In this document: positions 1 to 64,000 of the stretch, piece by piece | How the letters are laid out: each line of letters starts with the position of its first letter | Numbering within the stretch: the stretch's first letter is position 1 | Assembly (NCBI GenBank): GCA_000708525.1 | Contig: JMRP01000001.1 | Coordinates: forward strand, 248,001 to 312,000 | Length of the DNA stretch: 64,000 nucleotides | Direction: 5' to 3' | DNA from: Cyanobium sp. CACIAM 14 | GTDB taxonomy: Bacteria; Cyanobacteriota; Cyanobacteriia; PCC-6307; Cyanobiaceae | Made by a program: the position numbers and the translations under genes | Notes under the pieces: model-generated | What the model saw: the letters and a program-made list of their open reading frames with translations, nothing else | Database searches by the model: none | Told to the model about the DNA's origin: nothing

Positions 1-1512
1 GGCAGCCGCGGATCCGCCGCCGCCCGCCCCCGCCGTCCCGGCGGGACCTACGGGCGGGAGAAGCCTGCCTACGACCGCGACGAGCGCCGCGGCGAGCGGC
101 CGGGCGTCAATCCCTACGGGCGGCGTTCCTACCAAGGCCGTCCCGATGCGGACGGCCCCTCACCCTGGCGTGATGGCGAGGGCCGGCAGGCGGGCGAGCG
201 CCGAGGCGGAGACCGTTTTCCGGCGCCACGTCCCTCCTTCGGCCGTCCCGGCACGGGTGCCCCGCGCCCCGGCAGCGGCCGCCCGACGGCGACCCGGCCC
301 GGTGGCGCCCGGCGCGGCCCCGCGCCCTTCCGGGAGTCGGACCGCGGGCCCCGCTTCCTTCAGGGCCGCAGATCTCCGGACGGGCCGGCTCCCGCCGGGT
401 CGGCCACGGACGTCCGGGCTGAGGGCGACGTCTTCGCCGCCGCTGCTCCCAGCGACCTGATCTGGGGTCGTCACTCCTGCCAGGCGACGCTCGAGAGCGG
501 TCGCCCGATCCATCGGGTGTGGTGCACTCCCGAGATGCGCTTCAGTCCACGGTTCCTGCAGTTGCTGCGCGAAGCGAAGGCCTCCGGCGTCCTCGTGGAG
601 GAGGTCACCTGGGCCCGCCTGGGGCAGATCAGCGGCGGCGCCGTCCATCAGGGAATCGTGCTGCAACCCGCCGCCGCCGAGACCCTCGATCTGGCAAGCC
701 TGATCGAAGGTTGCCGCGAGATCGGCGAGGCGCCCCTGCTGATCGCCGTGGATGGCCTCACCGATCCCCAGAATCTCGGCGCGATCGTGCGCAGCGCCGA
801 GGCCCTCGGCGCCCATGGCATGGTGCTGCCCCAGCGGCGCAATGCCGGACTCACCGGTTCTGTGGCGAAGGTGGCCGCCGGAGCCCTCGAGCACCTGCCG
901 GTGGCCCGGGTGGTGAATCTCAACCGGTCGCTCGAGGCCCTCAAGCAGGAGGGCTACCGGGTGGTGGGCCTGGCCGAGGAGGGCACGGTGAGCCTGGAGG
1001 AGGCGGATCTGGAGGGCCCCCTGGTGGTGGTGACCGGCTCCGAGGGGGATGGTCTCTCCCTGCTCACCCGCCGCTCCTGTGACCAGCTGGTGCGCATTCC
1101 CCTGCGGGGGGCCACCCCCAGCCTGAACGCCTCGGTGGCCACCGCCCTGCTGCTCTACGAAGTGGCGCGCCGCGGCTGGATGCGGGGGCTGCGGGGCGCC
1201 GCCCCGGCGCCCAGGATCGTGCGCCCTTCGATGCCCGCCCCACCCGATCCCTACCCGGAGGACGCCGAGACCGCCGCTGCGGTACCGCCGATGGAGGCGG
1301 AGCCGGCTGCGGCAGCGGCGATGGCCCCGGAGCCGCAGCCCGCTGACGCCGCCGAAGCCGAGCGGCCCGAAGTGCAGCCGCCTCCGTCCGAACCGGCCCC
1401 TCCTCAGGCGGTGGCACCCGCAGGCGAGGAGCCTGCGTCTCCGGCAACCGGCGAGCCGCTGCCCTATTCCTTCGCTCCTCCCGCCGGTTTCGATGGCGAC
1501 ATCCGCCTCTGA
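1..1512 (+). CDS. rlmB: TrmH/SpoU-family 23S rRNA (guanosine-2'-O)-methyltransferase (RlmB-like), 5' partial at window edge
   Basis: Frame 1 is open from base 1 through the listed 517..1512 ORF; SPOUT motifs VDGLTDPQNLGAIVRSAEALGAHG and VTGSEGDGLS...IPLRGATPSLNASVATALLLYE; long Arg/Gly/Pro-rich N-terminal extension and Pro/Ala/Glu-rich tail. Confidence 0.9.
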   Translation, partial: GSRGSAAARPRRPGGTYGREKPAYDRDERRGERPGVNPYGRRSYQGRPDADGPSPWRDGEGRQAGERRGGDRFPAPRPSFGRPGTGAPRPGSGRPTATRPGGARRGPAPFRESDRGPRFLQGRRSPDGPAPAGSATDVRAEGDVFAAAAPSDLIWGRHSCQATLESGRPIHRVWCTPEMRFSPRFLQLLREAKASGVLVEEVTWARLGQISGGAVHQGIVLQPAAAETLDLASLIEGCREIGEAPLLIAVDGLTDPQNLGAIVRSAEALGAHGMVLPQRRNAGLTGSVAKVAAGALEHLPVARVVNLNRSLEALKQEGYRVVGLAEEGTVSLEEADLEGPLVVVTGSEGDGLSLLTRRSCDQLVRIPLRGATPSLNASVATALLLYEVARRGWMRGLRGAAPAPRIVRPSMPAPPDPYPEDAETAAAVPPMEAEPAAAAAMAPEPQPADAAEAERPEVQPPPSEPAPPQAVAPAGEEPASPATGEPLPYSFAPPAGFDGDIRL

Positions 1513-1572
1513 GGCCCGCGGCGACAGGGTGCCGATGGCCCCTCAGAATGGCCTCTTCGCCGCTCCCGCCCC

Positions 1573-1824
1573 ATGAATCCCCTGCTCTGGTCCGCGCGCG
1601 GCATCGCCAATGCGTTGGGCCTGGCCTGGTGGGCGCGTGTGGAGACCCGTTCCCCGGATGCTGTCTACTGGTTCGGCCCGTTCGTGCGGCGTCGCACCCT
1701 GGAGGCGGCCCTGCCGGCCTTTCTCGACGATCTGCGCGGCGAATCCCCGGCCTCCCTCGAGCACCACTGTCTGCGCACCCGACGGGGGGAGCCGCTCACC
1801 GAAGCCCCCGATCTGGCCGACTGA
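1573..1824 (+). CDS. DUF1816-type small cyanobacterial protein
   Basis: MNPLLWSARGIANALGLAWWARVETRSPDAVYWFGPFVRRRTLEAALPAFLDDL resembles the DUF1816 pattern (WW..I/VET..P...Y.FGPF). Confidence 0.75.
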   Translation: MNPLLWSARGIANALGLAWWARVETRSPDAVYWFGPFVRRRTLEAALPAFLDDLRGESPASLEHHCLRTRRGEPLTEAPDLAD

Positions 1825-1854
1825 TAGCGTCCAACACAGCTGGCAAGCGGTTGG

Positions 1855-3327
1855 ATGGGCATCGCCGAATGGCGGGAGCGGCTGCGGCGGGGCGAGGTGT
1901 CGGCCCGGGAGATCACCGATCAGCACCTGGCGCGAATCGCTGCGGTGGACCCCACGGTGCACGCCTTCCTCGAGGTGACCGCGGAGCGGGCCCGCTCCGA
2001 TGCCGACCGCATCGATGCCGCCCTGGCCGCCGGTGAGCCCCTCGGCCCCCTGGCCGGCATCCCTCTGGCCATCAAGGACAACCTCTGCACGCGGGGGATC
2101 CGCACCACCTGCTCCAGCCGCATGCTGGAGACGTTCGTTCCCCCCTACGAATCCACCGTCACCGAGCGCCTCTGGCAGGCGGGGGCCGTGCTGCTGGGCA
2201 AGACGAACCTCGACGAGTTCGCCATGGGCAGCTCCACCGAGACCTCGGCCTTCGGGGCCAGCCGAAATCCCTGGAATCCCGAGAGGGTCCCCGGCGGCAG
2301 TTCCGGTGGCAGCGCCGCCGCCGTCGCCGCCGGCGAATGCCTGGCCTCCCTGGGCTCGGACACCGGTGGTTCGATCCGCCAGCCCGCCAGCTTCTGCGGG
2401 GTGGTGGGCCTCAAGCCCACCTACGGACGGGTGAGCCGCTGGGGCCTTGTGGCTTTCGCCTCCTCGCTCGACCAGGTGGGGCCGTTCAGCAGCAGCGTCG
2501 CCGACGCCGCCGAACTCCTGCAGGTGATCGCCGGGGAGGATCCCCGTGACGCCACCTGTCTGCGGGCGCCGGTCCCCGACTACGGCGCCGACCTGGAGAA
2601 GCCCATCCGTGGCCTGCGGGTGGGGCTGATCCGGGAGTGCTTCGATCAGGAGGGTCTGGATCCGGAGGTGAAGACCTCCGTGCTGGCCGCCGCAGCCCAG
2701 CTGGAAGCCCTGGGCTGCGAGCTGGTGGAGGTGAGCTGTCCCCGCTTCAACGACGGCATCGCCACGTATTACGTGATCGCCCCGTCGGAGGCCTCCGCCA
2801 ACCTCGCCCGCTACGACGGCGTCAAGTACGGCTACCGGGCCGCCGCCGCCGATCCCGGCAGCGACAGCCTGGCCGCCATGACGGCCCGCAGCCGGGCCGA
2901 GGGATTCGGCGAGGAGGTGCAGCGGCGCATCCTGATCGGCACCTATGCCCTCTCCGCCGGCTACGTGGATGCCTATTACCACAAGGCCCAGCAGGTGCGC
3001 ACGTTGATCCGGCGCGACTTCGACCGGGCCTTCGCGGCGGTGGACGTGCTGCTCACCCCCACCTCGCCCACCACGGCCTTTCCGAGTGGTGCCCATGCGG
3101 GCGACCCCCTGGCCATGTATCTCGCCGATCTGCTCACGATCCCGGCCAACCTGGCCGGCCTGCCGGCCATCAGCCTGCCCTGCGGCTTCGACGGCCAGGG
3201 CTTGCCCATCGGTCTGCAGCTGATCGCCGGCGTCCTGGAGGAGCCGAAGCTCCTGCGGGTGGCCCACCAGTACGAGCGGGCGGCGGCGGTGATGGCGGCC
3301 CGTCCGGTGGCGCCTCTGGTGGCCTGA
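1855..3327 (+). CDS. gatA: Asp-tRNA(Asn)/Glu-tRNA(Gln) amidotransferase subunit A
   Basis: Amidase signature: [87 protein letters not shown]. Confidence 0.97.
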
Positions 3328-3439
3328 AGCGGCGTCCGAGGCGGGGGCTTCCAGCGACGGCACACCAGCAGTAGTGTGCCGATCGGCCCCTCCCCCCTCC
3401 GGTGGTGGCGCCTGCCTGCCCTCGTCCGTCTCCTCCGCC

Positions 3440-6400
3440 GTGGCCTTCGTTCCGCTCCACAACCACAGCGACTACAGCCTGCTGGACGGGGCCAGCCAGC
3501 TGCCGGCGATGGTGGAGCGGGCCGTGGAGCTGGGCATGCCCGCCCTCGCCCTGACCGACCACGGCGTCATGTATGGCGCCATCGAGTTGCTGAAGCTCTG
3601 CACGAAGGCCGGTATCAAGCCGATCATCGGCAACGAGATGTACGTGATCAACGGCTCGATCGACGATCCGCAGCCGAAGAAGGAGCGTCGTTACCACCTG
3701 GTCGTGCTGGCGAAGAACGCCACCGGCTACCGCAACCTCGTCAAGCTCACCAGCATCAGCCACCTGCGCGGCATGCGGGGCCGGGGGATCTTCGCGCGGG
3801 CCTGCATCGACAAGGAACTGCTGAGGCAATACAGCGAAGGGCTGATCGTGGCCACCGCCTGCCTCGGCGGTGAGATCCCCCAGGCGATCCTGCGGGGCCG
3901 GCCCGACGTCGCCCGCGACGTCGCGAGCTGGTACCGGGAGGTGTTCGCCGACGACTTCTACCTGGAGATCCAGGACCACGGCGGTCTCGAGGATCGCATC
4001 GTCAACGTCGAGATGGCCCGCATCGGCGCCGAGCTGGACATTCCCCTGATCGCCACCAATGACGCCCACTACCTCACCAGCGGCGACGTGGAGGCCCATG
4101 ACGCCCTGCTCTGCGTGCTCACGGGCAAGCTCATCACCGACGAGAAACGCCTCCGTTACACCGGTACCGAGTACATCAAGAGCGAGGCGGAGATGGCCCG
4201 CCTGTTCGGCGACCACCTCGAACCGGAGGTGATTGCGGCCGCCATCGCCAATACCGCCGCCGTGGCCGAGAAGGTGGAGGACTACGACATCCTCGGCCGC
4301 TACCAGATGCCCCGCTTCCCGATCCCCGAGGGCCACAGCGCCGTGAGCTACCTCAGTGCGGTGAGCCACGAGGGCCTGCGCCATCGCCTGTCACTGGACG
4401 ACGATGCGCCGATCGATCCCGGCTACGCCGAGCGCCTCGCCTTCGAGCTGCAGGTGATGGAGCAGATGGGCTTTCCCACCTACTTCCTGGTGGTCTGGGA
4501 CTACATCCGGTTCGCCCGTGAGAACGGGATCCCCGTGGGGCCGGGCCGCGGTTCGGCTGCCGGATCCCTTGTGGCCTATGCCCTGGGCATCACCAACATC
4601 GATCCGGTGCGGCATGGCCTTCTCTTCGAGCGCTTCCTCAATCCCGAGCGCAAGTCGATGCCCGACATCGACACCGATTTCTGCATCGAACGCCGCGGCG
4701 AGGTGATCGACTACGTCACCCGGCGCTACGGCGAGGACAAGGTCGCCCAGATCATCACCTTCAACCGCATGACCTCCAAGGCCGTGCTGAAGGATGTGGC
4801 CCGGGTGCTCGACATTCCCTACGGCGAGGCCGACCGGCTGGCGAAGCTGATCCCCGTGGCCCGCGGCAAGCCCGCCAAGCTCGCCGAGATGATCGGTCCG
4901 GACTCTCCCAATGCGGAGTTCCGCGAGAAGTACGAGAACGATCCCAAGGTGCGCCATTGGGTGGATCTGGCCCGCCGCATCGAGGGCACCAACAAGACCT
5001 TCGGCGTCCATGCGGCAGGGGTGGTGATCGCCGCCGATCCGCTCGATGAACTGGTGCCGCTGCAGCGCAACAACGACGGTCAGGTCATCACCCAGTACTT
5101 CATGGAGGACGTGGAGGCGATGGGGCTGCTGAAGATGGACTTCCTCGGCCTCAAGAACCTCACCATGATCGAGAAGACGCTGGATCTGGTCGAGCAGAGC
5201 GTCGGCGAGAGGATCGATCCGGAGGCCCTTCCCCCCCAGGACGAGAAGACCTTCGCCCTGCTCGCCCGCGGCGACCTGGAAGGCATCTTCCAGCTGGAAT
5301 CCAGCGGCATGCGCCAGATCGTGCGCGATCTCAAGCCCTCCTCGCTGGAGGACATCTCCTCGATTCTTGCCCTCTACCGGCCCGGACCTCTCGATGCCGG
5401 CCTGATCCCCAAGTTCATCAATCGCAAGCACGGCCGTGAGGCCATCGACGTGGCCCACGCCAAGCTGGAGCCGATCCTGAAGGAGACCTACGGCATCATG
5501 GTCTACCAGGAGCAGATCATGCGCATCGCCCAGGATCTTGCCGGTTATTCCCTTGGTGAGGCCGATCTTCTCCGCCGTGCCATGGGCAAGAAGAAGGTGT
5601 CGGAGATGCAGAAGCATCGTCAGCAGTTCGTGAACGGAGCCAGCGAACGCGGCGTGGATCAACGGATCGCCGAGGAGCTCTTCGACCAGATGGTGCTGTT
5701 CGCCGAGTACTGCTTCAACAAGAGCCATTCCACCGCCTATGGCGCCGTCACCTACCAGACCGCCTATCTGAAGGCGCACCACCCGGTGGCCTACATGGCG
5801 GCCCTGCTCACGGTGAATGCCGGCGCCAGCGACAAGGTGCAGCGCTACATCGCCAACTGCCAGGCGATGGGCATCGAGGTGATGCCGCCGGATGTGAACG
5901 CCTCGGGCATCGATTTCACGCCCGTGGGCACGAAGATCCTCTTCGGTCTCTCGGCGGTGCGCAACCTGGGCGAAGGGGCCATCCGCCAGCTGATCGAGGC
6001 GCGCGCCAGTGACGGCCCCTTCCTGCATCTGGCCGATCTCTGCGACCGGCTCTCCGGCCAGCAGCTCAACCGCCGGGCGATCGAATCCCTGATCCACTGC
6101 GGCGCCCTCGACGGCCTCGAGCCGAACGCCAACCGGGCGCAGCTGATGGCCGATCTGGATCTGGTGCTCGACTGGGCCGGCTCCCGCGCCCGCGACCGGG
6201 CCAGCGGCCAGGGCAACCTCTTCGATCTGTTCACCGCAGCCACTGACGGGGCGGCGGCGGTGGAAGCCCCCGCCCCTCCGAAGGCCGCCCCGGTTGCCGA
6301 CTACGCCCCCACCGAGAAGCTCAAGCTCGAAAAGGAGCTCCTCGGCTTCTACATCTCCGATCATCCGCTGCGGCAGCTGGCCTCCCAGGTGCGGCTGCTC

Positions 6401-6958
6401 ACGCCGATCGGCCTGGCCAACCTGGAGGAGATGGCCGACAAGGCCAGGGTGAGCGTGGTGGTGATGGTGAGCGAGATCCGTCAGGTGACCACCCGCAAGG
6501 GTGATCGCATGGCGGTGCTGCAGCTCGAGGACCTCACCGGCTCCTGCGAGGCGGTGGTGTTTCCCAAGAGCTATGCCCGACTGGCTGACCACCTGATGGT
6601 GGATGCGCGGCTGCTCCTGTGGGCCGGGGTGGACCGCCGCGATGACCGGGTGCAGCTGCTGGTCGACGACTGCCGCAGCATCGAGGACCTGCAGCTGGTC
6701 ATGGTCGAACTGGCCCCGGAGCAGGCCGGTGACATCGCCGTGCAGCACCGCCTGCGGGAATGCCTGACGCGCCACCGCCCCGGCCAGGAGGAGGCCGGCG
6801 TGAGGGTGCCGGTGGTGGCGATGGTGAAGCAGGAGGACCAGACACGGTTCGTCCGCCTGGGAGGCCAGTTCTGTGTCGCCGATGCGGCGGCGGCGGTTCA
6901 GACCCTGGCCTCCGCCGAGTTCAGAGCCTGGCTGCGCTCACCCCTGGGGGCGGCCTGA
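3440..6958 (+). CDS. dnaE: DNA polymerase III subunit alpha
   Basis: PHP domain [18 protein letters not shown]; polymerase core [45 protein letters not shown] start at 3440 is more likely than ORF start 3374. Confidence 0.97.
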
Positions 6959-7405
6959 GCCGGAGCCTGCGGCGCTCCGCGACCCCTGGCGCATGGCCTT
7001 CACCGAGTCCCGCACCCGGCCGATGTTCACGCCGATCTGCTCGAACCCCAGCAGACTGCCGGGCCCGTCTTCCCAGCTGGCGGAAAGTACCCCGTAGCTG
7101 AGGCCCAGCAGCCCCAGGACAAAGAACGCGCCGGAGCCGGCAAGGGTGAGCCCGGGGGCGATGTCGAGTACGCCGCGGCTGACGAGCAGGTAGCTGGCAA
7201 CGATCACTCCCATCCCCAGCAGGGTCGGGGTACCCGTGGCGACGGCGATGCGCCGCACCATGCGGGCCGCCACCGCATCGGGTATCACCTGTTGGCGGGG
7301 GGGCGAACTGGTGTTCTGACCTCTGCGGGCCGCCTGGGCTGCCCTGTCGCTGCCGTCCTTCCCGGCGGCGGAGCCGAAGGCTGGCGGTCTGGGCCGGCGG
7401 GCCAT
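6938..7405 (-). CDS. PAM68-family (DUF3464) photosystem assembly-type membrane protein
   Basis: Two TM segments plus [42 protein letters not shown]; overlaps the 3' end of dnaE by 21 nt. Confidence 0.85.
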
Positions 7406-7415
7406 CGAACCGACC

Positions 7416-7685
7416 TCAGCCGCGGATGCCGAGCTTGGCGATCAGGGTGGCGTAGCGCTCCTCGCTCTGCCGGCGCAGGTAGCCGAGCAGCCGCTTGCGG
7501 CGGCCGATCATCTTGAGCAGCCCCTGGCGGGAGGAGAAGTCGTGGATGTTCTTCTGGAGGTGACCGCTGAGTTGCTGGATCCGCTCGCTCAGCATGGCGA
7601 CCTGCACCTCCACCGACCCGGTATCGGTGCCGTGGGCCTGGTGGGTGTTGATCAGTTCCTGTTTCCTGGTGGTGGTGAGCGGCAT
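7416..7685 (-). CDS. rpsO: 30S ribosomal protein S15
   Basis: [72 protein letters not shown]. Confidence 0.97.
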
Positions 7686-7756
7686 GGGCGGAGCTGAGCC
7701 CGGACGGAGCAAACCAACACCTTAACGCGCGGCCCGATGGCTCCTCCCCCCTCGCC

Positions 7757-8410
7757 TCAGGCCACGGCCCGGGACAGCCAGCGCAGACACTCACGCAGCC
7801 AGTCGTCCGGACCGTCCGCCTCCGCCAACCCACCCGCGGCGACCGCCCGCAGGGCCCGGTGGATTTCCAGCGGCTCGTAGCCCAGGGCCGCCAGGGTGAT
7901 CTGCACCTCGTCGCGGCAGGGGCCGGAAGGGGCGGAGGCCAAGGTGCCATCGCCGCTCTCCTCGGCGTCCAGCGGATCCACCAGGCCGGCGAAGCGCTCC
8001 TGCAGCCGGCGGCGCAGTTCCACCGCCAGCCGTTCGGCCGTGCGTTTTCCCACCCCGGGGGCCTGGCAGAGGCTGCGCAGATCGCTGTGGACGATGGCGC
8101 GCACCAGCGCCTCCACCTCCAGCACCCCCAGGAGGGCCAGCGCCATCTGGGGCCCGACGCCGCTCACCGCCACCAGTTCGCGGAACAGGTCCCTTTCCTG
8201 GCGGGTGGCGAAGCCGTAGAGGGTCCAGGCGTCGTCGCGGATGCTGTGGTGCACGTGCAGGCTCAGATCGCTGCCCGCCTCGGGCAGCCGCTGCCACTGT
8301 CGGCTGCTGAGCTGCACCTCGTAGCCCACCCCCTGGCAGATCAGCAGCACCCCGCAGCGGTGAGCCTGTTGCCATTGTTCGGCCACGCGCCCCTGCAGCC
8401 AGCCGATCAT
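7757..8410 (-). CDS. ruvA: Holliday junction branch migration protein RuvA
   Basis: MIGWLQGRVAEQW...LLICQGVGYEVQLSSRQW...ELVAVSGVGPQMALALLG...APGVGKRTAERLAVELR. Confidence 0.95.
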   Translation of the reverse strand: MIGWLQGRVAEQWQQAHRCGVLLICQGVGYEVQLSSRQWQRLPEAGSDLSLHVHHSIRDDAWTLYGFATRQERDLFRELVAVSGVGPQMALALLGVLEVEALVRAIVHSDLRSLCQAPGVGKRTAERLAVELRRRLQERFAGLVDPLDAEESGDGTLASAPSGPCRDEVQITLAALGYEPLEIHRALRAVAAGGLAEADGPDDWLRECLRWLSRAVA

Positions 8411-8906
8411 GGTCGAACGCGCATCGGAACCCATGCTGCCCCTCCTGCCAACCCCCCACCGTCGCCGCACGGCGCTGGTCGCGCGGGTGCTGGCACCGCT
8501 GCTGAGCCTGGTGCTGCTGCTGGGGGCCTGCGACCGGGTCGGCCAGCCTCCCAGGGGTGTGCTGCTCGATGCCCTCTCCCTGCAGATCCAGCTCACCCAG
8601 GGGGCCATCGCCCGGGCCCTGGATCTGGAGGCCACCGGACTGCCCGAGGTGAGCCGGGTTCGGGTGGAGCGGCAGGAGGATGTGTCGATCGGGGACAGCC
8701 GGGGCCTTCACCTGGCCGGCCGCTTCGACTGGCGCCTCCCCGGTGATGCCATTCGCGTCGACAGTCCGTTCGAGCTCTACCTGCAGCGGGGGGACAAAGG
8801 GCAGAGCTGGCGGCTGGCTCGGCCCAGCGGCAGCCGCGATGGCACCCGTCAGGACTGGATCACCGATCCCCTGCCACTGCCGGGCCTTCCGGGCGGTGCC
8901 GGTTGA
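8409..8906 (+). CDS. hypothetical lipoprotein-like secreted protein
   Basis: N-terminal basic/hydrophobic signal followed by lipobox-like LLLGAC; start codon overlaps the ruvA start codon on the opposite strand. Confidence 0.6.
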   Translation: MVERASEPMLPLLPTPHRRRTALVARVLAPLLSLVLLLGACDRVGQPPRGVLLDALSLQIQLTQGAIARALDLEATGLPEVSRVRVERQEDVSIGDSRGLHLAGRFDWRLPGDAIRVDSPFELYLQRGDKGQSWRLARPSGSRDGTRQDWITDPLPLPGLPGGAG

Positions 8907-9430
8907 TCCTCTCCCAGGCTGAGCCGGCGGCTCTTCCGGGGCAGGGTGAGACGCCGTACGACCAGGCCGATCAGCACAACCCGGCAGACGAAGTTCCTGG
9001 CACCGAGCACCGGGGAGGGCATCGGGCCGGATCGATCCCGCCGGCCTCCGGAGGGCTTGAAAGTGAACGATTCACCCCCGCACCAGGCATGAGAGGAACC
9101 CCGTTCCCAGCGCCGGGGGGATGCAGGACTCGGAGGTGGCTGCGCACCGAGGGGAACTCCGTCCTCAGGGTGCTCACGCCGGGGTTGATGAAGAGGGCGA
9201 TCAGCGGCGCCTCCGGCCGGGCCGGATCCCGAACCTCCGACAGAATCCGCTGACGGCCGGGTGCCCAGGGCACTGACGGCAAGGATCGTGCCCGATGCCG
9301 CTGATGTGGCGAGTCCCGCAGGCCACCCCCCGAGCCCCGCAGCGCCCTCTTCCGACTGCGTTCATTCTTCGTTAATGTCTTTTCAGGTCCACCGGGTCGA
9401 GATGGGCTGCGCCGCGTCGTTCTCTCAGCC

Positions 9431-10066
9431 ATGCCCTCCCGCTGTCTGATCGTCGAGGATCACGAGATGTTCGCCCAGCTTGTGGGCGGGCTGCTGCGCA
9501 GCTCCTGCGACCTCGAGATCGTGGCGATCGCCCCCTCGGTGGCCGAGGCGCTGGCGGCCGTCGATCGCCATCGGCCCGGCCTGCTGATCCTTGACCTCGA
9601 TCTGCCCGATGGGTCCGGCCTGGCGGTGGTCGAGCATCTGCTCGGGTTGGTGCCCAAGGCCCGCGTGGTGGTGCTCTCGGCCCAGGCCAGCCAGTTCGTC
9701 TGTCCGGAAGCGCTTCAGAAGGCCGTGATCGCGGTGGTGGACAAGACCCAGGCCTGGGACGTGCTCGTCGCCCAGGTCGCCGCCTACGTGCGCAGCGTGG
9801 GGATCCGATCCGCCTCGCTGTTCTCGCTGGAGCGCCTGGCCTGCCTGACCGGCCGTGAGCACGATGTGTTGCGCCTGCTCGGGCGGGGCGAACCCAGCAA
9901 GACGATCGCACGTGCCCTCGGCCTCACGCTGAGCACCGTGGAAACCCATCGGCGCAACATCGCCGCCAAGCTCGGGATCAGCGGCGCCGAGCTGATCCGG
10001 CTGGCCGTGCTCCACAATCTCTCCGAGCCTCCACCACCGGCGGGAGCGGTGGACCTGCCCGACTAG
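9431..10066 (+). CDS. NarL/LuxR-family response regulator
   Basis: Receiver domain (LIVEDHEMF, LLILDLDLPDGSGL, VVVLSAQ) and LuxR HTH (LTGREHDVLRLLGRGEPSKTIARALGLTLSTVETHRRNIAAKLGI). Confidence 0.93.
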   Translation: MPSRCLIVEDHEMFAQLVGGLLRSSCDLEIVAIAPSVAEALAAVDRHRPGLLILDLDLPDGSGLAVVEHLLGLVPKARVVVLSAQASQFVCPEALQKAVIAVVDKTQAWDVLVAQVAAYVRSVGIRSASLFSLERLACLTGREHDVLRLLGRGEPSKTIARALGLTLSTVETHRRNIAAKLGISGAELIRLAVLHNLSEPPPPAGAVDLPD

Positions 10067-12348
10067 CTTGTGGCCGGTGGCGAGGCCGCCAACGGAAGTA
10101 GCAACCGGGCCGAAGCCCCCCCCAGGGCGGAGCGGCCCAGGTCCAGCCGTCCTTCGTGAAGGCTGGCGATCTGTTCCACCACATAGAGCCCCAGCCCGGT
10201 GCCCTTGCTCTTGGTGGTTCGCAGCAGTAGCTGCTCGGAGGAGAGGGCAGGGAAGCCCGGTCCGTTGTCGTCCACCGCCAGTTGCACGTCGTGCTCGACG
10301 CGCTCGAGGCTCACCCGCAAACGACCCTCTGGACGTGCTGCTTCACCCAGGGCATCGATGGCATTGTCGATCAGATTGTTGAAGGCGATCTGCAGCTGCC
10401 CCCCATCCCCCTGCACCGGCCAGTGGGCATCGAGTCCGGCCGTTTCGAGACGGATTCCCCGGCTTTCGAGGCGCGGCCGCTGATACAGCAGGGCGCTGCG
10501 CACGACACTGCCGAGATCCAGCCGCCTGGTTTCGGTGGGCACGCTGCGCAGCAGGGCATTCATGCGCTCGATCGTGCTCACCACCGTCCTGGCTTCCCGC
10601 CGGATCGAAGGGATCAACTGGTCCAGAGGCCCGTTCGAGGCTCCCGCGCCCGCCAGCTGCTGTTGGGCCAGCTCGCAGTTCATCAGCAGCAGACTGAGCG
10701 GTTTCTTGATCTCATGGGCGATCGCCGCTGCCGCAAGGCTGGTGCGCAGCTTGCGCCGCAACTCCTCTCCCTTGTGCACCAGCGCGTTCTGGGCTTCCAC
10801 CCGATCGTCGATCAGGCGACAGGAGAGCACCATGCCCCTGATGGTCCCGTCGTTTCCGCGGTAGGGGGAGATGTGGCTTTCCAGCCAGTGCAGCGATCCG
10901 TCCCGTGCGCGGATCCGGTCCTGGCACACCAGCATCTCCCCGGCCATCAACCGCTGGCGTGAGTCCCGGTAGCCCGGACACAGACCGCCATGCTCGAGGA
11001 ACTCGGTGCCGCAACGCCCCAGCCACTGCCCGGGTTGCCAGCCCAGCAGGGTGTTCAGGGAGGGGGACACCCAGCGGATGATCCCATCGAGATCGAGGCG
11101 CACCACCAGATCACCGCTGCTGCGGGTGAGCAGGTCGAGCGTGTCGATCAGCTCGGCTCTTTCCGTCACGTCCCGCCAGGTGCACACCAGGCCATCGTTG
11201 AGCTTCGCCACACGCAGTTCGTAATGGCGAAGCTGGCGGCCCTTGGCCTCGGAAGCCTCCAGATCATTGAGGATCAGCGCTTCGCCGCTCTCCAGGGTGT
11301 GGACGTAACGGCCGAACAGCTCCGGATCGCGCAGGGCCGGCACCAGCGGCAGCACCCGGGCCCCGAGCAGCTGCTTCAGCGGCACGCCGATCGCCTGGCA
11401 GGCCATCGGGTTGGCGGCCACGTAGCGGAAGTCCACCACGGTGCCCCGGGCGTCGCGCACCGCCTCGATCACCACGTGGGGGTCGAGCAGGGAATCGAGG
11501 GTGGCCTGCAGCCGCCTTGTCTCGGCCGCCTCCCGCTGGCGGGTGCTGACCAGCTCATCCACGTCCCTCAGGGTGGAGACGTAGCCGGTGACTTTCCCAT
11601 CGGATCCTCGCAGCACGGCCCCCTTCACCAGCATCCAGCGATAGCCCCCGTAGGCGGTGCGCATGCGCAGCAGGCAGTCGTCGGGCCAGTGCCCGCTCGC
11701 CAGCAGGGTTGCGGTGAGCTCCCCCACCCGGGCCCGGTCGTCGGGATGGACCCGCTTATCGAGGGTGACGCCGATCTCCCCTTCGGCCGGCCAGCCCAGG
11801 GCGTTGCGGCCGTCACTGTCCCTACTCATCCAGCTGCAGCGCAGGTCGGTGTCGACCATCACCACCATGTCGCTGGCCAGTTCAGCGGCGAGCCGGAAGC
11901 GCTCGCACTCGCGGTTCAGCTCCTCCTGGCGGCGCACCAACCCGGTGGCATCCACGATCTGGAAGAGGGCGCCCAGGAGACGGTCCTCAGCGGTCCGCAC
12001 GGCGGAGACCGTGATGTCGCCCCAGATCACGCTGCCATCGGCGTGGCGATAGCGCTTGGTGAGGCGGTACTGCGCGCATTTCCCCTCCAGCAGCCTGCGA
12101 TAGCTGACCAGACTTGGCACCAGATCCTCGGGATGGGTGATGCTCTGCCAGTCACGGCGAAGGAGCTCCTCCCGATCAAGGCCGCAGAAGGTCTCCATCG
12201 CCCCGTTCACCTCCCGGAAGCGTCCGTCCGGATCGGTGAGTCCCATCGCGATCGGGGAATGCTCCACCGCCAGCCGGAACAGGTCCGGTTCCCGCGGGCT
12301 TTCCCCATCGCCGGACCTACCCCTTGCCTCTCCCCTCGGGCTGGACAT
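10063..12348 (-). CDS. multi-PAS sensor histidine kinase
   Basis: Repeated PAS/PAC segments; H-box AAIAHEIKKPLSLL, N-box NNLIDNAIDAL, VDDNGPGFP, KGTGLGLYVVEQI. Confidence 0.93.
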   Translation of the reverse strand: MSSPRGEARGRSGDGESPREPDLFRLAVEHSPIAMGLTDPDGRFREVNGAMETFCGLDREELLRRDWQSITHPEDLVPSLVSYRRLLEGKCAQYRLTKRYRHADGSVIWGDITVSAVRTAEDRLLGALFQIVDATGLVRRQEELNRECERFRLAAELASDMVVMVDTDLRCSWMSRDSDGRNALGWPAEGEIGVTLDKRVHPDDRARVGELTATLLASGHWPDDCLLRMRTAYGGYRWMLVKGAVLRGSDGKVTGYVSTLRDVDELVSTRQREAAETRRLQATLDSLLDPHVVIEAVRDARGTVVDFRYVAANPMACQAIGVPLKQLLGARVLPLVPALRDPELFGRYVHTLESGEALILNDLEASEAKGRQLRHYELRVAKLNDGLVCTWRDVTERAELIDTLDLLTRSSGDLVVRLDLDGIIRWVSPSLNTLLGWQPGQWLGRCGTEFLEHGGLCPGYRDSRQRLMAGEMLVCQDRIRARDGSLHWLESHISPYRGNDGTIRGMVLSCRLIDDRVEAQNALVHKGEELRRKLRTSLAAAAIAHEIKKPLSLLLMNCELAQQQLAGAGASNGPLDQLIPSIRREARTVVSTIERMNALLRSVPTETRRLDLGSVVRSALLYQRPRLESRGIRLETAGLDAHWPVQGDGGQLQIAFNNLIDNAIDALGEAARPEGRLRVSLERVEHDVQLAVDDNGPGFPALSSEQLLLRTTKSKGTGLGLYVVEQIASLHEGRLDLGRSALGGASARLLLPLAASPPATS

Positions 12349-12427
12349 GCCTCCCTCGGATCATGTGGTCGGTGGGTTCCATCATGGGCGTCACCAAAGG
12401 ACGCGGACCTGCGCCGGCGGGAAGGGA

Positions 12428-12640
12428 TCAGGCCCCGATCTGCTGGGGGTGCTCCTCCCCGTGAAGAGCCCGCTGGCCCAGAAGTGCCGACTCCAGCAGG
12501 TAGGCGGCGAGATTGCTCATGGAGCGCCCCTGTCGGTCGCTGCGCTCGAGCAACTGCTGGTACGTGGCGTAGGGGATGGTGATGGTCACGCGCTGGGGGC
12601 TGCGGAAGACTTCGGCGGACCTGGCGGATGAATCCCTCAT
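12428..12640 (-). CDS. ribbon-helix-helix-like small DNA-binding protein
   Basis: RVTITIPYATYQQLLERSDRQGRSMSNLAAYLLESAL matches the Arc/CopG-type pattern (beta strand, then S.SNLA.YLLE helix). Confidence 0.65.
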   Translation of the reverse strand: MRDSSARSAEVFRSPQRVTITIPYATYQQLLERSDRQGRSMSNLAAYLLESALLGQRALHGEEHPQQIGA

Positions 12641-12731
12641 GGTGGCTCCGTGACATCGGACTCCTTCACAGGCATGCTCCAGGAAACCGGCCGGTGGGGG
12701 GAATACCCAGTTCTGGGAGGGTGCCCCAGCC

Positions 12732-13757
12732 CTAGCGACGGCAGAGTGCGGCTGCCGCCAGGATCAAGGCGCCGCCCAGCAGCGTCTGGGCGGCCAGGCC
12801 TTCGCCGAACACGCTCCAGCCCCAGAGGGCGGCGAAGCCCACCTGGGCGTAGCCCAGGGCGGTGGCCCGACCCGCCGGCAACCTGGTGAGGCCATGGGTG
12901 AGGCCGAGCTGGCCCAGCTGGGTGAACAGACCCACCCCCAGCAGCCAGAGACATTCCCCTGCCGTCGGCAACACCGGCTCCAGCAGCACGAGGGGCAGGC
13001 TCAGCGGCACGGCCATCAGCGGGAACCAGAGCACGATCACCAGGGGATGCTCACTGCGGCCCAGCTGGCGCACGCTCACGTAGGCCAGGGCCGTGAGCAG
13101 GGCTCCGGCCAGGGCCAGCAGAACCCCCCAGGCGGGGGCTGCGTCCGCCGTACCTGGTCGCAGCACCATGGTCACCCCCAGCCAGCCGAGAGCCAGAGCC
13201 AGCGCCACCCGCCGGCCGATGGGCTCCCCCAGCCACCACCAGGCCAGCAGGGCTGTGAGGCTGGGGTAGAGATACTGGATCAGGGTGGCGGTGGCCAGCG
13301 GCAGCACGGCCAGGGCGGCGAAGACGCAATACAGGGCGAGGCTGCCCGTGATCCCCCGTACAGCGAGCCATCCCCGCCGCCGTCCCCAGGGGTTCACGCC
13401 GGCCGAATGGAGCATCCAGCCGCTCATCGCCACGTTGAGCAGCGCCCGGCCCAGCACGATCTCCGCCACCGGGATCCGGTGCACCAGCCGCTTCACGCAC
13501 ACCGCCATCAGGCTGAAGGCCAGGGCGCCCAGCAGGAGCGCGACCACGGCGCCCCGCTCCTCGGTGGTCTTCGCGGGCTCCGGCGGGGTCGGCGTCGCGA
13601 CGGGGGAGGTGGGGCTCAAGGGCCGACCACAGGGACCACTCACCCTGGCAGGCGCTCGCTTCCGGCTCCGGCTGTCCCCCAGCCCTGGTGCCATGCACCA
13701 CAATGGGAGTCTCCTGGGCACCAGGACTGGTGTCCTTCGCCCCCTCTCCTCAGCCAC
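12732..13757 (-). CDS. EamA/DMT-family transporter
   Basis: About 10 hydrophobic segments with duplicated layout; VAEIVLGRALLN, GLAVRGITGSLALYCVFAALAVLPLATATLIQYLYPSLTALLAWWWLGEP; true start probably internal. Confidence 0.85.
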   Translation of the reverse strand: MAEERGRRTPVLVPRRLPLWCMAPGLGDSRSRKRAPARVSGPCGRPLSPTSPVATPTPPEPAKTTEERGAVVALLLGALAFSLMAVCVKRLVHRIPVAEIVLGRALLNVAMSGWMLHSAGVNPWGRRRGWLAVRGITGSLALYCVFAALAVLPLATATLIQYLYPSLTALLAWWWLGEPIGRRVALALALGWLGVTMVLRPGTADAAPAWGVLLALAGALLTALAYVSVRQLGRSEHPLVIVLWFPLMAVPLSLPLVLLEPVLPTAGECLWLLGVGLFTQLGQLGLTHGLTRLPAGRATALGYAQVGFAALWGWSVFGEGLAAQTLLGGALILAAAALCRR

Positions 13758-13759
13758 CG

Positions 13760-15865
13760 TTGTCCACGCCCCGTCTCCACCCCCGCACGATCGAGGCCGT
13801 CAAGGAGCGGGCCGACATCGTCGACGTGGTCGGGGAGCACGTGGTTCTGAAGAAGAAGGGGCGCGAGTTCGTGGGGATCTGCCCCTTCCACGACGACAAG
13901 TCCCCGTCGATGACGGTGTCCCCTGCCAAGCAGTTCTATTACTGCTTCTCCTGCGGGGCCGGCGGCAACGCCATCAAGTTCCTGATGGAGCTGCAGCGGA
14001 CCAGCTTCGCTGAGGTGGTGCTGGAACTGGCGCGGAAGTACCAGCTGCCGGTCGACACCGTCGATGGACCCCAGCAGGAACGGCTGCGCCAGCAGCTCTC
14101 CCGCCGCGACCGCCTGCACCGGGTGCTGGCTCTGGCCGCCGGCTGGTTCCAGAGCCAGCTTCGGGCCCCCGAGGGACAGCCGGCCCTCGCCTATCTCCGG
14201 CAGCAGCGCGGCCTCGGTGAACCCACGCTGGAAGCGTTCCAGCTCGGCTACGCCCCCGCCGGCTGGGACGGCCTGCTCCGCCACCTGGGCCAGGTGGAGG
14301 GGATGGCGCCCGAGCTGCTGGAGGCGGCCGGCCTGGTGGTTCCCCGCAAGGGAGGCACCGGCTTCTACGACCGGTTCCGGGACCGGGTGATGGTGCCGAT
14401 CCGGGACCGCCAGGGCCGGGTGATCGGCTTCGGCGGCAGGAGCCTGGACGGGGCCGAACCCAAATACCTGAACTCTCCCGAAACGGAGGTGTTCGAGAAA
14501 GGCAAGCACCTGTTCGGTCTCGACCGTGCCGCGGACGCCATCCGGCGCGACGACCGGGCCGTGGTGGTGGAGGGCTACTTCGACGTCATCGCCCTGCACG
14601 CCGCCGGCATCACCAACGCCGTGGCGGCCCTCGGCACCGCCCTCAGCTCCAGCCAGATCACCCAGCTGTGCCGCTGCTGTGACGGGCGCCGGCTGATCCT
14701 CAATTTCGACAGCGACGGGGCGGGCATCCGCGCCGCCCAGCGGGCCATCGGCGAGGTCGAGCAGCTGGCGCTGCAGGGCCAGCTGGAACTGCGGGTGCTG
14801 CACCTTCCCGCCGGCAAGGATCCCGATGAGTTCCTCAAGGAGCACGGGCCGGGGGACTACCGCGCCCTGCTGGATCAGGCTCCCCTCTGGCTCGACTGGC
14901 AGATCGAGCAGGTGCTCGAAGGAAAGGATCTGGCCAGGGCGGACCATTTCCAGCAGGCCGTGACCGGCCTGGTCGAACTGCTGGGCAAGCTCCCCCAGTC
15001 GGCGGTGCGGAGCCACTATCTCCAGCAGGTGGCCGAGCGTCTCTCGGGCGGCCAGGCCCGGCTGGCCATCCAGCTGGAGGAGGACCTGCGTCAGCAGGTC
15101 AGGGGCCAGCGCTGGCATGGGCGCTCAGGCCGCTGGGAGCAGCCCGGGGAGGTGGGGCTCCGGGAGCGTGCCGAGGCGGAGATCCTGCGCCTCTACCTCC
15201 ATTGCCCCCCCTGGCGCGGCGTGATCCGCGCCGAGCTGCGGCGCCGGGAGCTGGATGACTTCGCGCTCCAGCATCACCGCCAGCTCTGGGCCGCCATCGG
15301 TGAACTGGAGGAGGACAATCTCGGCGTGGGTCGGCTGGAGGCCATCAACAGGGGCCAGGATCCCGGCCAGGATCTGGGGGATCTCGACCTCCCCCGGCTC
15401 CTCGGCGATCGGCTGCTGATGGAGCAGGGCGCCCTGCTCTCCCGGCTGACCCCCCTGCTGGAGCCCAGCGAGGTGCAGCGCATGGGCCTGGCCCATCCTC
15501 CCTTGCAGCTGCGGGGGGCCACGGCCTCGCTCGAGCGTCAGCGGGTGCTGCGACGCTGCCGTCACCTCCTCGATGCCTGGTCCAGCCAGCGGCTGCAGAC
15601 CCTGGAGCACTGCATCGCCCGGCTGCTCGAGGAGGAGTGCCAGCCTCCCGCCGCAGGCACCGCCCCGGCCTGTCATCCGGACGCCGGCCCGCCGCTTCCT
15701 GGCCATCCCGACATGGAGACCCGCATCCACGCCCTCTTCGCAGCGCTGAATGGCGACGCCCTGCGCTTCCAGGAGGCTTACTACGCCGAGCGCCGCTACC
15801 TCCTGCAGCTCGACGACGGCCGCCGTGCCGGCTACGAGGAGACCGTGTCGTCACCCGCCGCCTGA
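13760..15865 (+). CDS. dnaG: DNA primase
   Basis: CHC2 zinc finger GICPFHDDKSPSMTVSPAKQFYYCFSCGAGGNAIKFLM; TOPRIM VVVEGYFDVIALHAAGI; TTG start at 13760 proposed, ORF opens at 13688. Confidence 0.95.
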   Translation: MSTPRLHPRTIEAVKERADIVDVVGEHVVLKKKGREFVGICPFHDDKSPSMTVSPAKQFYYCFSCGAGGNAIKFLMELQRTSFAEVVLELARKYQLPVDTVDGPQQERLRQQLSRRDRLHRVLALAAGWFQSQLRAPEGQPALAYLRQQRGLGEPTLEAFQLGYAPAGWDGLLRHLGQVEGMAPELLEAAGLVVPRKGGTGFYDRFRDRVMVPIRDRQGRVIGFGGRSLDGAEPKYLNSPETEVFEKGKHLFGLDRAADAIRRDDRAVVVEGYFDVIALHAAGITNAVAALGTALSSSQITQLCRCCDGRRLILNFDSDGAGIRAAQRAIGEVEQLALQGQLELRVLHLPAGKDPDEFLKEHGPGDYRALLDQAPLWLDWQIEQVLEGKDLARADHFQQAVTGLVELLGKLPQSAVRSHYLQQVAERLSGGQARLAIQLEEDLRQQVRGQRWHGRSGRWEQPGEVGLRERAEAEILRLYLHCPPWRGVIRAELRRRELDDFALQHHRQLWAAIGELEEDNLGVGRLEAINRGQDPGQDLGDLDLPRLLGDRLLMEQGALLSRLTPLLEPSEVQRMGLAHPPLQLRGATASLERQRVLRRCRHLLDAWSSQRLQTLEHCIARLLEEECQPPAAGTAPACHPDAGPPLPGHPDMETRIHALFAALNGDALRFQEAYYAERRYLLQLDDGRRAGYEETVSSPAA

Positions 15866-15994
15866 GCGCCGATCCAACCCTTTTCGATCGGTTCAGGCCC
15901 CATCCGTCCCCGTTCGCTCGTCCTGGCCGGTCTTCTCTCTCCCGCCGATCCCCTGCGGAGGCTCTGCCCTGCCTAGGTTCGAATCGGTCGCAGG

Positions 15995-16999
15995 TTGGCC
16001 ATGGCTCCCTACCCGGACTTTCCCGTTCCCACCGACGAGGAGCAGCGGCTTCGCGACCTGGAGCGCTATGGCGTGGTGGGCGCCGACAGCGACGAGCATT
16101 TCGAGCGGATCCTGGAACTGGCCGGAGCCATCTTTCACACCCCCATCGTGGCCATCTCCCTGGTGGAGGCCGATCGCCAGTGGTTCCTGGCCCAGCGGGG
16201 CCTGGATGTGCGCGAAACTCCCCGCGAGATGTCCTTCTGCACCCACGCCATCGTCCACGACGAGGTGATGGTGGTGCCCGATGCCCACGCCGACGAGCGT
16301 TTCCGCGGCAATCCGCTGGTTGCCGCCGATCCCCACATCCGCTTCTACGCCGGCGCCCCCCTCCAGTCGCCGGAAGGTCACAATCTCGGCACCCTCTGCG
16401 TCATCGACCGGGAGCCCCGCGACTTCACGCCGGAGCAGCGCCAGCTCCTGCATCGTCTGGCTCAGCTGGTGATGCGCGAACTGGAATTGCGCCGTCTGGC
16501 CCATCTCTGTCCCGTCACGGGACTACCCACCCGTCGCGCCTTCCTCAGCATCGGAGAGCGGGAATTCGCCCGCGCCCGGCGGGATGGCCACGCCCTCTCG
16601 CTGCTCCTGTTCGACATCGACAACCTGCGTCAGATCAACAACCGCTGGGGCCACGAGGCCGGCGACCGGGTGCTCGCCGATGTGGTGCGCCTGGCGCGCA
16701 CCTTCCTGAAGGAACCTGACTTCGCCGCCCGTGTGGGGGACGGTGAATTCGCGCTTCTGCTGGTGGGCATCGATGGCAACCAGGCCATGGCCCTGGCCGA
16801 TGCCCTGCGCACCGCCGTCGCCCACATGCCCGGCGTGCACACCCATTCGGATTTTCTGCTTCACATCAGCGGCGGTCTCACCACCCTGGCCCCTGCCGAT
16901 CGCCGGTTCACCGACCTGATGGGCCGTGCCGCACGCGCCCTGGAGCTGGCCAAGGGCAACGGCCGCAACCAGATCGCCAGTCTCCACGACGGCCACTGA
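15995..16999 (+). CDS. GAF domain plus GGDEF-like domain protein
   Basis: GAF-like N-terminus (FHTPIVAISLVEADRQWF...GAPLQSPEGHNLGTLCVIDREPR); C-terminal diguanylate cyclase fold with altered signature RVGDGEFALLL. Confidence 0.85.
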   Translation: MAMAPYPDFPVPTDEEQRLRDLERYGVVGADSDEHFERILELAGAIFHTPIVAISLVEADRQWFLAQRGLDVRETPREMSFCTHAIVHDEVMVVPDAHADERFRGNPLVAADPHIRFYAGAPLQSPEGHNLGTLCVIDREPRDFTPEQRQLLHRLAQLVMRELELRRLAHLCPVTGLPTRRAFLSIGEREFARARRDGHALSLLLFDIDNLRQINNRWGHEAGDRVLADVVRLARTFLKEPDFAARVGDGEFALLLVGIDGNQAMALADALRTAVAHMPGVHTHSDFLLHISGGLTTLAPADRRFTDLMGRAARALELAKGNGRNQIASLHDGH

Positions 17000-17015
17000 A
17001 CAACCTGTCCCGCCC

Positions 17016-18296
17016 TCAGGCCCGCACCACCGGCACGTCGCTCAGCCGGGTGGTGGCCGCGCGGGACAGTCGCGAGCGGCGCATCGTCCAGCGGGGGTGC
17101 AGCCCGCAGGCGGCCCACTGCACGGTGCCGCTGCCGTAGCGGCGGTTGAGGCCGTCGATGGCGGCCATCAGGGCCTCGCGCCGCCGCTGCTGCTCCGGCG
17201 GCAGCGGTGCCAGCAGATGGTGCTGCAGCAGTTCGACCGGCTGCAGATCCTGCAGCAGCACCCCGGCCTTCTGCAGGGGCTTGTGGGGCCGGAACAGCCG
17301 CTCGGCCAGGGGCAGGGCGGCGGCGAGCAGCACGGCGGTGTCATTGCTGGGCACCGGCAGATGGACGGTGGCGGCGTTGGCGTAGAAGCGGGTGCCGTTG
17401 AAGGGGCTGCTGCGCACGAACACGCTGATGCTGCCCGCCCGCTGCCTCTGGCGGCGCAGCTTCTCGCCGGCCCGGCTGAGGTAGGTGGCGATGGCCTGGC
17501 GCAGGCCCTCCAGGCTGGTCACCGGTTCGCTGAAGCTGCGGCTGACGCAGGTTTCCTGCTTCGCCGGCGGCAGGGTGACCAGGGGCAGGCAGGCGTGGCC
17601 CCGCAGTTCCTGCTGCAGGCGCACCCCCACGACGCCGCAGCGATGCCGCAGTTCGCCGCTGGGCATGTCCCGCAGGGCCCGGGCATGGGCGATGCCCCGC
17701 AGCCGGCACCAGCGCGACAGCCTGCGGCCGATGCCCCAGACGTCCTCGATGGCGACCGCTTCCAGCCAGGGATCCGGGTCGCCCGCCCGGTCCAGGTCGA
17801 ACACGCCGCCGTGGGAAGGGTCGCGCTTGGCGATGCGGTTGGCGATCTTGGCCAGCACCTTGGTGGAGGCGATGCCCAGCGCCACCGGCAGGCCCAGCTG
17901 GCGGCGCACCTGATGGCGCAGCTCCCTCCCCCAGGCGGTGAGGTCGCCGTCGCCGGGGGGACGGTGCAGACGGCCGAAGGCCTCGTCGATGGAATAGATC
18001 TCCAGTTCCTCCACCCAGGCCTCGAGACTGGCCATCAGCCGCTGGCTCATGTCGGCGTAGAGGGCGTAGTTGGAGCTGCGCACGATCACACCGCGCCGTT
18101 CCAGGTCGTGGCGCACCTGGAACCAGGGCGTGCCCATGGGGATGCCCATGGCCCGGGCCTCGGCGCTGCGGGAGACGATGCAGCCATCGTTGTTGGAGAG
18201 CACCACCAGCGGCCGGCCGGCCACGGAGGGATCCAGGACCGCCTCGCAGGAGGCGTAGAAGTTGTTGCCGTCGATCAGGACCGTGGCGCCGGCCAT
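17016..18296 (-). CDS. umuC: Y-family DNA polymerase V subunit UmuC
   Basis: TVLIDGNNFYASCEAVLDPSVAGRPLVVLSNNDGCIVSRSAEARAMGI...YSIDEAF...GIASTKVLAKIANRIAK. Confidence 0.96.
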   Translation of the reverse strand: MAGATVLIDGNNFYASCEAVLDPSVAGRPLVVLSNNDGCIVSRSAEARAMGIPMGTPWFQVRHDLERRGVIVRSSNYALYADMSQRLMASLEAWVEELEIYSIDEAFGRLHRPPGDGDLTAWGRELRHQVRRQLGLPVALGIASTKVLAKIANRIAKRDPSHGGVFDLDRAGDPDPWLEAVAIEDVWGIGRRLSRWCRLRGIAHARALRDMPSGELRHRCGVVGVRLQQELRGHACLPLVTLPPAKQETCVSRSFSEPVTSLEGLRQAIATYLSRAGEKLRRQRQRAGSISVFVRSSPFNGTRFYANAATVHLPVPSNDTAVLLAAALPLAERLFRPHKPLQKAGVLLQDLQPVELLQHHLLAPLPPEQQRRREALMAAIDGLNRRYGSGTVQWAACGLHPRWTMRRSRLSRAATTRLSDVPVVRA

Positions 18297-18324
18297 GGCG
18301 GGCTCTCGCGGGGGTGGGGCTGGC

Positions 18325-18723
18325 TCAGAGGCGGCGGATCACGTGCAGCGCCACGCCCCAGAGCCGGTCGTCGTCGCGGCCGCCCAGGGCCAGGGGCGGG
18401 TAGGCGGGATGGGCCGCCTCCAGCCACCAGCGCCGGCCGTGGCGGACCAGGTGCTTGAGGGTGAATCCCCCCTCCAGCAGAGCCACCACGATGCGGCCGG
18501 CCCGGGGCACGGCGCCCCGGTCCACGACGAGCAGATCGCCGTGGCGGATGCCGGCGCCGAGCATCGAGTCGCCGCAGACGCGCAGCAGCAGGGTGCGGCG
18601 GGGGTGGAGGTTCAGCTGCTCGTTGAGATCGACCCCGGCATCGGAGCCCGCATCCCCGGCCGGTGACCGGCTGGGGAGATCGGGGCGATGGCGAGCATCG
18701 GGGCGAGGGGAGAGATCGGGCAC
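18325..18723 (-). CDS. umuD: UmuD-like S24/LexA-family autopeptidase
   Basis: Catalytic Ser in VCGDSMLGAGIRHGDLLVVDR and Lys in GGFTLKHLVR; sits directly upstream of umuC; GTG start at 18723. Confidence 0.92.
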   Translation of the reverse strand: MPDLSPRPDARHRPDLPSRSPAGDAGSDAGVDLNEQLNLHPRRTLLLRVCGDSMLGAGIRHGDLLVVDRGAVPRAGRIVVALLEGGFTLKHLVRHGRRWWLEAAHPAYPPLALGGRDDDRLWGVALHVIRRL

Positions 18724-18749
18724 GGGCCCCGGACGGCGATCCCCACTTT

Positions 18750-18763
18750 AGTACGGGTGTATC
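18750..18763. promoter_or_regulatory. candidate LexA/SOS box
   Basis: AGTACGGGTGTATC matches the reported cyanobacterial LexA consensus RGTACNNNDGTWCB at all but one position; 26 nt separate it from the umuD start codon. Confidence 0.65.
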
Positions 18764-18800
18764 AGTTGGGTGCCGATGCTCGGGGGCGGTGCTCGGGGGC

Positions 18801-19232
18801 TCAGTCCTCGTCTTCCAGCAGCAGCTGCTGGAAGGCGGTGTAGAGGTCCTGCCGGGGATCGCCTGCGGTGGGGCGGGGCTTCAGGGGGCGCCGGTCAGGG
18901 GAACGGCGGCCGGGCGGGGCCTGGGGGCTGCCGCTGTCCGCTGCCATCTGGGCGGCCGACGCGGCGGCGGCGGCGTTGCGCGGTGTTTCCAGCTGCCGCA
19001 GCCGATCCAGCAGATGGGAGGGGACGGTGCCGTCGGGGCTGACGTCCATCAGCTCGTGGAAGAGGCGCTCCGGATCCTGTTCGGTTTCCACCCGGTGGCG
19101 CCGCTCGGCGGCCCGTCCGGCCGGAGCGGCGTCGCCGGCAGGAACGGCGGGCGGGGTCGGCAGAGGCAGCTTCTTGGGCAGCTGGCGGCCGAGGGCTTCC
19201 AGCCGTTCCCGGCTGCGGGCATCGAAGCTCAT
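18801..19232 (-). CDS. conserved cyanobacterial hypothetical protein
   Basis: MSFDARSRERLEALGRQLPKKLPLPTPP...DPERLFHELMDVSPDGTVPSHLLDRLRQLE; complete ORF fitting the local gene layout. Confidence 0.65.
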   Translation of the reverse strand: MSFDARSRERLEALGRQLPKKLPLPTPPAVPAGDAAPAGRAAERRHRVETEQDPERLFHELMDVSPDGTVPSHLLDRLRQLETPRNAAAAASAAQMAADSGSPQAPPGRRSPDRRPLKPRPTAGDPRQDLYTAFQQLLLEDED

Positions 19233-19242
19233 CGGCAGAGGT

Positions 19243-19806
19243 TCAGCTGCAGTTCAGTGTGTCGCGGGTGAGCCGTCCGCTGACGGGATTGGTGCCGCTG
19301 GCGCTGGCGCAGAGGGTGGCCAGGGCATCGCCGCGCAGAGGGACATTGGTGAAGTCCGCGCCGTCGATGCGCACGTCACGGAACTTGGTGTTGAAGGCGA
19401 AGGCGTCGTCGAGGCGGGCGTTGCGCAGGTCGGTGCCCTCGAACACCGCGGAGTCCAGGGTCGCCTCCCGCAGGTCGCTGCCGCTCAGGTCGGCGTCCTG
19501 GAGCTTGGCGCCGAAGAGGCTGGCGCCGCGCAGGTCGGCCCCCGAGAGGTCGGCGTCCCGCAGGTTGGTGAGGTTGAAGGTGACGCCACGCAGGTCGGCC
19601 CCATGGAAATCGGCGCCGATCAGCACCTGCTTGGCGTAGTCCATCGCCGCTGCGGCAGGCCTGGGGCTGGCCAGCATCAGGACGCCGCCCAGCAGCAGGA
19701 GAAGCAGGGGGAACAGGCGCCGGAGGCGCTGCCCGGCCAGCGGCAGGGAACACTGCCCGGCCAGCGGCTTGGCCGGACCGCGGTGCGGGAGGACGGAACT
19801 CGCCAT
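19243..19806 (-). CDS. secreted/lumenal pentapeptide-repeat protein
   Basis: Signal-like hydrophobic segment ending ASPRPAAAA, then A(D/N)LxG repeats (ADFHGADLRGVTFNLTNLRDADLSGADLRGASLFGAKLQDADLSGSDLRE). Confidence 0.88.
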   Translation of the reverse strand: MASSVLPHRGPAKPLAGQCSLPLAGQRLRRLFPLLLLLLGGVLMLASPRPAAAAMDYAKQVLIGADFHGADLRGVTFNLTNLRDADLSGADLRGASLFGAKLQDADLSGSDLREATLDSAVFEGTDLRNARLDDAFAFNTKFRDVRIDGADFTNVPLRGDALATLCASASGTNPVSGRLTRDTLNCS

Positions 19807-20072
19807 CGGGGAGAAAGCGAAGAGACTCAGCCTAGGCAAGGGGCTGGATCGTCCCGGCACCGGCGGATTCCTGGGGAGACGGCAGCAGGGAGGCAGCAGC
19901 AGGCAGACGGCAGCGGGGAAACGGTGGAGGAGAGACCGTGGTATCCGGACGGTGTGGACAGGGTGACTAGCGTGGAGGGTGGCCGGGATTCCGGCCATGC
20001 CACCCCCCATGGATCGATGGCCGAGGATCTCCTGCGATCAGGCGCCGGACGCTGGCTCCGGTCGGCGGCGCC

Positions 20073-21710
20073 ATGACGCGGGAGGAGAGGGAGAGTGACG
20101 CAGGCGGGATGGCGGCGGCCGCCGCCACCGCTGCCCTGGGGGGTCTGCTGCAGCGCATCGAGAGGCCGGTGGCCCTGGCTGATGGGCGGGGCGTGATCGT
20201 GGCGGCCAACGAGCTGTTCCGCCGCCGTGCGGGACAGGAGCTCGCAGAGCTGGGCGGCAGGACCATGCAGGAGCTCTGCGCCGCCGATGTGACCCCTCTG
20301 CTGAAGGGAACCGCGGCGGCGCTGAGCAGTGATCTGACGCCCCCCCGGGGGGATGGGAGTGGGATTCCTCTGTCCCTCAGCCGCCTGGAGGCATCCGCCG
20401 CCGGGGGGTCTCCTGCGGCCCCGGAACAGGCGTGGTTCCTGCTGGAACTCCTGGATCAGCGGGTCACCCTGGCCGATCTGGATGAACTGGTCGCCGCCCG
20501 CTGCGGCAATGGCGCCGTCCTGTTGCATCTGGAAGTGCTGCAGCTCGATCTGGTGCGCGGCCGGCTGGGAATCGCCGCCTGCGAGGCCCTGATCGAGGAG
20601 ATCGCCCATCGCCTGGAGGCGGCGCTGCCACCCCAGGGGTTCTTCACGCGTCACGGAGGTGACCGCCTGCTGGCTCTGGTGCCCGGGTCGCTGGAGATCG
20701 ATGCGGTGCGAGCCATGGCCGGCGAACTGCTCTCCTCCCTGGAGGCCCCCACCACGGTCCTCGAACACGTGATCGAGCCATCGCTGAACGTGGGCATCAG
20801 CCGTTGTCCCGAGGACGGCAGGGAGTTCGCCGCCCTGCTCGATGCCGCCACCCGGGCTCTGGAGGAGACCCATCGCCAGCCCTTTTCCAGCTGCTGCATC
20901 GCCGCACCGGTGGAGCGCTCCGTGCAGCTCCAGGAACTGCTGGCCCGCCCCCTGGCGATGGCGATCGAGCAGGAGCAGCTGGAGCTGGCCTACCAGCCGA
21001 TCATCGAGCTGGAGACCGGGCGGGTGGTGGCCGCCGAGGTGCTCTGCCGCTGGGACGATCCGGTGCTCGGCCGCCAGTCCCCCGCCGATTTCATCGACGT
21101 GGCGGAGGCCACCGCCCAGATCTCCTCCCTGGGGCGATGGGTGATGGAGCGGGCCTTCGAGGCCCTGCATCGCTGGGAGGACGCCGGCCTGGACCTGGAG
21201 CGGATCTGCGTCAACGTCTCCCCGCTCCAGGTCCAGGATCCCGCCTGGGGCAGCGACCTGTTGCTGGCTCTGGAGCGCCACCGGCTGACGCCGGATCGCA
21301 TCGTGCTGGAGCTCACCGAAGGCAGCATCCTGGAGATGTCAAGCCACGTGGCCAATCAGCTGCGGGATCTGAGACGGCAGGGGTTCCATCTGGCCATGGA
21401 CGACTTCGGCACCGGGTACTCCGGGCTGCAGCGACTCACCGAATTGCCGTTCAGCGAGGTCAAGATCGACCGCAGTCTCATCTCCGCCATCGATTACGAC
21501 CAGCTGCAGCAGGCCATGCTCAGCGCGGTGATCCGCCTCGGTGACAGCAACGGGATCAGGGTGGTCGTGGAGGGCGTGGAGCGCTCCCGTCAGCGTCAGA
21601 TGCTGCTCAGCCTTGGCTGTCGCCACGGTCAGGGGTATCAGCTGGCGGCGCCCCTCTCCGACCTGGAGCTGGAGGCCCTGCTCCAGAACCAGATCGCCCC
21701 GGCGGCCTGA
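20073..21710 (+). CDS. PAS-like / degenerate GGDEF / EAL domain protein (putative c-di-GMP phosphodiesterase)
   Basis: EAL residues EVLCRW, VNVSPLQ, ELTEGSI, MDDFGTGYSGL, VKIDRSLI, VVEGVE, HGQGYQLAAPL; GGDEF position reads HGGDRL. Confidence 0.9.
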   Translation: MTREERESDAGGMAAAAATAALGGLLQRIERPVALADGRGVIVAANELFRRRAGQELAELGGRTMQELCAADVTPLLKGTAAALSSDLTPPRGDGSGIPLSLSRLEASAAGGSPAAPEQAWFLLELLDQRVTLADLDELVAARCGNGAVLLHLEVLQLDLVRGRLGIAACEALIEEIAHRLEAALPPQGFFTRHGGDRLLALVPGSLEIDAVRAMAGELLSSLEAPTTVLEHVIEPSLNVGISRCPEDGREFAALLDAATRALEETHRQPFSSCCIAAPVERSVQLQELLARPLAMAIEQEQLELAYQPIIELETGRVVAAEVLCRWDDPVLGRQSPADFIDVAEATAQISSLGRWVMERAFEALHRWEDAGLDLERICVNVSPLQVQDPAWGSDLLLALERHRLTPDRIVLELTEGSILEMSSHVANQLRDLRRQGFHLAMDDFGTGYSGLQRLTELPFSEVKIDRSLISAIDYDQLQQAMLSAVIRLGDSNGIRVVVEGVERSRQRQMLLSLGCRHGQGYQLAAPLSDLELEALLQNQIAPAA

Positions 21711-21737
21711 GCACCGCTGGACATGGTCTGATTGGGA

Positions 21738-22232
21738 ATGGTCTGGATGGATCCCGGGCTGCTGTCGCTGGAGGTGGGGGACGGCCGGGCCGTGGCCGGG
21801 GTGTCCCGGGCGATCCAGCTGTCGGTGGCACCGGTGTTCCTGTTCACGGGCGTCACGGGCCTGCTGAGCCTGTTCACCTCGAGGCTCGCCAGGATCATCG
21901 ACCGCAGCCGTGTCATTCAGGAGGCCCTCGCCAACAGCCTGCACAAGGGGGAGAGTGACCGGCAGGAAGCGGAGCGCCTGGAGCAGGTCCTGGTGGTCCA
22001 GCGTCGCCGCACCTTTCTGATCAACCGCGCGATCCTGTCAGTCACCCTGACCGCCCTGCTGGTGGCCGCGGTGGTGGCGGTGCTGTTCATCAGCGCCGTG
22101 GCGGCCCTGGACGTCGCCACGATCGTGGTGCCACTGTTCGTGGCGGCCATGGGGGCCATGATCGTCGGTCTGCTGCTCTTTCTGCTGGAGGTGCAGCTCG
22201 CCATCCGTCAGAACCCACGTCGCTACTACTGA
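21738..22232 (+). CDS. DUF2721 family membrane protein
   Basis: APVFLFTGVTGLLSLFTSRLARIIDRSR...RRTFLINRAILSVTLTALLVAAVVAVLFI. Confidence 0.85.
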   Translation: MVWMDPGLLSLEVGDGRAVAGVSRAIQLSVAPVFLFTGVTGLLSLFTSRLARIIDRSRVIQEALANSLHKGESDRQEAERLEQVLVVQRRRTFLINRAILSVTLTALLVAAVVAVLFISAVAALDVATIVVPLFVAAMGAMIVGLLLFLLEVQLAIRQNPRRYY

Positions 22233-22279
22233 GCGGCGCCGCTCCGGGGAACCCTGGATCAGTCGCAGGCGGACGTGCC

Positions 22280-22645
22280 ATGCCCCGCAGTCCGGCCCAG
22301 CGTCAGGGAGCCTGGGCGGAGCAGCGGGTGCTGCGGTTGCTGCGGCTTCGTGGCTGGCGGCTGCTCGACCGCAACTGGCGCTGCCCCTGGGGGGAACTCG
22401 ATCTGGTCCTGCACAAGCCGGGGCGCCTGCTGCTGGTGGAAGTCAAGGGACGTCGGCGCGGCAGCCGGGACGGCTGGGGGGCGGCCGCCCTGCGTGGCCC
22501 CAAGCGACGCTGTCTGGAGCGAGCCTGGGCCTGCTGGTTGGCGGCCCATCCCTGCTGGGAACGCACACCGGTGGAGCAGGTGGCCGCCCTGGTGCCGCTT
22601 CCGCCGTCCACAGTCCCCGTTCGCTGGTTCCGTCTCGGGAACTGA
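22280..22645 (+). CDS. YraN/UPF0102 family endonuclease-like protein
   Basis: QGAWAEQRVLRLLRLRGWRLLDRNWRCPWGELDLVLHKPGRLLLVEVKGRR. Confidence 0.92.
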   Translation: MPRSPAQRQGAWAEQRVLRLLRLRGWRLLDRNWRCPWGELDLVLHKPGRLLLVEVKGRRRGSRDGWGAAALRGPKRRCLERAWACWLAAHPCWERTPVEQVAALVPLPPSTVPVRWFRLGN

Positions 22646-22662
22646 ATGGCTCCCTGTCCGGC

Positions 22663-22941
22663 TCAGGGCTGGCCGGCGGCCGGAGCCGGGGGTGCCGTCG
22701 TGAAGAAGACGGTGCAGCGGTAGCGGGTGGTGGTCCGCACCTCCAGGTCCTCGCAGACCGTCCGGGTCACCGTGGCTCCCTTCGGCACCTGGCTCAAGGC
22801 CTGCTGCCGGGTGGCCTGCCGATCGAAGATCGATTCGGCCGTGACGCTGCCGGCACGGGCGGGAGCGGGCAGTAGGGCGAAGGGGGCGACCACCACCGCG
22901 GTGGTGAGCAAGGCGCTGGCCAGCAGGGAGGCAGGTGCCAT
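22663..22941 (-). CDS. small secreted hypothetical protein
   Basis: MAPASLLASALLTTAVVVAPFALLPAPARAGSVTAESIFDRQATRQQALSQVPKGATVTRTVCEDLEVRTTTRYRCTVFF: signal peptide plus two Cys; internal start of ORF 22663..23346. Confidence 0.6.
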   Translation of the reverse strand: MAPASLLASALLTTAVVVAPFALLPAPARAGSVTAESIFDRQATRQQALSQVPKGATVTRTVCEDLEVRTTTRYRCTVFFTTAPPAPAAGQP

Positions 22942-23017
22942 GGCTTGGCAGAAGCACTGCCCTATCCCTAGCCAGGCCTGTCGGCCCTGCAATCTGGGAG
23001 GACCTGACGGCACCGCC

Positions 23018-23902
23018 ATGACCTTCAGCGGCCACCGGGCCCGCAAGCGCTTCGGCCAGCACTGGCTCCGGGATCCGCAGGTTCTGGACCGGATCGTGGC
23101 GGCCGCCGAGCTGCGGGCGAGCGACCATGTGCTGGAGGTGGGCCCCGGACGGGGCGCTCTCACCGAACGTCTGCTGGCCACGCCGGCAGCGTCGCTGCTG
23201 GCGGTGGAGCTCGACCGGGATCTGGTGGCCGGCCTGCGGCAGCGCTTCGGCCATGACCCGCGATTCCGGTTGATCCAGGGGGATGTGCTGGAGCTGGCGC
23301 TGCCCTGCCCTGGCCATCCCATCCCCACCAAGGTGGTGGCCAACATCCCTTACAACATCACCGGCCCGCTGCTCGAGCGGCTGGTGGGACGTCTGGGCCG
23401 GCCGGCACCCTGCCGCTTCGAGCGGCTTGTGCTGCTGGTGCAGCAGGAGGTGGCTCAGAGGATCCGTGCCCGGCCCGGCAGCAGCTCCTTCTCGGCTCTC
23501 AGCGTGAGGATGCAGCTGCTGGCGCGCTGCAGCGGTGTCTGTGTGGTGCCCCCCCGCAGTTTCTCGCCACCGCCGAAGGTCACCTCGGAGGTGATCCTGA
23601 TCGAGCCCCGCCCCAAAGGGGAGGTGCCGGAGCTCGGCCTGGCCCTGGCGGTGGAGCGTCTGCTGAAGCGCTGCTTCGCCGCCCGGCGCAAGATGCTGCG
23701 CAGCAGCCTGGCGGGTCTGCTGCCTGCCGAGGGCCTGCAGCGCCTCGCCGAGCACGCCGGCATCGATCTCGGCCTCAGGCCCCAGGACCTGCCGCCGGAG
23801 CGTTGGATCGCTCTCGCCGCGACGCTGGACGAGGCGCAGGGCGATGGTTCCTGCGCGGGTCTCCCCCCCACGGCAAACGGCAGCGGTGCGGAGTCGCGGT
23901 GA
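23018..23902 (+). CDS. rsmA: 16S rRNA dimethyladenosine transferase (RsmA/KsgA)
   Basis: RKRFGQHWLRDPQVLDRIV...VLEVGPGRGALTERLL...VVANIPYNITGPLLERL. Confidence 0.95.
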   Translation: MTFSGHRARKRFGQHWLRDPQVLDRIVAAAELRASDHVLEVGPGRGALTERLLATPAASLLAVELDRDLVAGLRQRFGHDPRFRLIQGDVLELALPCPGHPIPTKVVANIPYNITGPLLERLVGRLGRPAPCRFERLVLLVQQEVAQRIRARPGSSSFSALSVRMQLLARCSGVCVVPPRSFSPPPKVTSEVILIEPRPKGEVPELGLALAVERLLKRCFAARRKMLRSSLAGLLPAEGLQRLAEHAGIDLGLRPQDLPPERWIALAATLDEAQGDGSCAGLPPTANGSGAESR

Positions 23903-23973
23903 GCGCGTGGGCTTGAATCGAGCCCGCGGGATGCCTGCCAGGCCCTTTCCACCCAGGCCCTTCCACCCCCTTC

Positions 23974-24912
23974 ATGAGCGCTCTGTCCATTTCGGCCCCC
24001 GCCAAGATCAACCTGCACCTCGAGGTGCTGGGCCTTCGCCCGGACGGCTATCACGAACTGGCGATGGTGATGCAGAGCATCGATCTCCACGACAGCCTGG
24101 AGTTCCAGCCCACCGCCGACGCCTCGATCCGCCTGCACAGCGACGGCCCGGAGCTGCCCACGGACGGCTCCAACCTGATCGTGAAGGCGGCGGAACTGCT
24201 CAGGAGCCGGGTGGGGCTGCCGGAACTGGGAGCCAGCTGTCGCCTCCACAAGCGCATCCCCATCGGCGCGGGTCTGGCGGGCGGTTCGAGCGATGGTGCC
24301 GCGACCCTGGTGGGGCTCGATGCCCTCTGGGGGCTGGGCCTGGGCAAGCGGCGGCTGCAGGCGCTGGCAGCCGAGCTGGGATCCGACGTGCCCTTCTGTC
24401 TCGAGGGCGGCACCCAGCTGTGCTTCGGCCGCGGGGAGCGTCTGGAGCCGGTGGAGCAGGCGCTTGCGGGAGAGCGGGCGGCGCTGCTGCTCAAGCATCC
24501 CGACGCCAGCGTGTCCACCCCCTGGGCCTACGGCCGCTGCCGGGAGCTGCGCTCCGACTACTACCTCGACAACGAGGAGGATTTCGAAGGGCGTCGCCAG
24601 CAGCTGCGCCAGGGGCCTCTGCTGGCGGCTCTGGCCGGGACAGGCCCGCTGCCGCCCCTGCGCAACGATCTGCAGGCGGTGGTGGCGCCCGAGGTGGAGA
24701 GCGTGCGCACGGGGCTGGAGCTGCTGCGCCGCCAGCCGGGGACCCTGGCCGTCGCCATGAGCGGATCGGGCCCCAGCCTCTTTGCCCTCTACCCCGATCT
24801 GGCGTCGGCCGAGGTGGCCCGGACGGGGCTTGCAGGCACGCTCGAGGCCCTCGGCTTCGAGGCGTGGTGCTGCCGCTGCGGCGGATCCGGTGTCAGCCTG
24901 GTGACGGCGTGA
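23974..24912 (+). CDS. ispE: 4-diphosphocytidyl-2-C-methyl-D-erythritol kinase
   Basis: [32 protein letters not shown]...[21 protein letters not shown]...[12 protein letters not shown]. Confidence 0.97.
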
Positions 24913-24931
24913 TCCCTGCCATCAACCCGCC

Positions 24932-25234
24932 ATGACCGACGAGAGTCCTGCCGCCCCACCCCGCAAGGGACCGCTCAGCTTCCTCTCCGGGGCCCTCACC
25001 AGCGGCCTGCTGGCCTGGCTCTGCCTGGGTCTGAGCCAACGGGTGGTGGGCTGGTACGTGACCCACCCTCCCCAGTTCGATTCGCCCTTCGCCCAGAGCA
25101 TCGCCACGGCGATGAAGACTCTGCTGGTGGGGATGTGCTTCCTGGCCACCTTCAGCTTCGCCTTCATCGGCCTGGGGCTGCTGCTGGTGTTCGTCCGCAG
25201 TCTGTGGCCGGCCGGGGCTGACTCCGCTTCCTAG
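24932..25234 (+). CDS. DUF3082-type cyanobacterial membrane protein
   Basis: LSGALTSGLLAWLCLGLSQRVVGWYVTHPPQFDSPFAQSIATAMKTLLVGMCFLATFSFAFIGLGLLLVFVR. Confidence 0.8.
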   Translation: MTDESPAAPPRKGPLSFLSGALTSGLLAWLCLGLSQRVVGWYVTHPPQFDSPFAQSIATAMKTLLVGMCFLATFSFAFIGLGLLLVFVRSLWPAGADSAS

Positions 25235-25262
25235 GCTGCCTCCGCGTCCCGCCCCGCCCCCC

Positions 25263-25358
25263 ATGACCCCCCACGACCTGGGACTGCTGGTGGTCCTGCT
25301 GCTGCCCGGCATGCTGCTCTCGGTCCTGTTGCTGAGCACCTTCGCCGCCGGCGGCTGA
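25263..25358 (+). CDS. candidate 31-aa single-TM small protein
   Basis: ATG..TGA translated by hand: [31 protein letters not shown]; below the ORF-track length cutoff; fills the gap before pdhB. Confidence 0.5.
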
Positions 25359-25389
25359 GATAGGTTGGCCGCGCAAAGGCCCCTTCTCC

Positions 25390-26373
25390 GTGGCTGAAAC
25401 ACTCCTGTTCAACGCCCTCCGCGAAGCCATCGACGAGGAGATGGCCCGAGACCCTCACGTCTGCGTCATGGGCGAGGACGTGGGGCACTACGGCGGCTCC
25501 TACAAGGTCACAAAGGATCTCTACGAGAAGTACGGCGAACTGCGGGTGCTCGACACGCCCATTGCCGAGAACAGCTTCACCGGGATGGCCGTCGGGGCCG
25601 CCATGACCGGTCTGAGGCCGATCGTGGAAGGCATGAACATGGGTTTCCTGCTGCTCGCCTTCAATCAGATCTCCAACAACATGGGGATGCTGCGTTACAC
25701 CAGTGGGGGCAACTACACCATCCCGGCCGTGGTGCGTGGGCCCGGCGGTGTGGGCCGCCAGCTCGGGGCGGAGCACAGCCAGCGCCTCGAGGCCTATTTC
25801 CATGCCGTTCCCGGCATCAAGATCGTGGCCGTGAGCACCCCCACGAATGCCAAGGGCCTGATGAAGGCGGCCATCCGCGACAACAACCCCGTGCTCTTCT
25901 TCGAGCATGTGCTCCTCTACAACCTGAGTGAAGACATCCCCGAAGGGGACTACATCTGCGCCCTCGATCAGGCGGAGGTGGTTCGTGAAGGCAAGGACGT
26001 GACGATCCTCACCTATTCACGCATGCGTCACCACTGCCTCAAGGCGGTGCAGCAGCTGGAAGCCCAGGGGGTGGACGTGGAACTGATCGATCTGATCAGC
26101 CTCAAGCCGTTCGACATGGACACCATCGCCCGCTCGATCCGCAAGACCCACAAGGTCATGGTGGTGGAGGAGTGCATGAAGACCGGGGGCATCGGCGCCG
26201 AACTGATCGCCCTGATCACCGAGCACTGTTTCGACGATCTCGACGCCCGGCCGCTGCGTCTCTCCTCCCAGGACATTCCGACGCCCTACAACGGCAACCT
26301 GGAGAACCTGACCATCATTCAGCCCCACCAGATCGTCGCAGCGGCGTGCGACCTGAAGGCGGGCCACAGCTGA
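25390..26373 (+). CDS. pdhB: pyruvate dehydrogenase E1 component beta subunit
   Basis: [81 protein letters not shown] start. Confidence 0.96.
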
Positions 26374-26374
26374 G

Positions 26375-27898
26375 ATGGGACGTCAACAGGGCTGGTTCGC
26401 CCTCATCCTCGCTCTCACCATCGCCTCCGGAGCCCTGCTGGCCAGCTTCGGGCTTCAGCTCGGTCTCGATCTCCGCGGCGGCAGCCAGCTCACCCTTCAG
26501 GTGATGCCCGCCGGCGCCATCACCCGCGTGGACCGCGAGCAGCTCGAGGCCGTCAAGGACGTGCTGGAACGGCGCATCAACGGCCTCGGCGTCGCCGAGT
26601 CCACGCTCCAGGCCGTCGGCAACGACCAGCTGGTGCTGCAACTTCCCGGCGAGCAGGATCCCACCCAGGCCGCCCGGGTGCTCGGCAGCACGGCCCTGCT
26701 GGAGTTCCGCGCCCAGAAGCCCGGCACGGAAGCGGAGATGAAGGGACTGCTGGCACTCAAACGCCAGGCGGAGGCGGTGCTCCGGTCGAAACGGCCGCCC
26801 ATCGGGGCCAGCCCCAACGCTCCTGCCCGGCCTCCCGTCCCCGAGCTCTCCTCGAAGGATCTGGCCAGGGCCCTCGCCTCCCTCGGCGTCGACGTGCCCG
26901 CCGGAAGCGGCGAGACCGACCAGATCGACCTGCTGCTGAAGGAGGCCAACCGCCGGATCCTCAGGCTCTACGGCCCTCCACTGATCACCGGCAAGGACCT
27001 CACCAGCGCCGGCCGCCAGCAGCAGCCCACCGGCGAAGGCTGGGATGTGACGCTGGGCTTCAACAGGGAAGGGGGAGAGAAGTTCGCCGCCCTGACCCAG
27101 TCGATCGCCGGGACAGGACGGGTCCTGGGCATCGTGCTCGATGGACGCTCGATCAGTGAAGCCAGCGTGGGCGAGCAGTTCAAGGTGGCCGGCATCACCG
27201 GGGGAGCGGCCTCGATCACCGGCAACTTCACCGCCGAGGAAGCCCGTGATCTGGAGGTGCAGCTGCGGGGGGGATCCCTGCCCCTGCCGGTCAAGATCGT
27301 CGAGGTGCGCACCGTCGGTCCGTCCCTCGGGGCCGAGAACATCCGCTCCAGCCTGGCGGCCGGTCTTGCGGGCCTGGCCCTGGTGGCGGTGTTCATGGTG
27401 ATGGTCTACCGCCTGCCCGGGTTCGTGGCGGTGCTGGCCCTGAGCCTCTATGCCCTCTACAACCTCGCCGTCTATGCCCTGATCCCGGTGACCCTCACCC
27501 TGCCGGGGATCGCCGGTTTCATCCTCTCCATCGGGATGGCCGTGGACGCCAACGTGCTGATCTTCGAGCGGGTCAAGGAGGAGCTGCGCGCCGGCAACAC
27601 CCTGATCCGCTCGATCGACACCGGCTTCTCCCTGGCCTTCTCCTCCATCCTCGACGGCCACGTCACCGGACTGATCAGCTGTGCCGCCCTGTTCTTCCTC
27701 GGCACCGGCCTGGTCAAGGGATTCGCCGTCACCCTGGCGATCGGTCTGCTGCTCAGCCTCTTCACCGCCCTCACCTGCACGCGCACCCTGCTGAGGCTGC
27801 TGATGAGCTACCCGGCCCTGCGCCGCCCCACCTACTTCCTCCCGGCCCGCGAGCTGCCCCCGGCCAAACCGATGGACGCCACTCCGGGTGTGGCCTGA
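26375..27898 (+). CDS. secD: protein translocase subunit SecD
   Basis: GLQLGLDLRGGSQLTLQV; FNREGGEKFAALT; SIGMAVDANVLIFERVKEELR. Confidence 0.97.
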   Translation: MGRQQGWFALILALTIASGALLASFGLQLGLDLRGGSQLTLQVMPAGAITRVDREQLEAVKDVLERRINGLGVAESTLQAVGNDQLVLQLPGEQDPTQAARVLGSTALLEFRAQKPGTEAEMKGLLALKRQAEAVLRSKRPPIGASPNAPARPPVPELSSKDLARALASLGVDVPAGSGETDQIDLLLKEANRRILRLYGPPLITGKDLTSAGRQQQPTGEGWDVTLGFNREGGEKFAALTQSIAGTGRVLGIVLDGRSISEASVGEQFKVAGITGGAASITGNFTAEEARDLEVQLRGGSLPLPVKIVEVRTVGPSLGAENIRSSLAAGLAGLALVAVFMVMVYRLPGFVAVLALSLYALYNLAVYALIPVTLTLPGIAGFILSIGMAVDANVLIFERVKEELRAGNTLIRSIDTGFSLAFSSILDGHVTGLISCAALFFLGTGLVKGFAVTLAIGLLLSLFTALTCTRTLLRLLMSYPALRRPTYFLPARELPPAKPMDATPGVA

Positions 27899-28861
27899 AT
27901 GCCCTCCATGACCTCCCCTCCTTCCCCCCGCTTCCGCATCAACCGCCACCGCCGCCTGGCCTGGCTCGGTTCCCTGCTGGCCTGTGGTCTCAGCGTGCTG
28001 GGCATGGCGCTGTGCTGGCTCAATCCCTCGATCCAGGCGCCGCTGCGGCCGGGCCTCGACTTCACCGGCGGCACCCAGGTGCAGGTGGAGCGGGCCTGTG
28101 CTCCCTGTACGCCCGTCACCGCACCGGAGATCCGCCAGAGCCTCTCCCGGCTGACCCTGCCGGTCGCCGCTGGAGAGACCGCCCCGAACCTCGGCAGCGC
28201 CTCGGTTCAGGTGCTCGACGGCGGCCGCTCCCTGCTGCTGCGCCTGCCGGCCCTCGATGCCGACCAGAGCGCCGCCCTGGTAAAGGCGCTCTCCGCTTCC
28301 TTCGGCCCCCTGAGCAGCAGCGGCACCTCCGTGAACACCATCGGGCCCACCCTCGGCTCCCGGCTGCTCCAGGGGAGCCTGATCTCCCTGCTGGTCAGCT
28401 TCGCCGGGATCGCCGCCTACATCACCTTCAGCTACAGCGGCATCTTTGCCTTCCTGGCTCTCCTCTGCCTGGCCCACGACGTGCTGATCACCTGCGGGCT
28501 GTTCGCCTGGCTGGGGCTGCTGCAGGGCATCGAAGTGGATTCCCTCTTCGCGGTCTCCCTCATCACCGTGGCCGGCTATTCGGTCACCGACACCGTCGTG
28601 GTGTACGACCGGATCCGCGAGCAGCGCCGCACCCTGGCGGACCTGCCCCTGGTGGATCAGGTGGATGTGGCGGTCGACGCCACCCTGACCCGCTCGATCT
28701 ACACCTCCCTGACCACCCTGCTGCCGCTGGTGGCCCTGATCTTCTTCGGTGGCAGCACCCTGTTCTGGTTCGCCGTGGCCCTCACGGTGGGCATCGCGGT
28801 CGGAAGCTGGTCGAGCATCGGACTGGCCCCCACGCTGCTGCCGGTGCTCTCGAAGCGATGA
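27899..28861 (+). CDS. secF: protein translocase subunit SecF
   Basis: PGLDFTGGTQVQVE; TVAGYSVTDTVVVYDRIREQRR; directly follows the secD stop. Confidence 0.96.
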   Translation: MPSMTSPPSPRFRINRHRRLAWLGSLLACGLSVLGMALCWLNPSIQAPLRPGLDFTGGTQVQVERACAPCTPVTAPEIRQSLSRLTLPVAAGETAPNLGSASVQVLDGGRSLLLRLPALDADQSAALVKALSASFGPLSSSGTSVNTIGPTLGSRLLQGSLISLLVSFAGIAAYITFSYSGIFAFLALLCLAHDVLITCGLFAWLGLLQGIEVDSLFAVSLITVAGYSVTDTVVVYDRIREQRRTLADLPLVDQVDVAVDATLTRSIYTSLTTLLPLVALIFFGGSTLFWFAVALTVGIAVGSWSSIGLAPTLLPVLSKR

Positions 28862-29082
28862 CCGTCTCCGAACGCGCTGATCGGGACCGTCGCAGCTGGC
28901 CCCTGCTGCCCCCGCTGCTGTTGGTGCTGGCTCTGATCGACCTGCGGGTGGAGCTGATCCTGCTCTGGGACCATGTCACCCTGACGGCGCTCACCTCCGC
29001 GGTCCGCTCCCATCTTCTGGCCGTGGTGGTGCTGCTGGCCCAACCTTCCCTCTGGCGCCACTACCGCCGCTCCGGCGGCTGA
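28858..29082 (+). CDS. small membrane protein, translationally coupled to secF
   Basis: ATGA overlap with the secF stop; MTVSERADRDRRSWPLLPPLLLVLALIDLRVELILLWDHVTLTALTSAVRSHLLAVVVLLAQPSLWRHYRR; internal start of ORF 28012..29082. Confidence 0.65.
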   Translation: MTVSERADRDRRSWPLLPPLLLVLALIDLRVELILLWDHVTLTALTSAVRSHLLAVVVLLAQPSLWRHYRRSGG

Positions 29083-29119
29083 CGCAGCCTCTGACGCCGA
29101 CACCCGGGACGGCAGCCAC

Positions 29120-30127
29120 TCAGGTGAGATCCCAGCGGTCCATCACATCGCGCACCAGCACTTCCTCGCAGGCCACCTGCAGCACCACCACCAGTGGCAG
29201 GGCCAGCAGCAGGCCTGGCAGGCCCAGCAGGGCACCGAGGCTCAGCTGGGCCATCAGGGCCACCGTGGGCAGCAGGTTGACGGTGCGGCGCAGCAGCAGG
29301 GGAGTGAGCAGGAAGGCCTCCCCGTTCTGAAGGAGCAGACGCAGCACGAGCACCTGCACCACCTTGGCTGGGGAGATCAGCAGGGCCACGGCCAGTGGAA
29401 GCAGGGTGGCGGCCGTGGGTCCGATGGTGGGCACGAAGGTGAGAAGACCGCAGACCAGGCCGCTCAGCAGCGCCAGGGGCACTTTTAGCAGGGCCAGACC
29501 GGCCCAGGTGGTGAGGAAGACGACGGTGGCGGAGATGGTCATGCCGGCCAGCCATCCGCCCAGGGCCGAACGGCATTCCCCCAGGAGCAGTTCCATGCGC
29601 CGCCGGTAGAAGCGGGGGGTGGCGGCGATGACCAGGCGTTGGTGGCTCACCGGATCGAGAGCCATCAGGATCGCCAGCAGCAGCATCAGCAGCAGCTGGA
29701 CGGTGCTGTTGGCCGCCCCCCCGGCCACCCCCAGCAGCTGACTGCCCAGGGGCTGCAGCCGCTCCCAGAGCGAGCCCTCCGCCAGCTGACGCTCCAGATC
29801 CCGCAGCAGGGGGGCCTTGGGCACCAGCCCCCCGAGCCGTTGCAGCAACTCGGGGATCAGCTGGCTGAACTGGCTGATCTGAACCATGACCTCCGGCAGC
29901 AGCAGATTGCCGAGGAACCAGCCGATCACCAGCACCGCCAGGAGCACCAGCGACAGGGCCGCCCCCCGGTTCAGGGGGGTCAGGCGGCGCAGGAGGCTGG
30001 TGGGCACATCGAGAGCCACGGCGAGCACCACGGCGCCGAAGAGGATCAGCAGCACCCAGCGCAGTTCCCAGAGCAAGAGGACCAGCGCCACCAGGGCCAG
30101 GGCCCCGAACAGGGTGCGTGCCTTCAT
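29120..30127 (-). CDS. AI-2E family (PerM/UPF0118) transporter
   Basis: Multi-TM protein; LLTFVPTIGPTAATLLPLAVALL; QNGEAFLLTPLLLRRTVNLLPTVAL. Confidence 0.9.
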   Translation of the reverse strand: MKARTLFGALALVALVLLLWELRWVLLILFGAVVLAVALDVPTSLLRRLTPLNRGAALSLVLLAVLVIGWFLGNLLLPEVMVQISQFSQLIPELLQRLGGLVPKAPLLRDLERQLAEGSLWERLQPLGSQLLGVAGGAANSTVQLLLMLLLAILMALDPVSHQRLVIAATPRFYRRRMELLLGECRSALGGWLAGMTISATVVFLTTWAGLALLKVPLALLSGLVCGLLTFVPTIGPTAATLLPLAVALLISPAKVVQVLVLRLLLQNGEAFLLTPLLLRRTVNLLPTVALMAQLSLGALLGLPGLLLALPLVVVLQVACEEVLVRDVMDRWDLT

Positions 30128-31197
30128 GGATGCCGTGGCGCCCGTTTCCAGGGATCGAGGATGTCATGGATGAGCACCTCGCGCAGCAGCACCTGGAGAC
30201 AGACCGCCAGGGGCAGGGCCAGCAGCAGCCCGAGGGGGCCGAACAGCACCGTGAAGACGAGCTGGGCCGTGAGGGTGAGTCCGGGGAGCAGCCGCAGCTG
30301 GTGGTGCATCACCGACGGTGTGATCACATAGCTCTCCAGGTTCTGCACCAGGATGTAGAGGAGCAGCACCGCCAGGGCCTTCCAGGGGGCATCCAGCAGC
30401 GCCACCGACATCGGAAAGATGGTGCTCAGCGTGGGGCCCACGTTGGGAATGATGTTGAGCAGCCCCGCCAGCAGCGCGTTGGCCGCCACCAGCTTCACGC
30501 CCAGCACGGAGAGACCGATGGCCGCCAGCATGCCGACGCAGAGGGAGCTGATCAGCACGCCCACCATCCAGCTGCTGAGCGCGGTCCCGCAGGCCAGAAG
30601 CACCTGTCGCATCCTTCGCCGGTAGAAGGACGGCGTGAGCAGCAGCACCGCTTCCCGGTAGGCGACGGGCTGGGTCGCCACCATCAGGGACACCGCCACC
30701 ACGAAGAGGGCCTGCAGGATGCGGGCACCGACGTTGCCCGCCACACCCACCAGGCCGATCGCCCCGCCCCCCAGCCGTTCCAGCAGGTCGCCGGGCAGGC
30801 TCGGACGGGAGCCGAGGGTGGATTTCAGCCACTCCAGGCCGCCGTCACTGCGGCCGTAGAGCATGCGGGAGCCTCCCTCCAGGGTCTGGCGCAAGAGCCT
30901 GATCAACTCTTCCCAGGCCCGTGGCACCTGCCCAAGGAGTTCCCGGAACTGATCCACGAAGGGGGGGATCACCGCCGTGGCGACGATCAGCACCACCAGG
31001 CTCACCAGCAGGATGGCCAGCAGCAGGGCCAGGGGCCTGGGGCAGCCGATCCGTTCCCGGATGGCGCCCACCAGCGTGCAGAGCGCCATGGCCAGCACCA
31101 CGGCGGCGAACAGGAGCACGAGAGCGTCACGCAGGCTCCAGAGCAGAACGAGCGCCGCCAGCAGGGCCAGCAGGCCCAGCCACTGGCCGAATCTCAA
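30124..31197 (-). CDS. AI-2E family (PerM/UPF0118) transporter, paralogue
   Basis: [49 protein letters not shown]; 4-nt overlap with the downstream paralogue. Confidence 0.9.
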
Positions 31198-31568
31198 GCG
31201 CCCTCCTGACCCTCACCCTCCTCGCCGGCGCCCTGGCCGGAGAATCCGAGGCCGTGGCTGTCGGCGTAGCGCTGGGCGAAGCGCATGAAGCGCTCGAAGT
31301 CGACGGTGTTCTTCCAGGTGTAGGTGGCCTCCAGGGCACTGGCCTTGCCGTTGACGAACCGCGCCTTGACTTCCCGGGTCACCATCTCGCCCTCCTCATC
31401 GAGCATGAACATGCCGGTGATGTCTCCCAGGGACTGGGGGGCCAGGGCCTCCGGCTCTTCGAACACGAACGTGGCCTGCCCGGTACGGCCATCGCGGGAG
31501 CGGGTCAGGCGGATGTCGGGCACGACCGGTTCGTCCACCCCACGGAAGAACTGAATGGCGGCGGCCAT
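31194..31568 (-). CDS. psb28: photosystem II Psb28 protein
   Basis: [40 protein letters not shown]...[38 protein letters not shown]. Confidence 0.95.
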
Positions 31569-31697
31569 GGCACTCGGACAAAGACCGACTTTAGGCAGAC
31601 CCCGTCACCCCCCTTCGGAGCCAAGCCCGCCGGCATGGTCCTGGCCGGGCCCTGACATAGTGGGCCCAACCATGCTGCCCTTCGGCTGGGCTGCCCC

Positions 31698-31728
31698 TTC
31701 GGCAGATCGTCACTTTCGGCAGATCGTC
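31698..31728. repeat. two perfect 14-nt direct repeats TTCGGCAGATCGTC (period 17)
   Basis: TTCGGCAGATCGTC-ACT-TTCGGCAGATCGTC read directly from sequence, ending 5 nt before the gun4 ATG. Confidence 0.9.
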
Positions 31729-31733
31729 TCTCC

Positions 31734-32480
31734 ATGCTCTCCGGTCCTCCGGTTTCCAGCACCGTCGGTGCCGATCAGCTGCTGGAGCGTTTCCTCTCCG
31801 GCTCGCCGCGCCAGCGCCGCAGCCTGCTGGCGCCGCTGGCCCAGGCCGGCCCCGAGCTGATCCCCCTGATTGCCGATCGACTCGACCGACTCGACGCCAC
31901 CGGCGACGACTGGGCGGCCGGCCACCTGATCCAGCAGCTGCTGGCCGATGCCGATCCGGACATCCGCCAGGCCTTTCTGCAGCGCCACCCCGATGGCTGG
32001 CTCGCCGTCAGCAGTGGGGCCGGTCTCGACTACGCCCCGCTGCAGCGGCAGCTGATGCTCCAGGGCTTCGAGGAGGCCGACCGGCTCACCAGCGAACATC
32101 TGCGCCAGCTGGCCGGAGAGGCGGCCGTCGCACGCGGCTACGTCTACTACAGCGAAGTGGCGGCCATGCCCGCCGCCGATCTCGAGAGCCTTGACCGGCT
32201 CTGGGTTGTCTACTCCCAGGGGCGGTTCGGGTTCTCGGTGCAGGCCAGGCTGCTGCAGGCCTGCCAGGGCCAGTGGGAGCGCCTCTGGCCCCGGCTCGGC
32301 TGGAAGACGGAGGGCACCTGGACCCGTTACCCTTCCGCCTTCGTCTGGTCGCTGGCGGCGCCCGAGGGACACATGCCCCTCATCAACCAGTTGCGCGGCG
32401 TGCGATTGATGGATGCCCTCCTGCAACATCCCGCGATCCAGGCGCGCCTGGTGGATGCGTCCGGGGGGGGCACGCGTTAG
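31734..32480 (+). CDS. gun4: GUN4 domain protein (Mg-chelatase regulator type)
   Basis: LQGFEEADRLTSEHLRQLAG...LESLDRLWVVYSQGRFGFSVQARLLQ...WERLWPRLGWKTEGTWTRYPSAFVWSLAAPEGHMPLINQLRGVRLMDALL. Confidence 0.94.
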   Translation: MLSGPPVSSTVGADQLLERFLSGSPRQRRSLLAPLAQAGPELIPLIADRLDRLDATGDDWAAGHLIQQLLADADPDIRQAFLQRHPDGWLAVSSGAGLDYAPLQRQLMLQGFEEADRLTSEHLRQLAGEAAVARGYVYYSEVAAMPAADLESLDRLWVVYSQGRFGFSVQARLLQACQGQWERLWPRLGWKTEGTWTRYPSAFVWSLAAPEGHMPLINQLRGVRLMDALLQHPAIQARLVDASGGGTR

Positions 32481-32512
32481 TTTCCAGAAAGGTGACCAGG
32501 GATCCCTGCTGC

Positions 32513-32938
32513 ATGCCGCACCGCTGGGCCGACTTCATCACCCCCTCCACCCTCCAGCTGGCCCCGCTGGTGGAACTGCTGCTCGAACCCGTTGGCTGTG
32601 CCATCCGGCAGGCGGAGTTGCAGCTGGGGCTCCAGGAGGCCCTGGTCAATGCGGTGCGCCACGGCAATGGCTGCGACCCTGGCAAGTGCCTGCGGGTGCG
32701 ACGCATCGTCACTCCCCGCTGGGTGGTCTGGCAGGTGCAGGATGAAGGTCCGGGGTTGCCGCCCGATGCCCGGCAGGGCTGCCTCCCCTGCGAGCAGGAC
32801 GCCCTTTCGGGCAGGGGGCTGTTTCTGATCCATCACTGCTTCGACGATGTCCGCTGGAGCAGTCGCGGCAACCGGCTGCAGCTCGCCGCCCGGCGGGCGG
32901 TCGTCAGCGGCCGTGACGCGGACAGCCGGCATCGCTGA
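32513..32938 (+). CDS. RsbW-like ATP-binding protein (anti-sigma regulatory factor family)
   Basis: HATPase motifs QEALVNAVRHGNGCD, VQDEGPGLPPD, SGRGLFLIHHCFDDV. Confidence 0.85.
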   Translation: MPHRWADFITPSTLQLAPLVELLLEPVGCAIRQAELQLGLQEALVNAVRHGNGCDPGKCLRVRRIVTPRWVVWQVQDEGPGLPPDARQGCLPCEQDALSGRGLFLIHHCFDDVRWSSRGNRLQLAARRAVVSGRDADSRHR

Positions 32939-33266
32939 TCTCCGCCCGCAGCCAGCCCTGGGCATGGTCGAGAAGGGCGATCGCCCGCTGCCTCGCATCG
33001 GTGGCCGCCGCCGAGGCGGGATCATCGGCGGCCAGGAGCTGCACCAGCGCCGCCGCCAGCTGCTCGGCCGCACGCCGGGGCCTCTGACGTTTGAAGGCAT
33101 GCCAGTCGCGATCGCCGATGCTCAGCTGGCGGTGCAGCCGCTCGGCCAGGGCCAGGGAGCCCTCGGGCCACTCCCCGGCGGCCTGGAGGCGGGGGCCGGA
33201 GGGGGAGGAGCCTTCGGAAGGCCTGACGGTGGATGCCACTGGACGCAGGGGCTGGAGTCCGATCAT
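32904..33266 (-). CDS. conserved cyanobacterial hypothetical protein
   Basis: MIGLQPLRPVAS...ALAERLHRQLSIGDRDWHAFKRQRPRRAAEQLAAALVQLLAADDP...ALLDHAQGWLRAEISDAGCP; internal start in ORF 32904..33584; convergent 35-nt overlap with the RsbW-like gene. Confidence 0.6.
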   Translation of the reverse strand: MIGLQPLRPVASTVRPSEGSSPSGPRLQAAGEWPEGSLALAERLHRQLSIGDRDWHAFKRQRPRRAAEQLAAALVQLLAADDPASAAATDARQRAIALLDHAQGWLRAEISDAGCPRHGR

Positions 33267-33304
33267 CCTGTCGTGCCTGGGATCGCACTGTCGATGCTGC
33301 CGCG

Positions 33305-33574
33305 ATGAGCCGTTTTCAGCGTCCCCGCCGTTCCTCCCCGGCACGGCCGCTCCATCACCTGGCCGCCGTGCTGCTCCTCGCCGGCCGGCCGGGGGCCGTG
33401 CCCCCCAGCGGGGTGGCCCTGAGGAGGCGCCGCCAGCGCCAGGAACTGGCCCAGCGCCTGCTGGATCCCCTTCCCGCCACCCTCCAGCCCAGCAGCCGCC
33501 GGGCTGATCGCTTCTGGTCGGCCCTGCGCTGGGGTGGGCTCGGCGTACTGGCGGCCTGGCTGCTGCGGCGATGA
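33305..33574 (+). CDS. small hypothetical membrane protein
   Basis: MSRFQRPRRSSPARPLHHLAAVLLLAGRPGAVPPSGVALRRRRQRQELAQRLLDPL...WGGLGVLAAWLLRR; internal start of ORF 33233..33574. Confidence 0.5.
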   Translation: MSRFQRPRRSSPARPLHHLAAVLLLAGRPGAVPPSGVALRRRRQRQELAQRLLDPLPATLQPSSRRADRFWSALRWGGLGVLAAWLLRR

Positions 33575-33601
33575 TGCCTGCCACGGGCCCAGACCCCGGG
33601 T

Positions 33602-34933
33602 TCAGGCGTTCGGGTAGAGCGCGAACTCGTGGGGATGGGGCCGCTGCTCCAGCGCCTCAATCTCCCGGCCCTTGACGCGGATCCACTCCTGCAGGAGCCC
33701 CGGGCTGAACACCCCTCCAGCGAGCAGATAGGCCTGGTCGGCGGCCAGGGCGGCGAGGGAGCCGGCCAGGTCGTGGGGGAGGACGCCGAGCCCGCAGTCC
33801 TCCGCCGCCACCCCCTCGGGTGGGACCCGATCCGCGGGAGGTCCGGGATCCAGCTGCCGCCGCAGGCCATCGAGGCCAGCGAGCAGCAGGGCCGAGAAGG
33901 CCAGGTAGGGATTCGCCAGCCCGTCCCCCTGCCGCGCCACCACCCGCCGCTGGCTGGGATCCCGCCCCGTCGGGGGCACGGTGACCACGCTGGAGGGGTC
34001 CTGGCGGGCGTAGGTCAGCCGGCTGGGCCCGTCGCCACCGCTCGCCAGGCGCCGGTAGCTGTTGGTGCCCGGGTTGGTGAAGACGGCCAGGGAGGGCCCA
34101 TGGTGCAACAGTCCGCCCAGATACCAGCGGGCGGTCTGGGAGAGATCGGCATAGGTGCCCTCCCCGAAGAAGAGCGGTTGGCCGGCCTTGAACAGACCCT
34201 GGTGCACGGCCAGGCCGGCGCCGGCCGGTGCCGCCGTCGGTCTGGGCAGGAAGGTGGCGGCCAGGCCATGGCGCGCGGCCCCCTGCCGTGCCACGTAACG
34301 GCCGATCATCAGAGCGTCGGCGGCCCGCACCAGATCCGCCGGGCCCAGCGTCAGGGCGAGCCGCGGGGGTGCCGGCAGACGGTCGGAACTGCGGGTGTCG
34401 ATCCCCAGGGCCCCGAGGGTGAGGAGGAGTTCGCTCTGGAGACCCTCCGGAGCGTCATGGGGGGCAATGGCGCGGCAGGCGCAGCCGCTGGCATCGGAGT
34501 GGAAGGTCAGCTCCTGGAAGACGAAGTACTCGCTTTCACTGGAGAACAGGGCCGTGTCGGCCAGGCCGCTGGCCGCCAGATGGGCCATGGCTCTGGAGGC
34601 CAGGGTGCGGGGGCAGTGGACGAGTGGGCGGCCGGTGTCCGGCGCGGCCTGGAAGGAGCCGATCAGGCTCAGGCTCCTGGGGGTCAGAAAGGGGTCGATC
34701 CAGGCGCTGCCGGGGTCGAGGCTGACGGTGAGGCTTCTGGGGAGGGCCGCCGGCCAGGGATCATCGGCACCCGCCTGGAGGCTGAGGCCGTGGTGGAACG
34801 CGTCCTCGCTGAGCTGCTGGACGTCCAGACCGATCGTCTGCCAGTCGCCCTGGAGGTCGCAGAGCCGCAGGACGATCCGTTCGATCCCGTCGTCCCGGAG
34901 GCGACGCAGAACGTCCTGGATGGTGGTGGCCAT
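33602..34933 (-). CDS. glutamine synthetase-like protein with degenerate active site
   Basis: GS-family landmarks SGLADTALFSSESEYFVFQEL, AATFLPRP, FTNPGTNSYRRL, NPYLAFSALLLAGLDGLRRQLDPG, AGGVFSPGLLQEWI, HPHEFALYPNA; several catalytic motifs altered. Confidence 0.85.
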   Translation of the reverse strand: MATTIQDVLRRLRDDGIERIVLRLCDLQGDWQTIGLDVQQLSEDAFHHGLSLQAGADDPWPAALPRSLTVSLDPGSAWIDPFLTPRSLSLIGSFQAAPDTGRPLVHCPRTLASRAMAHLAASGLADTALFSSESEYFVFQELTFHSDASGCACRAIAPHDAPEGLQSELLLTLGALGIDTRSSDRLPAPPRLALTLGPADLVRAADALMIGRYVARQGAARHGLAATFLPRPTAAPAGAGLAVHQGLFKAGQPLFFGEGTYADLSQTARWYLGGLLHHGPSLAVFTNPGTNSYRRLASGGDGPSRLTYARQDPSSVVTVPPTGRDPSQRRVVARQGDGLANPYLAFSALLLAGLDGLRRQLDPGPPADRVPPEGVAAEDCGLGVLPHDLAGSLAALAADQAYLLAGGVFSPGLLQEWIRVKGREIEALEQRPHPHEFALYPNA

Positions 34934-35096
34934 GGGGTGAGGCGTGGAGGGCGGCTGGCGCCACGATGGTGCCGCCCCGTCGGTTCGATGGGTGCGTAAC
35001 CGTTTCTGTCAGAATCCCCAGAACCATCCGCAGGACAGGAATCTGGCGGATCGCGAGTGCTACCTTCCGCTGCAGGTGCGTCGCTCCGTTTCGTCC

Positions 35097-35615
35097 ATGC
35101 GAGATGCCATCACCGGTCTGATCGGTCGGTACGACCAGCTCGGCCGCTACCTCGACCGTGCCGCGATCGATCGGATCGATGCCTATTTCAGCGAGGCCGA
35201 ACAGCGCCTCGCCGCGGTGGAGCTGATCAACAGGGAAGCTGCCGGGATCGTGCGCGAGGCGGCCCAGAGGCTCTGGCTGGAGGACCCAGAGTTGATCCTG
35301 CCCGGTGGCAATGCCTACACCACCCGGCGCCTGGCGGCCTGTCTGCGCGACATGGACTATTTCCTCCGCTATGCCAGCTATGCCCTCATCGCCGACGACG
35401 TCACCATCCTTGACGAGCGCGTGCTGAACGGCCTCGATGACACCTACAAGAGCCTCGGGGTCCCCACCGGCCCCACCGTGCGCAGCATCGCCCTGCTCGG
35501 TGAGGTGATCAGCGAGATGCTCGCCGATGCGGGCATGGCCGACACCTCCGTGGTGCGCGCTCCCTTCGACCACCTCTGCCGGGGTCTTGCCTCCAGCAAC
35601 GTCCGGGCCCGTTGA
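35097..35615 (+). CDS. apcF: allophycocyanin beta-18-type subunit
   Basis: MRDAITGLIGRYDQLGRYLDRAAIDRIDAYF...PGGNAYTTRRLAACLRDMDYFLRYASYALIADD (chromophore Cys in AACLRD)...VPTGPTVRSI; MRDA start typical of ApcF. Confidence 0.88.
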   Translation: MRDAITGLIGRYDQLGRYLDRAAIDRIDAYFSEAEQRLAAVELINREAAGIVREAAQRLWLEDPELILPGGNAYTTRRLAACLRDMDYFLRYASYALIADDVTILDERVLNGLDDTYKSLGVPTGPTVRSIALLGEVISEMLADAGMADTSVVRAPFDHLCRGLASSNVRAR

Positions 35616-35666
35616 CGCCGGCACGCCGTTCCCTAATCTCACTCCACCACAGACACCCGACCGGTC

Positions 35667-36863
35667 TTGCCCCCGATTCCCGTGCCTTCCCCTGTCAGCA
35701 ACTCCCACAGGCTCGGGCTCGATCCCATCGCCACCCCTGAGCGGCTGCTCCTGGGACCAGGCCCTTCCAATGCCCACCCGACGGTGCTGCAGGCCCTCTC
35801 CAGGATGCCCATCGGCCACCTGGATCCCCTCTACATCGAGCTGATGGGCGAGGTTCAGGAACTCCTCCGCTATGCCTGGCAGACCGACAATCGCCTCACC
35901 ATCCCGATGAGCGGCACCGGAAGCGCCGCCATGGAGGCCACACTCGCCAATACCGTCGAACCCGGCGACAAGGTGCTGGTGGCCGTGATGGGGTACTTCG
36001 GGCTGCGTCTGGTGGACATGGCCGGCCGCTACCGGGCGGAGGTGGTCACCATCGAACGCCCCTGGGGTGAGGCCTTCGACCTCGGCGAGATCGAAGCCGC
36101 CCTGATCGCCCACAAGCCGGCGATTCTGGCAATGGTCCATGCCGAAACCTCCACCGGCGTCTGCCAGCCGATGGAGGGCATCGGCGAACTCTGTCGGCGC
36201 CACGACTGCCTGCTGCTGCTCGACACGGTCACCTCCCTTGGGGCGGTGCCGGTCTACCTCGACGACTGGCAGGTTGATCTGGCCTACAGCTGCAGCCAGA
36301 AGGGCCTCAGCTGTCCCCCCGGCCTCGGCCCCTTCACGATGGGCCCCCGTGCCGAGGCGAAGCTGGCGGCCCGAACCGGGAAAGTGCCCAACTGGTACCT
36401 CGACGTCTCCCTGCTCAACCAGTACTGGGGCAGTGACCGCGTCTATCACCACACCGCCCCGGTGAACATGAACTTCGGCATGCGGGAGGCGCTGCGGCTT
36501 CTTGCCGAGGAAGGGCTGGAGGCCGCCTGGGCCCGCCATCGCAGCAATGCGGAACGCCTCTGGGCCGGTCTCGAACGGCTCGGGTTGGAGCTGTTCGTGA
36601 GCGAACCGCTGCGGCTCGCCACCCTCACCACCGTTCGCATCCCTGAAGGGGTCGATGGCAAGGCCTTCAGCCGCCATCTCCTCGATCGTTTCGGCATCGA
36701 GGTGGGCGGCGGTCTCGGGGCCCTGGCCGGCAAGGTCTGGCGGATCGGCCTGATGGGCTACAACAGCACCCCCGAGAACGTCGATCGTCTGCTCGACCTC
36801 TTCAAGAGCGAACTGCCGGCCTTCCGCCCTGCGACCACGGCGGTATCGGCCGCGATCGCCTGA
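35667..36863 (+). CDS. class V aminotransferase (alanine/serine-glyoxylate aminotransferase family)
   Basis: LLLGPGPSNAHPTVLQAL...SGTGSAAMEATLANTVEPGDKVLV...YSCSQKGLSCPPGLGP (PLP Lys)...GIEVGGGLGALAGKVWRIGLMG. Confidence 0.93.
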   Translation: MPPIPVPSPVSNSHRLGLDPIATPERLLLGPGPSNAHPTVLQALSRMPIGHLDPLYIELMGEVQELLRYAWQTDNRLTIPMSGTGSAAMEATLANTVEPGDKVLVAVMGYFGLRLVDMAGRYRAEVVTIERPWGEAFDLGEIEAALIAHKPAILAMVHAETSTGVCQPMEGIGELCRRHDCLLLLDTVTSLGAVPVYLDDWQVDLAYSCSQKGLSCPPGLGPFTMGPRAEAKLAARTGKVPNWYLDVSLLNQYWGSDRVYHHTAPVNMNFGMREALRLLAEEGLEAAWARHRSNAERLWAGLERLGLELFVSEPLRLATLTTVRIPEGVDGKAFSRHLLDRFGIEVGGGLGALAGKVWRIGLMGYNSTPENVDRLLDLFKSELPAFRPATTAVSAAIA

Positions 36864-36864
36864 G

Positions 36865-37338
36865 TCAGGCCCGCTCCCCCCGCCGCCGCCGGAACCAGTC
36901 TTCCAGCTGCCGGCCGGCGCTCTCGCCGAGGATCCCGCCCACCACCCGCATGTGGTGGTGGGCACTGGGGTGGCGCGAGAGATCCAGGCTGCCGCCCAGA
37001 GCGCCGCGCTTGGCATCCGCCGCGGCGAACACCACCGTGCCCACACGGGCCTGGATCAGGGCACCGGCGCACATCGGGCAGGGCTCGAGGGTCACGAGGA
37101 GGGTGCAGTCGTTGAAGCGCCAGTCCCCCCGGGAGGCGGCGGCCTGTCGCAGCGCCAGCAGTTCGGCGTGTCCCAGGGGGTCCGCCCGGGTGTGGCGCCG
37201 GTTGCTCCCCCAGCCCAGACAGCGCCCGGCGCCATCGAGAAGTGCTGCGGCCACGGGGATCTCTCCTTCGGCCCCGGACGCATGGGCACGACGAAGCAGC
37301 CGGTCCATCCACAGCAGGCAGACGACTTCATGCACCAT
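36865..37338 (-). CDS. tadA: tRNA-specific adenosine deaminase TadA
   Basis: GEIPVAAALLD, DPLGHAELLALRQA (HAE), VTLEPCPMCAGALIQARV (PCxxC), GALGGSLDLSRHP; start possibly internal at MDRLLRRAH. Confidence 0.92.
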   Translation of the reverse strand: MVHEVVCLLWMDRLLRRAHASGAEGEIPVAAALLDGAGRCLGWGSNRRHTRADPLGHAELLALRQAAASRGDWRFNDCTLLVTLEPCPMCAGALIQARVGTVVFAAADAKRGALGGSLDLSRHPSAHHHMRVVGGILGESAGRQLEDWFRRRRGERA

Positions 37339-37477
37339 GGCTCACTTCTAGCCATGGCCTTGGTGAGGCAGGCGGCAGAATGCCTGAGCCCTCACCTGCG
37401 CCGTTGGCCAGCCTCCCCCCGCCCAGCGGCTGCCGTCGCTCGTCACGGACTGCGATCCCTTCGCCGATCCCTCCCAG

Positions 37478-38836
37478 GTGGATCCGGCCCTGGAGGCCTT
37501 CCTTCAGCAGGCGTCCGGCCTGCTCTGCCGCTGGCTGGGAGAGGCCGGCCATGGCACCCCCCTCCCCGGCCTGAGCGTGCTGCCGGTGGTGGAGCCGGAG
37601 CGGCACGGCTTGCCCAGCGCGCGCCTGCTGGCGGATCTGCAGCTGGTGATGGAAGGGGCCTACAACCCCAACCACCCCGGGGCCCTGGCCCACCTCGATC
37701 CGCCACCTCTGTCGGCCTCGATCGTGGCCGATCTGGTCTGCGCAGGGCTGAACAACAACCTGCTGGCCGAGGAGCTGTCCCCCAGCCTGAGCCGGCTGGA
37801 GCGTGCCCTCTGCGGCTGGATGGCCCAGCGGCTGGGCCTGCCCGATGGTGCCGGTGGCGTGGCGGCCAGCGGCGGCAGTCTCAGCAATCTGATGGCCCTG
37901 GTCACCGCCCGGCGCAGCCGGGGTCTGGCCTGCAGGGGTGATGCGGTGGTGGTCTGCAGCGAGGAGGCCCATGTCTCCCTCAACAAGGCCGTCGCCGTGA
38001 TGGGTCTGCCTGCGGAGGCCCTGGTGCAGGTGCGCGTGGACGCCGATGGTGCCGTCGATCCGCAGGCCCTCGAGGCGTGCCTGGCAAGGCTCGAGCGCTC
38101 CGGAAGGCCCGTCATCGCCGTGGTGGCGACGGCCGGCACCACGGTACGCGGTGCCCTGGATCCCCTGGAGCCGATGGCGGAGCTCTGCCGCCGGCACGGG
38201 CACTGGTTGCACGTGGACGGCGCCATCGGCGCGGTCTTCGCCTTCAGTGAGCGGCATCAGGCCGGGCTCGCCTCTCTGGGCAGGGCCGACTCGATCACGG
38301 TCAACCCCCAGAAGCTGCTGGGCATCACCAAGACGTCCTCCCTGCTGCTTCTGGCCGATCCGCTCCAGCTCCAGCAGGCCTTCAGCACGGGTCTCCCCTA
38401 CATGGAACCTAGCTGGGGCGGTGGCCACCAGGGGGAAGCGGGGCTGCAGGGCAGCCGCCCGGGGGAGATTCTCAAGCTCTGGCTCGGTCTGCGCCAGCTC
38501 GGCCTGGACGGCATCACCTCCCTGATCGATGCCGCGGTCGACCGCCGTGTCGAACTCGAGCGGCGGCTGCGGGCCATCGGCGGCCTGGTGCTCTGCGGCG
38601 GGCCGCTGCATCTGATCGCCTTCCGTCCGGAGGGGATCGATGGCCCCGCCGCGGAGCGCTGGAGCGCCGCCACCCGTCAGCGCCTGCTGGAGGAGGAGCT
38701 GATGCTCTCGCGCCCGTTGTACCGGGGTCACCACCATCTGAAGGCGGTCCTGGGCAACCCCCACACCGGCCCCGAGCAGCTGGAGCGGCTGGCACGGGTG
38801 GTCCAGCGGAGTCTGCTGGAGCTCGCCGGTGCCTGA
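37478..38836 (+). CDS. PLP-dependent decarboxylase (group II, glutamate/diaminobutyrate/aromatic amino acid family)
   Basis: GVAASGGSLSNLMALVTAR; VVCSEEAHVSLNKA; VATAGTTVRGALDPLEPMAELCRRHGHWLHVDGAIGA; DSITVNPQKLLGITKTSSLLLL (HKW motif replaced by NPQK); start uncertain. Confidence 0.88.
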   Translation: MDPALEAFLQQASGLLCRWLGEAGHGTPLPGLSVLPVVEPERHGLPSARLLADLQLVMEGAYNPNHPGALAHLDPPPLSASIVADLVCAGLNNNLLAEELSPSLSRLERALCGWMAQRLGLPDGAGGVAASGGSLSNLMALVTARRSRGLACRGDAVVVCSEEAHVSLNKAVAVMGLPAEALVQVRVDADGAVDPQALEACLARLERSGRPVIAVVATAGTTVRGALDPLEPMAELCRRHGHWLHVDGAIGAVFAFSERHQAGLASLGRADSITVNPQKLLGITKTSSLLLLADPLQLQQAFSTGLPYMEPSWGGGHQGEAGLQGSRPGEILKLWLGLRQLGLDGITSLIDAAVDRRVELERRLRAIGGLVLCGGPLHLIAFRPEGIDGPAAERWSAATRQRLLEEELMLSRPLYRGHHHLKAVLGNPHTGPEQLERLARVVQRSLLELAGA

Positions 38837-39086
38837 AATTCGAGCGCGTGACTCCGGGGGGCGTGGCCGCTGGGTGGCGATCCTCACCGGTGCCCTCTCC
38901 ATCCTCATCGGGGTGGCCTATCTGGTGCTGATCACGGTGCTGGACGCCCGCGGTCCTCTTCAGCCGCCGCCGCCCGAGGCCCTGGGCGGGGGGGCAGCCG
39001 TCGTTTCCGTCGATCCTGCAGCGGCTCCACCACCCTCTGCCGCGCCGCATCCAGAAAGCTTCGCAGCAGGCCCTCCCGGCCGTTGA
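38829..39086 (+). CDS. small hypothetical single-TM protein
   Basis: GTG start overlapping the decarboxylase 3' end; RWVAILTGALSILIGVAYLVLITVLDARGP TM segment; Pro/Ala-rich C-terminus antisense to the GTPase gene. Confidence 0.5.
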   Translation: MPEIRARDSGGRGRWVAILTGALSILIGVAYLVLITVLDARGPLQPPPPEALGGGAAVVSVDPAAAPPPSAAPHPESFAAGPPGR

Positions 39087-40563
39087 GGTCGTACTCCCGT
39101 TGCAGCACCTCCTGCAGCCCCCCATCGCCCCAGTCCTGGTTCTGGCGGAAGTAGGTGATGAAGCTGCGGCCCGCCACGCGGGTGAGCCAGGCTGCACTCA
39201 CCGCCTGCACGGCCCTGCTCACCAGCAGGGCGGGCAGGTTCACGCTGAGGGCTCCGGTGATCAGACCCACCCCACCCTTCACCAGACCCAGACCCGCCAG
39301 GGTGCGGCCCACCGAAAGGGCGAGATCCTGGGCGGTGTCCCGGCTGAGACTGACGCCGTAGACCCGGCCGATCTCCACCACCATCTGGGCGTTCACCGCG
39401 GCGGCTCCCAGCAGGTCGATCCCCGGCAATGGGGTCACCAGCACAACCCCGGCGCCGATCCACATGTAGCGGTCGACGATGACGCCGGCATCGCTGCGCC
39501 TCTGGCGGTCGAGGAGAGCCTGGCTCGCCTCGCTGAGCCGCCGGCACTGGAGAAGGAGGTTGTCGGCGATCAGTTCCTCCCCGTCGGCGTGGAGAACGCT
39601 GGCCATCCGGCGCACCAGTGCCTCCACTTCGGGAAGCGGTTGCAGCGGCCGTCCACCGGGCATCGGCACGCTCTGGGGGGCGGCACTGGCGGGGATCACG
39701 TCCTCCGGGACGAGCTGGCCGGCGCAGCGCTGACGCAGCAGGGAGAGAAGCCGCCGTTCCTCCTCCTCCCCACGCAGGTCGCACTTGTTCAGTACCAGCA
39801 GCCAGCGCTTGCCCAGGCCCGAGAGGGTCTCGATCACTGCCTGCTCGCTGGCGCGCAGGTCTCCATCCACCACCAGCAGAACCAGATCGGCCCGTGCGGC
39901 CAGTTCCCGGGCCAGGCGCTCCCGTTCCCGGCCCTCAGGGCCGGCCTCCAGGATGCCCGGGGTGTCCTCCAGGATCACGGCGCGCTGCAGACCCCGCAGC
40001 CGAAGCCGGTAGCGGCTGGAAGAGGTGGTCGAACCCATCGGCGCCCCCACCCTTCCGACCACCTCCTGCAGGAGGGCTCGGATCAGGGAGGTCTTGCCCG
40101 CTGAGCCGGTACCGAAGACCACGATCACCAGGTCCCCCCGTTCCAGTTCGGCCGCCATCCGCTGCCGTTCCTGGCGCAGGGCTTCCCGCTCCACCGCATG
40201 ACGCACCTTCTCCAGGGTTCGGTCGATGGCGCCGAGGTTCCGCTCGGCCGCCTCCCGGCGGCTGGAGGGCACGGTGGCGGCGGGGGTCTGGCGCCCGGCA
40301 GGGCGCCTCCCCTGCCGCAGGGCCTTCAGCCAGGGCCAGCCCAGCTGAACCAGGGCCACCAGCAGCGCCGCCAGGAGCGCCAGCATCACCGGCCCCACCA
40401 TCCAGTAGGGAAGCCAGGTGCTCAGCGTCCATTGCAACTGCTGGATCGCCTGAAGCACCATCCCCAGCGCCCCGAGGGCCAGCAGGCCCAGAACGATCCA
40501 GAGCCAGAGACGGGGGGGCAGGGTCACGGCCCCGGTGGAGCCGTACGGACGATCTCCGCCCAC
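38932..40563 (-). CDS. membrane-associated GTPase with DUF697/YcjF-like C-terminal domain
   Basis: Walker A VVFGTGSAGKTSLIRALL, G3 LEDTPGI, G4 LVLNKCD, DUF697-like MWIGAGVVLVTPLPGIDLLGAAAVNAQMVVEIGRVYG; start probably internal. Confidence 0.85.
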   Translation of the reverse strand: MGGDRPYGSTGAVTLPPRLWLWIVLGLLALGALGMVLQAIQQLQWTLSTWLPYWMVGPVMLALLAALLVALVQLGWPWLKALRQGRRPAGRQTPAATVPSSRREAAERNLGAIDRTLEKVRHAVEREALRQERQRMAAELERGDLVIVVFGTGSAGKTSLIRALLQEVVGRVGAPMGSTTSSSRYRLRLRGLQRAVILEDTPGILEAGPEGRERERLARELAARADLVLLVVDGDLRASEQAVIETLSGLGKRWLLVLNKCDLRGEEEERRLLSLLRQRCAGQLVPEDVIPASAAPQSVPMPGGRPLQPLPEVEALVRRMASVLHADGEELIADNLLLQCRRLSEASQALLDRQRRSDAGVIVDRYMWIGAGVVLVTPLPGIDLLGAAAVNAQMVVEIGRVYGVSLSRDTAQDLALSVGRTLAGLGLVKGGVGLITGALSVNLPALLVSRAVQAVSAAWLTRVAGRSFITYFRQNQDWGDGGLQEVLQREYDLNGREGLLRSFLDAARQRVVEPLQDRRKRRLPPRPGPRAAAAEEDRGRPAP

Positions 40564-42716
40564 AGCGACGCCGCCAGGGCGCTGCTGGCGGCGGTGGGAC
40601 TGTTGTCGTCGTTGCCGAGCCAGACGCCGATCACCCAGTGGCGCTGGGGGGCGAAACCCACGAACAGGAGATCGCGACCATCGTTGGTGGTGCCGGTCTT
40701 GCCCCAGCTGCCCGGACCCACGTAGGCGGCGCTGCCGGTGCCGCCGCTCACCACCGCCTCCAGCAGCGTCCGCATCTCCTTCGCCGTGCGAACGCTCATC
40801 ACCCGGCGCCAGTGGCTGCCGGAGGTCCTGGTGCTGGCGGCGGCGGCACGGCAGCCGGAGCCCGCACGGGCCCCGCTGGCCCCGGAGGCCGCACAGGCCT
40901 CCGCATCGGTGAGACGCCGGATCGTGGTGGGCGGCCGCCAGAGTCCATCGGCCGCCACCGCGGCGTAGGCCGCTGTCAGCTCCAGCAGCGTGACCTCGCT
41001 CTGGCCGAGGGCCAGGCCGGGCACGGGCGCCAGGGGGCTGGTGAAGCCCAGGTCACGACCCTTGCGGACGACGGCCTCCAGCCCCTCGCGGCGGGCCAGC
41101 CGCAGGGCGGCGGTGTTGCTGCTGATGGCCAGGGCCTGGCGAAGGCTGAGGGTGCCGCCGCAGCCGCTGGCGAAGCGCTGGCCGCCCCAGTCCAGCGGGC
41201 CGCAGCCGATCCGGTCCTCCGGGCGGGCACCCCGTTCGAGGGCGACGAGGTAGGGCACCAGCTTGAAGGTGCTGCCGGGCTGCCGCAGGGCCATCGAGGC
41301 CCGGTTGAACTGGCTCTGCAGGTAGTCCCGACCTCCGGCGATGGCGACGATGCCTCCACTGCGGCTGTCGAGCACCACCACCGCCCCCTGGCTGACCCCC
41401 AGGGAGCGACTGGCGTCGATCCTCTGGCGCAGCACCTGCTCCACCCGCTCCTGCAACAGGGGATCCAGATGGGTGTCGATGAGGAAATTGCCTTCCTCGG
41501 CCACCTCCTTGCCCACCAGGCTCTCCAGGTCACGGCGCACCTGATCGGTGTAGAAGGGGGCCCCTCGGCGCAGGCTGGAGCGGCAGGCGTCCGCCGCCAG
41601 GCGGATCGGTTGCCGTCGGGCACGCCGGGCCTGGTCCGCGCCGACGCGCCCGGCGGTCACCATCTTCTCCAGAACCCTGTTCCTGGAGGCGAGGGCCGCC
41701 GCCGGATCCAGGCAGGGGTCGTATCCGTTGGGTGACGGCAGCAGCCCCACCAACAGGGCGGCCTCCTCGAGGGACAGGCGGGAGGCGGGCCTGCCGAAGA
41801 AGCGCCGGGCGGCATCCTCGAACCCCCACACGGATCCGAGATAGACCCTGTTGAGGTAGCTCAGCAGCAGTTCCTGCTTACTGAACCGGGCCTCCAGCTG
41901 GAGGGCCACCAGCAGCTCCCGCCATTTGCGCTCCAGGGTCTCTCCCTGCCCCACCTGCTCGGGATAGAGACTGCGGGCGATCTGCTGGGTCAGGGTGCTG
42001 CCGCCCTCCCGCACCCGACCGCCCAGAAGATTGGTCAGCAGGGCCCGGGCGGTGCCGATGGGGTCCACCCCGGGATGCCACCAGAAGCGGTTGTCCTCGC
42101 TGGCCAGCAGCGCCTGGATCAGCACCGGCGGATAGCCCTGCAGCCCCGCCAGTTCCCGATGCTTGCGATCGCTCACGGAGGCCACCGGCCGGTCCGAGCG
42201 GTCGTAGAGCACCAGTGGACCCCGCACGGTGGCCAGGCTTCCGCGGATGGGCATCTGCGCCACGGACAGGGCCAGCAGCAGGCCGCCGGTACCCGCCAGG
42301 GCCGCCGTGACGAGCCCCAGGCAGCGTCCCAGCAGACGCCTCCGCTCGCCCCCCTCCCGGCGGAAAAGGAGCTGCGGCAGAGCGTCCTGCTCCCCGGGAC
42401 CGAAGCGCACGACGTCGCCGTCGCGAAGCAGCAGTTCCCGGACCCGTCGTCCTCGCCACCAGAGACCGTTGGTGGACTGGCTGTCACTCAGCAGCCAGTG
42501 GCCGTCATGGCACTCCAGCAGGGCATGCCGGCGGCTCACGGCCGTGTGGTCGATCACGAGGTCGTTGTCGTTGGAGCGGCCGATCCGGTAAAGGCCGCCG
42601 TGCAGGGGATGGCTGCGGTCCGGCTGACCCGGCTGCTGAATCACCAGACGGGCCTCGGAGCCCCCGGACCGGCGGCGGAACTTCCGCTCCAGTCCCTCAA
42701 GCATGGCGGTCGGCAT
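40524..42716 (-). CDS. FHA-domain class A penicillin-binding protein (PBP1A-like)
   Basis: N-terminal FHA (GGLYRIGRSNDNDLVIDHTAVSRRHALLECHDGHWLLSDSQSTNGLWWRG); transglycosylase EDNRFWWHPGVDPIGTARALL...GGSTLTQQIARSLYP; transpeptidase PGSTFKL, SSNTAAL, KTGTTND. Confidence 0.94.
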   Translation of the reverse strand: MPTAMLEGLERKFRRRSGGSEARLVIQQPGQPDRSHPLHGGLYRIGRSNDNDLVIDHTAVSRRHALLECHDGHWLLSDSQSTNGLWWRGRRVRELLLRDGDVVRFGPGEQDALPQLLFRREGGERRRLLGRCLGLVTAALAGTGGLLLALSVAQMPIRGSLATVRGPLVLYDRSDRPVASVSDRKHRELAGLQGYPPVLIQALLASEDNRFWWHPGVDPIGTARALLTNLLGGRVREGGSTLTQQIARSLYPEQVGQGETLERKWRELLVALQLEARFSKQELLLSYLNRVYLGSVWGFEDAARRFFGRPASRLSLEEAALLVGLLPSPNGYDPCLDPAAALASRNRVLEKMVTAGRVGADQARRARRQPIRLAADACRSSLRRGAPFYTDQVRRDLESLVGKEVAEEGNFLIDTHLDPLLQERVEQVLRQRIDASRSLGVSQGAVVVLDSRSGGIVAIAGGRDYLQSQFNRASMALRQPGSTFKLVPYLVALERGARPEDRIGCGPLDWGGQRFASGCGGTLSLRQALAISSNTAALRLARREGLEAVVRKGRDLGFTSPLAPVPGLALGQSEVTLLELTAAYAAVAADGLWRPPTTIRRLTDAEACAASGASGARAGSGCRAAAASTRTSGSHWRRVMSVRTAKEMRTLLEAVVSGGTGSAAYVGPGSWGKTGTTNDGRDLLFVGFAPQRHWVIGVWLGNDDNSPTAASSALAASLWAEIVRTAPPGP

Positions 42717-43206
42717 GGGGGCGGAGCAGGTCGATGAGGAAGCAGGCCACGGCCAGATTGATGGCCACGTCGGCGAGGTTGAAGATCGGGAAGTGGATCG
42801 GGATGAACTCCAGGAAGTCCACCACGGCGCCGCTGCGCCAGCGGTCGATGCCGTTGCCCATCGCCCCGCCGAGCAGCAGCGACAGGGCGACGGTGCTCCA
42901 GGGGCTGGCCGGGGGACGCCGCAGGATCCAGATCAGCAGCCCCAGGCTGACCAGAGCGCTCACCAGGCCCAGGGGCAAGGGGGACCCCGTGAAGAGGCTG
43001 AACGCGGCCCCAGTGTTGCTGACCCTGCGCAGCTGCAGGAGTCCGGGCACCAGAGGCTGGATGTTGCCGACGGGGAGCCGCGCGAGGGCCCAGCCCTTGC
43101 TGGCCTGATCCACCAGGATCGTCACCGTCGCCAGCGACAGCATCAGCAGACGCCGGACGTCAGGCCGCTGCAGCCACTTGCGGGGCCTGACCGGCGTCAC
43201 CGTCAC
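42697..43206 (-). CDS. lspA: lipoprotein signal peptidase
   Basis: VDQASKGWALARLPVG; VSNTGAAFSL; LLGGAMGNGIDRWRSGAVVDFLEFIPIHFPIFNLADVAINLAV. Confidence 0.95.
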   Translation of the reverse strand: MTVTPVRPRKWLQRPDVRRLLMLSLATVTILVDQASKGWALARLPVGNIQPLVPGLLQLRRVSNTGAAFSLFTGSPLPLGLVSALVSLGLLIWILRRPPASPWSTVALSLLLGGAMGNGIDRWRSGAVVDFLEFIPIHFPIFNLADVAINLAVACFLIDLLRPHADRHA

Positions 43207-43784
43207 GAGGGCACCATCAGCAGCCGGCGCAGCGGCCAGGCCAGGACTCCGGTGGCACAGCAGAGCAGCAGCTGAGGCAGCAGGGCGAGAGTGTAGGTGA
43301 GCACCAGAGCCAGGGTGTCGCCTCCCCAGCGGCCGGCCAGATGGCCCAGCAGCAGGTTGGCGAGACCGCAGAGGTGAAGCACCACCAGGCCCACCGCCGC
43401 CGCTCCGGCCAGGGGGAGCGGGTCGTCCATGCCCTTCTGGCGGGCCAGCTTGCCGGTGATCCAGGCTGCCGGCAGGAAGCCGGCCAGGTAGCCGAAGCCC
43501 GGATCCAGCACGTAGCTGATCCCGCCTCCCTCATGGAAGACGGGGAGCTGAAAGAGGCCGATGCTCAGGTAGGCCACCGCCGCCAGGGCGGCGCTTCGGG
43601 GACCACAGAGCAGGGCGGTGAGCAACAGGGCGGGAACCTGCAGCGTGATGCCCAGCGGACGCACCCCCCAGCCGCTGGCCTCGTGCACGGGAAAGGCAGC
43701 CGGCACCAGCCCGCCGACGACGATCATCAGAAGACCGGCGATCGCTCCGCTCCAGGTGGCAAGGGCCCGCAAGGCACCGTTCAT
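43203..43784 (-). CDS. bioY: BioY family transporter
   Basis: GITLQVPALLLTALLCGPRSAALAAVAYLSIGLFQLPVFHEGGGISYVLDPGFGYLAGFLPAAWITGKLA; internal start of ORF 43203..44183. Confidence 0.88.
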   Translation of the reverse strand: MNGALRALATWSGAIAGLLMIVVGGLVPAAFPVHEASGWGVRPLGITLQVPALLLTALLCGPRSAALAAVAYLSIGLFQLPVFHEGGGISYVLDPGFGYLAGFLPAAWITGKLARQKGMDDPLPLAGAAAVGLVVLHLCGLANLLLGHLAGRWGGDTLALVLTYTLALLPQLLLCCATGVLAWPLRRLLMVPS

Positions 43785-43853
43785 GGCTGCTGCCCATCCT
43801 GCTGCAGCTAGGTTCGGCTGAGAAGGGCCCGGGGCCCGCAGGAGCGCCAAGCC

Positions 43854-44162
43854 ATGCCGGATCTGATCCCTGACGCCACCACCGACGCCACCGCCGACCC
43901 CACACCCGACGCCACACCAGACCTCAGCACCGCGGAACCTCAGCCGGTCCACCTGGGGGACGCGGTCCGCCTGCGACAGCCGCTCCGCTATCTCAAGACC
44001 GCCGATCCGATGCCGATGCTGCGCCCGCCCGACCTCGTCGATCCGAACGAAGTGGGACGGGTGGTGGAGATCCGTGCCCTCGACCTGCGTGCCGTGCGCT
44101 TCCGGCGTGGCACCTTCCTGGTCAAGACGTCCGATCTGGAACCCGCTACCCCTGACGGCTGA
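43854..44162 (+). CDS. DUF3148 / NAD(P)H dehydrogenase assembly family protein
   Basis: HLGDAVRLRQPLRYLKTADPMPMLRPPDLVDPNEVGRVVEIRALDLRAVRFRRGTFLV; N-terminal Asp-Ala-Thr-Pro repeat tract. Confidence 0.82.
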   Translation: MPDLIPDATTDATADPTPDATPDLSTAEPQPVHLGDAVRLRQPLRYLKTADPMPMLRPPDLVDPNEVGRVVEIRALDLRAVRFRRGTFLVKTSDLEPATPDG

Positions 44163-45447
44163 AGGGGTGGCGCAGCCAGGCACGGCGGGCCGCCTCCAGG
44201 GCCGCGGTCGGGCCCACCAGGCTCAGGCAGGGCGCTGCCAGCCAGCGGCGCGCGGCGTCCCGGAGATCCGCCGCGCTCACAGCGGGGGCCCGGGCCAGCA
44301 TCCGTTGCACATGGTCCGCCGGCAGACCGTGCCCCAGCACCAGGGCCTGGCGTTCCGCGATCTGCGAGCAGGTCTGACGGCCCATCGCGTCCTGTCCCTG
44401 GAATTTCGCCAGGGCCAGCAGCCGGGCGGCCTCCTCCAGGGGCTCCTGGAGGACCCGCTCCCATTCCTCCAGCAGGCAGGTCGTGGCCTCGCCCGCCCGG
44501 TCCGCCGAGGTGGACAGGTGCATCACGAAAGGAGTGGCCCCAGCACGGCCCGGCAGATGGACGCCGACGTCGTAGGCCAGACCCCGCTCCTCGCGCATGG
44601 TCACGAACAGCCGGCTCGACATCCCCATGCCCAGATGGGCCTGGAGCAGCCGCAGGGCCAGCGCATCCGGATGACCCAGGGGGACGGTCGCGGCGCCCAG
44701 CATCAGCACCAGCTGTTCGGTGTCCTCGACCTGCTCCCCCAGGCGGCCGGTAGGGGGTGGCGGGGCGCTGAAGTGCGCGGGCGCGGGTGAACGCGTGCTC
44801 CAGGGGACGTGGGCGAGGGCGTCCTCGATCACCCCACCCAGGGCCCCGGGGGAATCTCCGCAGAGCACCAGCACGGCGCCGCGATCCCCAAGCTGCGCCA
44901 CCAGGGGACGGAGCTGGTCGGGTCCGAGACCAGCCAGCTCCTCTTCCATCCCCAGCGGGTCATGGCCGTAGGGACCCTCGCCATAGAGCAGCCGCCGCAG
45001 CCGGTCGTGAGCCAGCTGAAAGGGATCCTCCTTCTGGCGCTGCAGCAGCTGGAGGTTCAGCTGCCGCTCCAGGGCGACCTGATCGTCCTCCAGCCTGGGC
45101 CGCCGGACCATGCCCAGCAGCAGGGGCAGGAGGCTGGGAGCATCGTCGGCGGCGCACTTCAGGGCCAACACCAGGTCATCCTCGAGGGCCTCCACCCTCA
45201 GGGCGGCCCCGGCCCCTTCCACCCGATCGGCCAGGCCGTCGGCATCGAGGTCGCCGCAGCCCCGGGTCATGCAGCCGGCCAGTAGCTGGTGGGCCCCACG
45301 CTGACCGACGGGGTCGCGACCGCTTCCACCCGGGATCACCAGACGGGCCGCAAGGATGGCCGGTCCCGGGCGGTGCAGGGTCCACAGCGGCAGGCCACCT
45401 ACCAGCAGGACGCTTTGACCAGCGGCAGGGGAGGGGGCGATGGTCAT
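44146..45447 (-). CDS. M16 family peptidase homologue, non-catalytic type (no HxxEH)
   Basis: M16 fold with AHQLLAGCMTRG at the HxxEH position; LGAATVPLGHPDALALRLLQAHLGMGMSSRLFVTMREERGLAYDVG; internal start of ORF 44146..45939. Confidence 0.9.
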   Translation of the reverse strand: MTIAPSPAAGQSVLLVGGLPLWTLHRPGPAILAARLVIPGGSGRDPVGQRGAHQLLAGCMTRGCGDLDADGLADRVEGAGAALRVEALEDDLVLALKCAADDAPSLLPLLLGMVRRPRLEDDQVALERQLNLQLLQRQKEDPFQLAHDRLRRLLYGEGPYGHDPLGMEEELAGLGPDQLRPLVAQLGDRGAVLVLCGDSPGALGGVIEDALAHVPWSTRSPAPAHFSAPPPPTGRLGEQVEDTEQLVLMLGAATVPLGHPDALALRLLQAHLGMGMSSRLFVTMREERGLAYDVGVHLPGRAGATPFVMHLSTSADRAGEATTCLLEEWERVLQEPLEEAARLLALAKFQGQDAMGRQTCSQIAERQALVLGHGLPADHVQRMLARAPAVSAADLRDAARRWLAAPCLSLVGPTAALEAARRAWLRHPFSRQG

Positions 45448-46718
45448 GCGGGCACCGCCTCCATCAGACAGGCTCGGGCGGGATCCAGAAGCGGCAGCAC
45501 CTCCTCCTGCAGACGCCCCGGGGACCAGCCTTCGAACAGTTCCAGGGGATGGCCCAGGGGCTGGACACGGCCCCAGAGGTGATTGCTGCCGATCACGGAG
45601 GCCACGCCACCGGCGGATTCGAGCGAGAAGCGATAGCCGTTGGCCACGAGGCGCTGAGCCCTCCGCCACTCCTGCTCGCCGGGAGCCGCCCGGCGAAGCT
45701 CTTCCCACACCCGGGTGATCTCCTCGCGCACCGCCTCCAGATCCTCCGGATCGCAGACGGCCTCCAGAAGGGCGAAGCTGCCGCTCTCCATCGCGTGCAG
45801 ATCCAGATCGATGCTCTCTACGATCTGTCGCTGCTCCCTGAGCCTCTCCACCAGGCGGCTGCGCCGCCCTTCCGCCAGGAGGGTGGTGGCCAGATCGGCG
45901 CCCGCCATCCTCTCGAGGTCGGCCGCGGGCGGCAGCCACCAGACCATCAGCAACCGGGCGGCCTCCAGCCGGGGGACCGCCAGACGATGGAAGCCGGGGA
46001 GGACCCGAAGGTCGGCCGGTGGCATGCGTCCGCCCTCCGGGGGCAGCGCGGCCAGCGGACCCGATGCCGCCCGCTCCAGCAGCTCGCCGTCGCCGAGAGC
46101 TCCGGTGAGGGCGAGCAGGCAGCGTCCGCCGCGGTAGAGCCGTTGGTGGAAGGCCCCCATCGCCGCCGGATCGTGGTGCAGCAGGGCCTCCCGGCGGCCA
46201 AGGATCGGCTGGCCGTAGGGGTGGTCGGGGCAGGCCAGGGCCAGAAGCCGCTGCAGGACCACCTCCTCGGGCTGGTCCTCGCTCTGGGCCAGCTCCTCCA
46301 GGACCACCTGTCGTTCCATGGCGAAGCTGTCCTCCTCGAGCCGGGGCCGCAGCACCAGGTCGAGCAACAGCTCGAGCGCCTCGCGCGCCCCCGCGGGGGG
46401 GATCAGCACATGGAAATGCACATCATCGAAACCGGTAGCGGCATTGCTGCTGCCCCCAAGGGCTTCGATGCGGCGGTCGAACTCGCCCGCCCGCAGGCCG
46501 GCACTGCCCTTGAACACCATGTGCTCGAGGAAATGGGCCATGCCGCTTTCCGCTGGAGTCTCGAAGGCGCTGCCGGCGCGGCACCAGAAGTCGAGGCAGA
46601 CGAGAGGGGCGTCGGGCTGCTCCAGCTGGACCAGTTCCACACCGTTGGCCAGGGTGCGGCCGACCGGCTCGCTCAGACCGGGCAGCAAGGACCCGCAACA
46701 ACCCTGGGAAACGCTCAC
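45444..46718 (-). CDS. M16 family zinc peptidase, catalytic type
   Basis: HFLEHMVFKGSAGLRAGEFDRRIEALGGSSNAATGFDDVHFHV...EERQVVLEELAQSED-like downstream Glu region (MERQVVLEELAQSED); GTG start at 46718 is a proposal within ORF 45444..47039. Confidence 0.9.
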   Translation of the reverse strand: MSVSQGCCGSLLPGLSEPVGRTLANGVELVQLEQPDAPLVCLDFWCRAGSAFETPAESGMAHFLEHMVFKGSAGLRAGEFDRRIEALGGSSNAATGFDDVHFHVLIPPAGAREALELLLDLVLRPRLEEDSFAMERQVVLEELAQSEDQPEEVVLQRLLALACPDHPYGQPILGRREALLHHDPAAMGAFHQRLYRGGRCLLALTGALGDGELLERAASGPLAALPPEGGRMPPADLRVLPGFHRLAVPRLEAARLLMVWWLPPAADLERMAGADLATTLLAEGRRSRLVERLREQRQIVESIDLDLHAMESGSFALLEAVCDPEDLEAVREEITRVWEELRRAAPGEQEWRRAQRLVANGYRFSLESAGGVASVIGSNHLWGRVQPLGHPLELFEGWSPGRLQEEVLPLLDPARACLMEAVPA

Positions 46719-46760
46719 GGACGCATGGCAAGATCCGCATTCTGCTGGTACAGCGTGTCC

Positions 46761-47513
46761 ATGGGGGAAGGGGGACAGGGCGGCGATGGCGGCATCCACC
46801 CCCTGGTGGACTCCCTTGCCGAACGGATCCGGCGCTGCCGCGACGCTCTCCCGGATCTGACTCCCCTGGCGATCGATCCCGAGCTGGAGGCCATCAGCGG
46901 CAGCCTGGATGGGGAGGCGCTCTTCATCCGCAACGAGGTGCACCGCTGCCGCGGCCTGCGCAAGCTGCACCTCGAGACGGCCCGCCTGGGTGCCGGTCTG
47001 CAGATCCTCCACTGCGTGTTTTTCCCCGATCCACGCCACGACCTCCCCGTCTTCGGCGCCGACATCGTCGCCGGCAGGGCCGGGGTGAGCGCCGCCATCG
47101 TCGATCTATCCCCGGTGTCGGAGATCCTGCCGGCCGCCGTGGACGAGGCCCTGTCCGCCCGACCCCGTGTCGTTTTCTCCCAGGTGCGGGAACTGCCACC
47201 GTGGGGGTCGATCTTCTCGCCCCATGTCCTCTTCGTTCGCCCCACCTCGCCGGAGGAGGAGCAGGGTTTCGTCGAGGAGGTGGCGTCGTTCCTAGGAGTC
47301 CTCGCCGAAGCTGCGTCCGTGAGCCCTTCCCAAGCCCCGAGCGATCCGGCTACCCTGGCGCGGTGGCAAGGGCAGGTAAAGTATTGCAAGCAACAGAAAC
47401 AAAACGACAAGACACGGCGGGTCCTGGAGAAGGCGTTCAACCCCCAGTGGGCCGACCGCTACATCGAGGAGCTCCTGTTCGACGAGCCAGCGGTCCCCTG
47501 CGCAGTGTTTTGA
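46761..47513 (+). CDS. pcyA: phycocyanobilin:ferredoxin oxidoreductase
   Basis: EALFIRNEVHRCRGLRKLHLETARLGAGLQILHCVFFPDPRHDLPVFGADIVAG...SPHVLFVRP...VKYCKQQKQNDKTRRVLEKAFNPQWADRYIEELLFD. Confidence 0.95.
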   Translation: MGEGGQGGDGGIHPLVDSLAERIRRCRDALPDLTPLAIDPELEAISGSLDGEALFIRNEVHRCRGLRKLHLETARLGAGLQILHCVFFPDPRHDLPVFGADIVAGRAGVSAAIVDLSPVSEILPAAVDEALSARPRVVFSQVRELPPWGSIFSPHVLFVRPTSPEEEQGFVEEVASFLGVLAEAASVSPSQAPSDPATLARWQGQVKYCKQQKQNDKTRRVLEKAFNPQWADRYIEELLFDEPAVPCAVF

Positions 47514-48397
47514 TCGCCGGTGGGGCAGTCGCTCTGCTGCTGGCGGTCGTTGCCACCCTTCAGCGCCTCCAGACTCAACGATCACCCGCTCCAGCCGTTT
47601 TGGCGGCTCCTGCTCCTGCCGCGCCCGAGACAGTGGCTGCCCTCGGTCGGCTTGATCCTGCCGGTGATGTTCGTGTTCTGGCAGCCCCGATCACCGGGAT
47701 CGGCGGAAGCCCGCGGATCGTTTCCCTGCTTGTGGCCGAGGGGGACAAGGTCAAGGCAGGCCAGTTGCTCGCCCGTTTCGACAACCATCCGACGCAGGAG
47801 GCGGAGCTGAATCTGCTTCGCACACGCATCGTCAATCTCAGCCGGCGTCTCGTTATCCAGCTCCGCGACGTCGGGCGCTACAGGAAGCTGGCTCAGGAGG
47901 GGGCCTTCTCGGCCGCCGATCTGGACATCCTGGAGCAGCGCACCCTTGAACTTCAAGGACAGCTCCAGGAGGCCAGGGCCTCCTTGCTCAAGGCTGGAAC
48001 CGATCTTGTCAACACCGAACTGCGCGCGCCGATCGACGGCACCATCCTTCGGATTCAAGCCAGGGTGGGGGAGCGCCCCGGTGACAAGGGAATCCTTGAG
48101 CTTGGCGCCAGTGATCGGATGGAGGCCGTTCTGGAGGTCTACGAGAGCGATATCGACCGTGTACGGCTGGGACAGCAGGTGACCCTCACGAGTGAGAAGG
48201 GCGGATTCAGCGGCACGCTCCAGGGACGCGTCAGCCGCATCAGTCCCCAGGTGCGGCAACGCGAGTTGCTCCCCACCGATCCCACCGGTGATGCCGATGC
48301 CCGTATCGTCGAGGTCCGTGTACAGATCGACGGTCGCGATGCCGCGAGAGTGCGTGATCTCACGGGTCTCAAGGTGATCGCGCGGCTGCAGCCATGA
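47508..48397 (+). CDS. devB: HlyD/DevB-type ABC exporter membrane fusion protein
   Basis: ETVAALGRLDPAGDVRVLAAP...RIVSLLVAEGDKVKAGQLLARFDN...APIDGTILRIQARVGERPGDKGILELG; exact start uncertain, ORF opens at 47201 inside pcyA. Confidence 0.88.
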
Positions 48398-49560
48398 ATC
48401 CCTGGCTCGGTCGCCGCATTCCTCTGGCCTGGTTGCTGCTCAAGCGGCAGCCCATGCGTCTTGCCGTGGCCCTGGCCGGAATCGGCTTCGCCGGGATCCT
48501 GATGTTCATGCAGCTGGGCTTCCGTGACGGTCTCTATGAGTCCAGTGTCACCATCCAGCAGCGCTTCGACGCCGATCTGGTCATGGTGAGTCCCCGCAGC
48601 GCCAGTTCAATTGGTATGAGCGGTTTTCCCGAACGGCGACTGGTCCAGACACTCGCTGATCCCGATGTGGATGGAATCAGTCCTGTCCACTGGAGACTCG
48701 TGCTCTGGCGCCATCCCAATCGACCGGTAACACGCTCGATCCTCGCCCTCGGTTTCGAGCCATCCGTTCCTTTCTTCACTGATCCCGGCCTGAAGGAGAA
48801 GGCAAGGGTCCTCACCCAGAAGGGCCGGGTACTCTTCGACCAACTTTCCCGGCCCGAGTTCGGACCCATCGGCAAATGGTTCCGCGAGGGCAGGACCGTT
48901 GAAACGGAGATCAACGCTCGCAGGATTCGGGTGGCTGGACTCGTCGAGCTTGGTCCCTCCTTCGGAGCAGACGGAACCATCCTGATGAGCCGGGAAACAT
49001 TTCTTCGTTTGCTTCCTAACACTCCGCCTGGCAGTATCGAGATCGGCCTGATCAGGCTGAAGTCAGGTTCTGACCCTGAGGCCGTGTTGCACCGCTTGCG
49101 CGCGATGCTGCCAAAGGATGTGTTGCTCTACACCAAGAATGGGTTCATGGAAGCGGAGAAGAATTACTGGCGGACAGGAACAGCCATCGGATACATTTTC
49201 ACCGTCGGAACTCTTATGGGGTTCGTTGTTGGCTGCGTTGTTGTTTATCAGATTCTCTACTCCGATGTAAGCGACCACCTCCCTGAATATGCCACCTTAC
49301 TGGCAATGGGATATCGGCTGGTTGGCCTGCTTGGGGTTGTGATCAGGGAGGGCCTGCTTCTTGCGCTGTTCGGTTTCCTCCCTGCATGGCTTGCGGGACA
49401 GCTTCTTTTCTCTCTGGTCCGAGGCGGCACCCGTCTGCCGGTCACGATGGATGCGCAGAAGGCAATCTTTGTTTTTTTGATGATTCTGCTGATGTGCATG
49501 GGATCAGCCTTGCTGGCGATGCGCAAGCTCGGTGATGCTGACCCAGCGGAAATCTTCTGA
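48394..49560 (+). CDS. devC: DevC-type ABC exporter permease
   Basis: RRIPLAWLLLKRQPMRLAVALAGIGFAGILMFMQLGFRDGLYESSVTIQQRFDADLVMVSPRS...VGCVVVYQILYSDVSDHLPEYATLLAMGY. Confidence 0.94.
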   Translation: MNPWLGRRIPLAWLLLKRQPMRLAVALAGIGFAGILMFMQLGFRDGLYESSVTIQQRFDADLVMVSPRSASSIGMSGFPERRLVQTLADPDVDGISPVHWRLVLWRHPNRPVTRSILALGFEPSVPFFTDPGLKEKARVLTQKGRVLFDQLSRPEFGPIGKWFREGRTVETEINARRIRVAGLVELGPSFGADGTILMSRETFLRLLPNTPPGSIEIGLIRLKSGSDPEAVLHRLRAMLPKDVLLYTKNGFMEAEKNYWRTGTAIGYIFTVGTLMGFVVGCVVVYQILYSDVSDHLPEYATLLAMGYRLVGLLGVVIREGLLLALFGFLPAWLAGQLLFSLVRGGTRLPVTMDAQKAIFVFLMILLMCMGSALLAMRKLGDADPAEIF

Positions 49561-49565
49561 GCTCC

Positions 49566-50327
49566 ATGACCCTCTCCTCTTCTCTCCATCGCAGTCTGAC
49601 TTCTCACGGCGGTTCGGACAGTCCCACCGGTGAACTCGCGCCAGCAATCTCCATCCAGGGACTGTCGCACTGGTTCGGCTCAGGCCAGATGCGTCGGCAG
49701 GTGCTGCATGGGCTCGACCTCGTCGTCCATCCTGGAGAGGTTCTGGTGCTCACGGGACCTTCGGGCTGCGGAAAGACCACCCTCCTCACGCTTGTCGGTG
49801 CCCTCCGTAAGGTCATGGAGGGTTCCGTAAGAGTCCTCGGCCAGGAACTGTTCAGGTCCAGCCGGGGGGAGCGCCAGCGGATCCGCCAGTCGATCGGCAT
49901 GATCTTCCAGGGCCACAACCTGCTCAGCTTTCTGACCGCCGAGCAGAACGTCCAGATGGGGGCCGATCTCCTGCCCGGTCTGAGCTACCGGGCCCGGCGA
50001 GATCTGGCCCGGGAATGGCTCCGGGCCGTTGGACTCTCCGACCACCTTTCCAAGCTCCCCCACGATCTCTCGGGTGGCCAGAAGCAGCGGGTGGCGATTG
50101 CCCGGGCTCTGGCGGCCCACCCGCGCCTGCTGCTGGCCGACGAACCCACCGCCGCGCTCGACAGCCGCACCGGCAGGGAGGTGGTGGATCTGCTCAAGCG
50201 CCTGGCCCAGGACGAGGGTTGTGCCGTACTGATGGTCACCCACGATCCCCGCATCCTCGACGTGGCCGATCGGCTGGTGCGGATGGAGGACGGCCGGCTC
50301 TGGGCCAGTGATGCCCTGGTTGGGTGA
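49566..50327 (+). CDS. devA: DevA-type ABC exporter ATP-binding protein
   Basis: Walker A LTGPSGCGKTTLLTLVGALR; LSGGQKQRVAIARALAAHPRLLLADEPTAALDSRTG. Confidence 0.94.
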   Translation: MTLSSSLHRSLTSHGGSDSPTGELAPAISIQGLSHWFGSGQMRRQVLHGLDLVVHPGEVLVLTGPSGCGKTTLLTLVGALRKVMEGSVRVLGQELFRSSRGERQRIRQSIGMIFQGHNLLSFLTAEQNVQMGADLLPGLSYRARRDLAREWLRAVGLSDHLSKLPHDLSGGQKQRVAIARALAAHPRLLLADEPTAALDSRTGREVVDLLKRLAQDEGCAVLMVTHDPRILDVADRLVRMEDGRLWASDALVG

Positions 50328-50367
50328 GTAGGGTGGTGTCTCACCGTCACTCAGAAGCGCAGACCGC

Positions 50368-50523
50368 ATGGCGAAACGCAGGAATCTCAAGAAGGAGAAG
50401 CAGGAGCGCAACCGCGCCTATGCCCGCAAGTTCAAGAAGCGCAAGCTCCGCAACGACGGCCGCGGTGAAGGCGCCGGCAACGGCGTGACCGGAACGGCCA
50501 ACAACGGCGGGGCCGCCGACTGA
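50368..50523 (+). CDS. 51-aa basic small protein
   Basis: Hand translation MAKRRNLKKEKQERNRAYARKFKKRKLRNDGRGEGAGNGVTGTANNGGAAD; below ORF-track cutoff; followed by an intrinsic terminator. Confidence 0.78.
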   Translation: MAKRRNLKKEKQERNRAYARKFKKRKLRNDGRGEGAGNGVTGTANNGGAAD

Positions 50524-50551
50524 CCAGCACAGGCCAGCGACGGCGGCCCAG

Positions 50552-50576
50552 GGGGATTCGATCGGATCCCCTTTTT
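50552..50576 (+). terminator. rho-independent terminator
   Basis: GGGGATTC-GATC-GGATCCCC stem (8 bp including one G:U, 4-nt loop) followed by TTTTT. Confidence 0.85.
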
Positions 50577-50654
50577 CATGTCCATCCCTCCGGCCGGCCT
50601 GAGGCCCTCTCTGCGGCCCTCTCCCTCTGGCCCTGCACCGGATCGCCCCACCCG

Positions 50655-51593
50655 ATGTTCATCAGCGTCGTCATCCCCACGTACAACCGCCTGCCGATCC
50701 TGCGGCAGTGCCTGCAGGCCCTGGAACGGCAGGACGTTGCGGCACCGCTGGAGGCCTACGAGGTGGTGCTGGTGGACGACGGCTCCACCGACGACACGGT
50801 GCGCTGGCTGGACGCCCATGCCACCGCCTTTCCCCATGTCCGGCTGATCCGTCAGGAGCACGGCGGACCCGCGCAGGGGCGCAACCGCGGCGTCGAGGAG
50901 GCCCGGGGGGACGTGATCGTCTTCATCGACAGCGACCTGGTGGTGACCTCCCGATTCCTGCTGCACCACGCCACCACCCTGCGCCGGGCCTGGCAGCAGG
51001 CGGGTGATCGGCTCTGCTTCACCTACGGGGCGGTGATCAACACCCACAACTTCGAGGATCCGACCTCCGAACCCCACAAGCTGCGCGACCTGTCCTGGGC
51101 CTACTTCGCCACCGGCAACGTGGCGATCGACCGAGGGGTGCTGGAGGCGTCCGGTCTGTTCGACACCGGCTTCCGGCTCTACGGGTGGGAGGACCTGGAG
51201 CTGGGGGAGCGGTTGCGCCGCATGGGTGTGAAGCTGGTGCGCTGCCCCGAGGCCGTCGGCTACCACTGGCATCCGCCCCTGAGCCTGGAGCAGATTCCCG
51301 ATCTGGTGCGGGTGGAGCGGGAGCGGGCCCGGATGGGGCTGGTGTTCTTCCGCAAGCACCCGACCCGCCGGGTGCGCTTCATCATCCAGTTCACCTGGCT
51401 GCATCTGCTGCTCTGGGAGTTGCTCACCCTCGGCGGTCTGATCAACGAGCGCAGCCTCCGGCCCCTGCTGGGCTGGCTCATCCGCCACGGCAAACCCGGT
51501 CTGGCGATGGAACTGCTGCGACTGCCCCTGAACCGGTTCGGCGTCCGCACCCTCCATGCCGAAGCCCGTCAGCAGGCCCATTTGTTAAGTTGA
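50655..51593 (+). CDS. family 2 glycosyltransferase
   Basis: MFISVVIPTYNRLPILRQCLQAL...VVLVDDGSTDDTVRWL...GPAQGRNRGVEEARGDVIVFIDSDLVV...TGFRLYGWEDLELGERLRRMG. Confidence 0.92.
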   Translation: MFISVVIPTYNRLPILRQCLQALERQDVAAPLEAYEVVLVDDGSTDDTVRWLDAHATAFPHVRLIRQEHGGPAQGRNRGVEEARGDVIVFIDSDLVVTSRFLLHHATTLRRAWQQAGDRLCFTYGAVINTHNFEDPTSEPHKLRDLSWAYFATGNVAIDRGVLEASGLFDTGFRLYGWEDLELGERLRRMGVKLVRCPEAVGYHWHPPLSLEQIPDLVRVERERARMGLVFFRKHPTRRVRFIIQFTWLHLLLWELLTLGGLINERSLRPLLGWLIRHGKPGLAMELLRLPLNRFGVRTLHAEARQQAHLLS

Positions 51594-51614
51594 TCGGGCA
51601 ACCCCAACACCGCA

Positions 51615-51674
51615 CACCTGCAAGTTTCGGGTGATCCCCCCGGGATCCCTGGCAGGTGGAGGCGAACCCGAAAC
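51615..51674 (+). ncRNA. candidate structured rpsB 5' leader (cis-regulatory RNA, pseudoknot or switch)
   Basis: Stem A CACCTGC 51615-51621 / GCAGGTG 51652-51658; stem B GTTTCGGGT 51624-51632 / ACCCGAAAC 51666-51674; stem C GATCCC 51633-51638 / GGGATC 51642-51647; rpsB ATG at 51687. Confidence 0.65.
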
Positions 51675-51686
51675 CCCACAAACCGA

Positions 51687-52400
51687 ATGGCTGTCGTCAC
51701 TCTCGCCGAGATGATGGAGGCTGGTGCCCACTTCGGACACCAGACCCGTCGCTGGAACCCCAAGATGTCGCGCTACATCTACTGCGCGCGCAACGGGGTC
51801 CACATCATCGACCTCGTGCAGACCGCCGTCTGCATGAACAACGCCTACAAGTGGACCCGCAGCGCCGCGCGCAGCGGCAAGCGCTTTCTGTTCGTCGGCA
51901 CCAAGAAGCAGGCCTCCGAGGTGATCGCGCAGGAGGCCACCCGCTGCGGTGCCGCCTATGTCAACCAGCGCTGGCTGGGCGGAATGCTCACCAACTGGAG
52001 CACCATGCGGGCCCGCATCGACCGGCTCAAGGACCTGGAACGCATGGAGGCCTCCGGGGCCATCGCCATGCGGCCCAAGAAGGAGGCGGCCGTGCTGCGC
52101 CGCGAACTGGATCGTCTGCAGAAGTATCTGGGTGGTCTGAAGAACATGCGCCGCCTGCCGGATGTGGTGGTGCTGGTGGATCAGCGCCGGGAGACCAACG
52201 CGGTGCTCGAATGCCGCAAGCTCGACATCCCGCTCGTGTCGATGCTGGACACCAACTGCGACCCCGACCTCTGCGACGTTCCCATCCCCTGCAATGACGA
52301 CGCGGTGCGTTCGGTGCAGCTGGTGCTCGGCCGTCTTGCGGATGCGATCAACGAAGGCCGCCATGGAGCCCAGGATCAGCGCGGTGACGACGACGCCTGA
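51687..52400 (+). CDS. rpsB: 30S ribosomal protein S2
   Basis: [41 protein letters not shown]...[23 protein letters not shown]. Confidence 0.98.
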
Positions 52401-52435
52401 GACATCCCCTCCCTCCGACCTCCCTCCCTATTCCC

Positions 52436-53095
52436 ATGTCTGAGATCACAGCGAAGCTCGTCAAGGACCTGCGCGACAAGACCGGCGCCGGCATGATGGA
52501 TTGCAAGAAGGCCCTCACCGAATCCGGTGGGGACGCCGCCAAGGCCGCCGAGTGGCTGCGCCAGAAGGGCATCGCCTCCGCCGAGAAGAAGGCCGGCCGC
52601 ACCGCCGCCGAAGGAGTCATCGGCAGCTACATCCACACCGGCGCCCGTGTCGGTGTGCTTGTGGAAGTCAACTGCGAGACCGACTTCGTCGCCCGGGGAG
52701 ATCTCTTCCAGGAACTGGTGCGCAACGTGGCGATGCAGATCGCCGCCTGCCCGAACGTGGAGTACGTGAGCACCGACGACATTCCTGCCGAGGTGGCCGA
52801 GCGCGAGAAGGCCATCGAGATGGGGCGCGATGACCTGGCCGGGAAGAAGGCGGAGATGAAGGAGAAGATCGTTGCCGGGCGCATCGGCAAGCGGCTCAAG
52901 GAAATGGCCTTGCTCGACCAGCCCTACATCCGCGACAACAGCGTGACCGTCGGAGAGATGGTGAAGTCGGCCGCCGGCAAGACCGGCGAGAACATCCGCG
53001 TGCGCCGCTTCACTCGGTACACCCTCGGTGAGGGGATCGAGGTGGAGCAGAGCGACTTCGCCGCCGAGGTGGCGGCGATGGGCAAGGCGGCCTGA
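52436..53095 (+). CDS. tsf: elongation factor Ts
   Basis: [57 protein letters not shown]...[18 protein letters not shown]. Confidence 0.98.
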
Positions 53096-53130
53096 GCCGC
53101 CTCTCTTCCGCCTCCCCCGCGCCGGATCCG

Positions 53131-54297
53131 TTGAGCGAAACGCCCGATCCGATCGGTCTGCCGGCTCAGCTGGAGGCCATCACCCAGCAGCTGGAGGAGT
53201 CCAACCCCGCGCTCTACCGCCATCTCGCCCTCTACCTCCAGGTGCTCAGGCAGGTCCTGCCGCAGAGGGTGCGGCAGGCCTGTTTTCATCTGGCCACCCA
53301 GGTGCACCCCCAGCGCTACACGGCGTTGCCGGAGGAACGGCGTGGATTGCTTCACAGCCGGATCGACGGGCTGGTCGGCCGCTGCTCCAGCCTGCTCACG
53401 GTGGAGCAACTGGCGGTGCTCGCCCACCAGATCCACCGGGAAGGGCAGCGGCGTGAGCGTCACGACCATCGGCAGATCCTGGCGGAGCTCAGCCTGGGTC
53501 TGGAGGTTGAGGCGGGCTCCGAGGCCGATGCGCCCGCCGATCTCCTGCCGCCGGGGTCGGTCTGTCTGAGCTTCGCTCCTCCCCTCACGGGACTGCCCCA
53601 GTCCTGGGGAGCGTTCCTGCCAGCCGAGACCGGCAGGCCCGCGGGCCACGGTCAGGTCGAGCCGTTCGCCACCGGCTCTGGTGGCGCAGACGCGGACGAC
53701 TCGGGCGTGACGACTTCCGCTGCCGGAGTGTCCGCTGCCGAGGCTGCCGACGAGGCCGGCTCCGCGGGAGAGGAGATGGAGCGAGCCGGCTTCGATCCCG
53801 TCGCTGCAGACCAGGAAGCGAGCACCCTCTGGCAACGGCAGCGGCTGCCCCGGGAGCCCCGGTTGGTGCTGCAGTGGCTGGATGGCATGGAACTGGCCCT
53901 GGGGCGCCGTCTGCGCAACCTCTCCCATGCCGTCAACGTGGAACTTCTCCGGGCCGGCCTGAACCGGAGCCTTCTGCCGGTGAGCCTGCTGGATGCGGTG
54001 CTGGCCGGTCAGCTGGAGACACTGGCGGCCCCCGCCAATCTGCTGCGGCTCTCGCTGCCCTTCGGTGGGAACGCCGACAGCGGCCAGGCTCAGACAATGG
54101 CGGTGCTGCTGCGCACGGTTGAACTGGAGCTGGAGGAGCCCAAGCTGCGCACCTGCCGGCGGCGGCTTCAGCAGCACCGTCAGGAGGTCCGCAGAATGGC
54201 CCAGCAGTTCCGTCGTCTGCAACGGCGCCTCCGGATCCACCAGGCCGAACAGCTGTGGCTGCAGGACACCAGCCCCCTCCCAGACCCGAGCGACTGA
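53131..54297 (+). CDS. conserved cyanobacterial hypothetical protein
   Basis: TTG start; PIGLPAQLEAITQQLEESNPALYRHLALYLQVLRQVLPQRVRQACFHLATQVHPQRY; acidic Ala-rich linker; basic coiled C-terminus; sits between tsf and recG. Confidence 0.7.
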   Translation: MSETPDPIGLPAQLEAITQQLEESNPALYRHLALYLQVLRQVLPQRVRQACFHLATQVHPQRYTALPEERRGLLHSRIDGLVGRCSSLLTVEQLAVLAHQIHREGQRRERHDHRQILAELSLGLEVEAGSEADAPADLLPPGSVCLSFAPPLTGLPQSWGAFLPAETGRPAGHGQVEPFATGSGGADADDSGVTTSAAGVSAAEAADEAGSAGEEMERAGFDPVAADQEASTLWQRQRLPREPRLVLQWLDGMELALGRRLRNLSHAVNVELLRAGLNRSLLPVSLLDAVLAGQLETLAAPANLLRLSLPFGGNADSGQAQTMAVLLRTVELELEEPKLRTCRRRLQQHRQEVRRMAQQFRRLQRRLRIHQAEQLWLQDTSPLPDPSD

Positions 54298-56777
54298 GCG
54301 CCACCCCGGAGTCCTTCGAGGGCTGGTGTATCGCCCTGCAGCAGGCCTGTCGCCTGGAGGCGGAACGGGGCTTCGGGAACCTCCAGGGCCGCCATGACAC
54401 CTTCAGTGGCTTCGTGCAGGCGAGCCTGGCCGCCCCCGCGGCCGATCTGGGCGATCCCGAGCGGCAGCGTCTTGCAGCCCTGGCCAGGGGCTTCGACCGG
54501 TATGCCTCGCTCGATCTGAGCGCGCGCCAGTCTCTGGTCCAGCGGCTGCGACAGGCCCTGCATGCGCTGCGGCGAGCGCGCCAGGAACCCGGGCCCGTTT
54601 CGGCCCCACGGCTGCGGCTGGCTCCCCTGCCCACCGAGCCGAACGGCGGTGGTGAGGGGCGAGGCCGTCTGACCCCGGAGACCCCCCTGGCGCAGGTGGC
54701 GGGAATCGGCGCGAAGACCGCCACCCGTCTGGCCGCCCTCGGACTGCTGGTGGTGCGTGATCTGGTGCACCACTACCCCCGCGACTATCTCGATTACGCC
54801 CATCTGGTGCGGATCGCCGGACTCGAGCCGGGCCGCACGGCCACCATCGTCGCCACGGTGCGCCGTTCTCATGCCTTCGGCAGCCCCCGCAATCCGAACC
54901 TGGCCATCCTGGAGCTGCATCTGCAGGACATCACGGGCCGGCTGCGGGTGACCCGCTTCTTCGCCGGTCGTCGCTTCAGCAGTCCGGGCTGGCTGAAATC
55001 CCAGCAGCGTCTCTATCCCGTGGGTGCCACGGTGGCCGTGAGCGGGCTGGTGAAGGAGAGCCCCTATGGGCCCTGCTTCGCCGATCCGCTCCTGGAGGTG
55101 CTGGAGGCCCCCGGAGCACCGGTGCGTTCGGAGCGGATCGGTCGTTTCGTGCCGGTCTACGCCCTCACCGAGGGTCTCAGCGGTGAGCAGCTCTCCAAGG
55201 CGGTCGCTGCCGTGCTGCCAGAGGTGGGCCGCTGGCCCGATCCCCTGCCGGAGCCCCTGCGGCGGGAACTGGATCTGCCCCGCCGCGGCGAGGCCCTGCA
55301 GGGGATCCACCGACCCGCCGATCGCGAGGCGCTGCAGCGCTGGCGGCGCCGGCTGGTGTTCGATGAGTTCCTGCTGCTGCAACTGGCTCTGGGGCAGCGG
55401 CGGCAGCGCCTGCGGCAGCAGCCTGCTCCGGCCCTGGTGCTGCCCGGCGGCGCCGACGACCTGGTGGGTCGGTTCCTGGCGCTCCTGCCCTTCCCCCTCA
55501 CCGGAGCCCAGAGCCGGGTGCTTGCGGAGATCCGTGCCGACATGGCCCGGCCCCGGCCGATGGCCCGGCTGGTGCAGGGGGACGTGGGCAGCGGCAAGAC
55601 CGTGGTGGCCCTGGCGGCCCTGCTCGGCGCGATCGAAGCCGGCTGCCAGGGGGCGCTGATGGCCCCCACCGAGGTGCTGGCGGCCCAGCACTTCCAGAAG
55701 CTGGCCCAGTGGCTGCCCAGGCTGAACGTGAGCAGCGACCTGCTCACCGGTTCCACCCCGGTCCGCCGACGGCGCCGGTTGCTGCAGGACCTGGCCAACG
55801 GGCAGGTGAGGCTGCTGGTGGGCACCCATGCGTTGCTCGAGGATCCGGTGCAGTTCGAGCGGCTGGGGCTGGTGGTGGTGGACGAGCAGCACCGCTTCGG
55901 CGTGCGCCAGCGTGGCCGCCTGCTGGCCAAGGGGCTCCAGCCCCACCTGCTGACGATGACCGCCACCCCGATTCCCCGCACCCTGGCGCTGTCGATCCAC
56001 GGCGATCTGGACATCAGCCAGATCGACGAGCTGCCGCCCGGCCGGACGCCGATCCGCACCCGGCTGCTGCGGGGGGCGGAGCGCCCCCAGGCCTGGGAGC
56101 TGGTGCGCCAGCAGGTGGCTCTCGGCCAGCAGGCCTATGTGGTGCTGCCGCTGGTGGAGGAGTCGGAGAAGCTGGATCTGCGCTCCGCCGTGGAGGTGCA
56201 CCGTCACCTCGCCGGGGAAGTGTTTCCCGGCCTGGCGGTGGGGCTCCTCCACGGCCGCATGAACGGCGAGGAGAAGCAGCAGGCCATCGACGCCTTCCAG
56301 GGAGGCCGCTGCCAGGTGCTGGTGTCCACCACGGTGGTGGAGGTGGGGGTGGACGTGCCCGCGGCCAGCGTGATGGTGATCGAGCACGCCGAACGGTTCG
56401 GCCTGGCCCAGCTGCACCAGCTGCGCGGACGGGTGGGCCGGGGAGCGGCCGCCTCCCACTGTTTGCTGATCCACGACGGGGACAGTGCCACGGCGCGCCA
56501 GCGGCTGGAGCTGCTGGTGCGCAGCGCCGACGGTTTCGAGATCGCCGAGATGGATCTGCGGCTGCGGGGGCCGGGTCAGGTGCTCGGCACCCGTCAGTCC
56601 GGTCTGCCGGATCTGGCCCTGGCCAGCCTCAGCGACGACGGCGACGTGCTGGAGGCGGCCCGCCTGGCCGCACGGCGGATTCTGGAGGAGGATCCCGGCC
56701 TGGAGCGCCATCCCGCTCTGCGAGTGGCTCTGGAGGAACAGCGGCGGCGCTCGCTGGAGGCGGCCCAGCTGAACTGA
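54255..56777 (+). CDS. recG: ATP-dependent DNA helicase RecG
   Basis: AQVAGIGAKTATRLAALGLLVVRDLVHHYPRDYLDY; helicase motifs LVQGDVGSGKTVVALAALL, MAPTEVLAAQHF, VVDEQHRFGVRQR, TMTATPIPRTLALSIHGDLD, LRGRVGRGAAASHCLLI; about 130-aa N-terminal extension. Confidence 0.96.
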   Translation: MAAGHQPPPRPERLSATPESFEGWCIALQQACRLEAERGFGNLQGRHDTFSGFVQASLAAPAADLGDPERQRLAALARGFDRYASLDLSARQSLVQRLRQALHALRRARQEPGPVSAPRLRLAPLPTEPNGGGEGRGRLTPETPLAQVAGIGAKTATRLAALGLLVVRDLVHHYPRDYLDYAHLVRIAGLEPGRTATIVATVRRSHAFGSPRNPNLAILELHLQDITGRLRVTRFFAGRRFSSPGWLKSQQRLYPVGATVAVSGLVKESPYGPCFADPLLEVLEAPGAPVRSERIGRFVPVYALTEGLSGEQLSKAVAAVLPEVGRWPDPLPEPLRRELDLPRRGEALQGIHRPADREALQRWRRRLVFDEFLLLQLALGQRRQRLRQQPAPALVLPGGADDLVGRFLALLPFPLTGAQSRVLAEIRADMARPRPMARLVQGDVGSGKTVVALAALLGAIEAGCQGALMAPTEVLAAQHFQKLAQWLPRLNVSSDLLTGSTPVRRRRRLLQDLANGQVRLLVGTHALLEDPVQFERLGLVVVDEQHRFGVRQRGRLLAKGLQPHLLTMTATPIPRTLALSIHGDLDISQIDELPPGRTPIRTRLLRGAERPQAWELVRQQVALGQQAYVVLPLVEESEKLDLRSAVEVHRHLAGEVFPGLAVGLLHGRMNGEEKQQAIDAFQGGRCQVLVSTTVVEVGVDVPAASVMVIEHAERFGLAQLHQLRGRVGRGAAASHCLLIHDGDSATARQRLELLVRSADGFEIAEMDLRLRGPGQVLGTRQSGLPDLALASLSDDGDVLEAARLAARRILEEDPGLERHPALRVALEEQRRRSLEAAQLN

Positions 56778-56814
56778 GCGGTTGAATGGGGGCTTGCCGG
56801 CCCCGTCTGGTCCG

Positions 56815-57537
56815 ATGCCGCTGCGTCCCTGGAGTCCGATCCCCATCCAAGACGACGGTGAGCCCCTGCTGGATCTGCCGGCAGGCCTGTGGCGGCTGGA
56901 TCCCCATCCCTATCAGGCCCTCGGGGCGCCCTATGGCGAGGGGGTCAGCCCGTTCCGGCTGCGCCGGGGGGTGATCGAGCGGCTGGAGAGGGCCCAGGCC
57001 CTGCTCCGGCAGCGGCGACCGGAATGGCGGCTGGCCATCTTCGATGCCTGGCGGCCCATCGCCGTGCAGGCGTTCATGGTGCGCCACGCCTTCGCCGAGG
57101 CCTGCCGCCTGCGGGGCCTGGACCCCCGCGGCACCGGTCCGGCCCATCGGGCTGTGGCGGCCGAGGTGGACCGCTTCTGGGCGCCGCCGAGCAGCGATCC
57201 GGCCACGCCACCGCCGCACAGCACAGGAGCCGCCGTGGATCTGACCCTCGCGGACGCGCAGGGCCAGCCGCTGGCCATGGGAGGGGCGATCGACGCCATC
57301 GGCCCCATCGCGGAGCCCGGATACTATGCGGCGGCTCCGGCCGGCAGTGAAGCGGCCGCCTGGCATGGCCGTCGCCTGCTGCTGGCCGAGGTGATGGCGG
57401 GGGCGGGGTTCGCCCAGCACCCCAACGAGTGGTGGCACTTCAGCCACGGCGATCAGCTCTGGGCCTGGCGCCGCTCCGAACCCCGGGCGCTCTACGGCCG
57501 GGTGGACGGTGCGGTGGCGGCTGGCGGCGGGGCCTGA
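56815..57537 (+). CDS. VanX-family D-alanyl-D-alanine dipeptidase
   Basis: FDAWRPIAVQAFM; zinc-site pattern PPHSTGAAVDLTL and NEWWHFSHGDQLWAW. Confidence 0.9.
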   Translation: MPLRPWSPIPIQDDGEPLLDLPAGLWRLDPHPYQALGAPYGEGVSPFRLRRGVIERLERAQALLRQRRPEWRLAIFDAWRPIAVQAFMVRHAFAEACRLRGLDPRGTGPAHRAVAAEVDRFWAPPSSDPATPPPHSTGAAVDLTLADAQGQPLAMGGAIDAIGPIAEPGYYAAAPAGSEAAAWHGRRLLLAEVMAGAGFAQHPNEWWHFSHGDQLWAWRRSEPRALYGRVDGAVAAGGGA

Positions 57538-57896
57538 GGGTTGGCGATCGGTGGAATCTCCGTGCCGGGCAGGGTCAGGCCCAGTTCCCTGAACAGCCTG
57601 CTGGCCTCCGAGCGGGGCAGCAGGCCCTTCTGGACGCAGCGCCTGAGGCTGGCGAGGGTCATGTCGTCCTGGACCCGCCGCAGCCGGGCGAGCACCGCCG
57701 GGGGCTGGTCGGTGTAGGGCAGCAGGCCGGAGCGGTAGGCGGCGCCGATGGCCTCCGGCCTGCAGGCCTGGGGATCGGAATCGAAGTGGCGGATCCGCGG
57801 CGCCGGGGGATCGGGACGGTCCGGCGGCTCCGCCCGGCCGCTGAGCGGCACCAGGACGCTGGCCAGTCCGAGCAGGAGGCGGAGAGGGCGAGTCAC
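57492..57896 (-). CDS. secreted hypothetical protein
   Basis: GTG start; PLRLLLGLASVLVPLSGRAEPPDRP signal-like; two Cys (DPQACRPEAIG, LRRCVQKGLL); 4-nt overlap with sir and 46-nt convergent overlap with vanX-like gene. Confidence 0.6.
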   Translation of the reverse strand: MTRPLRLLLGLASVLVPLSGRAEPPDRPDPPAPRIRHFDSDPQACRPEAIGAAYRSGLLPYTDQPPAVLARLRRVQDDMTLASLRRCVQKGLLPRSEASRLFRELGLTLPGTEIPPIANPQAPPPAATAPSTRP

Positions 57897-59662
57897 GGAG
57901 AGGGCAGGAGCTGGGACACCTGATCGGGACCGATGGCCTCGATGAAATCGCCGAAGCGGCTGCGCTTGGCTCCCGTGTCCCGCCAGGCCGTCAGCAGGGG
58001 TTCCAGGGTGGTTTCCAGGTCCGCCAGCGCCACCTTCTCCAGATAGGGCCTTGCCAGGCGCGTCAGGCCGTGGCTGCCGCCGAGCCACAGCTGGTAGGTG
58101 TCCACGCCACTGCCCACCAGACCGATCTCGGCCATGTAGGGACGGGCGCAGCCGTTCGGACAGCCCGTCATCCGCACCAGGATGGGACGGGTGATCTCCA
58201 GCCTCTCCAGCAGCGCCTCGAGGCGCTCCACCACTGTGGGGAAGATCCGCTCCGCCTCGGTGATCGCCAGACCGCAGAGCGGCAGGGCCGGACAGGCCAG
58301 GCCGTGACGGGCCAGGAGAGAGGGTGCTTCCGGAGATGTGATCCCGAGAGCCGCCAGGCCCTCGCGCACGGAGGCGCGCTGGGCGGTGCCGATGTTGCAC
58401 AGCAGTAGATCCTGATTGGGGGTCAGGCGCACCTCGAGCTGGTAGGTCTCCACCAGGCGGCGCAGGCCTTGCTTGAGATCACCCCTGAGGCGGCCGCAGA
58501 GCACGGGAAGGCCCACGAACCAGAGGCCGGGGGACTGGCGGTGCCAGCCCAGGTAGTCCGTCAGGACGGAGGGAGGTTCGCGGCGGAGTCCCTTGATCGG
58601 ATGCGGGAAGTAGCGCGCCAGCTCGGCGCGGAACCAGTCGACGCCCCGGTCATGCAGGAGGTACTTCATACGGGCGTGACGACGCTGCTGCCGGTCGCCG
58701 TGGTCCCGCTGCAGGGCGACGATGGCCTGCACCAGCTCCAGCACCTGGCCGGCGGCCACATAGCCGAGGGGATCGGCCGTGCGGGCGAAGGTCTCCTCCT
58801 TGTTGTGGGTGCGCCCCATGCCGCCGCCCACGTACACGTTGCAGCCCTGCGGCCGGCCGGAGGGGTCGGTGAACAGCACCAGGCCGATGTCCTGGGTGAG
58901 CAGGTCGACGGAGTTGTCGCCGGGGACGGTGACGGCGACCTTGAACTTGCGCGGCAGGTAGGTGCCGCCGTAGAGGGGTTCGGCCGCATCGCCGCTGAAC
59001 ACCGCTCCGTTCTCCTGGAGCTCGCGGGCCTTCTTCACGGGTCCTCGGGGCTTGATGCGGTAGCTGAGGTCCCCGTCCACCCAGAGGTCGAGGTACGACC
59101 CCTCCGCCGCCTGGGGCGTGAGCAGATCCGCGATCCGGTCCGCCAGCAGCCGGGCCTCCGGATAGCCGTCCCGCTCGAAGGGCGCCGCGGGAGCCATCAC
59201 GTTCCTGTTGATGTCGCCGCAGGCCGCCAGGGTGGAGCCCAGGGCACGCACGATGCCTCCGATCACCTCCTTGAGATCCGCCTTGGCCACCCCGTGCATC
59301 TGAAAGGCCTGCCGGGTGGTGATCCGCAGGGTGCCGTTGCCCAGCCGGTCGGCCAGGGCATCGATGGCCAGATACAGGGGAGCGGGAACGCGACCGCCGG
59401 GATTGCGCAGCCGCAGCATCATCTGCCAGTCCTTTTCCGCTCCTTTGCGGCGCTTGTCCCGGTCGTCCTGCTGATAGCTCCCGTGGAACTTGAGGATCTG
59501 GACGGCGGGTTCGGAGAAGCTGGGCAGATCGTTGTCCAGTTCGGCTGCCAGAGGGTCATGCAGGTGGCCGCTGCCCGCCTTGAGCGCCTCCTGCCTGGTG
59601 GGGGCGCTGGCGGGGGGAGCCGATGGGAGCGACGTGCTGTCGGCGACCGTCGTCGAGGACAT
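57893..59662 (-). CDS. sir: ferredoxin-sulfite reductase
   Basis: ILKFHGSYQQDDRDKRRKGAEKDWQMMLRLRNPGGRVPAPLYLAID; cofactor Cys cluster RMTGCPNGCARPYMAEIGLVG; MSSTTV start inside ORF 57893..59785. Confidence 0.96.
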   Translation of the reverse strand: MSSTTVADSTSLPSAPPASAPTRQEALKAGSGHLHDPLAAELDNDLPSFSEPAVQILKFHGSYQQDDRDKRRKGAEKDWQMMLRLRNPGGRVPAPLYLAIDALADRLGNGTLRITTRQAFQMHGVAKADLKEVIGGIVRALGSTLAACGDINRNVMAPAAPFERDGYPEARLLADRIADLLTPQAAEGSYLDLWVDGDLSYRIKPRGPVKKARELQENGAVFSGDAAEPLYGGTYLPRKFKVAVTVPGDNSVDLLTQDIGLVLFTDPSGRPQGCNVYVGGGMGRTHNKEETFARTADPLGYVAAGQVLELVQAIVALQRDHGDRQQRRHARMKYLLHDRGVDWFRAELARYFPHPIKGLRREPPSVLTDYLGWHRQSPGLWFVGLPVLCGRLRGDLKQGLRRLVETYQLEVRLTPNQDLLLCNIGTAQRASVREGLAALGITSPEAPSLLARHGLACPALPLCGLAITEAERIFPTVVERLEALLERLEITRPILVRMTGCPNGCARPYMAEIGLVGSGVDTYQLWLGGSHGLTRLARPYLEKVALADLETTLEPLLTAWRDTGAKRSRFGDFIEAIGPDQVSQLLPSP

Positions 59663-59777
59663 CGGCAGGCGCACCGGTGAGGGAGGGATGAAGCTAGCGA
59701 ACGGCAAGTCTTCCCCCGTGGACTCTGCTGGGCAGCACCTGTCTTTGCATACAGTCGCCTCCTGCCCGAACCGCCGC

Positions 59778-61943
59778 ATGGCCACCTTTCTGCTGGAGAT
59801 CGGAACCGAGGAATTGCCGGCCGATTTCGTGCGTCTGGCCCTGCCCCAATTGGAAGCGGTGGTGGCGAGGGATCTGCAGGAGGCCCGTCTGGGCTGGGAT
59901 CAGGTGGCAGCCAGCGGCACCCCCCGCCGCCTGGCGGTGACCGTGACCGGCCTCCCCGGGCGCCAGGAGGATCTGGTGGAGGAGCGCAAGGGGCCGCCCG
60001 CCCAGCAGGCCTTCCGGGACGGACAGCCGACGGCGGCCGCCATCGGGTTCGCCCGGCGCTGCGGCTGCGGTCCGGACCAGCTCCAGGTCCGGGACACGGA
60101 CAAGGGCCCCTTCGTCTTCGCACGCACCACCGAGCCTGGGCGGGCCACCGCCGAGGTACTGGCCGAGCGCATCCCCGAGTGGATCCGCTCGCTCCAGGGG
60201 CGTCGCTTCATGCGCTGGGGCCATGGCGAGGCCCGCTTCAGCCGACCCGTGCGCTGGCTGGTGGCTCTGCTGGACGCTCAGGTGGTGCCGACCCTGCTGG
60301 CCGACATGGATCCACCGCTGGCCAGTGACCGATTCAGCCGCGGGCACAGGCTCCATGCCGGCATGGTGGAGCTCCCCTGCGCCGATCGCTACGCCGCCAC
60401 CCTGGCCGCCGCGGATGTGCAGGTCGACCGGCTGGAGCGGGGGGCCATGATCCGCCGGGCTCTGGAGGTGGCGGCGGCGCGGGCGGGTGGGGTCCTGGAT
60501 CTGCCCGGGACCCTGTTCGATGAACTGGTTGACCTGGTGGAGTCCCCGCGGCTGATCGAGGGTGCCATCGAGGCCTCCTTCCTCGCCCTGCCGCCGGAGG
60601 TTCTCAGCACCGTCATGCGCTCCCACCAGCGCTATGTGCCCCTGCGGGCTGCCGCGGCGGCCGCCGATCCCCTGGCCCTGACCGCCGACGGCGTGCTCCT
60701 GCCCCGGTTCCTGTGCATCGCCAACGGTCTGCCGGAGGCGAGCGACACCATCCGGCGCGGTAACGAGCGGGTGCTGCGGGCGCGGCTGGCGGATGCGACC
60801 TTCTTCCTGGCCGCCGATCGTCGCCAGAGCAGTGCCGAGCGGATGGAGGCCCTCGAGCGGGTCACCTTCGCCGAGGGGCTCGGCAGCCTGGCTGACCGGA
60901 GCCGGCGCCTTGCCTGGATCACCGACCGGCTCTGCAGCAGCCTGGCGGTCGCCGAGGAGACCGCCGCCGCCGCCCGTCGAGCGGCGCCGCTCTGCAAGCA
61001 CGATCTGGTGAGCCAGATGGTGGGTGAGTTCCCCGAGCTGCAGGGGGTGATGGGGGCCAAGTACCTGCTGGCCGAGGGAGAGTCCCGTGACGTGGCCCTG
61101 GCGGTGCTGGAGCACTACCAGCCCCGAGGCGCCGGCGATGCCCTGCCGGTGTCCGAGGCGGGGGCGCTGCTGGCCCTGGCCGAACGTCTGGAGCTGCTGC
61201 TAAGCATCTTCGCCCGGGGCGAGCGTCCCAGCGGCTCCTCCGACCCCTACGCCCTGCGCCGTGCCGGCAACGGGCTCCTGCAGATCCTCTGGGATCGGGG
61301 CTGGTCGCTGGATCTGGTGGATCTGCTGGCCCAGGCGGCGGCGCACTGGCAACGGCTGCTGGAGCCCCTGGCGGTGCGACCTCAGGCCCTCGCCTCCGAT
61401 CTGCTGGAGTTCCTGCGCCAGCGACTCGCCAGTCTGCTGGAGGAGGACGCCTTCGCAGCCGACCTGGTGCAGGCGGTGGCCGGCGACGGGGTGCCGCTGG
61501 AGCGCGTGCTGCGGGATCCGGCCGATGCCAGGGCCCGGGCCGAACTGCTGCGGCGCCTGCGTCAGGAGGAACGCCTGCCCCTGGTGCAGGCCGTGGTGCA
61601 GCGGGCCTCCCGGCTGGCCGAGCATGCCGATCTGGAGCTTGACGTGGTGGTACCGGACGGTGTGGTGGATCCGGCCCTGTTCCGCTCCCCCAGCGAGGCC
61701 GCCGTGCTCGGGGTGCTCGAGCGGCTCGCGGCCCATGCCGCCGCCAGCGGCAGCGACCGCTACGAACCGCTCGCCCGCCAGTTGGGGGAGAGCGGCGAGA
61801 CCCTCGCCGCCTTCTTCGACGGAGCCGACAGCGTGATGGTGATGTGCGACGAACCGGAGGTGCGACGCAACCGCCTGAGGCTGCTGGCGGTCCTGCGCAA
61901 TCAGGCTGCCGTCCTGGCGGACTTCAGTCCGCTGGGGGGCTGA
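59778..61943 (+). CDS. glyS: glycyl-tRNA synthetase beta subunit
   Basis: MATFLLEIGTEELPADFVRLALPQLEAVVARDL...GTPRRLAVTVTGLPGRQEDLVEERKGPP...DPYALRRAGNGLLQIL. Confidence 0.96.
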   Translation: MATFLLEIGTEELPADFVRLALPQLEAVVARDLQEARLGWDQVAASGTPRRLAVTVTGLPGRQEDLVEERKGPPAQQAFRDGQPTAAAIGFARRCGCGPDQLQVRDTDKGPFVFARTTEPGRATAEVLAERIPEWIRSLQGRRFMRWGHGEARFSRPVRWLVALLDAQVVPTLLADMDPPLASDRFSRGHRLHAGMVELPCADRYAATLAAADVQVDRLERGAMIRRALEVAAARAGGVLDLPGTLFDELVDLVESPRLIEGAIEASFLALPPEVLSTVMRSHQRYVPLRAAAAAADPLALTADGVLLPRFLCIANGLPEASDTIRRGNERVLRARLADATFFLAADRRQSSAERMEALERVTFAEGLGSLADRSRRLAWITDRLCSSLAVAEETAAAARRAAPLCKHDLVSQMVGEFPELQGVMGAKYLLAEGESRDVALAVLEHYQPRGAGDALPVSEAGALLALAERLELLLSIFARGERPSGSSDPYALRRAGNGLLQILWDRGWSLDLVDLLAQAAAHWQRLLEPLAVRPQALASDLLEFLRQRLASLLEEDAFAADLVQAVAGDGVPLERVLRDPADARARAELLRRLRQEERLPLVQAVVQRASRLAEHADLELDVVVPDGVVDPALFRSPSEAAVLGVLERLAAHAAASGSDRYEPLARQLGESGETLAAFFDGADSVMVMCDEPEVRRNRLRLLAVLRNQAAVLADFSPLGG

Positions 61944-62146
61944 GGCCGTCCAGCCGCCACAGGTTCAGCGGCGCTGCAGATCTCCAAAGCCGGCGCGGCT
62001 CAGGGGCTATGGAGTCCGGTGCAACTTCCCGTCAGAGTCGTGCCGACGTCACCCCGGGCAAGTATGGACGCATAAAATACATTGACTCTGCTAATGTAAG
62101 TATCACGAACTCCTGGCAGCAGGCGCTGCAATCGCTGACGTTATCG

Positions 62147-63460
62147 ATGGTTCTCGAGGCTCTGTTCATTGTGCTGTTGATTCTTTTCAACGGCGTGTTC
62201 TCCTGTGCGGAGCTGGCGATGATGTCGGCCAGTCAGCTGCGGCTCGAGCACCGGGCAGACGCCGGGGATGCCAAGGCGGGAAAGGCGCTCAGGCTGATCC
62301 GCTCGCCCAATGACTTTCTTTCAACAGTCCAGATCGGCATCACATTGATCGGTATTCTCAGCGGTGCCCTGGGCGGGGCGACGGTGGCCCGCTCGCTGCA
62401 ATCGGTCCTCGAGGCACTGCCGCCGCTGCGTCCCGTGGCGGAACCCCTGTCCCTGGGGATCGTGGTCACGCTGATCACCTATCTGTCGCTGGTTCTCGGC
62501 GAACTGGTGCCGAAACGCATCGCCCTCAATGATCCGGAGCGGATCGCCTGTCTGGTGGCGCCTGGCATGCGCAGCCTGTCGCGCTGGATGGCGCCGCTGG
62601 CCCGCCTCCTCGGTTCCTCCACCGACCGCCTGCTCAGTCTGATGGGCATCGGTGACATCCCGGAGCCCACCATCAGCGAGGAGGAGATCAAGACCCTGCT
62701 GCGGCGCGGCACCGAGTCGGGGGTGTTCGCGGAGGAGGAGCACGCCATGGTGCAGCGGGTGTTCCGCCTGGCCGACCGGTCGGTGCGGGCGATCATGACG
62801 CCGCGCACGGAGATCTGCTGGCTGGATCTCTCCGAACCCACGCAGAACCAGCTCGAGAGGGTGATGAAGGTGAACCATTCCCTGTTCCCGGTGGCGCGCG
62901 ACAGCCTTGATCACTGCGTGGGTGTGGTCCGTGGCCGCAGCCTCCTGGCGGCCCAGCTCTCCGGTGCGCCCGTGGATGTGTCGGCTCTGCTCATGCCCCC
63001 CCTCTACGTGGGAGAAAGCACCCGGGTGCTGACGGTGATCGAGCAGTTCCGCACCTCCGGCATCCACATCGCCCTGGTCACCGACGAATTCGGAGGCATC
63101 GAGGGGCTGGTGACCCTGAACGACATGATGGAGGCGATCGTGGGCGAACTCCCCTCCGCGCGGGACAGGGAGGATCCGATGATCATCCGCAGGGAGGATG
63201 GCTCCTGGCTGCTCGATGGCGCCCTCGACATCGCCGACTTCAAGGACCTCGTCGACAAGCGGCAACTGCCCGATGAAGTGCAGGCCGGCTATCAGACCCT
63301 GGGAGGCTTCGTGATGCACCACCTGGAGCGTATCCCCAGGGCAGGCGATCATTTCGACTGGGAAGATCTCCGGATCGAGGTGGTCGACATGGACGGCAAA
63401 CGGGTCGACAAGCTGCTGATCAATCGTCTGCCGCCAGCCCCTGAGCCCGGGCTTCGCTGA
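62147..63460 (+). CDS. CNNM/CBS/CorC-type transporter (HlyC/CorC, TlyC-like family)
   Basis: ALFIVLLILFNGVFSCAELAMMSASQLRLEHRADAGDAKAGKALRLIRSPNDFLSTVQIGITLIGILSGALGG...LVLGELVPKRIAL; CBS pair VRAIMTPRTEICWLD and GIHIALVTDEFGGIEGLVTLNDMMEAIVGEL; start may be upstream at 62010. Confidence 0.93.
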   Translation: MVLEALFIVLLILFNGVFSCAELAMMSASQLRLEHRADAGDAKAGKALRLIRSPNDFLSTVQIGITLIGILSGALGGATVARSLQSVLEALPPLRPVAEPLSLGIVVTLITYLSLVLGELVPKRIALNDPERIACLVAPGMRSLSRWMAPLARLLGSSTDRLLSLMGIGDIPEPTISEEEIKTLLRRGTESGVFAEEEHAMVQRVFRLADRSVRAIMTPRTEICWLDLSEPTQNQLERVMKVNHSLFPVARDSLDHCVGVVRGRSLLAAQLSGAPVDVSALLMPPLYVGESTRVLTVIEQFRTSGIHIALVTDEFGGIEGLVTLNDMMEAIVGELPSARDREDPMIIRREDGSWLLDGALDIADFKDLVDKRQLPDEVQAGYQTLGGFVMHHLERIPRAGDHFDWEDLRIEVVDMDGKRVDKLLINRLPPAPEPGLR

Positions 63461-63519
63461 GCCTGGGTTTCACGCGGCTCGGGCAGGGAGCAGCGGAGGT
63501 TCGATCGGTCCCCAGCCGT

Positions 63520-64000
63520 TCACTTGGCGGCAAGGGCCGGCTCGCGTTGGGAGTCCTGTCCCGCCTCGGGATCCGGGCTGGACGCCGGCCGGCCTTCCGC
63601 CGGTTTCATCGCCGAGCGTGGGGCGACCGCCGCCATCAGGGCTTCGGCCTCCTCGGAGGTGCGCACCGCACTGGGGACGGGCTTGTAGCCGGCGGGGGCC
63701 AGGGCCTGACCCCGCAGGACCGCCGCCAGCGTGAGAACCGTCAGCTTGATCTGCTGCCACGGGTTCATCGGCACCACCCGTTTGTAGAGGTAGCTGTCGA
63801 ATGTGAGACGCTGCACGTCCTTGTCGTCGCACATCTCGACGAAGGCTTCCCGCGCCGCATCGTTGCTGTAAAAGATGTTCTGCAGCAGTTCCAGCACCTT
63901 GTAGGTGGCCCCGTACTTGCGGTCCCACTTGCGGATGTACACCTTCAGATCCTTTTCGCTCGGGATGCGCCGACCAGAATCGCTGGCGGCAACGATCTCC
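63520..64000 (-). CDS. chlP: geranylgeranyl reductase ChlP, C-terminal part, truncated at window edge
   Basis: Frame open to base 64000 (EIVAASDSGRRIPSEKDLKVYIRKWDRKYGATYKVLELLQNIFYSNDAAREAFVEMCDDKDVQRLTFDSYLYKRV). Confidence 0.9.
   Translation of the reverse strand, partial: EIVAASDSGRRIPSEKDLKVYIRKWDRKYGATYKVLELLQNIFYSNDAAREAFVEMCDDKDVQRLTFDSYLYKRVVPMNPWQQIKLTVLTLAAVLRGQALAPAGYKPVPSAVRTSEEAEALMAAVAPRSAMKPAEGRPASSPDPEAGQDSQREPALAAK

Follow-up and report, generated by a model that had tools for sequence, protein, structure and literature searches.

A conserved pseudoknotted leader RNA of rpsB-tsf in Cyanobium, assigned to the rpsB motif as a divergent member

The rpsB motif (RF01815) is known from Proteobacteria, Cyanobacteria and some Firmicutes, where it lies upstream of rpsB or, rarely, of tsf (PMC2704228). 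It consists of a helix P1, variable P2 and P3 helices, and a pseudoknot formed between the junction J2-3 and the 3' extension that follows P1; in the cyanobacterial representatives, P2 is missing or reduced to a very short helix (Meyer et al. 2009, PMC2704228). In E. coli, the rpsB leader is reported to be repressed in vivo by ribosomal protein S2 with S1 as a partner, and deletion of a conserved bulge in the leader can abolish this control; the mechanism is described as unclear, and the operator does not include the ribosome-binding site (PMC10931766). The original prediction of a structured rpsB leader in the DNA analysed here suggested that no cyanobacterial equivalent with such a topology had been described. 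That suggestion proved incorrect, as the published rpsB motif has the same architecture and was reported to include Cyanobacteria. Judged by its sequence and arrangement, the element is a divergent member of this known family and not a new system.

We analysed a window of 64,000 nt from Cyanobium sp. CACIAM 14 (contig JMRP01000001.1), to which all coordinates refer; all features of the window described below are on the forward (+) strand. An upstream open reading frame stops at 51593 and the rpsB ATG lies at 51687, leaving a leader of 93 nt. The rpsB gene itself, encoding ribosomal protein S2 (51687-52400; PF00318 match, E 1.2e-92), is followed as second gene of the operon by tsf for elongation factor Ts (52436-53095), recognized by its open reading frame and N-terminal sequence. 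Only three perfect Watson-Crick helices of at least 6 bp exist in the leader, and they are the three complementary pairs that had been predicted. Stem A (7 bp) joins CACCTGC (51615-51621) to GCAGGTG (51652-51658), and stem B (9 bp) joins GTTTCGGGT (51624-51632) to ACCCGAAAC (51666-51674). Stem C is a hairpin (51633-51647) in which GATCCC (51633-51638) and GGGATC (51642-51647) enclose a loop at 51639-51641. The positions of the open reading frame and of the arm also bear out the predicted distance of 12 nt between the 3' arm of B and the rpsB ATG.

The loop of A contains the 5' arm of B, and the 3' arm of B follows A, an arrangement in which both stems can be present at once as an H-type pseudoknot that encloses hairpin C. 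The spacer between A and B comprises only 2 nt (51622-51623), so that stacking of B over its full 9 bp may be incomplete once A has formed. Stem A is extended outwards (51611-51614) by the pairs C51611-G51661 and C51613-G51659, with G51612 opposite A51660 and with A51614 bulged. G51659 and G51661 belong to the loop GAGGCGA (51659-51665) that leads from P1 to the 3' arm of the pseudoknot. Between C and the 3' arm of A, the junction J3/1 consists of CCUG (51648-51651), which is complementary to CGGG at 51628-51631 and could compete with B. Beyond the pseudoknot, the C/A-rich region where ribosomes would load (51675-51686) contains no Shine-Dalgarno (SD) sequence.

By comparison with the rpsB motif, stem A is P1, C is P3 and B is the J2-3 pseudoknot. 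Like the published motif, the window element precedes rpsB and has a long, covarying P1 with a bulged A near its base, no P2, a variable P3, and a pseudoknot that links the 3' extension to the junction of P2 and P3. It further shares with the RF01815 consensus the conserved CACAC, the bulged A, and the GG.GGA and AACC segments. Two differences stand out: the pseudoknot has 9 bp in the window as opposed to the 5 bp stated in PMC2704228, and the Cyanobiaceae are without the AGGAG that follows the pseudoknot in the RF01815 consensus and in other cyanobacteria. The E. coli rpsB leader (RF00127, t44) occupies the same position and has a P1 with CACAC; the two leaders have in common the arrangement CACAC...GUGGAGGC.UAACCC, within which the GUGGAGGC and AACCC strings are identical. 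In contrast, the t44 model has a longer interior hairpin, the pseudoknot falls outside it, and E. coli possesses an SD-like AGAGG near the ATG that has no counterpart in the window.

The Rfam library does not recognize the element at its own thresholds. Scanning of the window, which had been proposed along with the original prediction, produced nothing relevant, as RF01815 and RF00127 were unmatched both at the gathering score and at E<=10. Nor did RF01815 exceed its cut-off of 40 bits, a limit that concerns the library model's score and not the structure, in any of 116 genomes of the class, and no genome of the Cyanobiaceae was matched. Searched against these 116 genomes, the model did yield 25 weak matches, 18 of which, including the best 15, lay just upstream of rpsB. 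To the leader L141 it aligned with all its parts matched, at 22.5 bits against the cut-off of 40. A covariance model that we built from cyanobacterial leaders (R1) matched the entire window element (51609-51675) with 65.7 bits (E 5.6e-15), the only strong match in the genome. R1 also recovered the rpsB leader of E. coli K-12 (E 0.011); RF00127 matches the E. coli leader (L183) at 83.5 bits. Another match of R1 (27.1 bits) was an rpsB leader from a genome within the phylum but outside the class (L181:558-636), where only a short possible pseudoknot, GGU/ACC, can be seen.

To compare the leader among cyanobacteria, we used 80 relatives from an S2 protein scan of genome contigs and whole-genome searches that located rpsB in 186 of the 201 Cyanobiaceae genomes. 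Each of the 179 cyanobacterial loci with a complete leader has the element immediately in front of rpsB-tsf. These comprise 109 from Cyanobiaceae, counting the window (whose own genome copy is L001) and excluding the truncated L101 and L102, and 70 from other families, among which the architecture of L180 was judged by eye. With minor changes, the 109 Cyanobiaceae leaders follow the pattern CGCACACCTG..GTTTCGGGTG, a variable hairpin, and then CCTGGCAGGTGGAGGC.AACCCGAAAC. When the 144 distinct leaders were compared (80 from Cyanobiaceae and 64 others), the bulged A corresponding to A51614 was present in 80/80 and 58/64 of them, respectively, and the outer C-G pairing of P1 in 80/80 and 57/64. 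The five core pairs of B are formed in every one of the 144, and the GG(A/T)GG in the loop 3' of P1 is conserved as well. The distance from GGGT to ACCC ranges from 37 to 157 nt among Cyanobiaceae, and P3 is very variable in length.

Several leaders depart from the common form. That of L121 appears to have an extra hairpin between the 5' arms of P1 and of the pseudoknot, the site of P2 in proteobacterial rpsB motifs; such a hairpin is absent from most cyanobacteria. Family f16 (L114, L123, L128, L154, L177, and L178) is without the CRCA and GGAGG segments and has kept P1, and its pseudoknot is compensated as TACGGGT/ACCCGTA. In L144, the strand opposite rpsB carries a glutamine riboswitch (RF01739; 414-470 on the + strand; 43.3 bits, above the cut-off) that lies a few hundred bases upstream of the gene.

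Covariation was assessed in sequence-only block alignments and in a full-leader alignment (A2). A joined-block MAFFT alignment (A1) was set aside for its misregistered P1 3' arms, a consequence of the loop being one base shorter in Cyanobiaceae. Within this family, five of the eight P1 pairs show double changes, a result matched by none of 500 shuffles, and over all 144 distinct leaders the paired share of P1 cells is 94%, compared with 26-50% when the arms are slid; compensated versions include CACTTG/CAAGTG (L105) and CACCCGC/GCGGGTG (L009). Among 25 diverse full leaders, double changes affect 7/9 P1 pairs and 99.1% of cells are paired. For the pseudoknot, five of nine pairs are doubly changed across the class, with CTTGGGT/ACCCATAG (L147) and the f16 form (seen in L114) as examples from outside the Cyanobiaceae. 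The pseudoknot is invariant inside the family of the window, and thus covariation there backs P1 and partly P3 only. In P3, five of six pairs are doubly changed across cyanobacteria. Taken over the whole structure, 17 of 24 pairs in the 25 leaders are doubly changed against a shuffled mean of 10.7, a count that is subject to the relatedness of the sequences, whereas the sliding control, which keeps relatedness, gave 90.8% of cells paired in register (P1 99%, pseudoknot 88%, P3 82%) and 34-55% out of it.

The leader is thus a conserved RNA fold composed of P1, P3, and the pseudoknot. Both A and B covary, A also inside the Cyanobiaceae and B only outside them. Of the two arrangements that had been proposed for A and B, their joint conservation and covariation fit the H-type pseudoknot. 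The idea that they exclude each other found no support, since the two stems occur side by side in all 80 distinct leaders of the Cyanobiaceae and in nearly all other cyanobacterial leaders. The case for the fold rests on this conservation and covariation and not on nested minimum-energy folding.

The start of transcription appears to lie upstream of the structure. Column conservation among the 109 Cyanobiaceae leaders points to a candidate -10-like promoter block, TTAAGTT (51585-51591), preceded by TTTG; counted from the pseudoknot GGGT, the conserved columns are T/T at -47/-46, T at -38, and G at -31. A match to the sigma-70 consensus was not found at this upstream block, nor did the literature searched contain a mapped rpsB transcription start. 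From the position of the block, we would expect transcripts to begin at about 51596-51599 and so to include the whole structure.

We consider it highly probable that this rpsB motif is a 5' leader by which the rpsB-tsf operon is autoregulated and through which S2 would repress its own translation. Autorepression by S2 is the best explanation in light of the sub-threshold matches of RF01815 to the leaders and of the match of R1 to the S2-regulated leader of E. coli. Points against it are the invariance of the pseudoknot within the Cyanobiaceae, the failure of RF01815 to match any of their genomes, and the situation in E. coli, with its unclear mechanism and a ribosome-binding site beyond the operator. 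The rpsB mRNA would start a little upstream of 51609, and P1 with its bulged A, P3, and the pseudoknot would adopt next to the start codon the compact fold that covariation supports. By homology, S2 present in excess of free 30S subunits should bind this fold, perhaps together with S1 as reported for E. coli; S2 also helps S1 to dock on the ribosome. Bound S2 would stabilize the pseudoknot and block the loading of ribosomes on rpsB, hence on tsf too, and the levels of S2 and EF-Ts would presumably be lowered together. When no free S2 is available, the knot would open easily and translation would go on. A pseudoknot next to the start codon of the E. coli rpsO mRNA is stabilized by a ribosomal protein, S15. 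The parallel with rpsB is an analogy only, for the protein, the sequence, and the topology all differ.

The Cyanobiaceae differ from other cyanobacteria in what follows the pseudoknot. An SD core located 11-20 nt before the rpsB ATG occurs in none of their 109 leaders but in all 69 leaders scored elsewhere, and their loading region is composed of 54% C, 32% A, and only 2% G. The loss of SD is not peculiar to rpsB, a notion that we rejected because tsf in Cyanobiaceae is also without it (105/105); outside the family, tsf has an SD in 14 of 24 cases. The GGAGG at 51658-51662 is unlikely to work as an SD, being 24 nt away from the ATG and conserved even where a proper SD follows. These features of the lineage, the missing SD and the conserved CCUG, look new.

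In the Cyanobiaceae alone, the leader might possibly act as a bistable switch in which pairing of CCUG with CGGG extends P3 and holds the pseudoknot open with translation on, while S2 would favour the pseudoknot and turn translation off; we regard this as a minority prospect. Indeed, all four CCUG-CGGG pairs are possible in 73/80 distinct Cyanobiaceae as opposed to 1/64 other leaders. Nested minimum-energy folding conceals the pseudoknot 5' arm in 72/80 of the Cyanobiaceae leaders, with the 3' arm staying free in 57/80. The rough energies of the two states are close (median difference -0.7 kcal/mol), but this balance is weak evidence as the pseudoknot penalty is a rough constant. Moreover, the CCUG and CGGG positions hardly vary and therefore provide no covariation, and a change of U50 to A stands uncompensated in five distinct sequences. 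Somewhat more doubtful still is the evolutionary proposal that the leader in Cyanobiaceae (Prochlorococcus, marine Synechococcus, and Cyanobium) became an SD-independent bistable switch, with a lineage-specific CCUG capturing the pseudoknot 5' arm to hold a C/A-rich start region open and S2 tipping the balance towards the pseudoknot. If true, S2 would govern initiation on an mRNA devoid of a Shine-Dalgarno sequence.

An element that does not sense S2 at all, and instead promotes translation constitutively or stabilizes the mRNA by keeping the start region open and shielding the 5' end, is improbable in our view. It would suit the C/A-rich, G-poor loading region by the start codon, which stays open, and the absence of an SD from Cyanobiaceae. 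Yet the conservation of unpaired letters throughout the class, namely the bulged A, GGAGG, and AACCC, as well as homology with the E. coli leader that S2 regulates, points to recognition by a protein.

In 2000 dinucleotide-preserving shuffles of the leader, one stem of at least 9 bp occurred in 54 and two stems of at least 7 bp in 98, and none contained an H-type pseudoknot with stems of 7 and 9 bp. The nested folding energy of the leader is not unusual (z = -0.14), because a GC-rich sequence folds well regardless and the pseudoknot is not scored. Chance complementarity or a DNA-level feature (an operator or terminator) would agree with this ordinary energy but can safely be rejected given the shuffles, the failure to find a terminator-like site, and above all the covariation with its U-G intermediates, which refutes it.

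In conclusion, our analysis extends by covariation to all sampled cyanobacteria a ribosomal-protein feedback RNA on which experiments have been conducted mainly in E. coli and its relatives. This extension covers the dominant picocyanobacteria of the ocean, which Rfam has missed, and R1 would allow the element to be annotated across the phylum. Furthermore, the natural loss of the SD beside an unchanged operator offers a useful test of S2 repression on a non-SD mRNA.
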